NCBI RefSeq assembly: GCF_020921035.1 | Contig: NC_063160.1 | Location: 19,565,595 to 19,629,594, forward strand | Source: Rhodamnia argentea | Lineage: Eukaryota; Streptophyta; Magnoliopsida; Myrtales; Myrtaceae | Direction of reading: 5' to 3' | Length of the DNA: 64,000 nucleotides | Part shown: positions 1 through 64,000 of the stretch, one piece after another | Layout of the letters: each line of letters starts with the position of its first letter | Numbering within the stretch: the stretch's first letter is position 1 | The notes under the pieces: generated by a model | What the model was told of the DNA's origin: nothing | Database searches by the model: none | What the model saw: the letters and a program-made list of their open reading frames with translations, nothing else | Position numbers and translations under genes: made by a program

Positions 1-311
1 TTAGCATGTTAAAAATGTGCATGGGATACAGTCAGAGCACACGCTTCAGCTGTATAGAAGAAGCTCTATTCTTTCTCAATGGCCACTCATACTCAACTGA
101 TCAGTGTTAGACTATTATTGGTACTATAACTTTTTGGGTGTGTGCGTGCGTGTGTGTGTCTGCGCAGAGCCTCCTGCAGAATGGAATAAATCTCAAGTTA
201 GATCCGTAAGTACATGCACTTTGGGAAAACATTGCACATAAGCGTTTAAAGATAAAAAATCTCTGACCACACAAATTGACCATTACACGATAGAGATAGC
301 TCTAATTCTTT
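1..311. other. No gene assigned at left edge
   Basis: No complete gene is visible. A GT-rich tract near 135-160 is followed by an AG at 166-167, a short open stretch and a GTAAGT at about 207. This could be a small plus-strand exon of about 40 bases, but the same segment also reads as an acceptor on the minus strand. No protein match is recognised, so no exon is called. Confidence 0.3.
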
Positions 312-382
312 GGGCATTTTAGATAGAGGAATGATTCTCCTTCCAGGTGCGAGAGGTCCCAATTTCGATTCTGGAATGCCCC
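312..382 (+). pseudogene. tRNA-Pro-derived pseudogene, copy 1
   Basis: The sequence is 71 bases long. The 7-bp acceptor stem GGGCATT/AATGCCC is perfect, and the plant tRNA-Pro 3' anticodon arm (gcgagaggtcc) is present. The anticodon loop is altered: the position of UGG or CGG now reads CAG, U33 has become C, and the 5' anticodon strand no longer pairs well. It is probably non-functional as a tRNA-Pro. Confidence 0.65.
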
Positions 383-803
383 ATTCTCTTTTCTCTTCCT
401 TCTTCTCATCTCATTCTGTAAACACATACTTCTGCCTTAACTCGGCAAGACCACTTGATGCAAGCAAAGAAACAAACCTTTGTGTCTTTGATAAATAACA
501 AAGGAACATATTCACATACATAAACAGAAAACAAAGACCATAACAGCAACTGCTTGCAAGCTGATTCCTCTATGAATGTACTTGTTAATATCAATACGTA
601 GTAGATGATAGGTGTCTGTGCAACTAATTTATCTCCAATTACCGTTATTTCTTGCCAAAACTTTCCCAGAAGAATATTTAACTTGTAGATTACATCTAAG
701 AATTATGGGCTTGAATAAGGGCGCATCATTTAGGAACCTAGGCACGAATAACGTCTGACCATACAAGATCACTCCAACTGAACAGAAATGAGTCTCACCA
801 TCA

Positions 804-876
804 TGACATTTGTCTACTTGTATGGTTCTTGCTTTGGGTGTGAGAGGTCCTTAGAGTACGATTCTAGGAATGCCCC
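804..876 (+). pseudogene. tRNA-Pro(UGG)-like pseudogene, copy 2
   Basis: The anticodon arm (ttgctttgggtgtgag) keeps the UGG anticodon with wobble pairs in its stem. The acceptor stem has a mismatch (TGACATT/AATGCCC), and the T loop appears two bases too long. It looks like the best-preserved anticodon of the array but is probably inactive. Confidence 0.6.
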
Positions 877-1244
877 AGCCTTTTATACCATGACTTATTG
901 GGTCAATACATACTTCTACACAATGCAGAATAGGATAACGGAACAAATGAATTAAAAACAAATGGAACATAGAGAAAGCATGCACGGACAAATGCTTGCA
1001 ACCTCTACCTTTTCTTTTAAAGTAGTTCTTATTAGAAGCATTTAGTGGTACAGAACGCAAAATGATTCTGATCGACCACTAATTTACTCTTATTTTCTTG
1101 CTTGAACCCTCCTTGAAGGCATAACAAATAAGCTATAGATTGGATCCAGAGAAACACGGGCTTAGGAAGAGGGCATCAATGGGCAAGAATAAACAATAAT
1201 CAAGCACGCTAACTACATCTTGACAGAATTAAGTCTCATAAACA

Positions 1245-1316
1245 CATCATTTGGTCCAGTTGTATGATTCTCGCTTCGGATGCGAGAGGTCCAGAGTTCG
1301 ATTTTCAGAATCCCCC
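1245..1316 (+). pseudogene. tRNA-Pro(CGG)-like pseudogene, copy 3
   Basis: Internal box A (ttggtccagttgtatgattc) and a canonical anticodon stem tctcgc..gcgaga surround a CGG anticodon. The T arm retains gagttcgatt. The 5' acceptor strand (CACATT type) does not pair with the 3' strand (AATCCCC), so the acceptor stem is broken. Confidence 0.6.
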
Positions 1317-1650
1317 ATCTTCTTTTATTTATTTTGCCCAATGTGTAAGTTAGTGGGCTAAACATCATGAAGTAACCAGAAACTGAACATCCAGATTTAT
1401 GGGGGCTACAAAAGTTCAACTATTTTTGGGAAAATGCTATCAAAAAATTTCAGCAAAGCTCAACTTCTAAGAATATACAATTGATCCACGGTTTAAGTTA
1501 CTGGTAGATTATTGCACACACTGTAGTTCCTCAATGAATGATCGTACAAGATCTTGAAGAGATGTAAACTTTTAACTACGTCATACAGGCACTTAAAAAT
1601 TGAGCATGCAAAAGTCAAGGAGATGCTTTCATATCATCAGCGACAAATCT

Positions 1651-1718
1651 GGGAATTTGTCTAGTGGCATGATTCTTGTTTTGGTGTGATATGTCATGCT
1701 GTTCTCTCAGAACGCCCC
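1651..1718 (+). pseudogene. tRNA-Pro-like pseudogene, copy 4
   Basis: The 68-base copy has a good D arm (tgtctagtggcatgattc) and a 3' end of aacgcccc. Bases are missing from the anticodon and variable regions, so the TGG anticodon sits in a disturbed stem and the T arm is degenerate. Confidence 0.6.
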
Positions 1719-2004
1719 CATCTATGTTTATGCTACCCTTCAATGCATCAAGAGAATAGAAAAGGCTTATCACATTTCAGCATATGCAGATACTTTTCGG
1801 GCTAGGACCTGAAGTAATGATGAGAAAAGAAACCCACAGAAGAAATTTTTGTGCATGTAATTAAGTAGAATTGCCTCAAGAATTGAATATTCCTTGTTCT
1901 TGTACACTGTCAGCCAAAAGGAGCTGCACTTGAAAATTAGGGAAACATTGCAGCCTAAGGATTGAGAATGGTATGGTAACTAAGTAAGAGGAGGCTAATC
2001 AATT

Positions 2005-2076
2005 GACCATTTGGTCTAGCAGAATAACAGCTAACTCGGGCTGTGACATGTCCAAGTTCTATTCTGAGAATGTCAT
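2005..2076 (+). pseudogene. tRNA-Pro-like pseudogene, copy 5
   Basis: The first 18 bases (gaccatttggtctagcag) match the tRNA-Pro 5' half. The rest is degenerate: the anticodon arm around actcgggctg is unpaired and the acceptor stem is poor. It is the most decayed member of the array. Confidence 0.5.
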
Positions 2077-2489
2077 CTACTTTGAGTTCTCATCCCCTCA
2101 ATACCATGAACACTCAATATTGACATGTAGGCAACTTAACAACCCCAGCTAAATTTCGATGGTTTCATAATGCTCAATGATCGATATATAGGAACAAAGG
2201 AACTATCTAGCATAGGTAGACGAACAGGTACCAGAAATAAATACCAAACAACAAGAAACTTCACCAGTATTCTCATGACCCTCGAAGTCAACAATCAAAT
2301 CAACCATGTCTGATATCAACCATATCTGATATCACGTTTAGGAAAGTTCACATTGTAGAAAAGGCAGAACAACACACTAGCCTTCCATGAAATTTAGACA
2401 AAAAAGAATCGAACAAATTTCGCAACTGGACCGATGACACCAAATAAGTAAAGATAAACTCAACCAAGATAGCAATTCCCTGAACCACC

Positions 2490-2725
2490 CCTTACCAGAT
2501 AACCCCAAGGCCTCGCTTCTTCGTTGCCGCCGTTGACCACCGAATGATGGAACCCCATGACTCCATTTCGGAATTGGAAATTGCTGATCGTAGAAGAAAC
2601 AAAAATCCCAAGTAAATGCAACGAAACAAGAACTGCGGAAGAAAATTCCGCATTGAAGATCATAGAAGAATGCAACTCTTTACCTTCTCAACGGCCAAAA
2701 CAACGCACCCATTTTCTTCTGACAC
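2490..2725 (-). other. Possible 5' exons of a minus-strand gene
   Basis: On the minus strand an ATG near 2724 opens a short exon (MGALFWPLR) ending in AGAAG|GTAAAG near 2686. About 90 bases on, an acceptor TACGATCAG at about 2591 starts a second exon that closes at CTG|GTAAGG near 2497. The two join in frame. The second exon also has its own ATG (MESWGSIIRW...). No family is recognised and no further exons were found towards the left edge, so this may be a 5' leader region or chance. Confidence 0.25.
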
Positions 2726-3059
2726 TGCGCTCGCACACAAGAATGCATCAAAGAAACAGAACTAAAAAAATTAGGAACTTCAACATCAGCGCAAAAAGAC
2801 AAGAGGAAACGTAAAAATGCGGAGCTCCTCAATTCGATTGTCCGTCCAACTTCAGCATCCGCATTTACAGGAATCAAAAGGAAAAACCCAATAGATAGTT
2901 GGGTTCCAAGAAAGCAGGAGAAAGAATTGAGCAAAGAAAGCGACAATTTTGCATGAATTTTAGGGTGTGGCACGACATTGCACAAGCATGGCTTCGTCGG
3001 AAATGGCCGTTTTTGCGCTTCTCTCTGTCTCTCTTCTTTCTTCTTCTTTGTCTGCAATG

Positions 3060-3974
3060 CGAATTATTGAATTTTGAGCGTGTGGACGGAGCGACTCGGA
3101 TTCCCGCTAAAAATTAACGAAGAAACATCGATATCATCTTCCTTCGTATATAATATTTTCCATTCGAGGGTTTGGAACCGTCATCAAGAATGTCTTAACG
3201 GTTCCCGATCAATCCTAAAGGCCGACATTGATTCTTTTCTGACCTGCCGAAGACTCCGAGGGAATAAAGGCATGTATTTTACCTTAAACATCCTCTCTAC
3301 ATGAAAGGGTTGGTAGGATTATTAGCTCACGGAAGACAATAGAATAATTGCAACTATAACAGGTCAAATGGGTGGATCCGGTTAAAAATGACCTGACCCA
3401 ATTTGATTCATTTAACTCGTTTGATCTATTGTCGTACAATACGACTCAACTCGACCCATATTATTAAAAGACTTTTATGTTTAACGCATTTTAGGAATAT
3501 CCATACTCAATTTGAGGTGAGAACCTCGAGTGAGCGGATACGAGATCAAGTGAGGATAATATAAAATGAATACAGAGTCATAGAGGTGGTTTGGGTGTAA
3601 ATTATAAACTCGTTTAACACCCTCCCATGTTATATTGGGATTTATTATTCTGAACACGTTATGACGAGATTAAGTATAACATGAATAACTAATACTCAAT
3701 AACAAGAAAATCTTTTTAAATGAGTAAAACTTTGATCTCGTGAAAGTTATCCTCACCAACACATATATGAAACAAGCAACGTGCAAGATAAATTCATTCA
3801 TACTCAAAACATGAGATCATTTGCATTGACCAAAGTATGGAATTAAACGTGTTTGGAATAAGTTATGCTCGCCAAAGCCACACATACCAATTCATCCTTC
3901 TTCCGACATAAGTTTTGTTTGGTATTGCTGTAATTTTGTCTCGGCAACACTCTTCTAAAACTAAGGTATAAATA
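3060..3974. other. AT-rich intergenic DNA with a transposon end fragment
   Basis: No gene is seen. The stretch beginning near 3360 (ggtcaaatgggtggatccgg) resembles the left end of the transposon family present at 3975-4505 and 4581-5862, so it is probably a broken third member. The rest is AT-rich and unremarkable. Confidence 0.4.
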
Positions 3975-4505
3975 AGGTATCCAATGGGTGAGTCGGGTCA
4001 GATTTGGATGGGATCGGTCCAACCCATATTAGCCCGCATAACTCTTTTTTATTCAAAAATGTTATTATTAAAAAATCTTTTAAATTCTTTTAAAAAATCT
4101 TTTTTATTTTATTTTGCTTTTCTTTTTTCTTTCATTTTTCTCCAAGCGATCGACGGGGGAGGGCAGTGGTGACTAGCAATCGGCGGGTGGCGTAACGGTT
4201 TTTATATATTTTAATTTTGTTAGACCAAAACAATAATTTTTTTCTTTTACTTATAAAAATAAAAAATATAAACTAATCAAGTTAAGCTTTTGATAATGAG
4301 GCCCATTTATAATTTGTGGAAGTTGCAAGCCACACCCATGGGTCGAAAATGAGTTTTATATATATATATATATATGACCCATCATATTTAGTTTCAACTT
4401 TTTTGAACTCATTTTTAGTATACCCTCTAAAAACTAACAACTTATATATAATCCATTTACATAAAATATAGGTCAAAAATGGGGTCATGACTCATATTGA
4501 CAGCT
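3975..4505. mobile_element. Non-autonomous DNA transposon, small relative of the 4.6 kb element
   Basis: The left end (aggtatccaatgggtgagtc) and right end (cccatattgaca type, seen as actcatattgacagct) are degenerate versions of the inverted ends at 4581 and 5862. The internal segment cttttacttataaaaa...gtcgaaaatgag is shared with 5630-5735. It contains an (AT)n tract at about 4357-4374. No coding capacity is seen. Confidence 0.5.
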
Positions 4506-4580
4506 CTAAATGTGAAGTGGTGCATAATTTTAAGTTGCAACACTTCAAAGATAGAGTGGAGTAGCTTCTTCACAGCTGAG

Positions 4581-5862
4581 AGGTGTCAAACGGGTGGATC
4601 GAGTTTGGGTTGAGTCGAATATCGTCCGATCCATATTAATCCATTTTTCCGTTTTGACTCATTTTAATACAGTATAAATTTAACGACTCATATCCAATTC
4701 ATACCCGATCTGACTCCTATATTTAACCAAATCATAGATTTTTTTTTCGTAATGATATTGCTAAAACACTTGTACAAAATTGAATTTTTTTTAAATTTTT
4801 CCAGAAAAATTTAAACTTTTTATTTAAAATTTTATAAAAATATTTGTTTATAACCCACCAGCCCCCGGCTGCCTGCTGCCGCCGCATGCCACTGCCCACC
4901 GCCGCCGGAGGTGGACAGTCGAACGCGATGCGTGGCAGTGTGAGGGGGGCTGGCGATGGGCAATCCAGCGGCGATGATGATCACTCACGTGTTGCACAAC
5001 AAGCAGGAGTTCCCGTTTGTGCGGGGGATGGAAGACCTGATGGTGCTGTCGCTAGGGACGGGCCAGCCCTTGGAGGTGAGCGACAAGTACGACCAGGTCA
5101 AGGCCTGGAAGGCCCGGGTCTGGGGCAGTCCCGTGGCCCGAATATCAGCGACGTGTCGGCGGACCTGGCCGACCACGCGGTGGCCATAGCATTCAGCCAG
5201 TGCAGGAGCGGCAGCAATTGCGTGCGGATTCAGGTACGTCGTCCTCCGCCATCCCCCTCGAGATTCTTTTCTTTTTTCTTTCTTTCCTTTTTTTCTTTTC
5301 ACCGGGGGTTGGCGTTCATTCCGCGTCGTTAAGGGCTTTTGGCGGCGGGCGTATTGCTTCGGATGGGGGTTTCTTTTGCTGTTTCTGATGCACTAGACAG
5401 TGTTAGCCAGGCTGGTGTGGGGATGGTGATGCAGGGGGGACTTTTTGCCTTCTGCTTGCTTTGATTATTCACACTACTCACACGGCCGCAGTTGGATTTT
5501 GGAGCTGGAAGTGGCCAACCAGGCGATGGCAGGTGATGGTCGGCGGTAGCAGCGGGCGGTGGCGGGTGGCCGATTGCCAGCGGCGGCTTTTCAAAAATGA
5601 TTTTTCATTTTTTAGTTTTATTCTTTTTCTTTCTTTTACTTATAAAAAAAATAAACAAATATAATTAAGGCTCATTTACAAGTCATGTTTGGGAAGCTGC
5701 AGGTCACAGGCCAAATATGAGTCGAAAATGGATTGAATTAAAATCCGTATTTGAATAGGCTTTTCAAGCCTAAACTCATATTTGACTCATTTTTTAATCG
5801 ATTGGACCCGTCATATGTGACCAAAATAAATAAAAGTAGGTCAAAGACCCATATTGACACCT
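4581..5862. mobile_element. Non-autonomous DNA transposon carrying a captured patatin-like exon
   Basis: The element is bounded by short inverted ends AGGTGTCAA and TTGACACCT and has subterminal GGGT/GACCC-rich sequence typical of hAT-like or similar MITE families. About 1.28 kb long, it shares ends and internal AT-rich sequence with the 0.53 kb relative next to it. The extra length is a GC-rich insert at about 4845-5250 derived from a host phospholipase gene. No clear target-site duplication was found, so the superfamily is open. Confidence 0.6.
4911..5233 (+). pseudogene. Captured patatin-like phospholipase exon fragment
   Basis: Translation gives VDSRTRCVAV, a stop, then GGLAMGNP and MITHVLHNKQEFPFVRG, followed by LVLSLGTGQ-type residues (here LMVLSLGTGQPLEV). 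This is the C-terminal half of a plant patatin-like acyl hydrolase, closest by eye to the pPLA-III group. In intact relatives VDGGLAMGNP carries the catalytic Asp; here that codon is TGA at 4941-4943. A one-base loss near 5145 shifts the frame, after which ADLADHAVAIAFSQCRSG continues in another frame. An intact-looking splice donor follows at 5234 (cag|gtacgt), so exon plus intron start were copied from genomic DNA. It is non-coding now. Confidence 0.8.
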
Positions 5863-5914
5863 ATATATAGTTACAAGCCCTTGCAGTTAGGAGGACTTCA
5901 ACATAAATAACAAG

Positions 5915-6632
5915 AAAATTATAAAAAAAACATTTCTAAACTTATTGCATTTGTGCTAATTCAATCATAAATTTTTCAATTTGTCCAATTTAGTTCTAAA
6001 CCTTTCAGTAGTGGCGATTTAGTCTTAAACCTTTTAATAATTTGCCAATTTAATCCATTTAACTAATTTTGCCGGAAATTGATGACATAGTGGTCTAGTC
6101 AACACTAGTCATTCTATTTGGCACAGTCGACATTGACATGCACAATTATTATATTTTTTTTGTTTTATCTTTTTTATGTTCATTTTTATTTTTGGACCTT
6201 GGGCCGGGAAAGGCCAGTGATCATCGCTTGCCATGGGTGAGACGATTCTCACTTACATTTAGCAAGGTTCGCAACGTACTCGCACTAGATCATGTATGGG
6301 TCGACTAAGGACCTTGCCTGCCCAAAATTGAAAAAAAAAAAGAAAAGGAGAAAAATAATAAAAAAAATTAGAATAATGAAAAAAATTGTATATATCAATG
6401 ATTTTTGAGAAAAATTGATCAGATTGACTAAATTGATAAATCGTCAAAAGGTTTAGCACTAAATTGACAATTCGTCAAATGCTTAGTACTAAATTAGCAC
6501 AATTAATAAGCTTATGACTAAATTGATAAATTATCAAAAAATTTAGTACAAAATTGACCATATTGAAAGGTTTATAATTGAATTGGCATAAATGCAAAAT
6601 GCTTTAAAAGCATTTGGTAATTTCTTCAAAAG
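5915..6632. mobile_element. MITE-like inverted-repeat element
   Basis: The two ends are inverted copies: gcatttgtgctaattcaat on the left matches the reverse complement of attgaattggcataaatgc on the right. Internal strings of the type aaattgacaa / taaacctttcaa repeat. A relative with similar strings lies at about 45208-45460 and a more diverged one at about 16340-16560. No coding capacity is seen. Confidence 0.65.
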
Positions 6633-7020
6633 GTGGTGATGCTTCTTTTAACAAACAATACCCCGGATCAAACAAGCTCAAAAGTAAATCTCTCGACAAT
6701 TCCACAATTATTAAGACCTCAAATTTTGGTAAGTCTAATTGACCTGAAGAAGAAATCTCCGATCACCCCCCTTCTCCCCTCCTCTTCTCTCTCTTTCACT
6801 CTACCCCCCAAACCCCGGCCGCCATTAATATTTTGGCTCCGACTAGCATGACAGTATGACAATACTATCATTATTTCTGACTCTACGATTTTCTAATTAA
6901 TAAGCGTTTTATGCAAAATACGGGATGATGGTGTGTGAATTTACGGTTAGAAATAAGCGACGATCTTGTCAGACTGTCAAAAAAAATATTTTCCTAACAT
7001 TTTTCGAGGGAGAGGGAGGG
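6633..7020. other. Intergenic DNA, nothing recognised
   Basis: AT-rich sequence with pyrimidine-rich patches around 6760-6830. No gene or repeat family is recognised. Confidence 0.4.

Positions 7021-7021
<1 letters not shown>

Positions 7022-7083
<62 letters not shown>
7022..7083. repeat. (CT)n microsatellite
   Basis: About 30 uninterrupted CT dinucleotides lie between a GGGAGGGA block and a T-rich tract. Confidence 0.95.
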
Positions 7084-7085
<2 letters not shown>

Positions 7086-7429
7086 TTTTCTTAAGTTATT
7101 TTGATCTTCTTTTTCCTTTTTTCTTGCTTTCCTCCTATTTGAGAGCTTTACTCTTCCTATTTAGTCTAGATCCGAAAGTATTTTTCTCTCGGTTTTAAGA
7201 GATTTCTATCCCGATTTAGTTTAGATTTAAAATTTTCTGCGGGTATGTTTTTGGGATTTCGCTCTTCTCGACTTTCGTTGGTGAACAAGTTCGGTTTCGA
7301 GGGAGATTGGAGGAGGTTCGTGAAGGTTTCGCTCTACAAGTATCAAATCTATGCTTGTTCAATCTTTTTACTCTGCTTGGAAATGGTATTGAGGACAACA
7401 AACTTAGGAGTGCACCGACAAAAGGCAAA

Positions 7430-7694
7430 GTTGTAGCAATAGATGGAGTTCTCAATGTGTGTTTATTATTAATACGGATTCGGTGATTGACTACCGATTA
7501 TGGTGTGAAAAAGTCATATATGTGCGTGTAACCCATAATCTTGTTTAGATAATTTCTCTTGTTATTTGGAGTTTATTTTGTTTTGAAGTTATCTGCGATG
7601 TATTTTAGTTTGTAGTTAAACTGAGATATTTGTCTTTTGTATCCGAGAAAGTGAATAAAATGAAATGTTATTTCTGAAAAAAAGAAAAAAAAGA
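7430..7694 (+). mobile_element. Possible retroposed 3' end with poly(A)
   Basis: A non-coding T/G-rich stretch ends in gtgaataaaatgaaatg followed by an A-rich tail at about 7677-7693. That layout (AATAAA then an A tract) resembles the 3' end of a plant LINE or a retroposed transcript. No coding domain is visible upstream and no target-site duplication was identified, so this is tentative. Confidence 0.3.
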
Positions 7695-8114
7695 GAGGCC
7701 CGAAGCCCACATTTTATATGTCTTCCATTTAAGCTCCGAGGAATCTTGAAAGTGGTTTTAAATGCAAAGATGCACACGCAAAGCAAAGGTGCTCCTCCGC
7801 TCGACACGACAGAGAAAGGAAACATCCTGGAAACAGCAGCACCACCAGCAGCCACATTTATCCTTCGTCTTCTCTGTGTCATAAGCAAGCGCGCGCGCAC
7901 AACATCAATATTGCCCATCACGTCACAACGTTCTCACTTCCCCTTGCAGTAGGGAGCGTCTCTCGGTCGTCGTGTTGCGTGCATTATCACCTCTTCTGAA
8001 ATCGCCATGGATATCGTCGGCTGAAGCTCTACGCTTGCTACGTACGAGCATTCTCATTCTTGAAGCGAGCCCCCTGCATAACTGGTTGTTCATTTTGACT
8101 CTTCTTCTCTTCTT

Positions 8115-8119
<5 letters not shown>

Positions 8120-8151
<32 letters not shown>
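8120..8151. repeat. (CT)n microsatellite
   Basis: A run of about 14 CT dinucleotides just upstream of the small ORF at 8240. Such pyrimidine tracts are frequent in plant 5' leaders. Confidence 0.85.
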
Positions 8152-8153
<2 letters not shown>

Positions 8154-8239
8154 TTTGCATGTACTGTGCGTCCGCGGAGGCGCAAAGAGACGACAAGCGT
8201 GAAGGCGAAGAACACAGAGATAGAGAGAGAGAAAGAGAT

Positions 8240-8404
8240 ATGGGTATACTGGTGTCTATCTTCAATGGGGCTCGTCTGTTCGTGTCGACCCTGTGGGATC
8301 TTCAGGAAATGCGTTTCTCCAACATCTTCGACGACGTCAGCTTCGCCGCAGCTTCCATTATCATGGCGGCTGTCTCTTGCTTTCTAGCTGCCAGGCGACT
8401 CTGA
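8240..8404 (+). CDS. Possible small protein of 54 residues
   Basis: The ATG lies in a purine-rich leader after a CT tract. The product begins MGILVSIFNGARLFV and ends FLAARRL. A segment of about 16 small and hydrophobic residues near the C-terminus (FAAASIIMAAVSCFL) could be a single membrane span followed by a short basic tail. No family is recognised. The leader-like upstream sequence and amphipathic composition make it more credible than a random ORF, but there is no homology evidence and it may be noise. Confidence 0.3.
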   Translation: MGILVSIFNGARLFVSTLWDLQEMRFSNIFDDVSFAAASIIMAAVSCFLAARRL

Positions 8405-8509
8405 AGAGAAGAAAGGTCCTGCTTTGCTCTGCTCTGCTCTGTTCTCTCTCTCGCCCTCACCACTGTATTAGATGTACTTCGAGGTAGAGGAAGATTCGTA
8501 TATATCATT

Positions 8510-9480
8510 GTACAATTAACTTGCTAATGATAAAGTTGTTATTTCGAGGAGGAGATCCTCTAATCGGATGGAATGTGTCAAAGAACGCACCTTTCAAAGT
8601 AGTTATTAAGTAACCAATCCTCGTAATCAATACTAGTAAACCGAAAATCTCTTTATTAAAGTATGTTTTTCCTTTTGGCCGATGTGAAGGGATTTTAACT
8701 GTTGCCATTGGGGCACCTTCACATGCTAGTGCTTCACTTCATGTAGCTCTTTATTAAAGAGCAGACGGTAGTCGAAGTTTTCTGGGCCACCATCATTAAT
8801 GGCTTAAAATGTGCATGCACACCATGTGTGCTTCACTTACTTTTCCATCGCCATGTTAGTTTTTTCTCAGTAATTTCTACCTCTTCATGTCAATTCGCAC
8901 GATCAATTCAATGCCATGAAGCTCGCACCAGCGAGGGGAACAAAAGGGAAACATGAAAGAAAAAGATGGAAAAGCCATTATATTCGACACGGCGGTTCTC
9001 TTAGTGTCTCGAAGAAGACGAAAAACATCACAGTATCTTTTCGGAGCGCATGTCTTTGAAAGTTTCAAGTAAAGAAAGGCGATTTCTTTCGGCCGATAAG
9101 AACGAGCGATGTTGTGGATACAAAGATGGATTTACAAGATTGATCAGCCGATCGAGAAATTTGAAATGAGGGGGTTGTTTGACAAAAGGGTCAATCGTGT
9201 TTCACTTCGAAACTTAGTTCTGTGAGTCAAATTTTGTATATTTAGCTTTAACAATGGAGGATTTACAATGTTGTGCAAGTTTTTGCAGAGTGACAGAAAA
9301 TATTCCCCATATTAGTTGGTCAGTTTCCTATCCGTTCCAACTTTTATACACCATTTATTTAGATATTTCATCGATTTCATTAAGCCGAAAAATAATTTCA
9401 ACGTCGGCTTTGATCTCTAAAATTTCTCAATCAAATTTTCACTGCCGGAATTAATCAGATTACGCCAACCAAAGAAGCAT
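8510..9480. other. Intergenic DNA between small ORF and xylanase
   Basis: No gene is recognised. The right part lies just downstream of the minus-strand xylanase stop codon and would include its 3' UTR. Confidence 0.4.
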
Positions 9481-12327
9481 CTAATCAGACACTCGAAGAA
9501 TTAATTTCTGCTGAGAAGTCTCTGTTGGAGCCACCTCAAAGCCTTGAACAACATATGAATTGTTTGCCCCTGGCCGAGTGACTGTCACTTGGTAATCGCC
9601 ATGAAAGAGCGAGGCCTCGAAGGCACCATCCGGACCAGTCGTGCCGGACAAGACCTGCCTGGCCCCGCCCCATTCCTTCAACAGCTTGTCGACCACGTCC
9701 CCGGTTGGCAAGTTGCGGAAGCTGTTGTCCGTCAGACACATCCGGTAACACCCCTGCGGATTCCAAGCGGTCCACAATACTATTCCGTTGATCTTTGGAT
9801 GAGCGTGTGCCTCCCTCAACACCTGCTCCAAGTACATTGCCTTCTCAGACAATGCACCAGAAAAAAAATTGTCAAGATCACTATCCAATTATGACATGTG
9901 GGATCAAGTATAGTTTTCTCCCAACAGCGAAACTTTGGTGACGGCAAAAGATGTCAAATGCCTCACCTGATTTTGTCCACTTTGCACGTCGAGTTCGGTC
10001 AACCACATTGGCAGTCCCTTCGCTCCAAGGGTGTCAATGGCGGATCTCATGTAAGGGAGGTTGGGCACACTGAAATGAGACTCAAGTCCGACGCCCAAAT
10101 TCCTGCCGCCCGAAGATTGAATGTTTCCTATCTTGTTGGCGTATGCGGAAGGTGAAGATGCCCCATCCCTGCTATCCTCTATCGTGTTATAATCATTCAA
10201 AAACATAGTCCTCGAGGGATCGATGAAGTTGGCCGTTTTATAAGCGTTAGCAGACGCTTGTGGCCCGAGCTTGCTCTCGAAGAAGGAGAAGTGCAGGTTC
10301 TCATTGACCACATCCCATCCAATGACCTGGCCCTTGTACCTCTTCATGACAGAGTTAATCCTTCTTGTGACGGCTGCGGAGAGCTGGCTCGCCGAGAGGG
10401 AATTGACCCATGAAGGCTGGTTCCTAGGGTCATCCCACAGCACGTTGTGGCCACGGACTGAGATACCATGCTGCTGCGCGAATTTGAGCAGTGCATCTGC
10501 TGCCGAGTAGTCCACGTGGCCTTGGGTCAGCTCATTGGCATACCACTTCATTTCGTTCTCGAAGGTCGTGACAGTGAATCTGGAAGTGAACCAATTTTGG
10601 TATGCAGTGTTTGTCAGGATGTTCTTGTTTATGGCGCTACCAAATGGGAAGCTCAGCTTCTTTTGCACAATAGAGAAGGTGGCATTAGCCAGAGGCTTGT
10701 CTTGCTTGTCCATTACATGGATTCTGACCTTTCTTTTATGTTTCTGCAAATCATCATCGAGCGACAAGACCGAATATCAGACTAGTTTGCAGTCACTATG
10801 GCCAGATAATTCTCCAGTCAGATTGAAATATTAAACCCTCAGATAAACCTTTCCATCCAAAGAGGAGTACTCGTAACTAAATTTGTACCTCCTCAATGCT
10901 TTGCTCCTGATGCGATCTCCACTCTTCTGTTGTGAACGGTTGTAGCGAGACGCTATCAACCCATATCTCGACTGAGGTGTTTTCGCTCTGAGAAATCAAG
11001 TAACTTTCAGTACCTCTAGAAATGAAAAAACGTTGAGGATCGGAGAGGTTTTCGCGAGTAATTGAGCAAATCGCATAAGAAACAACATCGATAGTGCATC
11101 CAATTAGGAATCAAACATAGCCTTTGAAGTAGCAAAAAGGGAGTGAACATAAAAGAGTCGGTCACCTCGAAGTAAAGCTCAGCTGGCCCCGATTCATCAA
11201 CAGTGAGTCCACCCTTGATCATGGACCAGCAGTTCGGTTCAGCTATAATGGCACCAGCATGTTTGAACCCGCTAATCGTCTTAAAAACAGCACGTACTGG
11301 GATCTTCCCCTCGCTCACCTGCACCCACGCTGCATCAAGGTCGACTCCGAGACAGGTCAGCACAAAGGTCAAGTTTGCAACCGAAAAAAACCGTCGCACA
11401 AGGTTCAGTCATCAGACTTCGCTGAATCATGCTTATGCAGAAACATATTAACACGTTTCCACGAAATTTAATTTCCATGCAACCGAGACAGCCAAAGGAA
11501 AAGAGTTACCGGAAAAAGTGTAGAGTTTGTCCTTGTACAAATGAATCTTCTGGGAGACACTGTCATGCGAGTGATTCCTGCTACGAGCCACGATGAAATT
11601 ATTTCCATTAGACACTCTGTGGTCCACTTTTGCATTCCCAAAGGTGGACCATGCTCTTAACCCATGATTCAGCTCTGGGTTCTTGATGATCCCTCCATTA
11701 TACTGAGGCTTATGAGGGAAAGGCAAGCACTGAAAAAGAATCGATCGAAACAAAAACTCTCAGAATTGAGCTCGAGTCGGGAAGACCACTGCTATGATCA
11801 CAACTGGGGGATGGAAATCAACAAGCTTGCCTCAACACTGGCTGTGTAATCATATTTCAAAGCATTGGCTCCAAATCCTGCAGAGAGGAAAGGAATATCT
11901 TGTCACTTCTTTGGTACAGAACAAATAGCAGTAATTGAGGGAAAATGTATTTTAGCTTCTAGCAGATTAACATAGAAGCCAATAGAATACCTCATGAATA
12001 AATAATATCAAGCAACATAGTAAAAAGTCTGTCTACAAGTGACCGGCCAAAATCGATTATCATTGATTTTGTGTTGACATCATGCCAATTACTTCACATG
12101 AGTAAGACTAAACGCTCAGTAAGCATATGCTGCATGATTTTTCGGACATACCCTTTGTCAGCATTCGGTACATTAGAGTAACAGAAAACATTTAAACAGT
12201 GAGAACCTATCGGTTTCCTCTGTTTTACCAGAAGAGGAAAGCAGAACAAACCTGACAAAATGGTTACACATATAATGAGCGCAAATGCTAGTCTGATCAT
12301 GGCAGAGTCACAATGCCAAAATCCCAT
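9481..12327 (-). CDS. GH10 endo-1,4-beta-xylanase with CBM22-type module
   Basis: Secreted wall enzyme cleaving beta-1,4-xylan. Seven exons (minus): 12327-12252, 11877-11831, 11729-11510, 11329-11166, 10988-10889, 10743-9967, 9840-9481, coding about 580 residues. Order: signal peptide (hydrophobic AFALIICVTIL), carbohydrate-binding module (residues about 40-175, NPELNHGLRAW...), then the GH10 barrel with acid/base Glu in WDVVNENLHF and nucleophile in WLTELDVQ, and a short C-terminal domain. Two oddities. The second intron starts with GC rather than GT (GAG|GCAAGC). The exon at 10988-10889 has one base too many, in a run of five T at 10980-10984; without it every junction is in frame and the coding total is a multiple of three. 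This is either a homopolymer error or a real frameshift. A TATATATAA near 12490 (minus strand) may be the TATA box. Confidence 0.9.
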
Positions 12328-12486
12328 CCTCGCAAACCAACCACAGAGAGAGACAGAGCGATAGTCTCACAGAGTTTTAGTTAAAAAGGAACAGGGCATG
12401 AAAAAAAAAAAAAAAACAGAGGAGATATCTATTGGAAAGAGTTGGAGGAGTGTCACGACACAAGCTTGAAAGAGACCCTTTTGCTT

Positions 12487-12497
12487 ATTATATATAC
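12487..12497 (-). promoter_or_regulatory. Candidate TATA box of the xylanase gene
   Basis: The minus strand reads TATATATAA about 160 bases upstream of the xylanase ATG. The position fits a plant core promoter with a leader of about 130 bases. AT-rich surroundings make chance matches common. Confidence 0.35.
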
Positions 12498-12589
12498 ATA
12501 ACACTGAATGCAAACAGGGTTTTATCTGCACATCTGTAAGATCCCCAATCCAAAACAGAAAGGAAAAAAAAAGTTCCAAATAAGAAAAG

Positions 12590-12960
12590 AAAGCAGGATG
12601 AGATTTGACCATTTATGTTGAGTGAGCTGTGGAAAATCATGATCATGCATGCATTCGCCTTTTATGGGATTATGCATTTTGCATTCCTGAAAATGTTAAT
12701 TTCTTGCTATTGATGGGAATTTCTTGCGTGGAGCTGGCTTTCTGGAATTCCGGATTTTCTTTATTTAGTTTCGATGAAAACTGTGGTTTCCTGTTTGAGG
12801 GGGCACTCAAAGGGCAACTTTGCCTGAAAGAAAGGCAATGCGACTGGGTCGCCTTTTGTGTTTTCTCCAGCTTCAACCTTTCTTTTGGACATTTATATTC
12901 AGAATACAATCTTGGTTTACCATATTAGCCTGATCCGTCAATTGGGAAAGCTGTCTATGA
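12590..12960. repeat. Xylanase-upstream block, copy D0 of four
   Basis: Sequence upstream of the xylanase gene (gaccatttatgttgagtgagctgtggaaaatc ... ggagctggctttctgg ... gcctgaaagaaaggcaatg) recurs at about 15820-16060, 39766-40250 and 45020-45900 in the same orientation. No coding potential is convincing. It is part of the local segmental duplications. Confidence 0.75.
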
Positions 12961-13095
12961 GGATGTTTTGCCCATAATTTATCGTTATTCTTTACTAGGA
13001 GATATATCAAATTAAGGATTTGAAGTGAGTTTATTGTCTCCAAAGACGGTTGTCGCGAATAACACCATAAGGTGACAAATTTAGTCGCAAATAAA

Positions 13096-13190
13096 GCCTC
13101 GAGCTCATCGTCCGACCAAATCTTTGTAGGCCCATGAGATGCACAAGCTCACCGGCCGGCGAGGATTTGGCTAGGCGATGAGCTCGAGGC
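13096..13190. repeat. Inverted repeat with about 27-base arms
   Basis: The left arm gcctcgagctcatcg..cgacc and the right arm at 13163-13190 (ggcgatgagctcgaggc) are near-perfect inverted copies with a loop of about 40 bases. A related but less regular arrangement lies near 45990-46110. The RNA would fold into a long hairpin. Confidence 0.7.
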
Positions 13191-13204
13191 CGCATTTGAG
13201 ACTA

Positions 13205-14190
13205 AGGCTCTGTTTGTTTCGAGAAGAATGAATGGTTTGGAAAATGTTTTCCTAAAAACGGTCGGTTATATTATTTGAAATAATTAGCCAATGAAAAAAA
13301 TTATCATTATCGTCGACAATTTATTTCTAACTATTTCCATTGAAAATGAGATATTTTTGGTACATTAAGGTTGTGTTTGGTAGTTGGAATAAAATTTAAG
13401 ATATGATCAATTTTATCCTATCATGAGGGATATAGCGAGATATATGAGGGATATATCATGTATAAAATTATCTCATAGGAGAGGTGGGATAAAGGTGGAT
13501 AGGGTTTCAAAAAACCCTAATGCATAAGTTATTTTTTTCGAATAACAATTTTCTCAAACTAATAAAATTAAAATAATATTAGAATATAAACAATATTTGA
13601 TTTCTACTATAAAAAATTCAAAATGATGAAAAAATAAAGATAATTTCATTATTATTTATTCCCATTTTTATTTATGTATTCGAATTTATTTCTATCTTAT
13701 AATATAAATTCTGTATATATATAATTTTTTGTATTAATTTCATATTTTAAGTATTTTAGGAATTTAGGAATATTAGTATAATTTACTATTTAGTAAAATA
13801 TTATTAGAGAATGATGGAAGGGAAAAAATAAATAAAAAAAAGAGAAGGAAAAATAATAATAAAAAATTGGCAATAAAAATAGAGTAGGCAAGAGTTTCGG
13901 AAAGGATTCTTATCATTTTTGTTTGTGCAACTTTTATGTTCATTTACACTAATATGTCATTCATACAAAACAATAGACAAAATATGATGTGAAAATATCC
14001 GGATTTATTATTGTCAATCACCAAACAATGGATAGTATATAGCAAAATCTCTAGATTTTATATCCTATACTATTCGGTCATATCCTGTCTAGAAATTCCG
14101 ACAACCAAACGTAGCATAATTGTTGTAAGTGATATAAGCTGTCATTTTTAATATATTTTTTTTCAAATCAATCATTTTTTGGAAACTAAC
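13205..14190. mobile_element. AT-rich MITE-like element(s)
   Basis: A segment from tgtgtttggtagttgg (about 13373) to caaccaaacgtagcat (about 14116) has inverted ends of the TGTTTGG type common in plant MITEs. It may be nested in a larger one that begins ctctgtttgtttcgag near 13207. It is very AT-rich inside, with no coding potential. Exact ends are uncertain. Confidence 0.45.
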
Positions 14191-14439
14191 GGATTCTAAA
14201 GTTGGCCACTTCGATCTTTTATTTGAAACCAGAACCCACTCCTTAGTGCCGTTCAAACTGCCCCATTAATTACCTCACATCCATAATTTTCTTATCTTAC
14301 AAATTCAGAAGGTAGCAAAAATAAATTCGCTTACTAATACTCTACAGATATACATCCCTTATGATATATTTACCTTTCTTGCATACCGATTTCGTTCTTC
14401 AAATAGTAAAATAGGGGTGGGGGCAATTTCTACCTATAG

Positions 14440-14830
14440 ATACTAAGAACGCGTTTGATAAATGCATAAAATTTCAATTTCGGAACGACAAAATAACATA
14501 AATGCGTTTGGTACATCCTTAAAATTTTCCATTCCCAATTATTTTACAATTAATTATAAAAATGTCATCGACGGCGGTGACCGGCGGCGATGGACTAGTG
14601 ATTGTAAAGACAAGTATTAAGTCATATTAAGCTTATTTTTCTAAAATGACATTATTTATCCTTTTGTTCCCGGAACAAAAAAGCTACTTTTTTCACTTCT
14701 AATTTATATTTTCGGGAACAAAAAATCAATTAACATCCACAAACGGGTTTCCGTTCTTTTTCTGTTCCGGGGAACAAAAGAATAGAAAAATAGAGAATCA
14801 GAAACATTACCCAACAAGCCCCGAATTCAT
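14440..14830. mobile_element. Possible MITE
   Basis: The segment begins gaacgcgtttgataaatgc and ends near ttacccaacaagcccc, a weak inverted relation of the GTTTGG type. It includes an internal imperfect repeat built on ttccgttc / ggaacaaaa. No target-site duplication was resolved. Confidence 0.3.
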
Positions 14831-15239
14831 CTCATTTTCACTAGATAGATAATATTGCTCTCAATAATTTTTTTTATATTTGTACAATTTCCTTCAATTA
14901 AGTTACTATCCATTTATGGCTTTCTCTCAAATTTGTACTTATTATTGTATAGACAATAAAAATTGGCTTCTTATTCGACATTGCTCTCATCACTACTAAC
15001 ACTTCTTTTGTTCTTCAGCCTCTAAAGTTTAACTTTTATGGTGAATTTGTTATCCGATTAGTTTCTGAAAATACGAAGTCTTTTCATAGATCAAAGGATC
15101 GGTGTTTTTTCCTTCCTGGTACGCTTTTATAGATTGCATGTAAGAGTTAAAAGACTAACAAAAAAATACACTAAAAACAACAACATTAAACATCTATGCA
15201 CATTGAGACACCTTGACATTTTTTCCGCAAAATGAATAT

Positions 15240-16080
15240 TAATTTTTCTCAATCCAAAACGAATAAAATTTAACCGTCATTTAAACTTTTTATTTTATGA
15301 AAAGTTTTTATTTAATTAATTTATCTTTTATATTCACGCATTTTGTTGTGACAAATCTTTCAAGATCTTTTTTTATTTAATCGGGTCATCCATTATGCGC
15401 ATGTGAAAAATAATTCATAAGAAAGAGTCCGGCGGTGGTATGTATAATAAAACTTAAAACTAATAAATATTTGATTGTGTTAGAAAGATGTTGATGTCCA
15501 TAATTTGCTCGGCTATGTGGAAAAAACTAGTTTTTTTGGGAAATTCTCTCATCAAGGAGGCTAATTAACATGCAACTGTAAACCTCATTAAGAAAAATAG
15601 CGCTTTTAATATGATGAAAATACGCTATATATAAAAATAGACACGTGATATTCTTAATTATGACAACGGGGAAATCCGAGCAAATTTAGCGTCCCTCTAC
15701 TTTAAATTTTAGCTGGGCAATTAAGGGCATTTTCGTCTCTTTCTTCTAAATGAGGTGAATTTACTCGTACATGGAGTTGAAATAGCCCGACCGATTAACA
15801 TATAAGAACTTTAGATCATTTATGCAGAGTAAGCCGTGGAAAATCCTGGTCTTGTGTGCGTTTGTATTTGAATTTCCTGATCATTTCAAGTTCTTGCTAT
15901 TAATGGAAAGTTCTTGGGCGGAGCTGGTTTTGGAATTGCAAATTTTCTTGAGTTAACATCAGTGGAAGCTGTGCCCTAAATTTCAGAAGCCTAGCATGTG
16001 CACGTGATGATACGATGACGTTTTGCCCTCCTTTACTGAGTAAATTTTCGATTAAAAGGTTTGAAATAAGACCCTTTTTT
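15240..16080. repeat. Segmental duplication block D1
   Basis: A non-coding block matched in order at 39190-40250 (D2) and 44240-45960 (D3). Shared landmarks are tttgttgtgacaaatctttc, gaaagagt..ggc.gtggta, gtgttagaaag.tgttgatg, aattactcgtac-type strings, and then the xylanase-upstream motif. In D1 and D3 the block is followed by the tRNA-like relic and the GNAT gene, so the duplicated unit was several kb. Confidence 0.7.
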
Positions 16081-16339
16081 CATGGGGAAAATTATCCAAA
16101 AAATTGCTACATATTAATTCTACTGCCCCATTAATTACCTGCATACATAATTTTCTTACTTTTTGGAACAAATTCTAAAGATAGAAAAAATTAATTCGCT
16201 TTACTCGTATGATAATGAGGTATGTTCTTGATGATGTTTATTTTTCAAAGCGGAAGCAATTTTGCATGAATAATAACATATTATAGTGATATATTTCTTT
16301 TGCTTGCATACTTATTTCGTTCCTTGAATGGAAATAGGG

Positions 16340-16560
16340 AAAATTGTTAAAAAAATTCCTAAACTTTTTGCACTTTTGCCAATTCGGTCATGAACCTTTT
16401 AAATTTGCCGATTCAATCCCAAATTCTTTTTTTTTTATGCTAATTCGGTCATAAACCTCTCGCATTTGTGTCCATTCAATCCATCCAGTCAACTTTAGCC
16501 AGTTAGCATTGACGTGGATATCGGTCGATGATGACATGGACGCCAAGAGAAATTTATTCG
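16340..16560. mobile_element. MITE fragment related to the 5.9 kb element
   Basis: Strings such as cctaaactttttgcacttttgccaattc and aacctttt.aatttgcc match the terminal style of the 5915-6632 and 45208-45460 elements. Only the left part is clear. Confidence 0.4.
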
Positions 16561-16755
16561 AGCAATATATTTATGTCTCTTGCATACGTGTTTCGTTCTT
16601 CGAACAATAATATGACATAAAGAATATAATTCATGAGAAAAATAAGTGCTTTGACGTGGGTCCTTTTTATCGGAATTATACAAAATATTCTTTTGGAAAA
16701 AAAAAAATCATGAAAGAAATTTAAAATATATATAAAATGAGGAGGCGGATGTTGT

Positions 16756-16828
16756 CACCAACTTTCCTTCAGCGCTGTTGGCTCCGAGACCTGTCTCTCG
16801 GAACCCAGGTCTGGAGTTCGAAAGTTGG
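16756..16828 (+). other. 73-base tRNA-like relic upstream of the GNAT gene
   Basis: The length is that of a tRNA. The acceptor arms ACCAACT/AGTTGGT pair perfectly over 7 bp. A box A-like CAGCGCTGTTGG, a CCGAG/CTCGG anticodon-like stem and a box B-like GAGTTCGAA stand in the right order, but the D and T stems and the 8-base anticodon loop are not canonical. A second copy lies at 46638-46710. It could be a tRNA pseudogene, a SINE head or a structured leader element. Confidence 0.5.
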
Positions 16829-17220
16829 TAGAGAGAGAGAAGAGAGAGAGAGATTCTAAATGTGAGGTATTTCAAAATACCTCTGTTTTGCTCAGTTCTT
16901 CCGGATCAAGAAATTTTCTTCTTCTTATTTTACCTTCATTTTGTGACAAGATCTTCGAGTTCAAGAAAATTTCTGCAGCACAGAGAAGAGGGGAGTTAAC
17001 GATGCTGCGTTTCTCTTCCTTTTCGTCTGGATACGATATGGTGAGGCTCGACCCAGTGGATCCTTGATTTGCCACGTGCCCATCATCTCTAACTCAGTAG
17101 AAAGCATCGTCATTGTTAACGTTCTTCAATCTTATCCGGCTTTCTCTTGTGTTCCTCTTAGTAAGCCCTGCATCAGCACCAGATTTGTTTCTTGGAAGAC
17201 CAGAGTCAAGATTCCTGCAA

Positions 17221-18425
17221 ATGTATACCTCTCTGATACCCATCTCCAATTTCCCCTTGAACATCCAAAGAAGTCACTCCAGAGCCCGAATTTCCACTCC
17301 ATCGATCGCACTAATCTCCCAACTAAGAGCCGCCGAACTTCAAGAACCGCCCAAGAACCCCAAAGCAGAGGCCACGAACAATGACTTCCCAACCATGGCC
17401 GACATAATCAGCGCCTCGACGGCGCAGAACCTTGACATTGAACTGAAAACGCTGGGGCCCTTTTTCAGAATCACGGCCAGGAGCTTGGACGCCCAAGGAG
17501 AGCTCGGGAGGGCCGAAGGTCTGATCAGGGTCTGGACAGGAGGGAAGATTCTGCACCTGGATTCGATCAGGTTGAGGAGGGAGACGCTGGGGATGGAGAG
17601 ATCCATATTTGGTATAGGGCTGTTCATTGGAGCTGTGGCGATAAGGCATGGGTACGAGTGTGGTTGCAGGAGGGCCGAATTGCTGGCCATCAATGACTCG
17701 GATCTTTACCATTCCAAGGTTCCTTTCGTTTCTCTCTTTCTGGTTCACGTTCTTGATGAGTTTGGTACCAAGTTTTGACCTTTTTCCAAGGTTCCTTCAT
17801 ATTCGTCCCTTGGTGAATCATAGTACTGCCCTATGAAAGTCCCATGAAGTTTCGACGGATATGAATTACCCTCCACCTCTGTCTCTCTCTCGCCCCGAAT
17901 TGAATTTGTGAACGTGGTTAACTGATAATGCTCTTACCCATTTCTTAAGAATGGCTGAATTTCATGGAAAGGTGAAAAAAAGCCCATACTCTAACCTGCA
18001 TCCCAAGTTATCTTAAGGAAGACACGGGTTTTTATCAAATAGAGAATTCCATCTATGTGATGAACAACGCCCACATAATAACTATGCCATTGTTCAAAGT
18101 CACGGAGCATTGGCATTCTCATTCCAGTGAAAAGTGAGTCATGGTTTGCCCAATTTTTTTTCCCAATGAATCAATATTACCCGAAAATTCACGGCCAAAG
18201 GCTTGCATATCTTTGATTTTGGTCAAGTTTCTGAAATTTTCTTCTGTGCTAAAGCTGGTTAGGTTTTACACGAGAATTGGGTTCAAGGCAGTGCACGAGG
18301 TGACGGGATCAATACTGGGTGACATTGCTCACATGTTGGTATGGGGGGGCGTCGGGACCAGGATGAATGCCAACATTGAGGACCTTCTAATCAAGTGGTG
18401 CACCCGTTTCAAGTCCCAGAAATGA
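17221..18425 (+). CDS. Plastid-type GNAT-fold protein of unknown substrate
   Basis: Two exons, 17221-17718 and 18255-18425, give 222 residues; the donor AAG|GTTCC and acceptor GCTAAAG|CTGG keep the frame. The first 60-70 residues are rich in Ser, Arg and hydroxylated residues without acids (MYTSLIPISNFPLNIQRSHS...), like a chloroplast transit peptide. The body has a strand-rich core (LIRVWTGGKILHLDSIRL), a helix with RRAELLAINDS, and YTRIGFKAVHEVTG in exon 2, which resembles the acyl-CoA-binding Y..xGF motif of GNAT acyltransferases. The assignment to the GNAT fold is by this motif only. An upstream in-frame ATG at 17113 exists, but the shorter start gives a better transit peptide. A decayed duplicate lies at 47885-48836. 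Confidence 0.7.
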
Positions 18426-19484
18426 TTCTTCCTTCAACTTCTCTGCCTCTGCGATTTCACCGAAGCAAACCGAAGATCAATGCTCAACTAATGTAAAAGA
18501 AGTAAAATCTGTGAAGCTGAAGCAAATTTCTGATTCATCTGTCCGAAACTGTACAGGGGTACGGGGTTTTTTTTGTTCTCTGCAGTTAGCTTCGCGTTTC
18601 TTTCGTGAATAAGTCACTCTTTACGAGCCTAGGACAAGGAAGGACAGATTGCCGGCATCATTTCCAAGTCCCCTGTATGTCAATCTTACTTGATCTGGAA
18701 GACCAAAATGTGTGCGGGTGAATCTGCCCACTTTAACTGCTTCCAGCACTGGATGTTGAACTGAACCACAATTTGTTCCCAAAGTATAAATACTTTGCAT
18801 TAACTCGGTCTTGATCCTTTGATACAATGAGGCAAAACTTCATGACATAATGACCAATCAAATCGATGCATCCACTGAATAAGAAGGCTCAATACAAGGG
18901 AACCAAAGAAACAAAAACTAGAAACGAGTAAGAAAATCAATACATCAAGCAAAATGCAAACCCTTCATCTCGATCTTTTCCTCATCATTTGCTGGGAAAT
19001 GGGGCAAAGTATCAGCAAGAATGGAAAATCCTTTTGTGGCATCGCTTCTCAGCAGAAAGAATGCGAGAGCACATATAAACATTAGCCGGTCAGATCTTCT
19101 GCAACTGTGAGTCACATCAGTGACCTGGGGAATTGGGAGTTTCAACTCGTATTAGGTTGTTAAACCATGGTTTGACAACGGGTAAAAGTCTTTACTTGAA
19201 CAGCTCTGAAATGGGCAACTTCTAATCCTGAATTTGTGAGCCGTCCAACCGATCTACTGTCTGAGAACTTTGTCGGTACTCACTTTGTCCAAGTAAATCC
19301 AGTCTCCAATGCTTCCTGAAAATGATAGTCAGATTAACAGTGAGACATATTTTATTTCTTGATGGAAAACCTCACACAATTATGGATTGAATAATCAGGC
19401 TTCACTCAACTACAAACTAATTGGATCAGCGCTGAAGAGAAAACTATACTGCATCTTCTCTCACCTCAAACAGATTTGACAAAC
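18426..19484. other. Convergent intergenic region
   Basis: Lies between the stop codons of the plus-strand GNAT gene and the minus-strand RlmN-like gene, so it should hold both 3' UTRs. No further gene is recognised. Confidence 0.5.
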
Positions 19485-21762
19485 TCAAAGATGTATATCC
19501 TCTATATCAGTTAGGAGCTCCGCATTAACTGAGGATCTCTTGTTGGGAAGATTCACAACCAACTGACCACATGCGCCACTTATATCCTGACCCATTTGCT
19601 TACGAACTGTTGTGCGGATGTTATAAGTACCCCTAAGCACTTTCTGGAAAGTTGATACTTTGATATCGCTGCTTGATCTAAAATGACTAATACTGCCGAT
19701 TGGATTGAAAGGTATCAAGTTCACAACCTGTTTGGAAAGACAAATATGAAGAGAGTGAAGATCAATGCCTGCTGGATGAGAACTAATTAGAATATTCAGA
19801 TACGCAATCTGATGAATGACATACGACATCAAATGTCTCCAGCAACTTGCCCAGTTGGTGGGCATGCTGATCTTCATCATTTACTCCATTGAGCATTATG
19901 TACTCGATAAAGATTTTCTGCTTACTGCATCAAACAAACTACCTTCGGATATTAGTATAAACTCATGTCGAGAAACTTAAATGGGATCAAACAAATTCGT
20001 AGCAGCGATTAATCGACAATTTTGGGGTTGCAACCACTGCTACCTGTTCTTTTGATATACTTGCAATGTGTCCATAAGTCTTTCCAGAGGAAAAGCACGA
20101 GCGGCAGGCATTATCTGACAACGGATGTCTTGAACTGGCGCATGCAATGATACAGCTAAGTTCACGCCCGGTAGATCATTATGAAGCTTGCTAATAGCAT
20201 GAGTGACACCAACCTGCGTTAAGTACAGTAAATGCTTTTAGAGTTTCTTCTGGCACAGTCATCTTATGCCTCCAACCACACAATAGTTTTTCAAAGGTTT
20301 AGAAATCTATGGGCAACAATAATCTACTAACTACCTACTGATGTTAAAACTTCATTTAAACAATTTAAAATTTTTTACAAAAACTGAAGTAGCACCGCAG
20401 GGAAAATATTGAGAAACTTGTATCTCTATCGGAGCAATGAACAATGACAAATGAGGGGACCAAAACCACTCAAGATGTCTTCCCAAATCATTCTAAGAGA
20501 CGGAAGAGGCAGAGAGTAACAAGCTAAGCAAATTTGCAGAGAATTCTGGACTGGTGAACTGGCACAAGGAATCATCAAGAAATTAACAAGGCATTCATGA
20601 GAAGTGGAATTGTAGGGTGTATAACAAGAAAAACGATAATCATACCGTTGACACAGTTATTCTCTTTAGTGACAACTGGAATGGTGACCTGGTCATCACA
20701 CGGATAGCTTCCACTACTGCAGTATAATTATTCAAAGGTTCTCCCATTCCCTGCCCGGCAAAATTAACAGAAGATTATGATAGATAACACCAGTACCAAT
20801 GCAAGATTTATCTAGCACGAGGGAAAGTACTAACCATGAATACGACATTCCGTACAGAGGATATATGAGAGGCATGAACCAATTGTTCCACGATTTCTCC
20901 AGATGATAAATGGCTTTTGAATCCCATGCTTCCGGTGGCACAGAATTTGCACCCCATTTTGCAACCAACCTAATGCATTACGAGTTAAAGGCATAGAAAA
21001 TACCTCTTCGTAGAAAAACAAAAAGATTGAAAAAAACATAGCTCAATCACACAAGAATACCTGAGACGATACGCATAGAGTTGACCTGGGACCTCCTGGA
21101 CGGGGTTTCCCACAATATTTGCCTAGGCGTGTATCGTATGTCATGATCACAGCCTCCACAAAAGCCTCATTCTAGTTACAACAATTTAAACAAAGAATCA
21201 ACAAAGGCAACCCCAAAATTGCGAGAAGGTTTCCACCTAACAATGATACTGCCCAATGCGGTATTGGCTTATCAAGTTCTCGCCTCTTTGCATTATTTGA
21301 ACATAGGTAGGGGAGTGACCAGTGAAGCACGACAACGATGCATTGAAATGCGTTGCATCATAGAATCTCTCCAACATCATGACACGAACAAAAACAACAA
21401 ACCTGTAACTTGATGAGAAGTTTGGTGGTGACTTGGTCGCTAGAATCGACTCGGGAGTGAAGGGTCGAGGTCAAAGGCTTGAACTTTGAATTCAGCAGCG
21501 AGTACGCGGCGGAGGGCAACGACGGTATGTCGCTCCACTCGCAGCTAGGGTTTCGCGCCACCCATCTTCACCAAGGGCAATAGACGATCAAGATTATGCT
21601 AAACAAGGGTAAAATCAAAGCACCCAAGTCTTAAATTAGAGAGCTTTTCGGAGGAAAGAGAGAAATTTACTTCCAAATGCAGGGGATGAAATGAGAGCTG
21701 ATTCCGGCCTTGTCGAACTCCGACGTGATTTCGCCAGCGTCGAACACCGAACGATACGCCAT
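19485..21762 (-). CDS. RlmN-like radical-SAM RNA methyltransferase
   Basis: Predicted to methylate C2 of adenosine in rRNA (A2503 class) and possibly tRNA. Eight exons (minus): 21762-21671, 21565-21403, 21171-21061, 20969-20835, 20750-20646, 20213-20044, 19924-19825, 19727-19485. All junctions are in frame, giving 372 residues. It starts MAYRSVFDAGEI. The [4Fe-4S] motif CxxxCxxC is CKMGCKFC. The Cys corresponding to the methyl-carrier pair are seen in STLCVSSQ and DISGACGQL. GMGEPLNN is the usual SAM-binding GEP motif. No clear transit peptide is visible. It is divergently arranged with the Miro gene, with about 0.94 kb between start codons. A copy of part of its fourth exon and flanking intron lies at 39056-39180. 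Confidence 0.92.
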
Positions 21763-22703
21763 TGCAAGGCGTGGACTTCTTGAGCTCCGAGCGTTCCACC
21801 TTTACGCCTTTCGATTGGTTTCGCCGGGAGAGCTCGCCGCCGCTTGGCAGATAGTCAGACGGCGGTCGAGACACAAATTATGCGCAAAACAACGTGCGGA
21901 ATGTCAAAGTAAATGGCTTTCCTTCTTTTCTATCTTTCTGGCGAGAGGGGAAAATAACGGTACAGAAGACCTGACCTTTGGACCGGAAATCGGACCGACC
22001 ATAACCGATTTCAATATTATGAAATCGAGAATCGATTTATTATGCTTAGTCCGACCTTCAACAAATCTATCAGAGATAATTAAGATTGCACGTACATTTC
22101 TCAAGATTTCGCGAATGATGAATTGAACTAATATCCTAATTTTCTTAGTTCCTTAAATATTCAAAATTCACTTAAATTGATTATGACTAATATCTTGTCA
22201 CCTGAAATATTCAGGATTTACGTTATTCTCTTCTTCTTATCATTCTTCTCTATCGATCAGCAGGTACGAAACGTCTGTCTCTCTCCCTCCCTCGCTCTTG
22301 TTTCTGAATGCAGATTTTTGCTCGTCTTTTACTCTCGTTTTGTTCTTTCGCTGTTTGCAGATTGTGTTGTTTCTAAAGATTCAATGTCCTTCCGTTTACT
22401 TTCCTTTTTTCCCGAACTGGACTGTCCAAGTCGTAAAATGTCTGAGTGCCGGAGAAAAATCAGTGCGGGTTAAGATCCAGTGGAATTGGATCGAGGTGCA
22501 TGGCCTGCTATTTGTGCTCTCAGGAGAAACTTTGTAATTCAATTCTCACTTTTTGGAATCCTGATGTTTGAATCTTTTCCGCGTTTTTTACTTTGCTTTC
22601 TAAATTTCTTATTTTTCGCGAAGCAGCGAGATTAATTTGTGTTGTTTTGGATGTGTCCGATGATTTATTCAGGGGATTTGGTGGGGGTAGTCTTGCAGAT
22701 TTG
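21763..22703. promoter_or_regulatory. Shared divergent promoter region, RlmN-like / Miro
   Basis: The two start codons face away from each other across about 940 bases. The region contains pyrimidine-rich leader-like sequence towards Miro (22230-22310). No individual element is assigned. Confidence 0.4.
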
Positions 22704-25110
22704 ATGGAAAACGCTTCTGCTAATGCTTTCCCTGGTGGTAGAACCAGCGTTCGAATCGTGGTTGCTGGGGACCCTGGCACTGGGAAATCAAGGTTGGTCT
22801 GCGCCGCAGCCACTGATTTTTTCCCGGCGGAAGTCCCTCCAGTGTTGCCACCTACGCGTTTGCCCGAAGACTTGAATCCTTATGGTGTGCCGGTTACGAT
22901 TGTTGACACCTCTTCAAGGTGCTCTATCGCAACAATTCTGCTTAGCTATCGTCGTCATCATGATCATATCATCATCAAGAGTGTCATATATATGTTTGAA
23001 AATGGTGTTATGTTAGCTCATTCAATATTTGTTTTCGCATGAATACGAAATCAGAGTGGAGGACAGCGGGAAATTGGTTGAAGAGCTGAGGCGGGCTGAT
23101 GCTGTGGTTCTTACGTATGCAGTTGATCAGCCTGCCACCCTTGATCGATTGACTACCTTTTGGCTTCTGCAGCTTCGTCAAATAGAGGTTAGGTATTGTA
23201 AATTGGCCGTCCCTTTGTTTCTTGATTCCCTGCAATCCATGAGAAAGAATTGCAACTTCCTTCGAAAACTATTACTCTCGATTGCTGAAGTCGAGGATTT
23301 TTTCCTTTTTTTCCTTTTTCTTTGGCCGGAAATAGCACTTTCATTCATTCATTCTGGCGAGTTTGAGTCACTGAGCAGAAATCTCTTAAATGTCTTCTTT
23401 AGGTAAAAGTCCCGGTTATGGTGGTGGGTTGCAAACTAAATTTGAGAGATGAGCATCCGGAAATTTTCTTGGACGGCGTGATGGCACGAATAATGCATCA
23501 ATTTCAGGAGATCGAAACTTGTGCCGAATGCTCAACCTACAGACAAATTGAGGTTTTGGTTGAATGATCAGCTCTCTTGTATTAGTTATAGTGGTCTAGT
23601 AATGTTCTCTCTGTGTTGAACGTTTTTATCCCTGCAGATCCTGGAGGTTTTCTACTATGCACAAAGGGCTGTTCTTCATCCTATCGGCCCACTACTTGAT
23701 CAATCGATGCAAACTCTTAAGTCCTCGTTGTGGGAGAGCACTGAAGCGGATTTTCATTCTCTGTGATCATGATCGGGATGGTGCCCTCAGTGACGCAGAG
23801 CTAAATGATTTTCAGGTCTCCTTTTGTGCTTTCAACGGTGTATCTTCCTTCTACGGGAGTTCATGTATATTGATTGAGAGACTGTTTTTAAGTGCCAAGA
23901 AATTCTGATAGCTCAGCATCATCCCTGGCTATTTCAAGGAAATTTTAGCAAGCGTATATCCTGTTATGTAGTCTTTGGCAGGTGTTCATATCACCTCAGT
24001 TCATCTATTTGACAGGTCAAATGTTTTAACGCGCCTCTACTGCCTCCCCAGATAGTAGTGGGAGTCAAGATGGCTCTTCAAGAGGCGTCATTCACAGCTG
24101 TCAATGAACGTGGGCTGACATTGACAGGGTTCCTGGCTCTCCATCGGCTGTTCATACAAAAAGGAAGTCCGGAGACAATTTGGACCATTCTAAGGAAGTT
24201 TGGTTATGACAGTGATATCAGACTAGCAGAGAACCTAATTCCATGTTCCTTTGAGAGAAGTCCTGATCAGGTACCTATATGTTGGACCTAAATAGTAAAG
24301 GAGTTACCGTTGGTTCGTTTGGTTTTTGCCTGCAGCAATACGTTGATGGCTTCTTATTTCATGAGTTTGTTTTAGCGACAATTTTCTTTTTCATTTCTTT
24401 AGCCAAAGTGAAACTATTTTTAAGTCACCCGAAGGTACAACTGTTTCGCCCTAGTCTCGTGAAGGTGACATGATGTGATATCTTAGTCCAACGAAAATTT
24501 GGAAGACCTTGAATCAGAAAAGTTGGTTGATGATGTCTCGAAAGGTTTTTCAATATTTTTTAGCTAATTCATTTCTCACATTATGCAAAGCGACTTATCA
24601 GTCTGGGGCAGTGAATGCTGCATACTCTAAATGTGCATGCAATTATGTGATCACTGTCGATATTGGAAAACACTATACTTAATCTGTTTTGACCTGAAAG
24701 TTTTTACTGATCATCCTACTCACCTTTTTCTCTGGAAATCGGAATATCAATCTCCCTTTAAGTTTCCATGGTTGCTGAGGAGCTAGTGGGATGATTGAAT
24801 GTTTGCACTAAGTTGAAGAAAATGGCATATGTACGCCAAATGGTCAAATTTTCAATGTGTAAAGCTACCTGGAAATTGAGCCTCTCTTCTGCTACAAACA
24901 GATAATAATAGTCTCTGTATTTAATTGGCATTACATTCCGGTCAACATTGCCTTTGGTACTGAATGTAAAATAATTTCTACTGATGGCGTTTTAAATAGC
25001 ATAAAAGTTGTTGCTTATTTCGGTTTTCCTCTGTGTAGAGCTTGGAGCTGACAAATGAAGTTATTGAGCATTTCAAGGTGATATTTGACATATTTGACAT
25101 GGATGGGAGT
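22704..25110 (+). pseudogene. Mitochondrial Rho GTPase (Miro), 5' half, frameshifted and truncated
   Basis: Miro is an outer-mitochondrial-membrane GTPase with two GTPase domains around two EF-hands, involved in organelle movement and morphology. Exons seen: 22704-22918, 23055-23187, 23403-23552, 23638-23815, 24016-24270 and 25039 to about 25108. They encode MENASANAFPGG, the P-loop AGDPGTGKS, switch-like VDTSSR, ELRRADAVVLTYAVDQP, VVGCKLNLRD, EF-hand DHDRDGALSDAEL, LTLTGFLALH and TIWTILRKFGY. An extra T near 23722 shifts the frame before the EF-hand. Coding stops in the second EF-hand (FDIFDMDG), where F-box array sequence begins. The second EF-hand end, second GTPase domain and membrane anchor are absent from the window. 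Confidence 0.88.
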
Positions 25111-25640
25111 ATGTCCACTCATGCACATAGACATGGCACCAATTTTGAAAGATTAATTCGTGACATTTTTCTTGTAAAAATGAGGCGATTTTTATTCAAG
25201 AAATTAATTACATAAAACGTGATTTGAAATTTATGTTCATAAAGTGGTCAAGAAATTTTTTTATTGAAAATGTGATTCCAATTATTTGCCCCAAAATTTT
25301 ATTTTGACTCGGAAGAATTTATGCACAAAATGTTATCTTAAGCCCAAAAATTGAAAACTTAACCAAACCATATGTTTTGTGGGGACGGATCAGAGGTGTA
25401 TGAGATTTGTATGTGATAGCAAAATTTTCAATTGTAAGCTTAAACACTCAAGGTGCTCAATTGATCTTCGCGAATTTTCAACAATGAAATTTCAATTCAA
25501 AGAAAGAGGGAGAAATCATACTTACAATGATTGGCAAGATTTTTTGGGTTTTTATGTCAAACACAAAGACATGTAGATAAACTTGTGAGGTTTAGACACC
25601 TAAAAAGGTAAGGAAGCTAAGGCTAAATGGTTTCCACTCC

Positions 25641-26892
25641 GAGTTCTAGAAATGGGTGATTCTATTGCATAACTATCGTTGCATTGGCACCCAATGCATA
25701 GTACGAAATGAGCAAAATTGAAAAGTGGATTACTCCTTATTTTTTCCCCATGGAGATTCCATTTTTAATTCCTTATATTGGTTTCCTAAGGGATGCGCCC
25801 GGGGTTTTAGGCGCAGGTGTATGTGCAAATGTGTAGTGGCAATACGATGAAAAGCATGCGCAACAATTGATAATCAAAATATCGACTCTAAAAATACTCA
25901 CATATCATATATTCCCCGCACCCAACTTTCGAAAGGATGTTAACAATCACGTCTCCCCTTATAACTCCCACTTGCAAGAACATTTAACACAAATTAGTGA
26001 CAAACGTGATTTTCCTCGCTACGTAGACATGCGCTAGAAAATGTAGAACAAGTTAGATACCAACCAATCAGTTAATTACGGTTTAAATCCTCTCAAATCC
26101 CCAGTAAAGTTGCCGGTTTATCTCGATAGGGGAAAAATTTCGGGTCCCCCGTGAGGGGGCCCTCGTTTTTCAGGATGTGTCGAGGGCACTTGCTTACATG
26201 AAAAAATGTGGTGAGCGGCGAATCGGCGCCAAATTGAGAGAGTCGACCCGGGTGGGTTCGACTATGGGGGTTCAATGTGTTCCGACGGCCTTTCTAAGAG
26301 ATGAGGGCGCTCTTGGAGCCCCCTTACCCTATGACGAAGGGTTGGCGGCTATTTCGTTTTAGTATTCAAATAGACTTTTGGATTAACAATGATTTCTTAA
26401 AAGAAACGATTTTGGAATCGCTACTAACCTTTTTTGGGGGTCGGCTAGAAATCCGATTAAGAATGGGAGATATTCATAATCCCTATGCAACCAGAGATCT
26501 AGGATCGAGAATTTGGTTACCCTAGTTTATACTAGAGTCTTTTTTGTTACCGCAAGGAATTAATTGTTATCTAACTTGTGAGCACGCGAGGTTTTACCAG
26601 TTTGACTCCTAATCGTGTTTTTATCGACTGCTAAGTGTTCATGCAAATGTTCTTCTAGGTGGATATTTTTCATGGCATTTCTATGTTTAAATGTATTCTA
26701 ACGTAAAATCATCTAAAGCAAACAAAAGTTTGAAAAGAAAGTGCATGTAAATAATGGACTATTCTAAGGACGAGAAAATAAAGACCCACAACTCGTTAGG
26801 GCAATGTACAACCTAATTAAAGAACCTCGAGACTTGATCAGGGGTACAACATATAATGAATTAAAATGGATATCGATTGCGGGCCTCCATTC
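25641..26892. other. Segment found only in unit 1
   Basis: About 1.25 kb absent from unit 2, where flanks are joined near 31852. No coding or inverted-repeat structure is recognised. It may be an insertion in unit 1 or a deletion in unit 2. Confidence 0.45.
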
Positions 26893-27558
26893 TTCGGGAT
26901 GGGCCGTCACTTCGCCTCCCTGGGCCCTATGGTATCGGGCTGAGCACTCATCAATTTATAACAATAGATCACTCAACTAAGTATACATACTCACATTAAC
27001 AATTATATCAAAATTTGCAAATCACAAAGCAATTCAAATTAGTCAAGGACTGGCCTCAAGGGCTTTTTTTGTATGCACGCATTGCGACTTCACATTAACC
27101 CTATTGATTCACTTAAAGATGAGTTGGTTATAATGGGCCCGTGGATTTTTCGTATGTCATGCACCAACCCTAACATTCATCTAACAAACCATATGCAATC
27201 GGCCCTAATTAAGTCATGCACTTAGGCTTTTTAGGCCTTTGATATTAAAAAATCAAAACAATATTAGTGAGCCCTAAGAGAATCATTTATGGAATTAAGT
27301 TGATTATGTTTAGGCTCGGTTATTAATAAAGATGATGTCCAATTGTAATGGCTCAACCACTCAAGAAAATCTTATGACATTTTGATTAAACTTGATGAGA
27401 AACATTTTTTGTATTTTCTAATGCATTGATACAGAAGTCACAAATTTGACCCTATTGTTCAAAAATGTGATCGGATTAGAAATGGTCCAAAAATGCGGAA
27501 AAAATAGAAAAATGCATGCAAAAAATCTAAATTTTTTTTGTATGGATAGGAAAATGTG

Positions 27559-27921
27559 GGGAAAAGTACACTAGAAGTGCCAAAACTTTTGTACAACGTT
27601 CACTTGAGTGCCATAACTTTCAAAACGTTCACTTAAGTACCATAACTTTTAAAAATCATGCACTTGAGTGCCATGTTGACGTGGCAGCCGGAAAAGTTAC
27701 CGTAGACGCCGGAAAGATGACGCGGCACGCGGGAAAAGTTACTATAGCACTCAAGTGAATGATTTTGCTCCGACGTAGCATTCAAGTGAACGATTTTGCT
27801 CCGACGTAGCACTCAAGTGAATAATTTTTGAAAGTTATGACACTTAAGTGAACGTTTTGAAAGTTATGGCACTCAAATGAACGTCATACACAAGTTATGG
27901 CACTTCTAGTGTACTTTTCCC
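27559..27921. mobile_element. MITE with long terminal inverted repeats and 10-bp target duplication
   Basis: The ends gggaaaagtacactagaagt and its reverse complement acttctagtgtacttttccc are perfect inverted repeats. The 363-bp element is flanked on both sides by ggaaaatgtg. Unit 2 has the empty site at 32514-32523, with a single ggaaaatgtg. A 9-10 bp duplication fits Mutator-type transposition. Internally it is built of repeated cacttgagtgccataac-like words in both orientations. Confidence 0.92.
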
Positions 27922-28196
27922 GGAAAATGTGTTCTTGACGACTTTGGTGTTTTTCACTTTTGCCTAAAAGACCCTCATTTTCGTGTAAAAATCATTAAGG
28001 ACTTAGTAGAAGACAAGCATTATCTACATAACAGACACCCCTCGGGATTTCACACAAATGAATAATCAAATCTCAATATTATTGTATTAAAATTTTTATT
28101 CTACTAAATGAGACCCTAATGAACAACTTTTATACTTTGGGATTTTTCAAAAGAAGACACCAAGCAAGTCATTATCACGACTTAAAATAGACATAT

Positions 28197-28684
28197 GTCA
28201 CGGGCCGGGAGATTGTGATCGACCCGTGCGGCGACTCGGGCTTCCTTTGAATCGTTGGAGCACCCGAGCTAAGCCTTTTCTTTTTATTCATCGCCTTTCT
28301 AACCTGGATCCTGTAGAGAGAGAGAGGATGATCGAGAGAGAGAGGCTGCGGGAAGGAATGCTTTCTATTTCTTTTGTGGATAATCAAATGAGAAGGAGGA
28401 CTCCCCTTTATATAGGAAGGGACCTCGGATTACAACCGTAGATCTAGATCTCATCTAACGGCCTAGACTTCATCTACCGACTCCCCAACCACCGACAATA
28501 AATAGGAAGGTTTTAGAACTTTGCCAAATTACCGACTCGTCCGTCCCCGAAAACCTTCTAGAATATTATAGAAACTAGTAGAAAACCCTAGACAAACCCT
28601 AGGGGACCAAGACACAGCAAGTCTTGGGTCATCTCTCGGCCATCTTCACGACCGTTTGGGGCATGAAAACCTCGGCCCGTGTCA
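28197..28684 (-). mobile_element. Solo-LTR-like fossil of about 0.49 kb
   Basis: On the minus strand it opens with TGACACGGGCCGAGG and ends CCCGGCCCGTGACA, with a TATATAAAGGGG promoter-like motif inside, as expected of an LTR with TG..CA ends. The flanks share a short cata word, and unit 2 lacks the block. No internal coding region or second LTR is seen. A diverged relative lies at about 42660-43050. Probably an old retrotransposon remnant; family not determined. Confidence 0.55.
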
Positions 28685-29089
28685 CATACACAAAACAACA
28701 TGCTGACTCAAGAACATCAATAGGATAGCATGAAACTATAAATTGTGTTAAATATATCAAACATCCATAAATTTTTTTGTAATTTTTATATGTTATGCAT
28801 CAAGATGTTCCGAGTGACTATCATATTTTTCATTATGTGAAACGGAGTCCTAAAAAAATCATGAAAAGTCACAAAGCAGTAAATGTAATGTAAAAAAAAA
28901 AAAAACACATTTTCGGACCTAAAACAAAGAAAACACAGATTCAAGTCATCATATCATGGGAAACTTTTGATTGACCAAATGATATTCATTTTCATCCCAT
29001 AATATATCGATTCGCAGATCACGAAATCATCTATAAAAGTCTAGAGTATTATATTGCCTAATTTCACGCTGATCCGAGGCCTTAGGAAG

Positions 29090-31240
29090 ATCATTTAGGA
29101 GTTGCACCAAGACAGCGAGTTGCCTTCCATGTGGATGTATATATAATTTCTTCAAAACTCGAGCGGTCTTTAATAGAACACTACAGCTACGAGTGCTTTA
29201 TTACTCTTTTTGTAATTACGAATTTTGATCACCTTAAGTAACGATAGGAAGCACCGATGCATATGGTTGAATATCAAATCCACTACGGGCACATGGTTGG
29301 ATATCATATCCATCATTTCAAACACCGCAATGCCCCGATTTACAAATGTATGCAAGTTAGTTGATAGAAGAGATATGTTCACTAAAAGTCCTAAAACTTA
29401 TCATCAAAGTGCAATTGAGTCCTAAAACTTGCAAAAAATGCAGTCAAATTCTAATACTTGTCAAATTGATTCAATTGAGTCTTTCCATTAACTCCGTCCT
29501 ACTTGGTTAAAGGAAAATGCTAAAGCAGTATTTCTTAATTATTTATCTATCATATGTGACAAATACACTCGGCCAACTTATTCACATCATCAAAACGATG
29601 TGATTTTAGGTACCTTACTTATTTATCACCCAAAATGATATGTCTCTCTTTCAGTCTCCTACCTCTTCTCCCTCATGTAGTTTCTTGTACCACCAAGGCG
29701 CAACTTAAGTTTGACAATTTGGCATTGCGCAAGAGTCTCGACGGCGGATCGAGCATCGATGTGAATAAGTTGCTTGAGTATATTTGCCATGTAGGATAGA
29801 GAAATGATTAAGAAATGTCACATCGGTGTTTTTCAATAGCCGTGTAGGATGAAATTTACAGAAAAACTTAATTGAATTAATTTGACAAGTTTTAGCATTT
29901 TATTGCACTTTGATGATAAGTTTTATGATTTCTATTGAACATATCCCTTAATAGAATCTCGGCAGTAGACTTCATCCAGGAATGACAATACATACCTTAA
30001 TGAACTCCAAATGACTCAAATTAGGACAATTGTGGAGCATTACGGCAAGAAATCTATATTCTAATTGCAAGTTATGTGTTTTCAACTTTAATTCACCGAG
30101 GTCGGAGAAGAATGTGAGAGAATATAAAGATCCGATCTCTCATGTAGAAACTAAATAAGAAAGTACGAAGATAGTAACAAAGTTAAGATTGCCATAAGAA
30201 ATTAAGAGCTATGAAAAAGGAATATAAGAAAACATTTTCTAATGTAAGTAGATGTACCTCATTCATGTTATCTAAAGTCAAACTTTTCACACTCGAAAGA
30301 TCCTTCAAGAGTTTATATCTATGGTGAGCATTATGAGGACGACGAGGCCACTCAAATGTGATTTCAATGCAAGCCACTGCTAGGGAAGACGGAGTCGATA
30401 TTATATGGAAATGGATAAATTGCCCAGTATAAATCAAGGACTTTACACTAGTTTTGTGGATCCCTAAATGGAAGGAACTTTCCAGATCCTCACACATGAG
30501 ATGTTCAAGTACGTGCAAGCTCAGAAGTTTGGGAATAAAAATACGAACAACCTTGAGCTTTCGCCACTTACGGTGAATGAAACACGGATCTTCAAGCCAA
30601 GGGAAAAGGAGAAACTTCTCCAGTGAACTGTCGTCCCCAAAATCGATCAATTCTCCACATAAGAACTAAAGAAGGCAGCCTCAATTCATGGGACATGAAC
30701 AAAAGTAACTCTATAAGTGCTTCATAGTCAAAGACACAATTGGGCAGTGAAAATTCGATCAATTCTCCACATAAGTGCACATGGAGCTTCTTGACTATGC
30801 GATTTATCATGGATAGAATTCAAGTATTGATACAAAGTCTATTAGAAACAGTATCGTAGACGAGGGTAATCCCAATTATCACCTATGGAAAGGAAATGAA
30901 ACGTGTCATTTCCATCCTCAATTGGACTCGATTTAGGAATGATATACACCCTTTTGCAATGAATGTGGTATCTTTGTCCCATCACATTTGCCAAGTGAGA
31001 GAGGGATTTATCCATATGATGTAATCCCCTTCGGTATATGTTGACCATCTTTCCGCGGCCATTTTGCATGTGGTCAGATAAAAGAATTTTTATTAAATAA
31101 CCGTTAAATACAACCCGACCAAGGAAGACAACAATGTTAGTACTTGAATGAGAAATGATCTTTCCATGAGGCCGCCTCTCATAATGAAAGCGATGCGATG
31201 CTACATATTCCATAATCCCTATTTAAGGGAATTTGATATT
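29090..31240 (-). pseudogene. F-box/FBD-LRR-type pseudogene, copy 1
   Basis: Minus-strand fragments in several frames: MEYVASHRFHYERRPHGK near 31213, VKKLHVHLCGELIEFSLPN near 30800, then WRKLKVVRIFIPKLLSLHVL, TSVKSLIYTGQF and SLAVACIEITFEWPRR between about 30580 and 30330, and NHVPVVDLIFNH near 29300. The order and leucine-rich style match the LRR/FBD part of plant F-box proteins, which serve as substrate adaptors of SCF ubiquitin ligases. A convincing F-box motif is not seen. Stops and frame changes and a MITE at 29370-29947 leave no intact reading frame. Confidence 0.7.
29370..29947. mobile_element. MITE with about 90-base inverted ends, 9-bp target duplication
   Basis: The left end (gagatatgttcactaaaagt, continuing cctaaaacttatcatcaaag) and the right end are inverted copies over roughly 90 bases. 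The flanks are ttgatagaa and ttaatagaa. The F-box pseudogene copy at 42 kb has the uninterrupted site (gttagttgatagaatctc near 42180-42192). Unit 2 retains only the left end (36806-36920) because a deletion removed the rest. The 9-bp duplication suggests a Mutator-type MITE. Confidence 0.85.
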
Positions 31241-33138
31241 CTTCAACATTTCATAGTAAGAGGAGATATCATTAAAAGATCGATCCGTAGTTATTGATTG
31301 AAGGCTCATTCAATTCCAAACATTTCATCAGTGAAACATGACACCAATGTTGAAAGATTAATTCGTGACATTTTTCTTGTAAAAATGAGGCGATTTTTAT
31401 TCAAGAAATCAATTACATAAAATGTGATTTGAATTTTATGTTCATAAAGTGGTCAAGAAAAAGTTTTATTGAAAATGTAATTTCAATTATATGCCTCAAA
31501 ATTTAATTTTGACTCGGAAGAATTTAAGCACAAAATGTTATCTTAAGCCCAAAAATTGAAAACTTAAGCAAACCATCTGTTTCATAGGTACGGATCAGAG
31601 GTGTATGAGATTTGTATGTGATAGCCAAATTTTCAATTGTAAGCTTAAACACTCAAGGTGCTCGATTGATTTTTGCGAATTTTCAACAATGAAAATTTCA
31701 ATCCAAAGTAATAGGGAGAAATCATACTTATAATGATTGTCAAGATTTTTTGGGTTTTTATGCCAAGCACAAAGACATACAGATAAACTTATGAGGTTTA
31801 GATACCTAAAAAGGTAATGAAGCTAAGGTTAAAAGGTTCCTACTCCGAGTTTGGGATAGGCCGTCACTTCACCTCCCTAGGCCCCATGGTGTCGGGCCAA
31901 ACACTCATCAATTTATAATAAGGGATCACTCAACTAAGTATACATACTCACTTGAACAATTATATAAAAAATCGCAAATCACAAAACAATTCAAATCAGT
32001 TAAGGATGGGCCTCAAGGGCTTTTTTTTGGTATGCACGCATCGCAAGTTCACATTAACCCTATTGATTCACTTAAAGATAAGTTGGTAATAATGGGCCCG
32101 TGATATTTTTCGCGTGTGATGCACCAACCCTAACATTCATCTAACAAACCATATGCAATCGGCCCTAAGTAAGTCATTCACTTACGCCTTTTGGGCCTTT
32201 GATATTTAAAAATCAAAACAAGATTATCGAGCCCAAGAGGATCACTTATAGAATTAAGTTGACTATGTTTAGGCTCGGTTACTAATGAAGATGAGGTCCA
32301 ATTGCAATGGCTCAATCACTCAAGAAAATCTTATGACATGTTGATTAAACGTGATGAGAAACATTTTTTGTATTTTCCAGTGCATTGATACGGAAATGAC
32401 AAATTTGACCCTCTTGTTTAGAAATGTGATCAAATCAGAAACGGTAATATAAAAATGAGGGAAAAATAGGAAAATGCATGCAAAAAATCTGAATTTTTTT
32501 TTTTGTATGGATAGGAAAATGTGTTCCTGATGACTTTTATGTTTTGCACTTTTGCTAAAAAGACTCATTTTAGTGTGAAAAATCATTAAGGACTTAGTAG
32601 AAGACAAGCATTATCTATATAACGGGCACCGTTCGGGATTTCACACAAATTGATAATCAAATCTCAATATTATTGTATTAAAATTTTCAGTCTACTAAAT
32701 GAGACCATAATGAATAACTTTCATACTTTAGGATTTTTCAAAATAAGACTCCAACCAAGTCATTATCATGACTTAAAATAGACATGCACAGAATAACATG
32801 TTGTTTCAATAAGTTAGCATGAAACCATAAATTGTGTTAAATATATGAATCATTCATAAATATTTTTGTAATTTTTATGTGTTGTTCATCAAGATGTTCT
32901 GAATGAGTTTCATGTTTTACATTTTGCGAAATGGAGTCTTAAAAAAATCATGAAAAATCACGAAGGAGCAAATGTAATGTAAAGAAAAATACACATTCTC
33001 GGACCTAAAATAAAGAAAACACAAATTCAAGTCATCATATCATGGGGAACTTTTGACTAACCAAACGATGTTCATTTTCATCCCATAATACATCAATTCA
33101 AAGATTACGAAGTCATCTACAAAAGTCTAGAGTATCAT

Positions 33139-36100
33139 TATTGACACCTAATTTTGTCGGCCTTGTATTTTATTTTTCCTCCGCAAAATAGAATAGTCGA
33201 TACATGTAAATACACCAATTGTGCTTTTAAAGAGAAAAAAAAAGTGGAAAAGGGAAAGAAAAAAAAAAGAAGAAAGAAGAAGGATATCGGATCGAGTCAT
33301 TAAAAAAGAAGAAGAAGAAGATGATGACACGGTTTAAAAGAGAGAGAGAGATCTACACCAAGAATTTGCAAACGGAGAATGTCCGAGAATTTCTACCGCG
33401 GGGAATATCATCTACAACCGAGAATATATGAGAATATTATCTACATCATGAGATAATATCTATTGCAGAGAATTTTGAATATGGTAGCAGATGATATCTA
33501 CAACAGAGGATAATATATGCAGCAGAGTCCATAGTTGCAATAGAAGTTGCGGGCGCAAGTTGTAAATAAGCTAGATTGGCTCCCGACAAGCTGAAGAGCC
33601 AAAAAGTAGTCGCCAAAAGAGTTTGAGGAAGCTGCAAGAGAGAGAGGCTGAAAAGCCTAGGAGCAAGGCACATGGGACAAAAAGAATGATGTCCGAGAAA
33701 AAAATAGAGGCAAGTGGAAGTTGCAAGTTGAACCTCATCGGTTCTTAGAGGCTGATTTGGACGACTGTGCAAAGCAGAAAATCCAGCAGAGAATATCGGT
33801 TGCAGCATGGATAAAGAGCAAGTTGCAAAGCCAAGTTACTGAGCAAGTTGGCGTGAAGATTGATTGCCAAGTTCGGCTGAAGAACTAGAAATGAAGAATG
33901 CTTGCAGCAGAGAATGTCTGCTTCAATAGTGGATAAGATTTTCAATAGAAGATAAGAACAAATTGCAGTTGAATCATTCATTTCTTCCCCTCTTTGCGCT
34001 TGCTAGAGGAAGAAAACAAAAAAAATGAAATGATGACTGAAGCAAATTACATAGGCAAGTGGCCACAAGAAGCTGCGAGCCAAGCGATTGACTACCGAGA
34101 GAGGTGGAAGGGACTTGGAACAAGAGAACTTCGGCTGCAGCTGAGGGGAAATGATGATTCAGATAAGCAAGCAAGTTGGGACTGATGTTGAACCGACATG
34201 AAGCTCATGTGGATGGCTCTTGGAGCTAGATTGAGACAACTGTTTCAAAAAAATCTGCAAATGAGTTGCTGATTTTTTTTCAGCTGAAAGGACTAGGTAC
34301 ATGAAGCTCATGTGGATAGCAGAAGATTTTCGTTGAAGACCAGGTACATAATTCATTCAATTGAAGAGAATGATGATTCAACGCAAGTAGCAAGTTTGAG
34401 ATGACATGAAGCTGAGGTGGGCGGCTCTTGGAGGTAGATTGGGGCAGCTATTCAAAACAAAAAATCAGCAGAGAATGAGGGCTGTACAGAGCGTAGCAGC
34501 AGGGTTCTTCAGCCGAAAAGACATAGGAGCAGAGGATTTAGAGGGCGTTGCCTCTTGTGGTGCAGGGGGGATGAATCTCTTGAAGTGATGAGAAAAAAAA
34601 AACTGTTAGCTGGTGGAAGATATAAAAAGAGAGAAGGGACAGAACGCAAAGGGGGGGTCTCATCGTTCTCTCTCGGAGAAATAAGAAGAAGAACGGATTA
34701 GAGAAAAAAGAAGAAGAGATGAGTAAGGGCTGAACGCATTTAAGCATAAGGAAGGCTCCCACATTTTGGGGTTCTAGACGGAATTCATCACCATTTGCTG
34801 AGGTTCCAGTCTTCAACGGGTAGAATACCACTGTGGAGTCTACCTCTTTTCTTTTTTTAACTATTCGGGTTCGCCGGGCCGAGACCCTTGGTTTCCTCGA
34901 TCCGGCGAACTCATGCTCAAGTGGATATTGTAGTTCAAGCAATATGGAATCTGTTCGTTCCATGTTACAAATGTATAGCCCGTTGTTTTCTTGTTTCCTC
35001 TTAGCCTGGGTTCGATTCGCGATGCCTTTTTCATGTGTGTACATAATCATCCCTTGAACCGTTCAACGCAATGGAAACTACGTGCAATCTAGTTTCATCC
35101 TGGTGGAACACTTTTCCTCTTCGTAATGCATATACGAAAGTTTTCCGACCTGAATTAAACCTATTTACCCATTTGGGTTAAAACCAAGTTCTTAGTAGAA
35201 TATGTTTAGTCCCAATTCTTGGAGCAGTTTGCTTGTCTTTCTTTTTTTTGTTGTTCATTTTATTTGTTGCTGTTTGGTTAATCTCATTCTATACGTGCAG
35301 TAGTATATGTCTACGTTTGAGGTCACTATTCTCGCACTTAAATGCATAGCCTAATGTTCAAGAGGAACCTCTGAAGGGTAATCTTCTAGCCTTTTTGTAG
35401 ACAAGGACGTCTATGGAAACGCCTCAATGAAGAACCCAATTCCTGTCTGATTTGTCAAGTTGAGGCTTCGGTTTTGACTTTTTTTTTTTCGATAAAAGGT
35501 AGCCCCAAGTTTTTTTTTTTTAAAGTAGAATCGGAAACGCGTTTTCTTTGTGTGTAAAAAAAAAATGAATGAAAGGGGACATGAAAAAGAAAAGCAAAAA
35601 AAAAAAAGGGGGGGGATAATCTGCTTTGTACAAACTCACGTCGTTTTTTTTTTTTATAATTAGTAGCTGATCTTGGTTTTACATTCTTGTTTCGTACATT
35701 TCTATTCTAAAGGCTTTTTTTTTTTTTGCCCCTGTTATATAGCGTAGAGTCAGAATTTTTTTATTTATAAAAAGTAAACAATCTTTGCTTTTGCATTTTT
35801 GCTGAATTAGTTTCTTTTGTCGTTATTTTGCAATAGGGGTCGACCGATGTCCATTCTTGTTTAGTTTGTTATATATCCGATCACGTTTCGTGTCCGATTA
35901 TTCAAGTTTGCAATTCATCCGCATGTTTATTTTTATTTTTATTTTTATTTTGTCTGTAAATAGTCTTTCTTCTTTTATATATATATTTGGTTAACGTCCG
36001 GCATCTCGCTAAAATTGCATTGAGGTTTCTTTTTTGTTAAAGCTCCTTCTTAGGAATATTAGCCTTAGAACTAAATAGATAATTACATGAAAATGACAAA

Positions 36101-36476
36101 AAAAAACATCATGCCTGGTCACCTAGTTCCGGTTAGACATCTTTAAGTTTTAATGTAATGGGTAAAATGCATGGTCATTTTAGGAATACCAATTGGTTAG
36201 GTACCGAAAGGGCGTTAGTTAAAATAATTAGCGTAAGTAAGTCCCCGAACCTAGATGCTCTGGTTGCGTAGGAATTGAGATAATACTCCCGTATCTTGAT
36301 TGGTTTCTAGTTGACCCCAAAAGCTAGTGGCGACTCTTAATGGTTTGGAATGTTAGATCATAAAAAGGAATTCCAATGTCACGCGAGGTAAGAGTTGGAA
36401 GAATTTGCGCCTAAATGGATAGGTAATGCCTCTAAACCTAAACGATCCTCGGGAGGGGAAAGGGTAGGTCGTGACA
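33139..36476. mobile_element. Large solo-LTR-like fossil of about 3.3 kb
   Basis: The element runs from TATTGACACCTAATTTTG (or TGACACC at 33142) to GGTAGGTCGTGACA and is flanked by ATCAT at 33134-33138 and 36477-36481, a 5-bp target duplication. Unit 1 shows the empty site near 29047. A TATAAAAAG near 34621 with a following purine-rich leader looks like an LTR promoter. No gag or pol region and no second LTR are visible. Long LTRs of this kind are known in the Ty3/gypsy Tat/Ogre lineage, which is the best guess. The target duplication is still perfect, so it is not very old. Confidence 0.65.
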
Positions 36477-36499
36477 ATCATATTGCCTAATTTCACACT

Positions 36500-37470
36500 G
36501 ATTTGAGGCCTTGGGAAGATCATTCGGGAGTTGCACCGAGACCGCGAGTTGCCTTCCCTATGAACGTATATATAATTTCTCCAAAACTCGAGCGGTCTTC
36601 AATAGAACCCTACAGCTATGAGTGCTATATTACTCTCTTTGTACTTACGAATTTTGATCACCTTGAGTAACGATAGGAAGTACTGATGCACATGGTTGAA
36701 TATCAAATCCACTACGGGCACATGGTTAGATATCATATCCATCGTTTCAAACACCGCAATGCTTTGATTCACAAATGTATGCAAGTTAGTTGATAGAAGG
36801 GATATGTTCACCAAAAGTCCTAAAACTTATCATCAAAGTACAAATTGAGTTCTAAAACTTGTAAAAAGTACAATCAAGTACTAAAACTTGTCAAATTGAT
36901 TTAATTGAGTCTTTCCGTTAACACTTTGAGATTTCTCATACGAACTAAAGAAAGCAGCCTCAATTCATGGGACATGAACAAACGTAACTCTATTAGTGCT
37001 TCATAGTCAAAGACACGATTGGGCAGTGAAAATTCGATCAATTCTCCACATAAGTGTATATGGAGCTTCTTGACTATGCGATTTATCATGGATAGAATTC
37101 AAGTACTGATGTGAAATCTATCAAAAACAGTATCGTAGATGAGGGTAATCCCAATTATCACCTGTGGAAAGGAAATGAAACATGTTATTTCCATCCTCAA
37201 TTGGACTCGATTTAGGAACGGTATACCCCCTTTTGCAATGAATTTGTCCATATGATCTAATCTCCTTCAGTATATGTTGACCATCTTTTCGCCACCATTT
37301 TACATGTGGTCGGATAAAAGAATTTTCATTAAATAACCGTAATGTACAACCTGACCAAGGAAGACAATAATGTTAGTACTTGAATGAGAAATGATCTTTT
37401 CATGAGGCCGCCTCTCATAATGAAAGCGATACAATGCTACATATTCCATAATCCCTATTTAAGGGAACTT
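36500..37470 (-). pseudogene. F-box/FBD-LRR-type pseudogene, copy 2
   Basis: Same fragments as copy 1: a VKKLHIHLCGELIEFSLPN segment near 37080 and a NHVPVVDLIFNHVHQ segment near 36740, with the intervening LRR region deleted. Similarity to copy 1 is high at the DNA level. No open reading frame of useful length remains. Confidence 0.65.
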
Positions 37471-37565
37471 GATATTTGTCAACATTTCATAGCTAGAGGA
37501 GATATCATTAAAAGATTGATCTGCGATCATTGATCGAACATCGATTCCAAAATTTCATGAGCGAA

Positions 37566-38035
37566 ACATGACACCAATTTTGAAAGATTAATTCGTGACA
37601 TTTTTCTTGTAAAAATGAGGCGATTTTTATTCAAGAAATCAATTACATAAAATGTGATTTGAATTTTATGTTCATAAAATGGTCGAGAAATTTTTTTTTT
37701 TTTTAAATGTGATTTCAATTATATGCCCCAAAATTTAATTTTGGCTCGGAAGAATTTATGCACAAAATGTTGTCTTAAGCCCAAAAATTGAAAACTAAAG
37801 CACGCCATCTATTCCGTGGTTACGGATCAGAGGTGCGTGAGATTTGTATGTGATAGCCAAATTTTCATTTGTAAGCTTAAACACCGGGGTGCTCGATTGA
37901 TCTTCGTGAATTTTCAACAATGAAAATTTCAATCCAAAGTAATAGGGAGAAATCATACTTACAATGATTAACAAGATTTTTTAACTTTTTATGTCAAGCA
38001 CAAAGACATACAGATGAACTTGTGAAATTTAGACA
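37566..38035. repeat. Tandem array unit 3, partial
   Basis: Repeats the first 470 bases of units 1 and 2 (ccaattttgaaagattaattcgtgac ...) up to tttagacacctaaa, where the LINE tail begins. Confidence 0.75.
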
Positions 38036-39056
38036 CCTAAACTTGGTCATTACATGGGTAGCTTCCATTAGGTTCTCCCATTCCGTGCCCAGTGTTCCTT
38101 TGTGCCCCTTGTATGGCAATGCCCCAGAAATACCTGAACATCTTCTTCTACTATGTGATTGGACAACTAGGGTGTGGTCAGGCAAAAGACAAAATTTTGA
38201 CACATCACCCATCAGAATTTCGAGGTTAGAGAAGTGGGTAATGGAAAACCACTCTGTTAGAGTAAACCTTTCACCGTCTGAAGCCCTTCCCACACTATCA
38301 ATTTTAGCCAAGATACTGTGGGCCTTTTGGAAAGCGCATAATGCCTGGGTCTTTCAAAAGTGTAGCCTCGGCCTTGGATCATTGTTGATGAGGCAATAAA
38401 CTCTTATAAGTTGTATAAGAGATAGAACCCAAGCAAAAAGAACATATTAGTAGAGAAGAATTCCTTACTTGCTCATTGGTGTTTGGTGGTTCAGGGGAGG
38501 TTAAAAGCGAGTGTATATACGTCGTGGGGAATCGAATCGAGGGAGTCCGCAACTGCTAGGATCCTGCGGGACGCCTTTGGTACACTTGTATCCGGCTTTG
38601 CGAGGAAGATTCTAGCTCTTTCCGCTTATGTTGCAGAAATGCTAGCTGTGCGGGAAGCGTTAGAGTTTCTAGTGAAAGTAAGAGAAGGAAATGAAAGTGA
38701 AAGATATAGTGTCTTCGATCCCCCAGAGCCAAGCGTGGTGATAGAGGCTGACTGCCTCTCTGTAGTACGATGGGTTTTAGGCCTAGAGGAAAGCCCATGG
38801 TCTGTGAGTGTGATCATCAACGATTGTAGAGTCTTGCTGGACCAACTCGGACGGGTTTCTCTTTCCCATTGTCCTTGTTCCGCAAACCAAGCCGCCGACC
38901 GGGTGGTAAAGCCCATCGCACCGATTCCCTCAATCCAAAGTGGCTCTTAAAGCCCTCGCAATACCTCTGGTCATTGTTATATTTGGATTGTGGAGACTCA
39001 AATGTCACCATTTCTGACTATGAATGAAAGCAGTATGTTTTTTTGTCCAAAAAAAA
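38036..39056 (+). mobile_element. 5'-truncated L1-type LINE, zf-RVT and RNase H remnants
   Basis: Frames 38022-38399 and 38483-38950 encode the zinc-binding segment that follows plant LINE reverse transcriptases (CPLYGNAPEIPEHLLLLCDW) and then an RNase H-like domain (ALSAYVAEMLAVREALEFL, VVIEADCLSVVRWV, SLSHCPCSANQAADRVV). The two are split by a stop at about 38397 and frame changes. The 3' end is an A-rich tail at about 39045-39056. Typical 5' truncation on insertion; dead. Confidence 0.85.
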
Positions 39057-39180
39057 TTCCCATGCTTTCAGCTGCACAGAATTTGCACCTCATTTTGCAA
39101 CCAACCTACAACATTACGAGTTAAAGGCATAGAAAACACCTCTTCGTAGAAAAATAAAAAAGATCGAAAGAAACAAAAAC
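39056..39180 (-). pseudogene. Copy of one RlmN-like exon and flanking intron
   Basis: About 120 bases match 20925-21045: the start of the exon encoding VGCKMGCKFCATGS together with upstream intron. Words such as cagaatttgcacc.cattttgcaacc and cgagttaaaggcatagaaaa are shared. The exon is cut and several codons differ. It lies directly after the LINE tail and before block D2. Confidence 0.8.
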
Positions 39181-39189
39181 AACGGCAAT

Positions 39190-40250
39190 TTTGTTGTGAC
39201 AAATCTTTTAGGACTTCTTCTTCTTCTTCTTCTTCTTCTTTTTTTGGAATTAGGTCATCCATTATGTGCATAGGAAAAATCATTGATAAGAAAGAGTTTG
39301 GCAGTGGTGCGCAAAATACTTTAAAATAATCATGTTTTGATTGTGTTAGAAAGTTGTTGATGTTCAATTTTTTTTGGCAATTAATCCATAATTTGCTAAG
39401 CTACGTGGAAAAAGCTAGATTTCAAGGAAATTTTCTCATCGAGGAGACTAATTACGTACAATGGTAAATTTCATTTAGAAAAATAAAAATCTTAATATAC
39501 ATGAAAATAGACTGTGTTTAAAAAGGAAGACACATAATATTCGTAATCATGGCAATCAGGGAAAGTGAATCAATTTACCATCTACCACTTTAAATTTTAG
39601 TTGGATATTTAAGGGCATTTTTTTCTCTTTTCACTAAGAGCGGTGAATTTACTCGTTCAGGGAGTTGAAATAGCCCGACTGAGTAATATAACATAAGACT
39701 TATAGCTCATTGGATTAGTAATTCCTTCATTTTCAGTCAAATCATTTGCCAAATAGGAAAAAAAAAATTGACCATTTATATTGATTACGCTGTGGAAAAT
39801 CCTGGTAGTGTTCATGGGATTATGCATTTGCATTCCTGATTATGTCAAGTTCTTGCCACTAATGGAAAATTCGTAGGCGGAGCTGGTTTTGGAATTGCAG
39901 GTTTTCTTGATTTAGTATAAATGAGAGCTATGCTTTCCTATTCAAAGAGCCATTGGAAATGGCAACTTCGCCTGAAAGAAAGGCATTGCTGCCGGATGGC
40001 CTATTATGTTCCAATGTTTTCTCTAACTTACTACCTTTCTTTTTGACATTGTATGTACTATATTAAGCTTATTTCTTTACTTAGGAAGGTGCATCATGGA
40101 GCGCGGTTCAACAACATTCCATTTTGTTATGTCCTGTATTTCAGCAGCCTAATAGCATGTACGGGATGATACGGGAATGTTTTTTGCCCATAATTTGCAC
40201 TGTTAGGAGACATTTGAATTAAGGATGTGTAGTGAGGCCGTTTTTCAAAA
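39190..40250. repeat. Segmental duplication block D2
   Basis: Corresponds to D1 from about 15341 on: ttgttgtgacaaatctttta, a (TTC)n expansion at 39218-39241, then the motif series ending in the xylanase-upstream block (39766-40250). Non-coding. Confidence 0.7.
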
Positions 40251-41965
40251 GATGATTTAGACTTGAAGCTGAAGAAGTTTCACCTTCCAATGACATGCCG
40301 TTCGGTGTCCGTCGCCGACGAAATCACAATATGAAATAATCGATAGAGATGCGTGTTTTAAGCTAAATTGTGTGGTGACAATCGTTCTAAATATATGGCA
40401 TGCATATGAGAACATTTTGTCACATTTAAGAATTAGAAAGATCAAATTCGAAGATCTAACAAAACATGTTCCCTCAAATTAAATTGAAGCTCGAAATGCA
40501 ATCTCACTTAAACGTAGCCAGGGAATTCCCCAATAATGACGCCGAAAGCTTCACTAACAAAGGCCTCTCCAGTTAGCAACATCAGTGATAGAGAACACTC
40601 ATTCCAAACATGAAAAAAATAAACACGAAAGATGTAATGTCACAAATTTTTTTTCTCTTCTTAATCATATTGGTCTTTGGAGCTTTGATGTCAGGAATAC
40701 TCAACTTGTGAGACGAAACTAATTATGTTAATGTACAAATAGAAGCTGCATTTAGTCTGCGTGATTAATTCATAGTTTGCTTGAAATAATTACAAGAACC
40801 ATGGAGATAAGGGAAATAGCATAAGAGAAGTGGGGCAACTCCATTAGACCATACATAATCTTTGAGTCATTGTACGAATTGAGATGTCATTTTTAATCAT
40901 GTAAATTTTAATGACAACTCTCTCTTTGTTTCTTTCTTTTAATGCCTGAGTCATGTCTCATGCAACGCGAACTGTCTCACCACAGGGTATTTTTACATAT
41001 TACACGCATAGTGACATATCTTGGAGAGAGTTTGTTTTGTTTACGCTTGTAGCTCAATGGTGGGCCTGATAAGATCTCTCCTCTCTGTCTCTCTCTGAGC
41101 TCGCACCTTTAAGGCAACTTAGGTGGCAGCTACAGTTACGTTCATGTCTATTGATGTTGTGCTAAATTCATATGGTTTTCTGTGGATTTTTGGGGTTATT
41201 ATATGGTCAGAAAAGATCAATTTTCACATGATAATTTGATAAATAAGATTAACTATTTAGCGGTAATCTTCAAGAACTGTTCCAATCTTAAAAATCAATT
41301 TCTAAATGAATGTTGTATCCGCCAGAGTTGGGCCATCTAAAAGAAGTGTTCCAATATCAAACTGAAGTTTGCACTTCAATTGCAATTTTTGAAAGTCCAA
41401 TTGTTCAAAACAGCCCCCTGTGGCAATGTAGATGGCTTCGCCCACGTCAATTGCAATTATTAAGGGAACTTAATACATTAGGCGAAACAAAACATCGCAT
41501 GACTGAGCACTAGTCTGCATCAAGGAAAAGTTAAATATCTTTCTAGGATTAAAGCTGTCGTTTTTTTTTTTTTTTTATAGAATAGGTGATGAGAATTTGA
41601 TGCCTAGGCCCGTATAATAGTCGCTGTATACTTTAAAGATCCTTTCCCTTAAGACCGTTTAAAATTTAACTTCAGCTCTTTACATTTGCTTCATTCAAAC
41701 TTGATAGATTGGGGATATTACAACATGTCATGTCACGTTGTGATATGTAAGCATTTTAAAGAAGCACGAATAGACAAAAAAAAATCTTATGCCACTTCTG
41801 GAATTCATAATTACTCAAAAATAAAAAGAAGTTAATCCAGCATAATAATAAAAATCAATCAAAAGAGTAAATATAATGACAAATAAATAATTTTCAATAT
41901 CAACTGCTAATAATAGAAATTCGACTTTTGTACTCAAGCATGACAAAAATTCACACATCTAACAA
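40251..41965. other. Intergenic DNA, nothing recognised
   Basis: AT-rich with no convincing gene, tRNA or inverted repeat. A CT-rich patch lies at about 41074-41096. Confidence 0.4.
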
Positions 41966-42595
41966 AATTTCACAACGATCCGAAGCCCAGGAAGGTCATT
42001 CGGGAATTGCAGCTAGAGCCTTGCAAGTTGCATTCTCATAGCTAAGAGTGCTTTAGCATCCTCTTTAAATTTACGATTTGATCACTCCGAGTGACAATAG
42101 GAAGCAGTGAGGCACATGGTTGAATATCGAATTGACTATTTCGGACACCGCAATGCCCCGATTCACCATATATGCACGTTAGTTGATAGAATCTCTACAG
42201 TAAAATTCTTCCAGGAATGACAATTACATATCCCAATGAACTCCAGATGACTCAAATTAGGATACTTATGGAGTATCACAACAAGGAACCTATCTTCTAA
42301 TTGCATGTCATGTGTTCTTAACTTTAATTCATCGGGATCGGAGAATACTGGAAGAGAATCTAGAAGATCCGATCTCTCATATAGAAACTAAATAAGAAAA
42401 TATAGAGTTAACCCACACAACCGTTAAGAGCTTTGAGATTTTTTAGACGAAAGAGCCTACGTTCATGAAACATAAAAAGACAAAACTCGGTCAGTGTTTC
42501 ATAGTCAAGACACAACTGGGCAACACATATTCAAGCAATTCTCCATATAAGCTTCTCGACTCTGCGATTTATCGCGGCTGTAATCACAAAAGAGG
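41966..42595 (-). pseudogene. F-box/FBD-LRR-type pseudogene, copy 3
   Basis: A diverged counterpart of copy 1 (cgatccgaagcccaggaagg ... gaccgcgagttgcc-like, caccgcaatgccccgattcac, gacaattacatatcccaatgaactccagatgactc). It lacks the MITE found in copy 1 and so shows the pre-insertion sequence. No intact frame. Confidence 0.6.
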
Positions 42596-42659
42596 TTAAA
42601 CACTTTAAAGGGAAACTCATGGAGTGACTCCACAAAATTCATGAAATGTGTCTACTTTG

Positions 42660-43055
42660 GGAAATTGTATTAGTAGGCATCGAGCCTAGGATTGTTTCTA
42701 GACAAGTGCTCCCACCTTAAGAAGTGCGAAAGAAGCTCTAGGAGAGAATGCTTTGTATTGCTCAAGTGTTGAATGAATACAAATGAGGGAGATGACACAT
42801 CTATTTATACTAAAAAGTCTCTCATTACAACCGTTGATCAGCTTTGGATCTAATGGCTTAAATTGTATCTCCCCATCTAACAACTACCGCCATTAAAGAC
42901 AATAATTCTAGAACATGGGGATAATTACCATATCGTCCCCCCTTAAGAATACTCTAGAAGACTCAAGAAAATCCTAGAACCCAACACGCTTGTGGTTCTC
43001 TCGGGCAATGTGGTCGGGCAATTAGCTCACGAGACCTTCAGCCCATGACACATAC
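42660..43055 (-). mobile_element. Diverged relative of the 28.2 kb LTR-like fossil
   Basis: Shares with 28197-28684 the order: gctctaggagagaatgcttt-like, atttatactaaaaagtctct (cf. tttatataggaagggacctc), tacaaccgt.gatc, ctagaa..ct.gaaaa.cct, and cccatgacaca at the right end. Left boundary unclear. Fossil only. Confidence 0.45.
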
Positions 43056-43111
43056 AGCTTGCCCTTGATTTGAGTTCATGCCTTGAGCTTTTTGAAATAG
43101 AGGCCCTTGAG

Positions 43112-44237
43112 AATATAATGAAGGGAAAAAATCATCAAAAATCCCAAATTATACCCATTGTGACATATTTACTCAAACTTTTTATTGTGACAAAAAAAGG
43201 CAAACTAATACCCGAGTGATACATTTACTCTCCGTTAGGTTCTGTTAAAAATCACCCTTAAAAATCTAATGGGGCACTGATGTCAGTGCCCCATCGGTGC
43301 CCCATTAAAAAATTTAGAATAAAAATTAAAACAGAAAAAAAAAAAAAACCGAAAGCAGTGTTATTTGGATTGGTGTTCATTGTCTTCAAGCATTCATCTG
43401 GGGAAGGGGTTATAGGTGACCACGAATCTAAGGTCGCTGCAGTGACTATGAGCCTTATTCGATGTTCAAGAGCGAGATTTGGCTCTAGTCGCCCACATCC
43501 AAAGGTTCTCTTTTTCTTTCATTTTTCCTCAATTGTGCTCAATAAGCTCAATTTTTACTAGGGTCAAAACTTTAGCGTGACGAATTCAGAGAATAAGATC
43601 TAAACCCAAATTTGTGTTTTGTTTGGGGCCAAGCTCGCCCAGATCTGGAGTAGCCGAGTTGTCCATGTAACTCTATTTCCTTCTCTTTCTCACCAGCTTC
43701 TACACTGCTGGAGCTACTCTCCATGTCTTTAACCCATTTCTACTTACCATCAATACAGTAATTGTTGAACCTTTTCCCTCTCTCGAAGCCACGGAATTTC
43801 GCCGTTTCATGGAATATGCGCGGTGATCAGAGTACCGAAGTCTATGGATTGATTTTGCTAGAAGTTGACCGATGAAAGCACAGGAAAAATGTTTGAGCAA
43901 AAAAAAAAAAAAGAAGTAGAGGAAAACTGGAGGAGTTTACCAAGAAAGATGAACACTAAAGGAACGAGGAAGAAGATTACAACAAAAGAAAGAAGGAACG
44001 GAAAAAAAAAAAAATGAATTGTACGCAGTCGGATATCCGATCGCTCTGTGCAGCGTCGGACGAGCACTTGAAGAGGATGAACAGTGCTTCCAATGTGAAC
44101 ATTGCTTTGAGTTTCTTTTAGCTTTTGTTTCTATTTTAAATTTTATGATACAGCGCTCCGGCGCCACTTCATATTTTTAATGCTGATTTTTTACGGACTT
44201 TTAACGGAGGATAAATGCGTCACTCAGGTATTACCAC
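43112..44237. mobile_element. Non-autonomous DNA transposon of about 1.1 kb
   Basis: The left subterminal sequence ctaatacccgagtgatacat...actctccgttag is the inverted counterpart of ...ctaacggaggataaatgcgt-type sequence on the right (ttaacggaggataaatgcgtcactcaggtatta at 44201-44234). The right end abuts block D3. The interior is purine- or pyrimidine-rich with no transposase. Confidence 0.6.
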
Positions 44238-44239
44238 TA

Positions 44240-46620
44240 AATTTTCTCGATCCAAAACGGAATGAATTTAACAGTCATTTCAACTTTTTATTTTATGCAA
44301 AGTTCTTAGAATTTATCTTTTGTACTTACTCATTGGGAAAATGTAACGGCGATTTTGTTGTGATGTATCTTTTAATATCTTTTTTATTTAATTAGTTCAT
44401 CCATTATGTGCATATGAAAAATCATTAATAAGAAAGAGTTTGGCAGTGGTATGTAGCACTTAAACATAGTAATGTTTTGATTGTGTTAGAAAGCTGTTGA
44501 CGTTCAATTTTTTTGGATTTTTTTGGCGGTTAATCCTAAATTTGCTCAGCTATGTAGAAAATACTATGTTTTCTAGGAAATTATCTCATCGAGGAGGCTA
44601 ATTACGTACAACGGTAAATTTCATTTAGAAGAACAAATCTTCTAATATGCATGAAAATACATTGCGTTTAAAAAAAGGCATAAGATATTCTTAATTATGA
44701 ATATCAGGGAAACTGAATAAATTTACCATCTACGACTTTAAATTTCACTTGAATAATTAAGGGCATTTTTGTCTCTTTTTACTAAACGCGGTGAATTTAC
44801 TCGTAACGGGAGTGGAAATAGCCCGACTGATTAATATAAGATAAGAATTATAGCTCATCGGAATAGTAAGTCATTTGTTTTCAGTCAATTCAAGCAAATT
44901 GAACTCCAGTAGAAAGATATAGAGAGGAGATATCCCTCGGATAATACATTTGTAATGCCCCCAATAAAAATAAAAGGTAAAAGGTTGTTTCCTGTAATCA
45001 ATTGCCAAATAAGAAAAAGAAAAATTGACCATTTATATTGAGTGCGCTATGGAAAATCGTGGTACATTTATGGGATTGTGCATTTGCATTCCTGATTATG
45101 TCAAGTTCTTGATATTAATGGAAAGTTCATAGGTGGAGCTGGTTTTGGAATTGCAGGTTTTCTTGATTTAGTATCAATTAAAGGTGTGCTTTCCTATTCA
45201 AGGAAAAGTATCCAAAATGTCCTAGATATATTACATGGCAGCCATTTTATTCATAAATATTTCAATTGTACCAACATAGTTCTAAACTTTTTAATGATTT
45301 GTCAATTTAGTCCTAAACTTTTTGACAATTTGTTAATATAGTCATTTCGACTAATTATCCAAATAGTAGGCTTAGGACCAAATTAACAAATTTTCAAAAG
45401 ATTTAGGATAAAATTGACGAATCGTCAAAAAGCTCAGAGCTTTTTGGACAACTGTCTCCTTGTTCAAAGAGGCACAGAAATGGCAACTTTGCTGGAAAGA
45501 AAGGCACGAAGATGACTTTATATATAATTTGTATGCACACATTCTAAAATGCTTCGAATGTTTCTATTATAGTAAAACTGAAAATTCTTAAAACTCGCAA
45601 GATTTGACAAAAAAACAAAAAAAAAAGAGTAAGTAATTCACTTCAAACTAAAAGAAAATTACAAAAACTAGATTTTCCAGAAATTTACAATTTTTCTTTA
45701 TCTGACTTGCTAACTTTCCTTTTGACACTATATGTAGAATTATGGTATTTGTTTACCATATTAGCCTGTTTCTTTACTTAGGAAGGTGCACCACGGAGCG
45801 CGGTTCAACGACATAAATTTCGTTATGTCATATATTTTAGAAGCCTAATAGGGTGTACGGGAATGTTTTGCCCATTATTTACACTGTTAGGAGAAATTTC
45901 AATTAAGGATATGAAATGAGACCGTTTTTCAAAAGAAGATTTAGAGTGAACCTACTTTGATAAGATTCTCGAGTGATAAACTTAATCTCAGATAAATCCC
46001 CTAGCACACTGGCCAACGAGCCCGTGCATCTCTCGCCCATCTCCGGTGAGATGCCTATGACAAACATGGGCACACCGGCTGGTGAAAATTTGGCCGGCCA
46101 ATGAGCTCAATACCTTATTGGAAAACTATAGACACTTTAGCATCTCTTTTCGAGGCAAGGTCCAATCTTTGACTTTCTTTGGAGAAAGCGGTCCACTTTA
46201 GATTTTTATTCGAAATTTCCTCCTTATTATTAAGATGTTGAAGTTGGTAACCGGCAATGAATAAATTCTTGAATGGACATCTATCCAATTCCAAATTTGA
46301 GAGAGAGAGAGAGATCGAATTTGGAAATGAATAGCCAAAATCAATTCTCTTACGTAATACTCTTATGAAGTATATCTTTACGTAATTTATTTTCCCAAAC
46401 CGGATATAAAGATGCATCAACAGAATTTTATTAGAGCAATATATTTTTATCTCCTGCATACGTGCTTTGTTCTGTGAACAATGATATGAAAAACATATAA
46501 CATGAGAATAGTAAGTCCTTGGACGTCGGTTTTTTCTAATCGGAATTATACAAAAAGAAAATCTTTTGAGAAAAAAATCATAAAAGTGGTTCTTTTTTAG
46601 GGAAAAGATTATATAGAATA
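44240..46620. repeat. Segmental duplication block D3, upstream part
   Basis: Starts with tctcgatccaaaacggaatg (cf. tctcaatccaaaacgaataa at 15248) and follows D1 through to the region before the tRNA-like relic. It contains the MITE insertion at 45208-45460, which D1 lacks. Confidence 0.7.
45208..45460. mobile_element. MITE inserted in block D3
   Basis: An AT-rich element of repeated aaacttttt.aatttgtcaatt words in both orientations, related to 5915-6632. The corresponding position in D2 is uninterrupted (gctttcctattcaaagagcc near 39933). Confidence 0.6.
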
Positions 46621-46637
46621 AGTAGGGGAACGCCAGC

Positions 46638-46710
46638 ACCAACTTTCCTACAGCTCTGTTGGCTGCGAGTGCTCCCTCTCGGAACCCAGGTCTGGAGTTC
46701 GAAAGTTGGT
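46638..46710 (+). other. 73-base tRNA-like relic, second copy
   Basis: Same length and perfect ACCAACT/AGTTGGT arms as 16756-16828. The anticodon-like arm has changed (gcgagtgctccctctcgg) while the box B-like gagttcgaa is unchanged. Part of the segmental duplication. Confidence 0.5.
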
Positions 46711-46717
46711 ATAGAAA

Positions 46718-46845
46718 GGGGGAAAAATACACTTAAGTGCCATAACTTTTAAAAATCGTTCATTTGAGTATCATGTGAACGATTTTGCTCTAACTTAGCA
46801 TTTAAGTGAATATTGTGGCATTTAAGTAAACGTTTTGAAAGCACT
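46718..46845. mobile_element. Internally deleted relative of the 27.6 kb MITE
   Basis: The sequence gggaaaaatacacttaagtgccataacttt then gtgaacgattttgctc and aagtaaacgttttgaaag repeats the modules of 27559-27921 in a shortened copy. The right end is not clear. Confidence 0.55.
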
Positions 46846-47043
46846 TTTGTTTTGCTCAATTTTTCTTTTTCAATGTCTTCCAGTTCAAGAAAATATTTTT
46901 GTTTTCCTTTTTTCCTGTCAAGATCTTCAAGTTCAAGAAAAATATCTGCAGCAAAGAGAAGAGGAAGTTGCGATGCTGCGTGGTGAGGCTCGACCCCGTG
47001 GATCCTTGATTTGCCACGTGCCCATCATCTCTTACTAAGTAAA

Positions 47044-47884
47044 CGTAGGGAAAATTTCAAAAAAGGGCACCAAGTATCTTTATTTTTTCAAATAAAGGCT
47101 TGAAGTGAATTTTATTTCAAAGAAGGGCTTGAAGTGCCATTATTGTCTCAAAGAAGGGTTTGAAGTAACTATGGTTATTTCAAATAAGGGCTTGACCTCA
47201 TCGACCAGCCAAATTTTCCAGCCGATCAAGGGCATTTCTATAAAAATATAAATTTAACCTAATTTTTTGTTAAATTAAATTAAAAGAAAAATAGAAAGTT
47301 GAAAAAAAAGAAGAAGAGGAAAACAATCGGGAGGACTAACCTCCCACTTGTGGCCGTCGCCTCACCAATGGTGGGGTGGCAACTATGGCCTCCGGGGTCG
47401 CCGTTGACCCCGCCGACCAGCCCTCTCCAAGATCCGGGCAAGGGTCACCAGCCCTCTCTCGGGTACGGCCGAGGGCCACTACCATCTGTTGGGACCGGAT
47501 CGGGGTGAGTTGCACCGTCTACCTTGGTTCGTTCCCGGCCAATGGCCGCAGCCCTCGGCCGGACCCGAGCGAGGGCCACCGACCCTCTCCCGGCTTGTCT
47601 GTCGGCGAGGTCACCGAGGCACCGACAACCCCAATGGCCATAGCCACCGCCCCACTAGTGGTGGGGCGACGGCCGATATATCTCCCGCTTTTGTTCTTTG
47701 TTTTTTTTTTTTTCAGTTTTTTTTTTAAATATCTTAAAAAACAGAAAAGGGGAAAAATAAAATAAAATAGTAAATTATCAAAATGCCCCTAGCTAAAGTA
47801 ATTGAGACTAATATAATTACTTCATGGCCTTATTTGAAATAATGTGCACTTCGAACCCATTTTTGAGACAATGAGAGTAGCCTC
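47044..47884. mobile_element. Non-autonomous transposon inside the second GNAT copy
   Basis: The ends are inverted: ...ttatttcaaataagggcttg and tgtctcaaagaagggtttga on the left match the reverse complement of ccttatttgaaataatg and gaacccatttttgagacaat on the right. The interior is GC-rich (47330-47680) with its own inverted segment built on ggtggggtggc / ccgccccactagtggtgggg. It replaces the sequence equivalent to 17104-17243, including the start codon of the intact gene. Confidence 0.65.
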
Positions 47885-48836
47885 CTCCAAATTCCCCTCG
47901 AACAACCAAAGAATTCACTCCAGAGCCCGAATTTCCACTCCATCAATCGCACCAATCTCCCAACTAAGAGCCACCGAACTTCAAGAACCCCAAAGCAGAG
48001 ACCACCAACAATAACTTCCCAACCATGGCTGACATAGTCAGCGCCTCAACAGCGCAGAACCTTGACATTGAGCTGAAAACGCTGGGACCCTTTTTCAGAA
48101 TCACGGCCAGGAGATTGGACACCCAAGGAGAGCTCGGGAGGGATGAAGGTCTGATCAGGGTCTGGACAGGAGGGAAGATTCTGCACCTGGATTCGATCAG
48201 GTTGAGGAGAGAGACTCCGGGGATGGAGAGATCCATATTCGGTATAGGGCTGTTCATTGGAGCTGTGGCCGTAAGGCATGGGCACGAGTGTGGTTCCAGG
48301 AGGGCTGAATTGCTGGCCGTCAATGACTCCGACCTTTACCATTCCAAGGTTCCTCTTCTTGTCTCTCTTTCTGGTTCACGTTCTTGACGAGTTAGGCTCC
48401 AAAAGTTTTGACCTTTTTCAAGGTTTATTCAGATTCGTCCCTTGGTGAATCATAGGACTGCCTTGTGAATGTCAAATGAAGTATGGATGGCTAAGAATAC
48501 CCCTCCACCTCTCTCTCTCCCCGAATTGAATTTGATCACATGATCATGGTTGACTGATAATGCTCTTGCCCATTTCTTAAAAATGGTTGAATTTGATGGA
48601 AAAGTGAAGAAAGAACTCATACTGTGACCTGCATCCCAAGTTAAGTTATTTTGAGGAAGACATGGATTATTATCGAATAGGGAATTCCACCTATTTGCTG
48701 GACAACAGCCACATAATAACTATGCCGTTGTCGAAAGTCAGGAAGCATGAGCATTCTCATTCCAGTGAAAAGTTAGTCACAGCTTGCCCAATTTTTTTTA
48801 CCAATAAATCAATATTACCCGAAAATTCGCAGCCAT
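47885..48836 (+). pseudogene. Second GNAT-fold gene copy, decayed
   Basis: Matches the intact gene from within the transit peptide through exon 1 (MADIVSASTAQNLDIELKTL ... AVNDSDLYHSK) to the donor at about 48350 and most of the intron. Exon 2, with the YTRIGF motif, is missing: similarity ends near 48836 (cccgaaaattcgcagcc). The 5' coding end is replaced by the transposon at 47044-47884. What remains of exon 1 stays nearly open, with only conservative differences, so the duplication is fairly recent. Confidence 0.85.
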
Positions 48837-49302
48837 CATGATCATAGAAAATGAAAATGCCCTTCGATCAAGTCCTTTTTTGAAGCAAAGTCCAATTCAA
48901 GCTCTTATTTGAGAAAATAAGAGCATTGCGAGCTATTGTTTGAAATTTTCCCTAATTCTTGCTGAAAAATAGTGATAATAAGAGCTCAATTTTTTCGCAA
49001 TCATCTTTGTAACTACTTATATATTCATGGAAAAAAAATTCATTGGTCTCATTCTCTAAATATTGTAATATTTTTGTTGTACTTATTTCGTTGGATCATC
49101 CTTTTTGCAAATTATTTAACAACTACTCACAACTGCTATGATCAATTCACAAAATAATCATTCAATTTCTCTCAAAATATTTTGATTTCTTCACTATTCA
49201 TGTATAACATTATGTGTGTCTCAACACCGATATAAAATTAAAGATGTGATAGGAATTGATGAGCTCGAGAATCCTTTGATTAGTATTGAATGAAAATATA
49301 TC
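48837..49302. other. Intergenic DNA, nothing recognised
   Basis: AT-rich sequence with no gene or element identified. Confidence 0.4.
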
Positions 49303-49314
49303 TCATGCAATTGA

Positions 49315-49487
49315 TTAGACGCATGGCCTTAGACGGTTAAACCGATGAAGTCACATGTTCAACTCCCAATGACCACGTCTTGGGGGATTTACCTGGTGGT
49401 ATTGGCAAAAACTCCCACCACCCCGAGAAATAGTTCATTGCACGTGGGAAACCTCGGTTATCATATATATATATATATATATATATA
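49315..49487 (+). mobile_element. tRNA-derived SINE
   Basis: A box A-like tggccttagacggttaa and box B-like atgttcaactccc lie about 30 bases apart, followed by an unrelated body and a (TA)n tail at 49462-49487. It is flanked by tcatgcaattga (49303-49314) and tcatgcaaattga (49488-49500), a target duplication of about 12 bases with one indel. Confidence 0.7.
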
Positions 49488-49500
49488 TCATGCAAATTGA

Positions 49501-50650
49501 CTAAATTGGCATAGGCGATGAAAATTATTCTCACCAACCTTTTTTTTTACCTTACCCAAAAAAAAAAAGAGCAGTCATTTTTTTTTTTTTGGTAAGGAAA
49601 AAAAGAGCAGTCATTCCATTCTCTTTATTCCATATTAAGCAACACTGCCCTATTAGACATATTAAATAGAATGAGGTCAATAGTAAAATGCCCAATACAA
49701 AGACCTTACCTAAGTATATGTAAAAAAGGGAAAGATATTTCTCTATTTGAATTTTTCAAATGTCATTGTAGGGTAAAAAAGATTCAAATTTTAATAATGA
49801 AGCATGTGAAAGATAAGATGTAGTTACAAATTTATGTGTTTGTCCATTCATAAATATTTATTAGATAAGTCTTTAAGGATATTCGAGAATGAAAAGAATC
49901 AAGATTCTTTAATAATAGGTGTCCGCTTCTCTTTATACAAGAATATAGATAACTTATCTTTTACAAGATTGAATCGACATCATATTTACATATAAAAAAA
50001 AAAAGAAAATCAACATTGTATGGATGTATTTACAAGTGAGATTCTGGCTGTATTGACCACATTCATTTGGTTATTCTTTACTTTGGGACCAAATTGGTTA
50101 GTGAGCAAACTTATGCACCTATTAATACGAAAAAGGGGTTTGTTTCTAGAAGCCCAATTTTTCGCATATTTTGAATGGAAATTCGAGTTTCGACCGAAAA
50201 AAAAAAAAAACGGAAATTTCGAGAGAAGTGCTTAAATTGTCGCAGAAGTATAGTGCATGGACTAGAATTATAAACAATGTATAAACACCAAAAAATAAAA
50301 TCCCCCTAAAAATAGAGGGCCAAATAAGGTAATTTCCCTTCTATCTTGTTTTCTCACCTCTAGGTTCAAATCAAGATAACCTAATCTGTAAAGCCCCCAA
50401 AAAATTGCTCTCGATTAGATTTCCTGTTCAGAGATTCAACCTAATCCGACAAAGATCCAATCTTTACGGGCATCATCAGACAGTGAAGCTGAAGCCCTAG
50501 TCGGACACGGATTCCGACCCGGAAGCTGCTTTCAAGTCGGGTACGAATCTAATCGAAACCGAACTAGAAGTATCTCAGAACCTCAGCCGCCTCCCTCGCC
50601 GTCGCAAAATATTTAATTTCGCATGTCGTCCAAAGGTCAGATATCGACAT
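49501..50650. other. Intergenic DNA, nothing recognised
   Basis: AT-rich. A short word (aaaagagcagtcatt) occurs twice near 49568 and 49602. An open frame at 50020-50235 encodes a hydrophobic N-terminal stretch but resembles nothing known to me. Confidence 0.4.
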
Positions 50651-50785
50651 ACCATGTTTTTTCGGGTGAAAGCTGTCAAGTTCTTGTCGACGTTCCCCTG
50701 TCTTTCCATTCGCAGAGCATTCAGTGAGCATGGCACTTCAGAAGCGTGAGTTTCTTCTTCCCTGCAGTAAGTCTGTCGAGCGAAT

Positions 50786-53700
50786 TTGTCTGAAAATAAC
50801 AAGGATGTGAAGGCAAAAGGCATCGCTGAACGGTGCAGGTTCGGGCTGAGCGAGGAAAGGCGGCGGGTTTGTGCATCGCGACTCCGCGGACGCGGACGGG
50901 GGAGAGGGCGGAGTCGTGACGAAGAGGACACCGAGAATGCCGAGGTCGACGTTGGGTTATCACTTAGAGGAGTTGTTCAAGAAGAAGTAGGCAACTTTTA
51001 TGTCATGTGCTTTGTGTTTTTTTTTTTTCCTCTGTTTTTATGCGAGACAGTGAATGATTTGGTGTTTAATCATTCAAGGGGGTCGGTCAGAGAAGATGCA
51101 TTGACCTCTATAATCCAGACATTCAACCAGCAGATTGAGTATGAATTCGTCGAGAATAGGTGAGTGAATCATGTGTATCTCACTTTCATGGTGCAATTCC
51201 CAAATTTTAATTACTTAGTTTAGGTGATAATTATGCGGGCATTGCTTTGTTCATCATGAGCAGACTTGTTTACCTGGTGATCTGTTTTTTTCTGTGTTTG
51301 TCCTTCGAAGCTTTGCTACTTTGCTCTACCGATTCCGGAATTGTGCGAAGAGTGGTACGTCTAAGGAGGTGGCCTTAGCGTGTCGTGCAATTGGTGAGTT
51401 ATATTGTACACATTATATATACGCGCGCACGTATAAAACATATTTATTGGTAGATTCGGCTAATGACGTGTGCCTTACTTGATGTTTCTATGTAGGGTTG
51501 CTGGCGATGACAACCAAATGCAGGGACAAGGCTCACGAGCTGTACGAAGAATCTGTTTCCTTATTTTCCATGGCACTCAAACCTCATTCCAAGAAACACT
51601 ATTGCGAGGTACAGTCATTGGAAGAATGGATCATGAGCTACAATAAGGTCTTCTTGGTTGAGACGGATATCGCAATTGAATTTCAGTTAATTCTGGAGGA
51701 TAGAGAATTAACCTTGCGATCACATATGCAGATGGTGAATAGCTTGGTGGTGGTTACCTACTTCTGTGCAGATGTTTCGGTGGAGACTGAAAAGTCTATG
51801 CAGATTTTGTGGGATTTCATTCACCAAGAAGGTGTCACTAATGTATGCATGCACCTAAAGCTAAATTGAAACTCAGTGGTATCTTCTAATAATGATATAA
51901 TTGTGAAATCATCAAAACTTTCAATTGCTTTGTATGTTTATGAGACACAATTGCAATCGATGGCATTCTTCTTAAAGAAAGCAAAGCCTGAAGCTTTAGT
52001 ACTTGCTCTTTTTGTTGGTTAGAAGTCTGAGGATGCTGATGCAATATCCATTCTTGTTGCTGCAATATCTGCATGGTCTTGCTTGCTGTCAACGCTTGAT
52101 GGATGGAGAGTCGATAGCAAGCGATGGAAGGGGTGAGTGAGGATATACCCAACTGTCTTCTCATGTTTATCTACTGTTCACATTTAATCCCTGCAATTAC
52201 TTAGCTGATGCGTGTAGCATCGATTTTGTTTTCTCTTAACCGATGTTGAGTTACTATTCTTTTAGCTCATCTATCTAATTTATTACCGTACTCGTTGCGT
52301 TTACTTATTTATTTATTTATTTTTTGGCGATTTGATTCAGGGCTATACCTTACTTCTTGAGCCTACTAAAGACCAACTATATTGAATCCCTTCAACTGGT
52401 AGCATGTGAAGCGTTGTTTTTGATACTGGAAATTGGATCTCTCCGTAAGTTCTCTGACGAAACCGAGGCTTGCGATGACATCGCAAAGCTATTGAGGAGT
52501 ACAGTCTGCAGCATAAATCCAAACTTCATCAAATATTCGGAGGTAACAATCTTACTTTACGCGGACCTGGACCTGGGGTTTGAGTTTGATTTGAAGTTGT
52601 TGATTTCAGAAGGACAAGTTCCCAAAGAAGAGTATAGCAGTTGGCAGACAAAGAGTAGTGTTATCAACATGGTCAGAGTTCATACAGGTACCACTGCTGC
52701 TTTGTAGCTCCTCTTCTTTTCATTTAATTTTTCATTGAAGAAGAGGCTGCTTATGATTCACCGACATTTTTTATTCCTATGACTTGACAGCTAAATTTCC
52801 TGAAGCTGTTTTTAGGACAAGAAGGATTCGTCACTCATATGCTTGTAAGATTCTGATTTTAGTTCCTAGAGTTGTATTTCCACTTTTTCTGCTTTGTGAA
52901 CCATAATGATAGCCGACATTTTTTCTCTCTCCAAACAGGGAAACAAACTCCTCAGAGATGTGTTCGAGTTCATTAACCAAGATAGTCCTTCGGACACTCG
53001 CCTCGACGTACCAGAAAGAGAAGAGGTTCGCAGGACCGTTGATCTCTTATAATGACATAACTGCAGAATTGCTAATCTCTTATGAAGTCATAATTTACAG
53101 TTTCTAGCTCAAAAAAATCTTTAGGCATGTGGATAAGCAAAACTGACCAATATTAACAATTTGCAGGTGGTTAAGAAATACTTGCTTCCGGGTCGAAAGC
53201 CTAAAGCTAGAGATAAAGCAAGAAGCAAAGAGATCGATCTTTCTTTCTCTTCCAGCAAGGCAAAACTAATCGATCATGTACTAAACCGAGACCATGCTGA
53301 CAAATACAGTCCTCGTTTCTTTCGGTTTAGAGAAGTTCCTCGTCATTTATTCAAACGAAATAACTGCTTTATCACAACTAGCAATATCCAAATCACGAAT
53401 CCTAAGTACTCGTTCGCAGCCTTTGCAAAGGGGGAAAAAGAAAACTTCCACCAAATGCATTCCTAAGTACCAACCTATGAAACTGCATTTGAGGAAATTT
53501 TCTTCTTTTGCCAAATAGAAATCTAGCCATTTCACTGTTAGCTTCAGGAATTAGCCTTCTACATTGTAACGCAGACTTGTGAAATTTTATTTGCATCTCC
53601 TTCTCAGAGAATGAACAAGTCGGCGAATTCTGCTAAAAGCAAAGCAAAGACACAGCTCTTGAACAAGAACCGAACATTGTCACAGGTAGGCTCATCTGAC

Positions 53701-53941
53701 CTCCGCTGCGATGCTACGTCTGCTGATCTTGAGCGTCACATTGGCTTAAACGACACTATCTGTTAACTTATCCTTAGAATTTGATAAGTTTTGTGGGGCT
53801 AACAAGCACAAGACCCTGCACTTCTAGTTACTTTCCCTGACTATGCACGTAAAGGCCTTAATCTTGCTGCTAATCCCTCACCACTTGTAATTGTTCTTTT
53901 TCCAGGAAAGGAACATTGGCCATTTCATTTCTGAAGATTGA
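50786..53941 (+). CDS. Interferon-related developmental regulator (IFRD) family protein
   Basis: IFRD proteins are HEAT/ARM-like; plant members are linked to salt response. Supported exons: up to 50986, 51047-51159, 51311-51393, 51496-51608, 51732-51842, 52023-52132, 52341-52542, 52610-52687, 52791-52844, 52939-53025, 53608-53685 and 53906-53941. All listed junctions keep the frame. Key matches: RGSVREDALTSII, SFATLLYRFRNC, SGTSKEVALACRAIG, ETEKSMQILWDFIH, AWSCLLSTLDGW, CEALFLILEIGSL, LNFLKLFLGQEGFVTHML, and the C-terminal SAKSKAKTQLLNKNRTLSQ then ERNIGHFISED. The first ATG is not resolved; the open frame is already running near 50790. A frame starting at 53167 (VVKKYLLPGRK...) may be an alternative terminal exon ending at 53466. 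Otherwise the gene looks intact. Confidence 0.82.
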
Positions 53942-54484
53942 AAGTCCATATACTAAGACATGCAGATTAGTCGGCTACTCACAGAGACTATCATAATTTC
54001 TGAGAAATCTCATTCTTTTTGGTCATTATTACCATTGTTATTGTAACATAATTTACTCTTGCAAGCTAACACCATGCTTTTCATCGCTTATGGCCAACCT
54101 TTCCAGAAATGAGCAATACGCCCACTTCATCAGTTCTTATCATTCTGCATCAGTAAGCAACCGTGAATCACATAACTTAGCCAAAAGACATCTTCCGAGT
54201 ATTTTCAATTATTTCTGGTGCGCAACCAAAAAAAAAAAAAATCCATACCCAATTCGAAAGCAACAAACAAAAGCGACAGCTTCAGCACCCACAAGCTTGT
54301 CTTAAATACCTCTTAAACGCCAAAATAACAGTAAATAATTTAGATAAAGAAGACCTCACACTTGGATTCAAAGAATAATATAGCAAGGTCAGTGACTTAA
54401 CAAGTCCAGTGCGGGTGCTTGAACAGAATACAATTCACGGCCTTAGTTCATGCTAATACAGGCCTGTATCAACACCGAAAAGTT

Positions 54485-55885
54485 TCAATATCCGCTCCTC
54501 GAATTGTATGTGTTCTGAGATGTCGCCTGTCTAGGGGGAGGAGGTTTTGCATATTCAGCAAATACTACCCATCCATCAATAAACTGCATCACGGTAAATG
54601 GAAGATGACATGGCATAAGTTATTGCATTCCAATTAAATTCAATGACATGGATAGCAAACTTCGCAGGACACAAGTAAATAGGACACATTTTAGTCTTTT
54701 CTTTTTTTAATATTAGCAACAAAGTTGGATTTCATGTAGGAATAAACCATTGCCAAAAGGCACGTTAAGTCACCAAGTCAGTCTAATTCTGCAGAGTTCA
54801 TGGATTCAGATTGGCCTATCGCTTAGTTCATGTCTGAAGTTACATCAGGGAATGTTTAAATTGCAACCAATTCATCAGTGATCACAACAGATAGCCAGAC
54901 AAAATACAAGATATGCAAGCAAGAACGAACCTTTGCATCCAGTCCTTTTATTCCTTCTGCAGCATCCTCTATCGATGAATACTTCACAAAGCCAAATCCT
55001 TTTGAGTAGCCATTATTCCGATCTGTAACCACTCTGGCTGTATAAACACAAAGCTGCTCGTGTTAATAGCTTGATTTCCAAGCACTCAATGTAATGGGAA
55101 AGGATGCGAAAACACGCACACCCTTCACCCCAGTCCGTTGGGTATTTCAAAATGGGCAAGGCGATAAACACATGGAAAGGAGACTGAAAGCTGCGAAAAA
55201 AGAGGATGAAAAACCAGCCACCTCATGAGGCGTGTTTATCACTAGCCATAGTTATACGCAGTTACGCATGTCAGTGTGTACACGCTCGAGTGTCATGTGA
55301 GACTCAGTGTGGACAATATCTTTTGGACGAATATGTAAGATTACCATAAACAACTTGGCCAAACTTTGAGAATTCCTCGCGGAGCTTCTCCGATGTTGTT
55401 CTCTTATTAAGCCCTGTAGTACAATAAAGGGCAAAATGCATGAGTTCATCGACATAGCCACGAGGCAATAAATCAAATGGTGAACTTGAAGACAATTACA
55501 TCCAACGAATCTTTTGAAAAGGACTGCCCAGATATGTTCAAGACTTGTAAGGTAGGGAATAGCAACAATAAGCAGAGTTAAAATTCTACTCCTCTCCAAC
55601 GGAAAAGAAGCAGACACAATCGAAGTCCGCGAAAACTACGCGCTAAAGTACAGAGACTAGAAAACACGAGAGATTTAAGCAAACACCCAGATCAAAAAAT
55701 TGAACAGGCCGAGAAAAAAATCAAGACTTTTTACCTGAGACGAAGAGAGTATCGGAAGGAATAGGCGCAGGCTTGTCGCTGGCGGCGGCGGCGGCGGCGG
55801 CGGCTGTAGCCCTGGAAGCCGGGAGATGGGAGTCGAAGATCGAAGTGGAGAGAAACCTTCTCGCGATTCCGAGTCTCAGTGCCAT
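54485..55885 (-). CDS. Small organelle-type RRM RNA-binding protein
   Basis: Four exons (minus), 55885-55735, 55413-55345, 55037-54931 and 54583-54485, give 141 residues, all junctions in frame. The N-terminus MALRLGIARRFLSTS is an Arg/Ser-rich targeting peptide, followed by an alanine run encoded by (GGC)n. One RRM spans residues about 46-125, with RNP2 LFVSGL and RNP1 KGFGFVKY; the tail is short, Pro/Arg-rich and ends SRSGY. Length and layout fit the plant ORRM2-like / small RNA-binding protein group acting on mitochondrial or plastid RNA, including C-to-U editing in some members. Targeting and role are inferred. Its start is about 1 kb from the oppositely oriented 5-oxoprolinase. Confidence 0.85.
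55780..55803. repeat. (GGC)n coding microsatellite
   Basis: Eight GGC triplets, read on the minus strand as an alanine run in the linker between targeting peptide and RRM. Confidence 0.9.
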
Positions 55886-56893
55886 TTCTCGACGGAAAAG
55901 ATTGACAGATGCTACGCTGCGCGATGGGTGGTTCGAGAGGTCGGTAAACCCTAAAACCCTGAGAGAAATGGTTGGTTTGAGAGGTCGAACCGATGTTCAC
56001 TTCGGGGGAGGTGAAGCAGTTCGTTCATTTGGGGGCTTTCATGGGCTTTTGAAGCGGAAAAAAGCCCAAAGGGAGCTTACTTCTGGCGGATGCCTCCGTG
56101 CATCTTACATATTAAAACATTAAAATTAAGACAAGTTTCAAATTATAACAAATTAACTTTTTGACCGTCAAACTTTTCATATTGATAATTTGACAGATTT
56201 TTCGACCGAAAAAGAATATTCACAAATTTGCTTTTGATTAGCTTTCGTCAAATTTTAGCGTTAAATTGATTGTGGACGTGGATGACATGTAATGATCGTG
56301 ACAAGTCTAACAGAGGTATCAATTTGAGATTTTTTTTCTTTGATATTATTTATAGGATCCTTGAGAGGATGACAAGGTGTCTGTCCACTTCGACCAGTTC
56401 CGCTTATTATTATTTTTTTCATTCGACCGTCAAATCAGACAGTGGATTAGCAGGGAATCGGGTCAGTGTTGTTCACAACCTCTCCACAAAGCTTCTCTCC
56501 CCCTCTTCCCTGCTCGTCTGCAAGGCAAGGCTCCTCATGTCCTGCTCTAATTTTTGGAGTTCTTCTTTTCCACTGATCATGTCTTTGTTTTCAGTCGTCC
56601 ATCAGTTGTAGATCGCTCTGTAATAAACCAATCGATGTCGCGTCGAAGAATACCAGTTATAGTGATTTCTCAATCCGTGAGTTCGCGCAATCTAGTTTCT
56701 TGAAATTTTTGACTCGGTTTAGATTTCAAGGTTGAAGACAATAATACCCTGCAATCAAGTTCTGATTTTGCTCATCAAGGCATGTTCTTTGTGCTGGGGC
56801 TTTGTTGACATCTTCTTCTTTTTTTCCAAATGGGAATCTCGCGGGACTGTTTTCTATTATTGGTAGTCTGATCTCTGAGATTTGACTGTGGAT
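55886..56893. promoter_or_regulatory. Divergent promoter region, RRM protein / 5-oxoprolinase
   Basis: About 1 kb separates the two start codons. No single element is assigned. Confidence 0.4.
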
Positions 56894-59800
56894 ATGGGGA
56901 GGGCAGCTGTCGATAAACTGCGATTTTGCATTGATAGAGGAGGGACTTTCACGGATGTTTACGCCGAAATTCCGGGTGAACTGGACGGCCGAGTTCTGAA
57001 GCTCTTGTCGGTTGACCCGGCGAACTACGACGATGCTCCGGTGGAGGGGATTAGGAGGATTCTCGAGGATTACACCGGGAAGAAAATCCCTCGCACGTCC
57101 AAAGTGCCGACGGATAATATCGAATGGATAAGGATGGGCACGACAGTGGCAACAAATGCTCTCCTGGAGAGAAAAGGGGAAAGGATTGCTCTGTGTGTGA
57201 CGCAGGGTTTCAAGGATCTGCTGCAGGTAGGTAACCAGGCTCGGCCTAAAATCTTTGACCTGACTGTGTCGAAACCCTCAAACCTTTACGAGGAAATAAT
57301 AGAAGCTGACGAGAGAGTTGAGCTTGTATCCGGTAAGGAGGAAGATGCTCAACATTCGTCCTCCAGATTGGTGACGGGAGTCTCCGGTGAGCTCATCAGG
57401 ATATTGAAGCCACTTGGTGAAGAGGCTTTGACTCCTTTACTAAAAGGATTGTTGGACAAAGGAATTAGCTGCTTGGCTGTAGTCTTGATGCATTCTTACA
57501 CTTATCCAGATCACGAAATAGCTGTGAAGAGTTTAGCCGTAAAAATGGGCTTCAGACACGTTTCCTTATCTTCAGCTTTGACTCCGATGGTTCGAGCAGT
57601 TCCTCGAGGCCTAACAGCCACTGTGGATGCATATTTGACACCTGTCATTAAAGAGTATCTGTCGGGGTTCATCTCCCGGTTTGATGAAGGGTTGGACAAG
57701 GTGAATGTGTTGTTTATGCAATCGGATGGTGGACTAGCACCCGAAAGTAAGTTTTCGGGTCACAAAGCAATTCTATCAGGTCCAGCGGGTGGCGTGGTTG
57801 GTTATTCACAAACTCTATTTGGGCTTGAGACAGACAAGCCCCTCATTGGGTTCGACATGGGAGGCACATCTACTGATGTGAGTCGGTATGCAGGGAGCTA
57901 TGAGCAAGTTTTAGAGACCCAAATTGCCGGTGCCATAATCCAGGCACCTCAGCTAGACATAAACACCGTTGCTGCAGGCGGTGGGTCAAAGTTGAAGTTT
58001 CAGTTCGGAGCTTTCCGGGTTGGCCCAGAATCAGTGGGTGCACATCCTGGTCCAGTGTGTTATAGGAAAGGAGGGGAGCTTGCAGTTACAGACGCAAACC
58101 TGATTTTAGGTTATGTTATCCCTGACTTTTTTCCATCTATCTTTGGCCCAAATGAGGATCAACCTTTAGATATCACGGCAACAACGCAAGCATTTGAGAA
58201 GCTTGCTAAAGAAATTAATTCCTATAGATTGAGCCAGGATTCATCCGTGAAGGAAATGTCTGTCGAAGAGATTGCGCTTGGATTTGTTAATGTGGCAAAT
58301 GAGACGATGTGTCGTCCAATACGTCAACTGACTGAGATGAAGGGCCACGAAACGAGGAACCATGCTCTTGCTTGCTTTGGAGGAGCTGGCCCACAGCATG
58401 CCTGTGCAATTGCTCGGTCTTTGGGGATGAACGAGGTAATAATACACAGATTCTGTGGCATTCTGAGTGCATATGGAATGGGTCTGGCAGATGTTGTTGA
58501 AGAGGCACAGGAGCCGTATTCTGCTGTTTATGGTCCTGAGTCGATTGTAGAGGCTTCATGTAGAGAAGCTGCTCTGTCAAGACAAGTAAAACAAAAACTA
58601 CAAGAGCAAGGTTTCAGAGAGGACAACATTGCAACAGAGACATATCTAAATCTAAGGTATGAAGGTACAGATACTGCCATCATGGTGAAGAGGCACGCTA
58701 CCGAAGATGACTCCAGATTTGACTATGCTGAAGAATTTGTGAACCTCTTTCAGCAAGAATATGGATTTAAGCTGCAGAATAGGAACATCCTCATATGCGA
58801 TGTGAGGATTCGGGGGATAGGGGTCACGAATATTTTGAAGCCAAGGTCCTCAGAACCTGCTTCTGGTTCTCCTGAAGTTGAAGGCCATTACAGGATCTAC
58901 TTTGGGAATGGTTGGCATACAGCGCCGCTTTTCAAGCTTGAGAATCTAGGTTATGGGCACAGTTTGCATGGTCCTGCTATAATCATGAATGGGAATAGCA
59001 CTGTCATAGTAGAACCAAACTGTAAAGCAACAATAACCAAGTATGGCAACATCAAGATTGACATTGAGTCAGCTATTAGTTCAATCAAGTTAGCCGAAAA
59101 GGTTGCAGATGTCGTGCAGCTGTCAATTTTCAATCACAGGTTTATGGGAATAGCCGAGCAAATGGGACGAACGCTGCAGAGAACTTCCATATCAACGAAT
59201 ATCAAGGAACGTTTAGACTTTTCTTGTGCTCTTTTTAGTCCTGATGGGGGACTAGTTGCTAATGCTCCTCACGTTCCTGTCCACCTAGGAGCAATGTCAA
59301 GTACAGTCCGCTGGCAGCTAGAGTACTGGGGCGACAATTTAAGTGAGGGAGATGTTCTGGTCACTAACCATCCCTGCTCCGGTGGAAGCCACCTTCCTGA
59401 TATTACTGTTATTACACCCGTTTTTGATAAAGGGAAGCTGGTATTTTTTGTTGCAAGCAGGGGACATCATGCTGAGATCGGGGGCATCACTCCAGGAAGC
59501 ATGCCACCCTTTTCTAAATCCATATATGAAGAGGGGGCAGCAATAAAAGCATTTAAGCTTGTCAAGAAAGGGATCTTTCAAGAGGAAGGAATTGTGAAGT
59601 TACTTTGTTTCCCCTGTTCTGATGAATCGGAGCATAACATTCCGGGCACCCGCAGGCTTCAAGACAATTTGTCCGATCTTCATGCACAAGTAGCCGCAAA
59701 CCAGAGAGGAATTTTACTGATAAAAGAGCTAATTGAGCAGTATGGTCTTGATACTGTTCAAGCTTACATGATGTATGTGCAAAACAACGCGGAAGTAGCT

Positions 59801-60703
59801 GTGAGAGAAATGCTCAAGTCAGTTGCTGCCAAAGTTTCATCTCAATTAAACAATACTAGGAACAAGGATTCTGTCATTATCGAAGAAGAGGATTACATGG
59901 ATGATGGTTCGAGAATACATCTTAAACTTACTATTGATTCTGTTAAAGGAGAAGCCGCTTTTGACTTCAGTGGGACCAGTCCAGAAGTCTATGGGAACTG
60001 GAATGCACCCGAGGCCGTGACAGCTGCTGCAGTCATATACTGCGTACGGTGTTTGGTTGACGTTGATATACCTCTTAATCAGGGATGTTTGGCTCCGGTC
60101 AAGATTCTCATTCCAAAGGGTTCGTTCCTTTCTCCAAGTGATAAAGCTGCTGTTGTAGGAGGTAATGTTCTGACTTCGCAGAGGGTTACTGATGTTATAC
60201 TCACCGCGTTTCAAGCATGTGCATGCTCTCAGGGTTGCATGAATAACTTGACCTTTGGAGATGACACGTTTGGTTATTATGAAACAATTGGGGGCGGGAG
60301 CGGGGCTGGTCCAACTTGGGATGGTACCAGTGGGGTCCAGTGCCATATGACCAACACGCGCATGACCGATCCCGAGATCTTCGAGCAGAGATACCCTGTT
60401 CTTCTGCACAAGTTTGGACTCAGAGAAAATAGCGGAGGGGCTGGGATTCGTAAAGGGGGCGATGGTCTTGTAAGGGAGATAGAGTTCAAGTCCCCAGTTG
60501 TAGTTAGTGTTTTGTCGGAGAGGCGTGTTCATGCTCCTAGGGGGTTAAGAGGAGGTAAAGACGGAGCACGCGGAGCAAACTTTCTCATTACAAAGGACGG
60601 GCGGAAAATTTACCTTGGAGGCAAAAACACCGTTCAGGTGCAGCCAGGAGAAATACTTCAGATACTCACTCCTGGCGGCGGCGGATGGGGCTGTCATCAG
60701 TAA
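56894..60703 (+). CDS. OXP1: 5-oxoprolinase (ATP-hydrolysing), intronless
   Basis: Cytosolic enzyme that opens 5-oxoproline to glutamate with ATP, recycling glutathione-derived 5-oxoproline. One exon encodes 1269 residues, close to the 1266 of the Arabidopsis protein. The ATG at 56894 starts [20 protein letters not shown]; an open frame extends upstream only four codons and has no earlier ATG. Domains in order: hydantoinase A N-terminal part with [11 protein letters not shown] (about residue 15), the hydantoinase A core with phosphate-binding [12 protein letters not shown] (about 320) and [16 protein letters not shown] (about 495), then hydantoinase B from about 740 with [40 protein letters not shown] and the glycine-rich end LTPGGGGWG. 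No stops or shifts; it looks fully intact. Confidence 0.97.
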
Positions 60704-61248
60704 TTTTGCCAGTACGGAGAAAATGTTACTTTGTTTTCTGCGCGTTAAACAATTAGGTGTATTGGCAGAGCTTCTCTCATGATACAATCATCTTCCCGCT
60801 GAGCCCCATTTCTTCTCTGTCCACAGAAACGAATTCTTCTACTAATCTGATTAGGTTCTTTGAGCATTTGTACTTTAAGTACTTCTATCCAAATGGTGTT
60901 TGAATTGAAGTTTTCAAGATTCCCCTCATGCTCCTTTGGAATGAGCTAGCTATTTGTTCTATCGTTTTGGAAACTAAATAGTTGGGTATGTTATGATGAC
61001 CTCATAATATTGACTTGAGAGAAAATCTGAATGCTTGATTTGTAACGAGTGTGATATAATTTCAGATTCACACGAGGAGACAAAAGAACATCCAGAGCAG
61101 ATCCTCTCCGGCTAATCTTTTCGTATTTTCTTCATAAACACTTTAACTGCGCAGTTCAAATGCTGATATATATTGCCCTGCATGTTGAAGAATCAGTTTG
61201 AGCCCTCTTTTTGATAAATAATATTTATGTCGACCAGGGATCGCAAAA
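60704..61248. other. 3' flank of 5-oxoprolinase
   Basis: Should contain the 3' UTR and terminator of the gene; no other feature recognised. Confidence 0.45.
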
Positions 61249-61265
61249 GCTGGAGTAGCTCAGTT

Positions 61266-61298
<33 letters not shown>

Positions 61299-61322
61299 AA
61301 GGTTCAAGCCCTTCCTCTAGCG
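61249..61322 (+). tRNA. tRNA-Asn(GUU)
   Basis: 74 bases, canonical cloverleaf: acceptor GCTGGAG/CTCTAGC with one G-T pair, box A tagctcagttggttagagc, anticodon arm tgtgg-ctgttaa-ccaca with GTT at 61283-61285, variable loop aaggtc, T arm gaagg-ttcaagc-ccttc, discriminator G. No intron. A T run follows at about 61331-61337 (ccttttttg), suitable for Pol III termination. Confidence 0.96.
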
Positions 61323-61726
61323 CTCCCTTCCTTTTTTGTTCCTCCTCTGCTTTTAACTATCGGATTTTTCTGTGCTGAAAAAGAAAAGGGAGCGATTTGA
61401 TCACAATGTAATGTCCCAGTAAATTCAGATCTCGTAGCAATATTGACTAACATGGTGACGAACTGATACATATATTCAGCCTTACCAAAAAAAAACTGAT
61501 ACATATATTCAGCTCTGAATCTGATAGCACCAAATTCTCTTTCCTTGAAGTCATGTCTCAAATTTCTAGTGTTGGGACTTTTTCTTGTTCTAGTACGAAT
61601 GCAGATGAAAAAAATTAGCTTCTTCAGGTGCTGATATGAATACTAAATCAATTTCCCTCGAGTTCGGTTCATCTTGTCTCTTCCTACCGGATATAGAAGC
61701 GAATTTCTCGCTCGGAGAGCCAACTA
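61323..61726. other. Intergenic DNA, nothing recognised
   Basis: Between the tRNA and the 3' end of the xylosidase pseudogene. A short direct repeat (actgatacatatattcagc) occurs at about 61460 and 61495. Confidence 0.5.

Positions 61727-64000
<2,274 letters not shown>

Follow-up and report, generated by a model that had tools for sequence, protein, structure and literature searches.

A non-autonomous hAT-family element of Rhodamnia argentea carrying captured exon and intron sequence of a patatin-like gene

A 1.29-kb transposable element of Rhodamnia argentea carries a copied piece of a patatin-like gene, and its origin by Pack-type gene capture is well supported. The element lies in the 64,000-nt stretch analysed here (the window; positions given without a contig name refer to it). 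We put at roughly 0.8 the probability of the whole account that we prefer, according to which a hAT family would have captured exon and intron DNA of the patatin gene via template-switch repair and the loaded copy would now be a passenger.

The first-pass annotation had described an element with the ends AGGTGTCAA and TTGACACCT. Both are present, but the ends of the family reach further (TAGAGGTGTCAA...TTGACACCTCTA) and set the bounds at 4578–5865 (Table 1); the terminal letters of this copy are GAGAGG (5′) and CCTATA (3′). Like Pack-TYPE elements, it is bounded by terminal inverted repeats and non-autonomous, no transposase being found within its 1.29 kb. The patatin-like exon with its splice donor does lie inside the element, as had been proposed, and the arms around it are common to the family: the 5′ arm matches 37 and the 3′ arm 38 of the 42 other extracted members.

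Table 1. Features of the patatin-carrying element and of its neighbour in the window
Feature	Position	Strand	Basis
Neighbouring element, related but of a different subgroup, same orientation	3972..4508	+	
Non-autonomous hAT-type element with patatin-like gene fragment	4578..5865	+	family ends and arms
5′ terminal inverted repeat, GAGAGGTGTCAA (family version TAGAGGTGTCAA)	4578..4589	+	
C-rich block, left side of cargo	4844..4906 (element 267-329)	+	
Captured end of exon 1, pPLAIII-like patatin gene (predicted)	4912..5233	+	
TGA replacing donor Gly codon GGA	4941..4943	+	
Site of 1-nt deletion (frame change)	5146..5147	+	
Captured start of donor intron, opening with GT splice donor	5234..5478	+	
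Stretch between cargo end and G-rich block, without assigned origin	5479-5516		
G-rich block, right side of cargo	5517..5583 (element 940-1006)	+	
3′ arm common to family	5588..5865	+	matches 38/42 members
3′ terminal inverted repeat, TTGACACCTATA (family version TTGACACCTCTA)	5854..5865	+	

We searched the genome itself (347 Mb, 74 contigs) for the donor locus, as the first-pass annotation had recommended, using positions 4581–5862 as query (56 matches among the best 40 candidates scored). Besides the window, only C5:3932635-3933181 covers the middle of the element among these candidates (83% over 4912–5478). The same locus was again the only full-length match when the cargo was searched alone; seven other loci matched 109–136 of its first 147 bases at 72–80%, and one further match spanned 19 bases (E 3.8). 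When window positions 4000–6600 were compared with 9.9 kb around the donor, only 4912–5478 scored better than E 0.001 (next match, E 0.002), and no support for cargo extending beyond 5478 was found. The patatin similarity thus stops inside the element, at 4912 and 5478; similarity running past the inverted ends, which would have spoken for insertion near a gene instead, was not seen. The cargo amounts to 567 bp (322 nt from the exon and, from the splice donor onwards, 245 nt from the intron) rather than the 323 bases originally proposed. Its donor lies on another chromosome than the element, in keeping with the host-gene copies of Pack-TYPE elements, whose donors are elsewhere. Since intron sequence is included, copying took place at the DNA level. 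With a donor found, homology confined within the element and an intron included, the original proposal of Pack-type capture holds.

The donor exon contains a patatin domain (PF01734, E 1.5e–16, residues 77–290), and its reading frame includes GTGVGG and AVGGGLAMSNP. According to the available parts of two papers, what distinguishes the pPLAIII subfamily is a GXGXG motif replacing GXSXG (PMC4204433, PMC4253999). By its domain and the GTGVGG motif, the donor is predicted to be a patatin-like gene of the pPLAIII type. The cargo starts within donor codon 267, close to the end of the Pfam domain, and continues through the end of the exon and the GT splice donor into the intron.

The captured copy has degenerated. 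Its in-frame TGA was earlier read as the catalytic Asp codon turned into a stop, but it stands for a glycine of the donor motif AVGGGLAMSNP; the single frame change also noted then is real and corresponds to the 1-nt deletion. Exon mismatches to the donor occur at 35 of 322 sites (12/107, 8/108 and 15/107 by codon position), and intron mismatches at 28 of 219 sites, with 31 further gapped positions. These changes fit an unconstrained copy set against a constrained donor. One could suppose instead that the fragment is functional, as a regulatory sequence or a coding exon under selection: the GT splice donor is retained in the copy, and captured pieces may be transcribed, according to the available part of PMC2528002. 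However, the stop, the frame change and the many substitutions at the first two codon positions speak against it, as does the 77-aa open frame left in the cargo, for which no Pfam match was found, and we consider such a function very unlikely. The patatin-carrying copy is now probably a passenger in decay that yields no protein.

A related element ends 69 bp from the patatin-carrying one. It had been taken for a nearly identical sister without the insert, and it contains no patatin sequence. However, its 12-letter ends differ from those of the main element at 5 letters (5′) and 2 letters (3′), the best genome matches of the two elements have no locus in common except the window itself (best 40 candidates scored for each), and it matches 18 of the 42 extracted members. 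These three observations rule out that it is the same element lacking the insert and place it in another subgroup. We also rejected a single large composite running from the 5′ end of the neighbour to the 3′ end of the main element, which gave 1 mismatch at best, in AT-rich sequence out of register with the ends. To the right of the main element, window positions 5971–6600 form an imperfect inverted repeat (85-nt arms, 5971–6055 and 6516–6600, 74% complementary) that may be another small transposon. Further away, on the minus strand of 9484–10767, lie gene pieces with a glycosyl hydrolase family 10 domain (PF00331, E 3.7e–46), xylanase-like by family.

No target-site duplication is detectable at 4578–5865: over shifted ends, the best pair has 3 mismatches in 8, a score equalled or bettered by 1551 of 2000 random pairs. 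The duplication could have been lost through age or rearrangement. Of the further copies that the first-pass annotation suggested looking for, we found a large family with the same ends, but no second patatin-loaded element when the cargo alone was searched against the genome. Having neither a target-site duplication nor a second copy, the patatin-carrying element could have been loaded in place. The missing duplication, which leaves the two ends unlinked, would also be expected if unrelated pieces of family elements happened to flank a patatin pseudogene fragment. To such a chance arrangement we assign a negligible probability, as neither arm is truncated at its end, the two are correctly ordered and oriented, the C-rich and G-rich blocks are in place, and an identical layout recurs in 26 other long members.

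Elements of the hAT superfamily have short terminal inverted repeats of the type YARNG and generate 8-bp target-site duplications. The pattern GACCCATATTGACACCTCTA occurs at 866 genome sites with at most 3 mismatches, versus 8 for the reversed control. We examined all 45 exact 3′-end sites and found an acceptable 5′ end for 28 and none for 17. Among the 28 members with both ends, 25 are at least 790 bp long, and 21 have a target-site duplication with at most one mismatch (10 exact, 11 with one mismatch), a count to be read knowing that acceptance drew partly on the duplication itself. A wider, non-random set of 44 adds two of these 17 with ends set by hand (L003 and L020), the 12 best matches of the main element, the main element and its neighbour; the 18 loci L077–L094, together with L015, L016, L019, L021, L026, L027 and L028, stand outside these counts. 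Three loci on one contig (L054, L055 and L056; C5:23.93, 23.96 and 25.51 Mb) share a near-identical duplication (gaaggaag/gaaagaag) and therefore probably arose from one insertion by segmental duplication; the C-rich/G-rich bracket is absent from all three.

A 4673-bp relative (positions 170–4842 of L103, C8:19408950-19414500) has an exact TAGAGGTGTCAA end and a 3′ end with 3 mismatches. On its minus strand it encodes a zf-BED domain and a hAT-like RNase-H domain (PF14372, E 2.2e–26), and it also has a Dimer_Tnp_hAT match (PF05699) interrupted by one stop. We chose it by eye among 100 of 163 5′ ends and at least 150 hAT matches listed, and one hAT-transposase neighbour among so many listed places would not be very surprising by chance. 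We nevertheless regard it as a relative of the family because an exact 8-bp duplication (GGCAGGAG) lies on either side of it and because its 5′ arm is 91% identical over 130 bp to that of family member L071. It illustrates the kind of element from which transposase could have come. The ends TAGAGGTGTCAA and TTGACACCTCTA, which are YARNG-type short inverted repeats, the 8-bp duplications and this relative with the same end and hAT transposase domains identify the family as hAT.

The cargo sits at a recurrent position. A C-rich first and a G-rich last central block are present in 27 of 33 long members of the wider set (main element included) and in none of its 11 short members (neighbour included); the bracket is also found in 19 of the 25 both-ended members of at least 790 bp. 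The remaining long members have the G-rich block only (three), no block (two) or the reverse order (one). Family-wide, C blocks are similar to the reverse complements of G blocks (mean score 11.0 versus 8.2 for shuffles). We found no support for the idea that a C block is an inverted copy of the G block of the same element: in 22 elements with blocks picked by hand, complementarity was not higher within than between elements (permutation test, P-value 0.13). The blocks therefore look inherited rather than made anew with each capture. They closely adjoin the ends of donor homology in three members (L058, L011 and L003), and stretches without assignment are left in two others (L010 and L049).

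Other members carry other cargo. A joined query of 8 inserts returned another locus for each, and eight loci for 7 of the 8 inserts entered the comparison with donors (those of L069 were left out). Element arms are absent from the loci matching L058, L011, L003, L010 and a part of L049, although for L010 similarity is low along most of the match (72%, with many gaps). L049 has two loci, of which one (L100) continues into a G-rich block and is ambiguous as a donor; the loci matched by L068 and L007 were discarded as donors, being other family copies. Together with the main element, these five arm-free cases give six, in five of which the donor is on another contig than the element (the exception is L003). 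When 13 segments of 12 elements were joined into a second query, another locus was found for 9 segments, donors among these being mostly not distinguished from family copies, and none for L042, L043, L044 and the first segment of L059 (best 40 candidates scored).

Over the Pfam cut-offs we detected EF-hand in L051, Piwi in L059, Myb in L011 and DIM1 in L069; bZIP_1 (L058), EF-hand_7 (a second piece of L051) and HJURP_mid (L059) scored below the curated cut-off. In the two batches searched, 7 of 10 pieces (the 77-aa frame of the main element included) and 5 of 10 pieces had no Pfam match. L051 (C5:8557232-8560032) contains two pieces of EF-hand genes, oppositely oriented and ~84% alike, one of them matching C2:488572 at 85%, which suggests either two captures or an inverted duplication. 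Four members (L037, L052, L066 and L076) have a common cargo and four different duplications; loaded elements have therefore moved.

In the mechanism that we propose, a break or gap would arise in the GC-rich core of an element, and repair synthesis would jump to an unrelated chromosomal template and then return. A member of this high-copy, non-autonomous hAT family would in this way have copied into itself genomic DNA of a pPLAIII-like patatin gene, from the last part of exon 1 into the first part of the following intron, and transposase acting in trans would have moved some of the loaded elements. The recurrent position in the GC-rich core, the foreign donors, the intron and the lack of element ends near the patatin donor favour template-switch repair; at the patatin junctions we did not establish any clear microhomology. 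Under the alternative of fusion, two family elements would have inserted to the left and right of the patatin sequence and, after loss of their inner ends, moved as one unit. Such a tandem-insertion model has been published for Pack-TYPE elements including hAT (available part of PMC8903248), and the presence of a related element, equally oriented, at a distance of 69 bp would agree with it. However, that neighbour belongs to another subgroup and is free of patatin sequence, the 9.9 kb around the donor contained no motif resembling the element ends at up to 2 mismatches, and fusion would give varied inner borders, whereas most long members hold their cargo at the same GC-rich core. We therefore find fusion unlikely. 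The GC-rich core, C-rich then G-rich and possibly hairpin-forming, might be a dedicated capture site that breaks repeatedly and takes in unrelated chromosomal DNA, making the family a routine shuttle of gene fragments. This idea is tentative, and we are inclined to doubt it.

How cut-and-paste transposons acquire host genes, by fusion of neighbouring insertions or by faulty gap repair, is unsettled. With many cargoes at one internal position, several identifiable donors and loaded elements that have moved, the Rhodamnia family makes the two models of capture comparable, and it suggests that in some plants hAT elements often carry pieces of genes. That hAT elements can contain gene fragments is already known (PMC13317346 is a recent review), and the patatin capture taken alone is an ordinary member of this class. 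In the open-access literature we found no report of the Rhodamnia family or of a GC-rich capture site, and no hAT family with such cargo density and a constant C-rich/G-rich bracket.

The comparisons that follow draw on the available parts of the papers cited. Among the closest known systems are the non-autonomous maize hAT elements Ds2 and Ds-l4, which likewise hold filler DNA, in some cases intron-containing gene fragments from other chromosomes; fragments were described in 2 Ds2 and 9 Ds-l4 elements and called rare for hAT (PMC3260210), whereas many long Rhodamnia members have cargo between C-rich and G-rich blocks. Grapevine Hatvine-6, also hAT, similarly combines common ends with a variable interior resembling genic and non-genic loci, but its elements share transposase coding sequence, while the Rhodamnia members are short and have none (PMC2528002). 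Pack-TYPE elements of maize and rice, Pack-hAT included, are also non-autonomous terminal-inverted-repeat elements that move pieces of host genes; they are explained by fusion of neighbouring insertions, whereas the recurrent GC-rich position in Rhodamnia suggests template-switch repair (PMC8903248). Animal Pack-TIRs, many of them hAT, offer a parallel both in single-copy captures, ascribed to gap filling with template switching, and in multicopy cases with distinct duplications. They differ in the distance to the donor: 56.9% lie within 15 kb of it, whereas 5 of the 6 donors considered here are on other contigs (PMC8277862).
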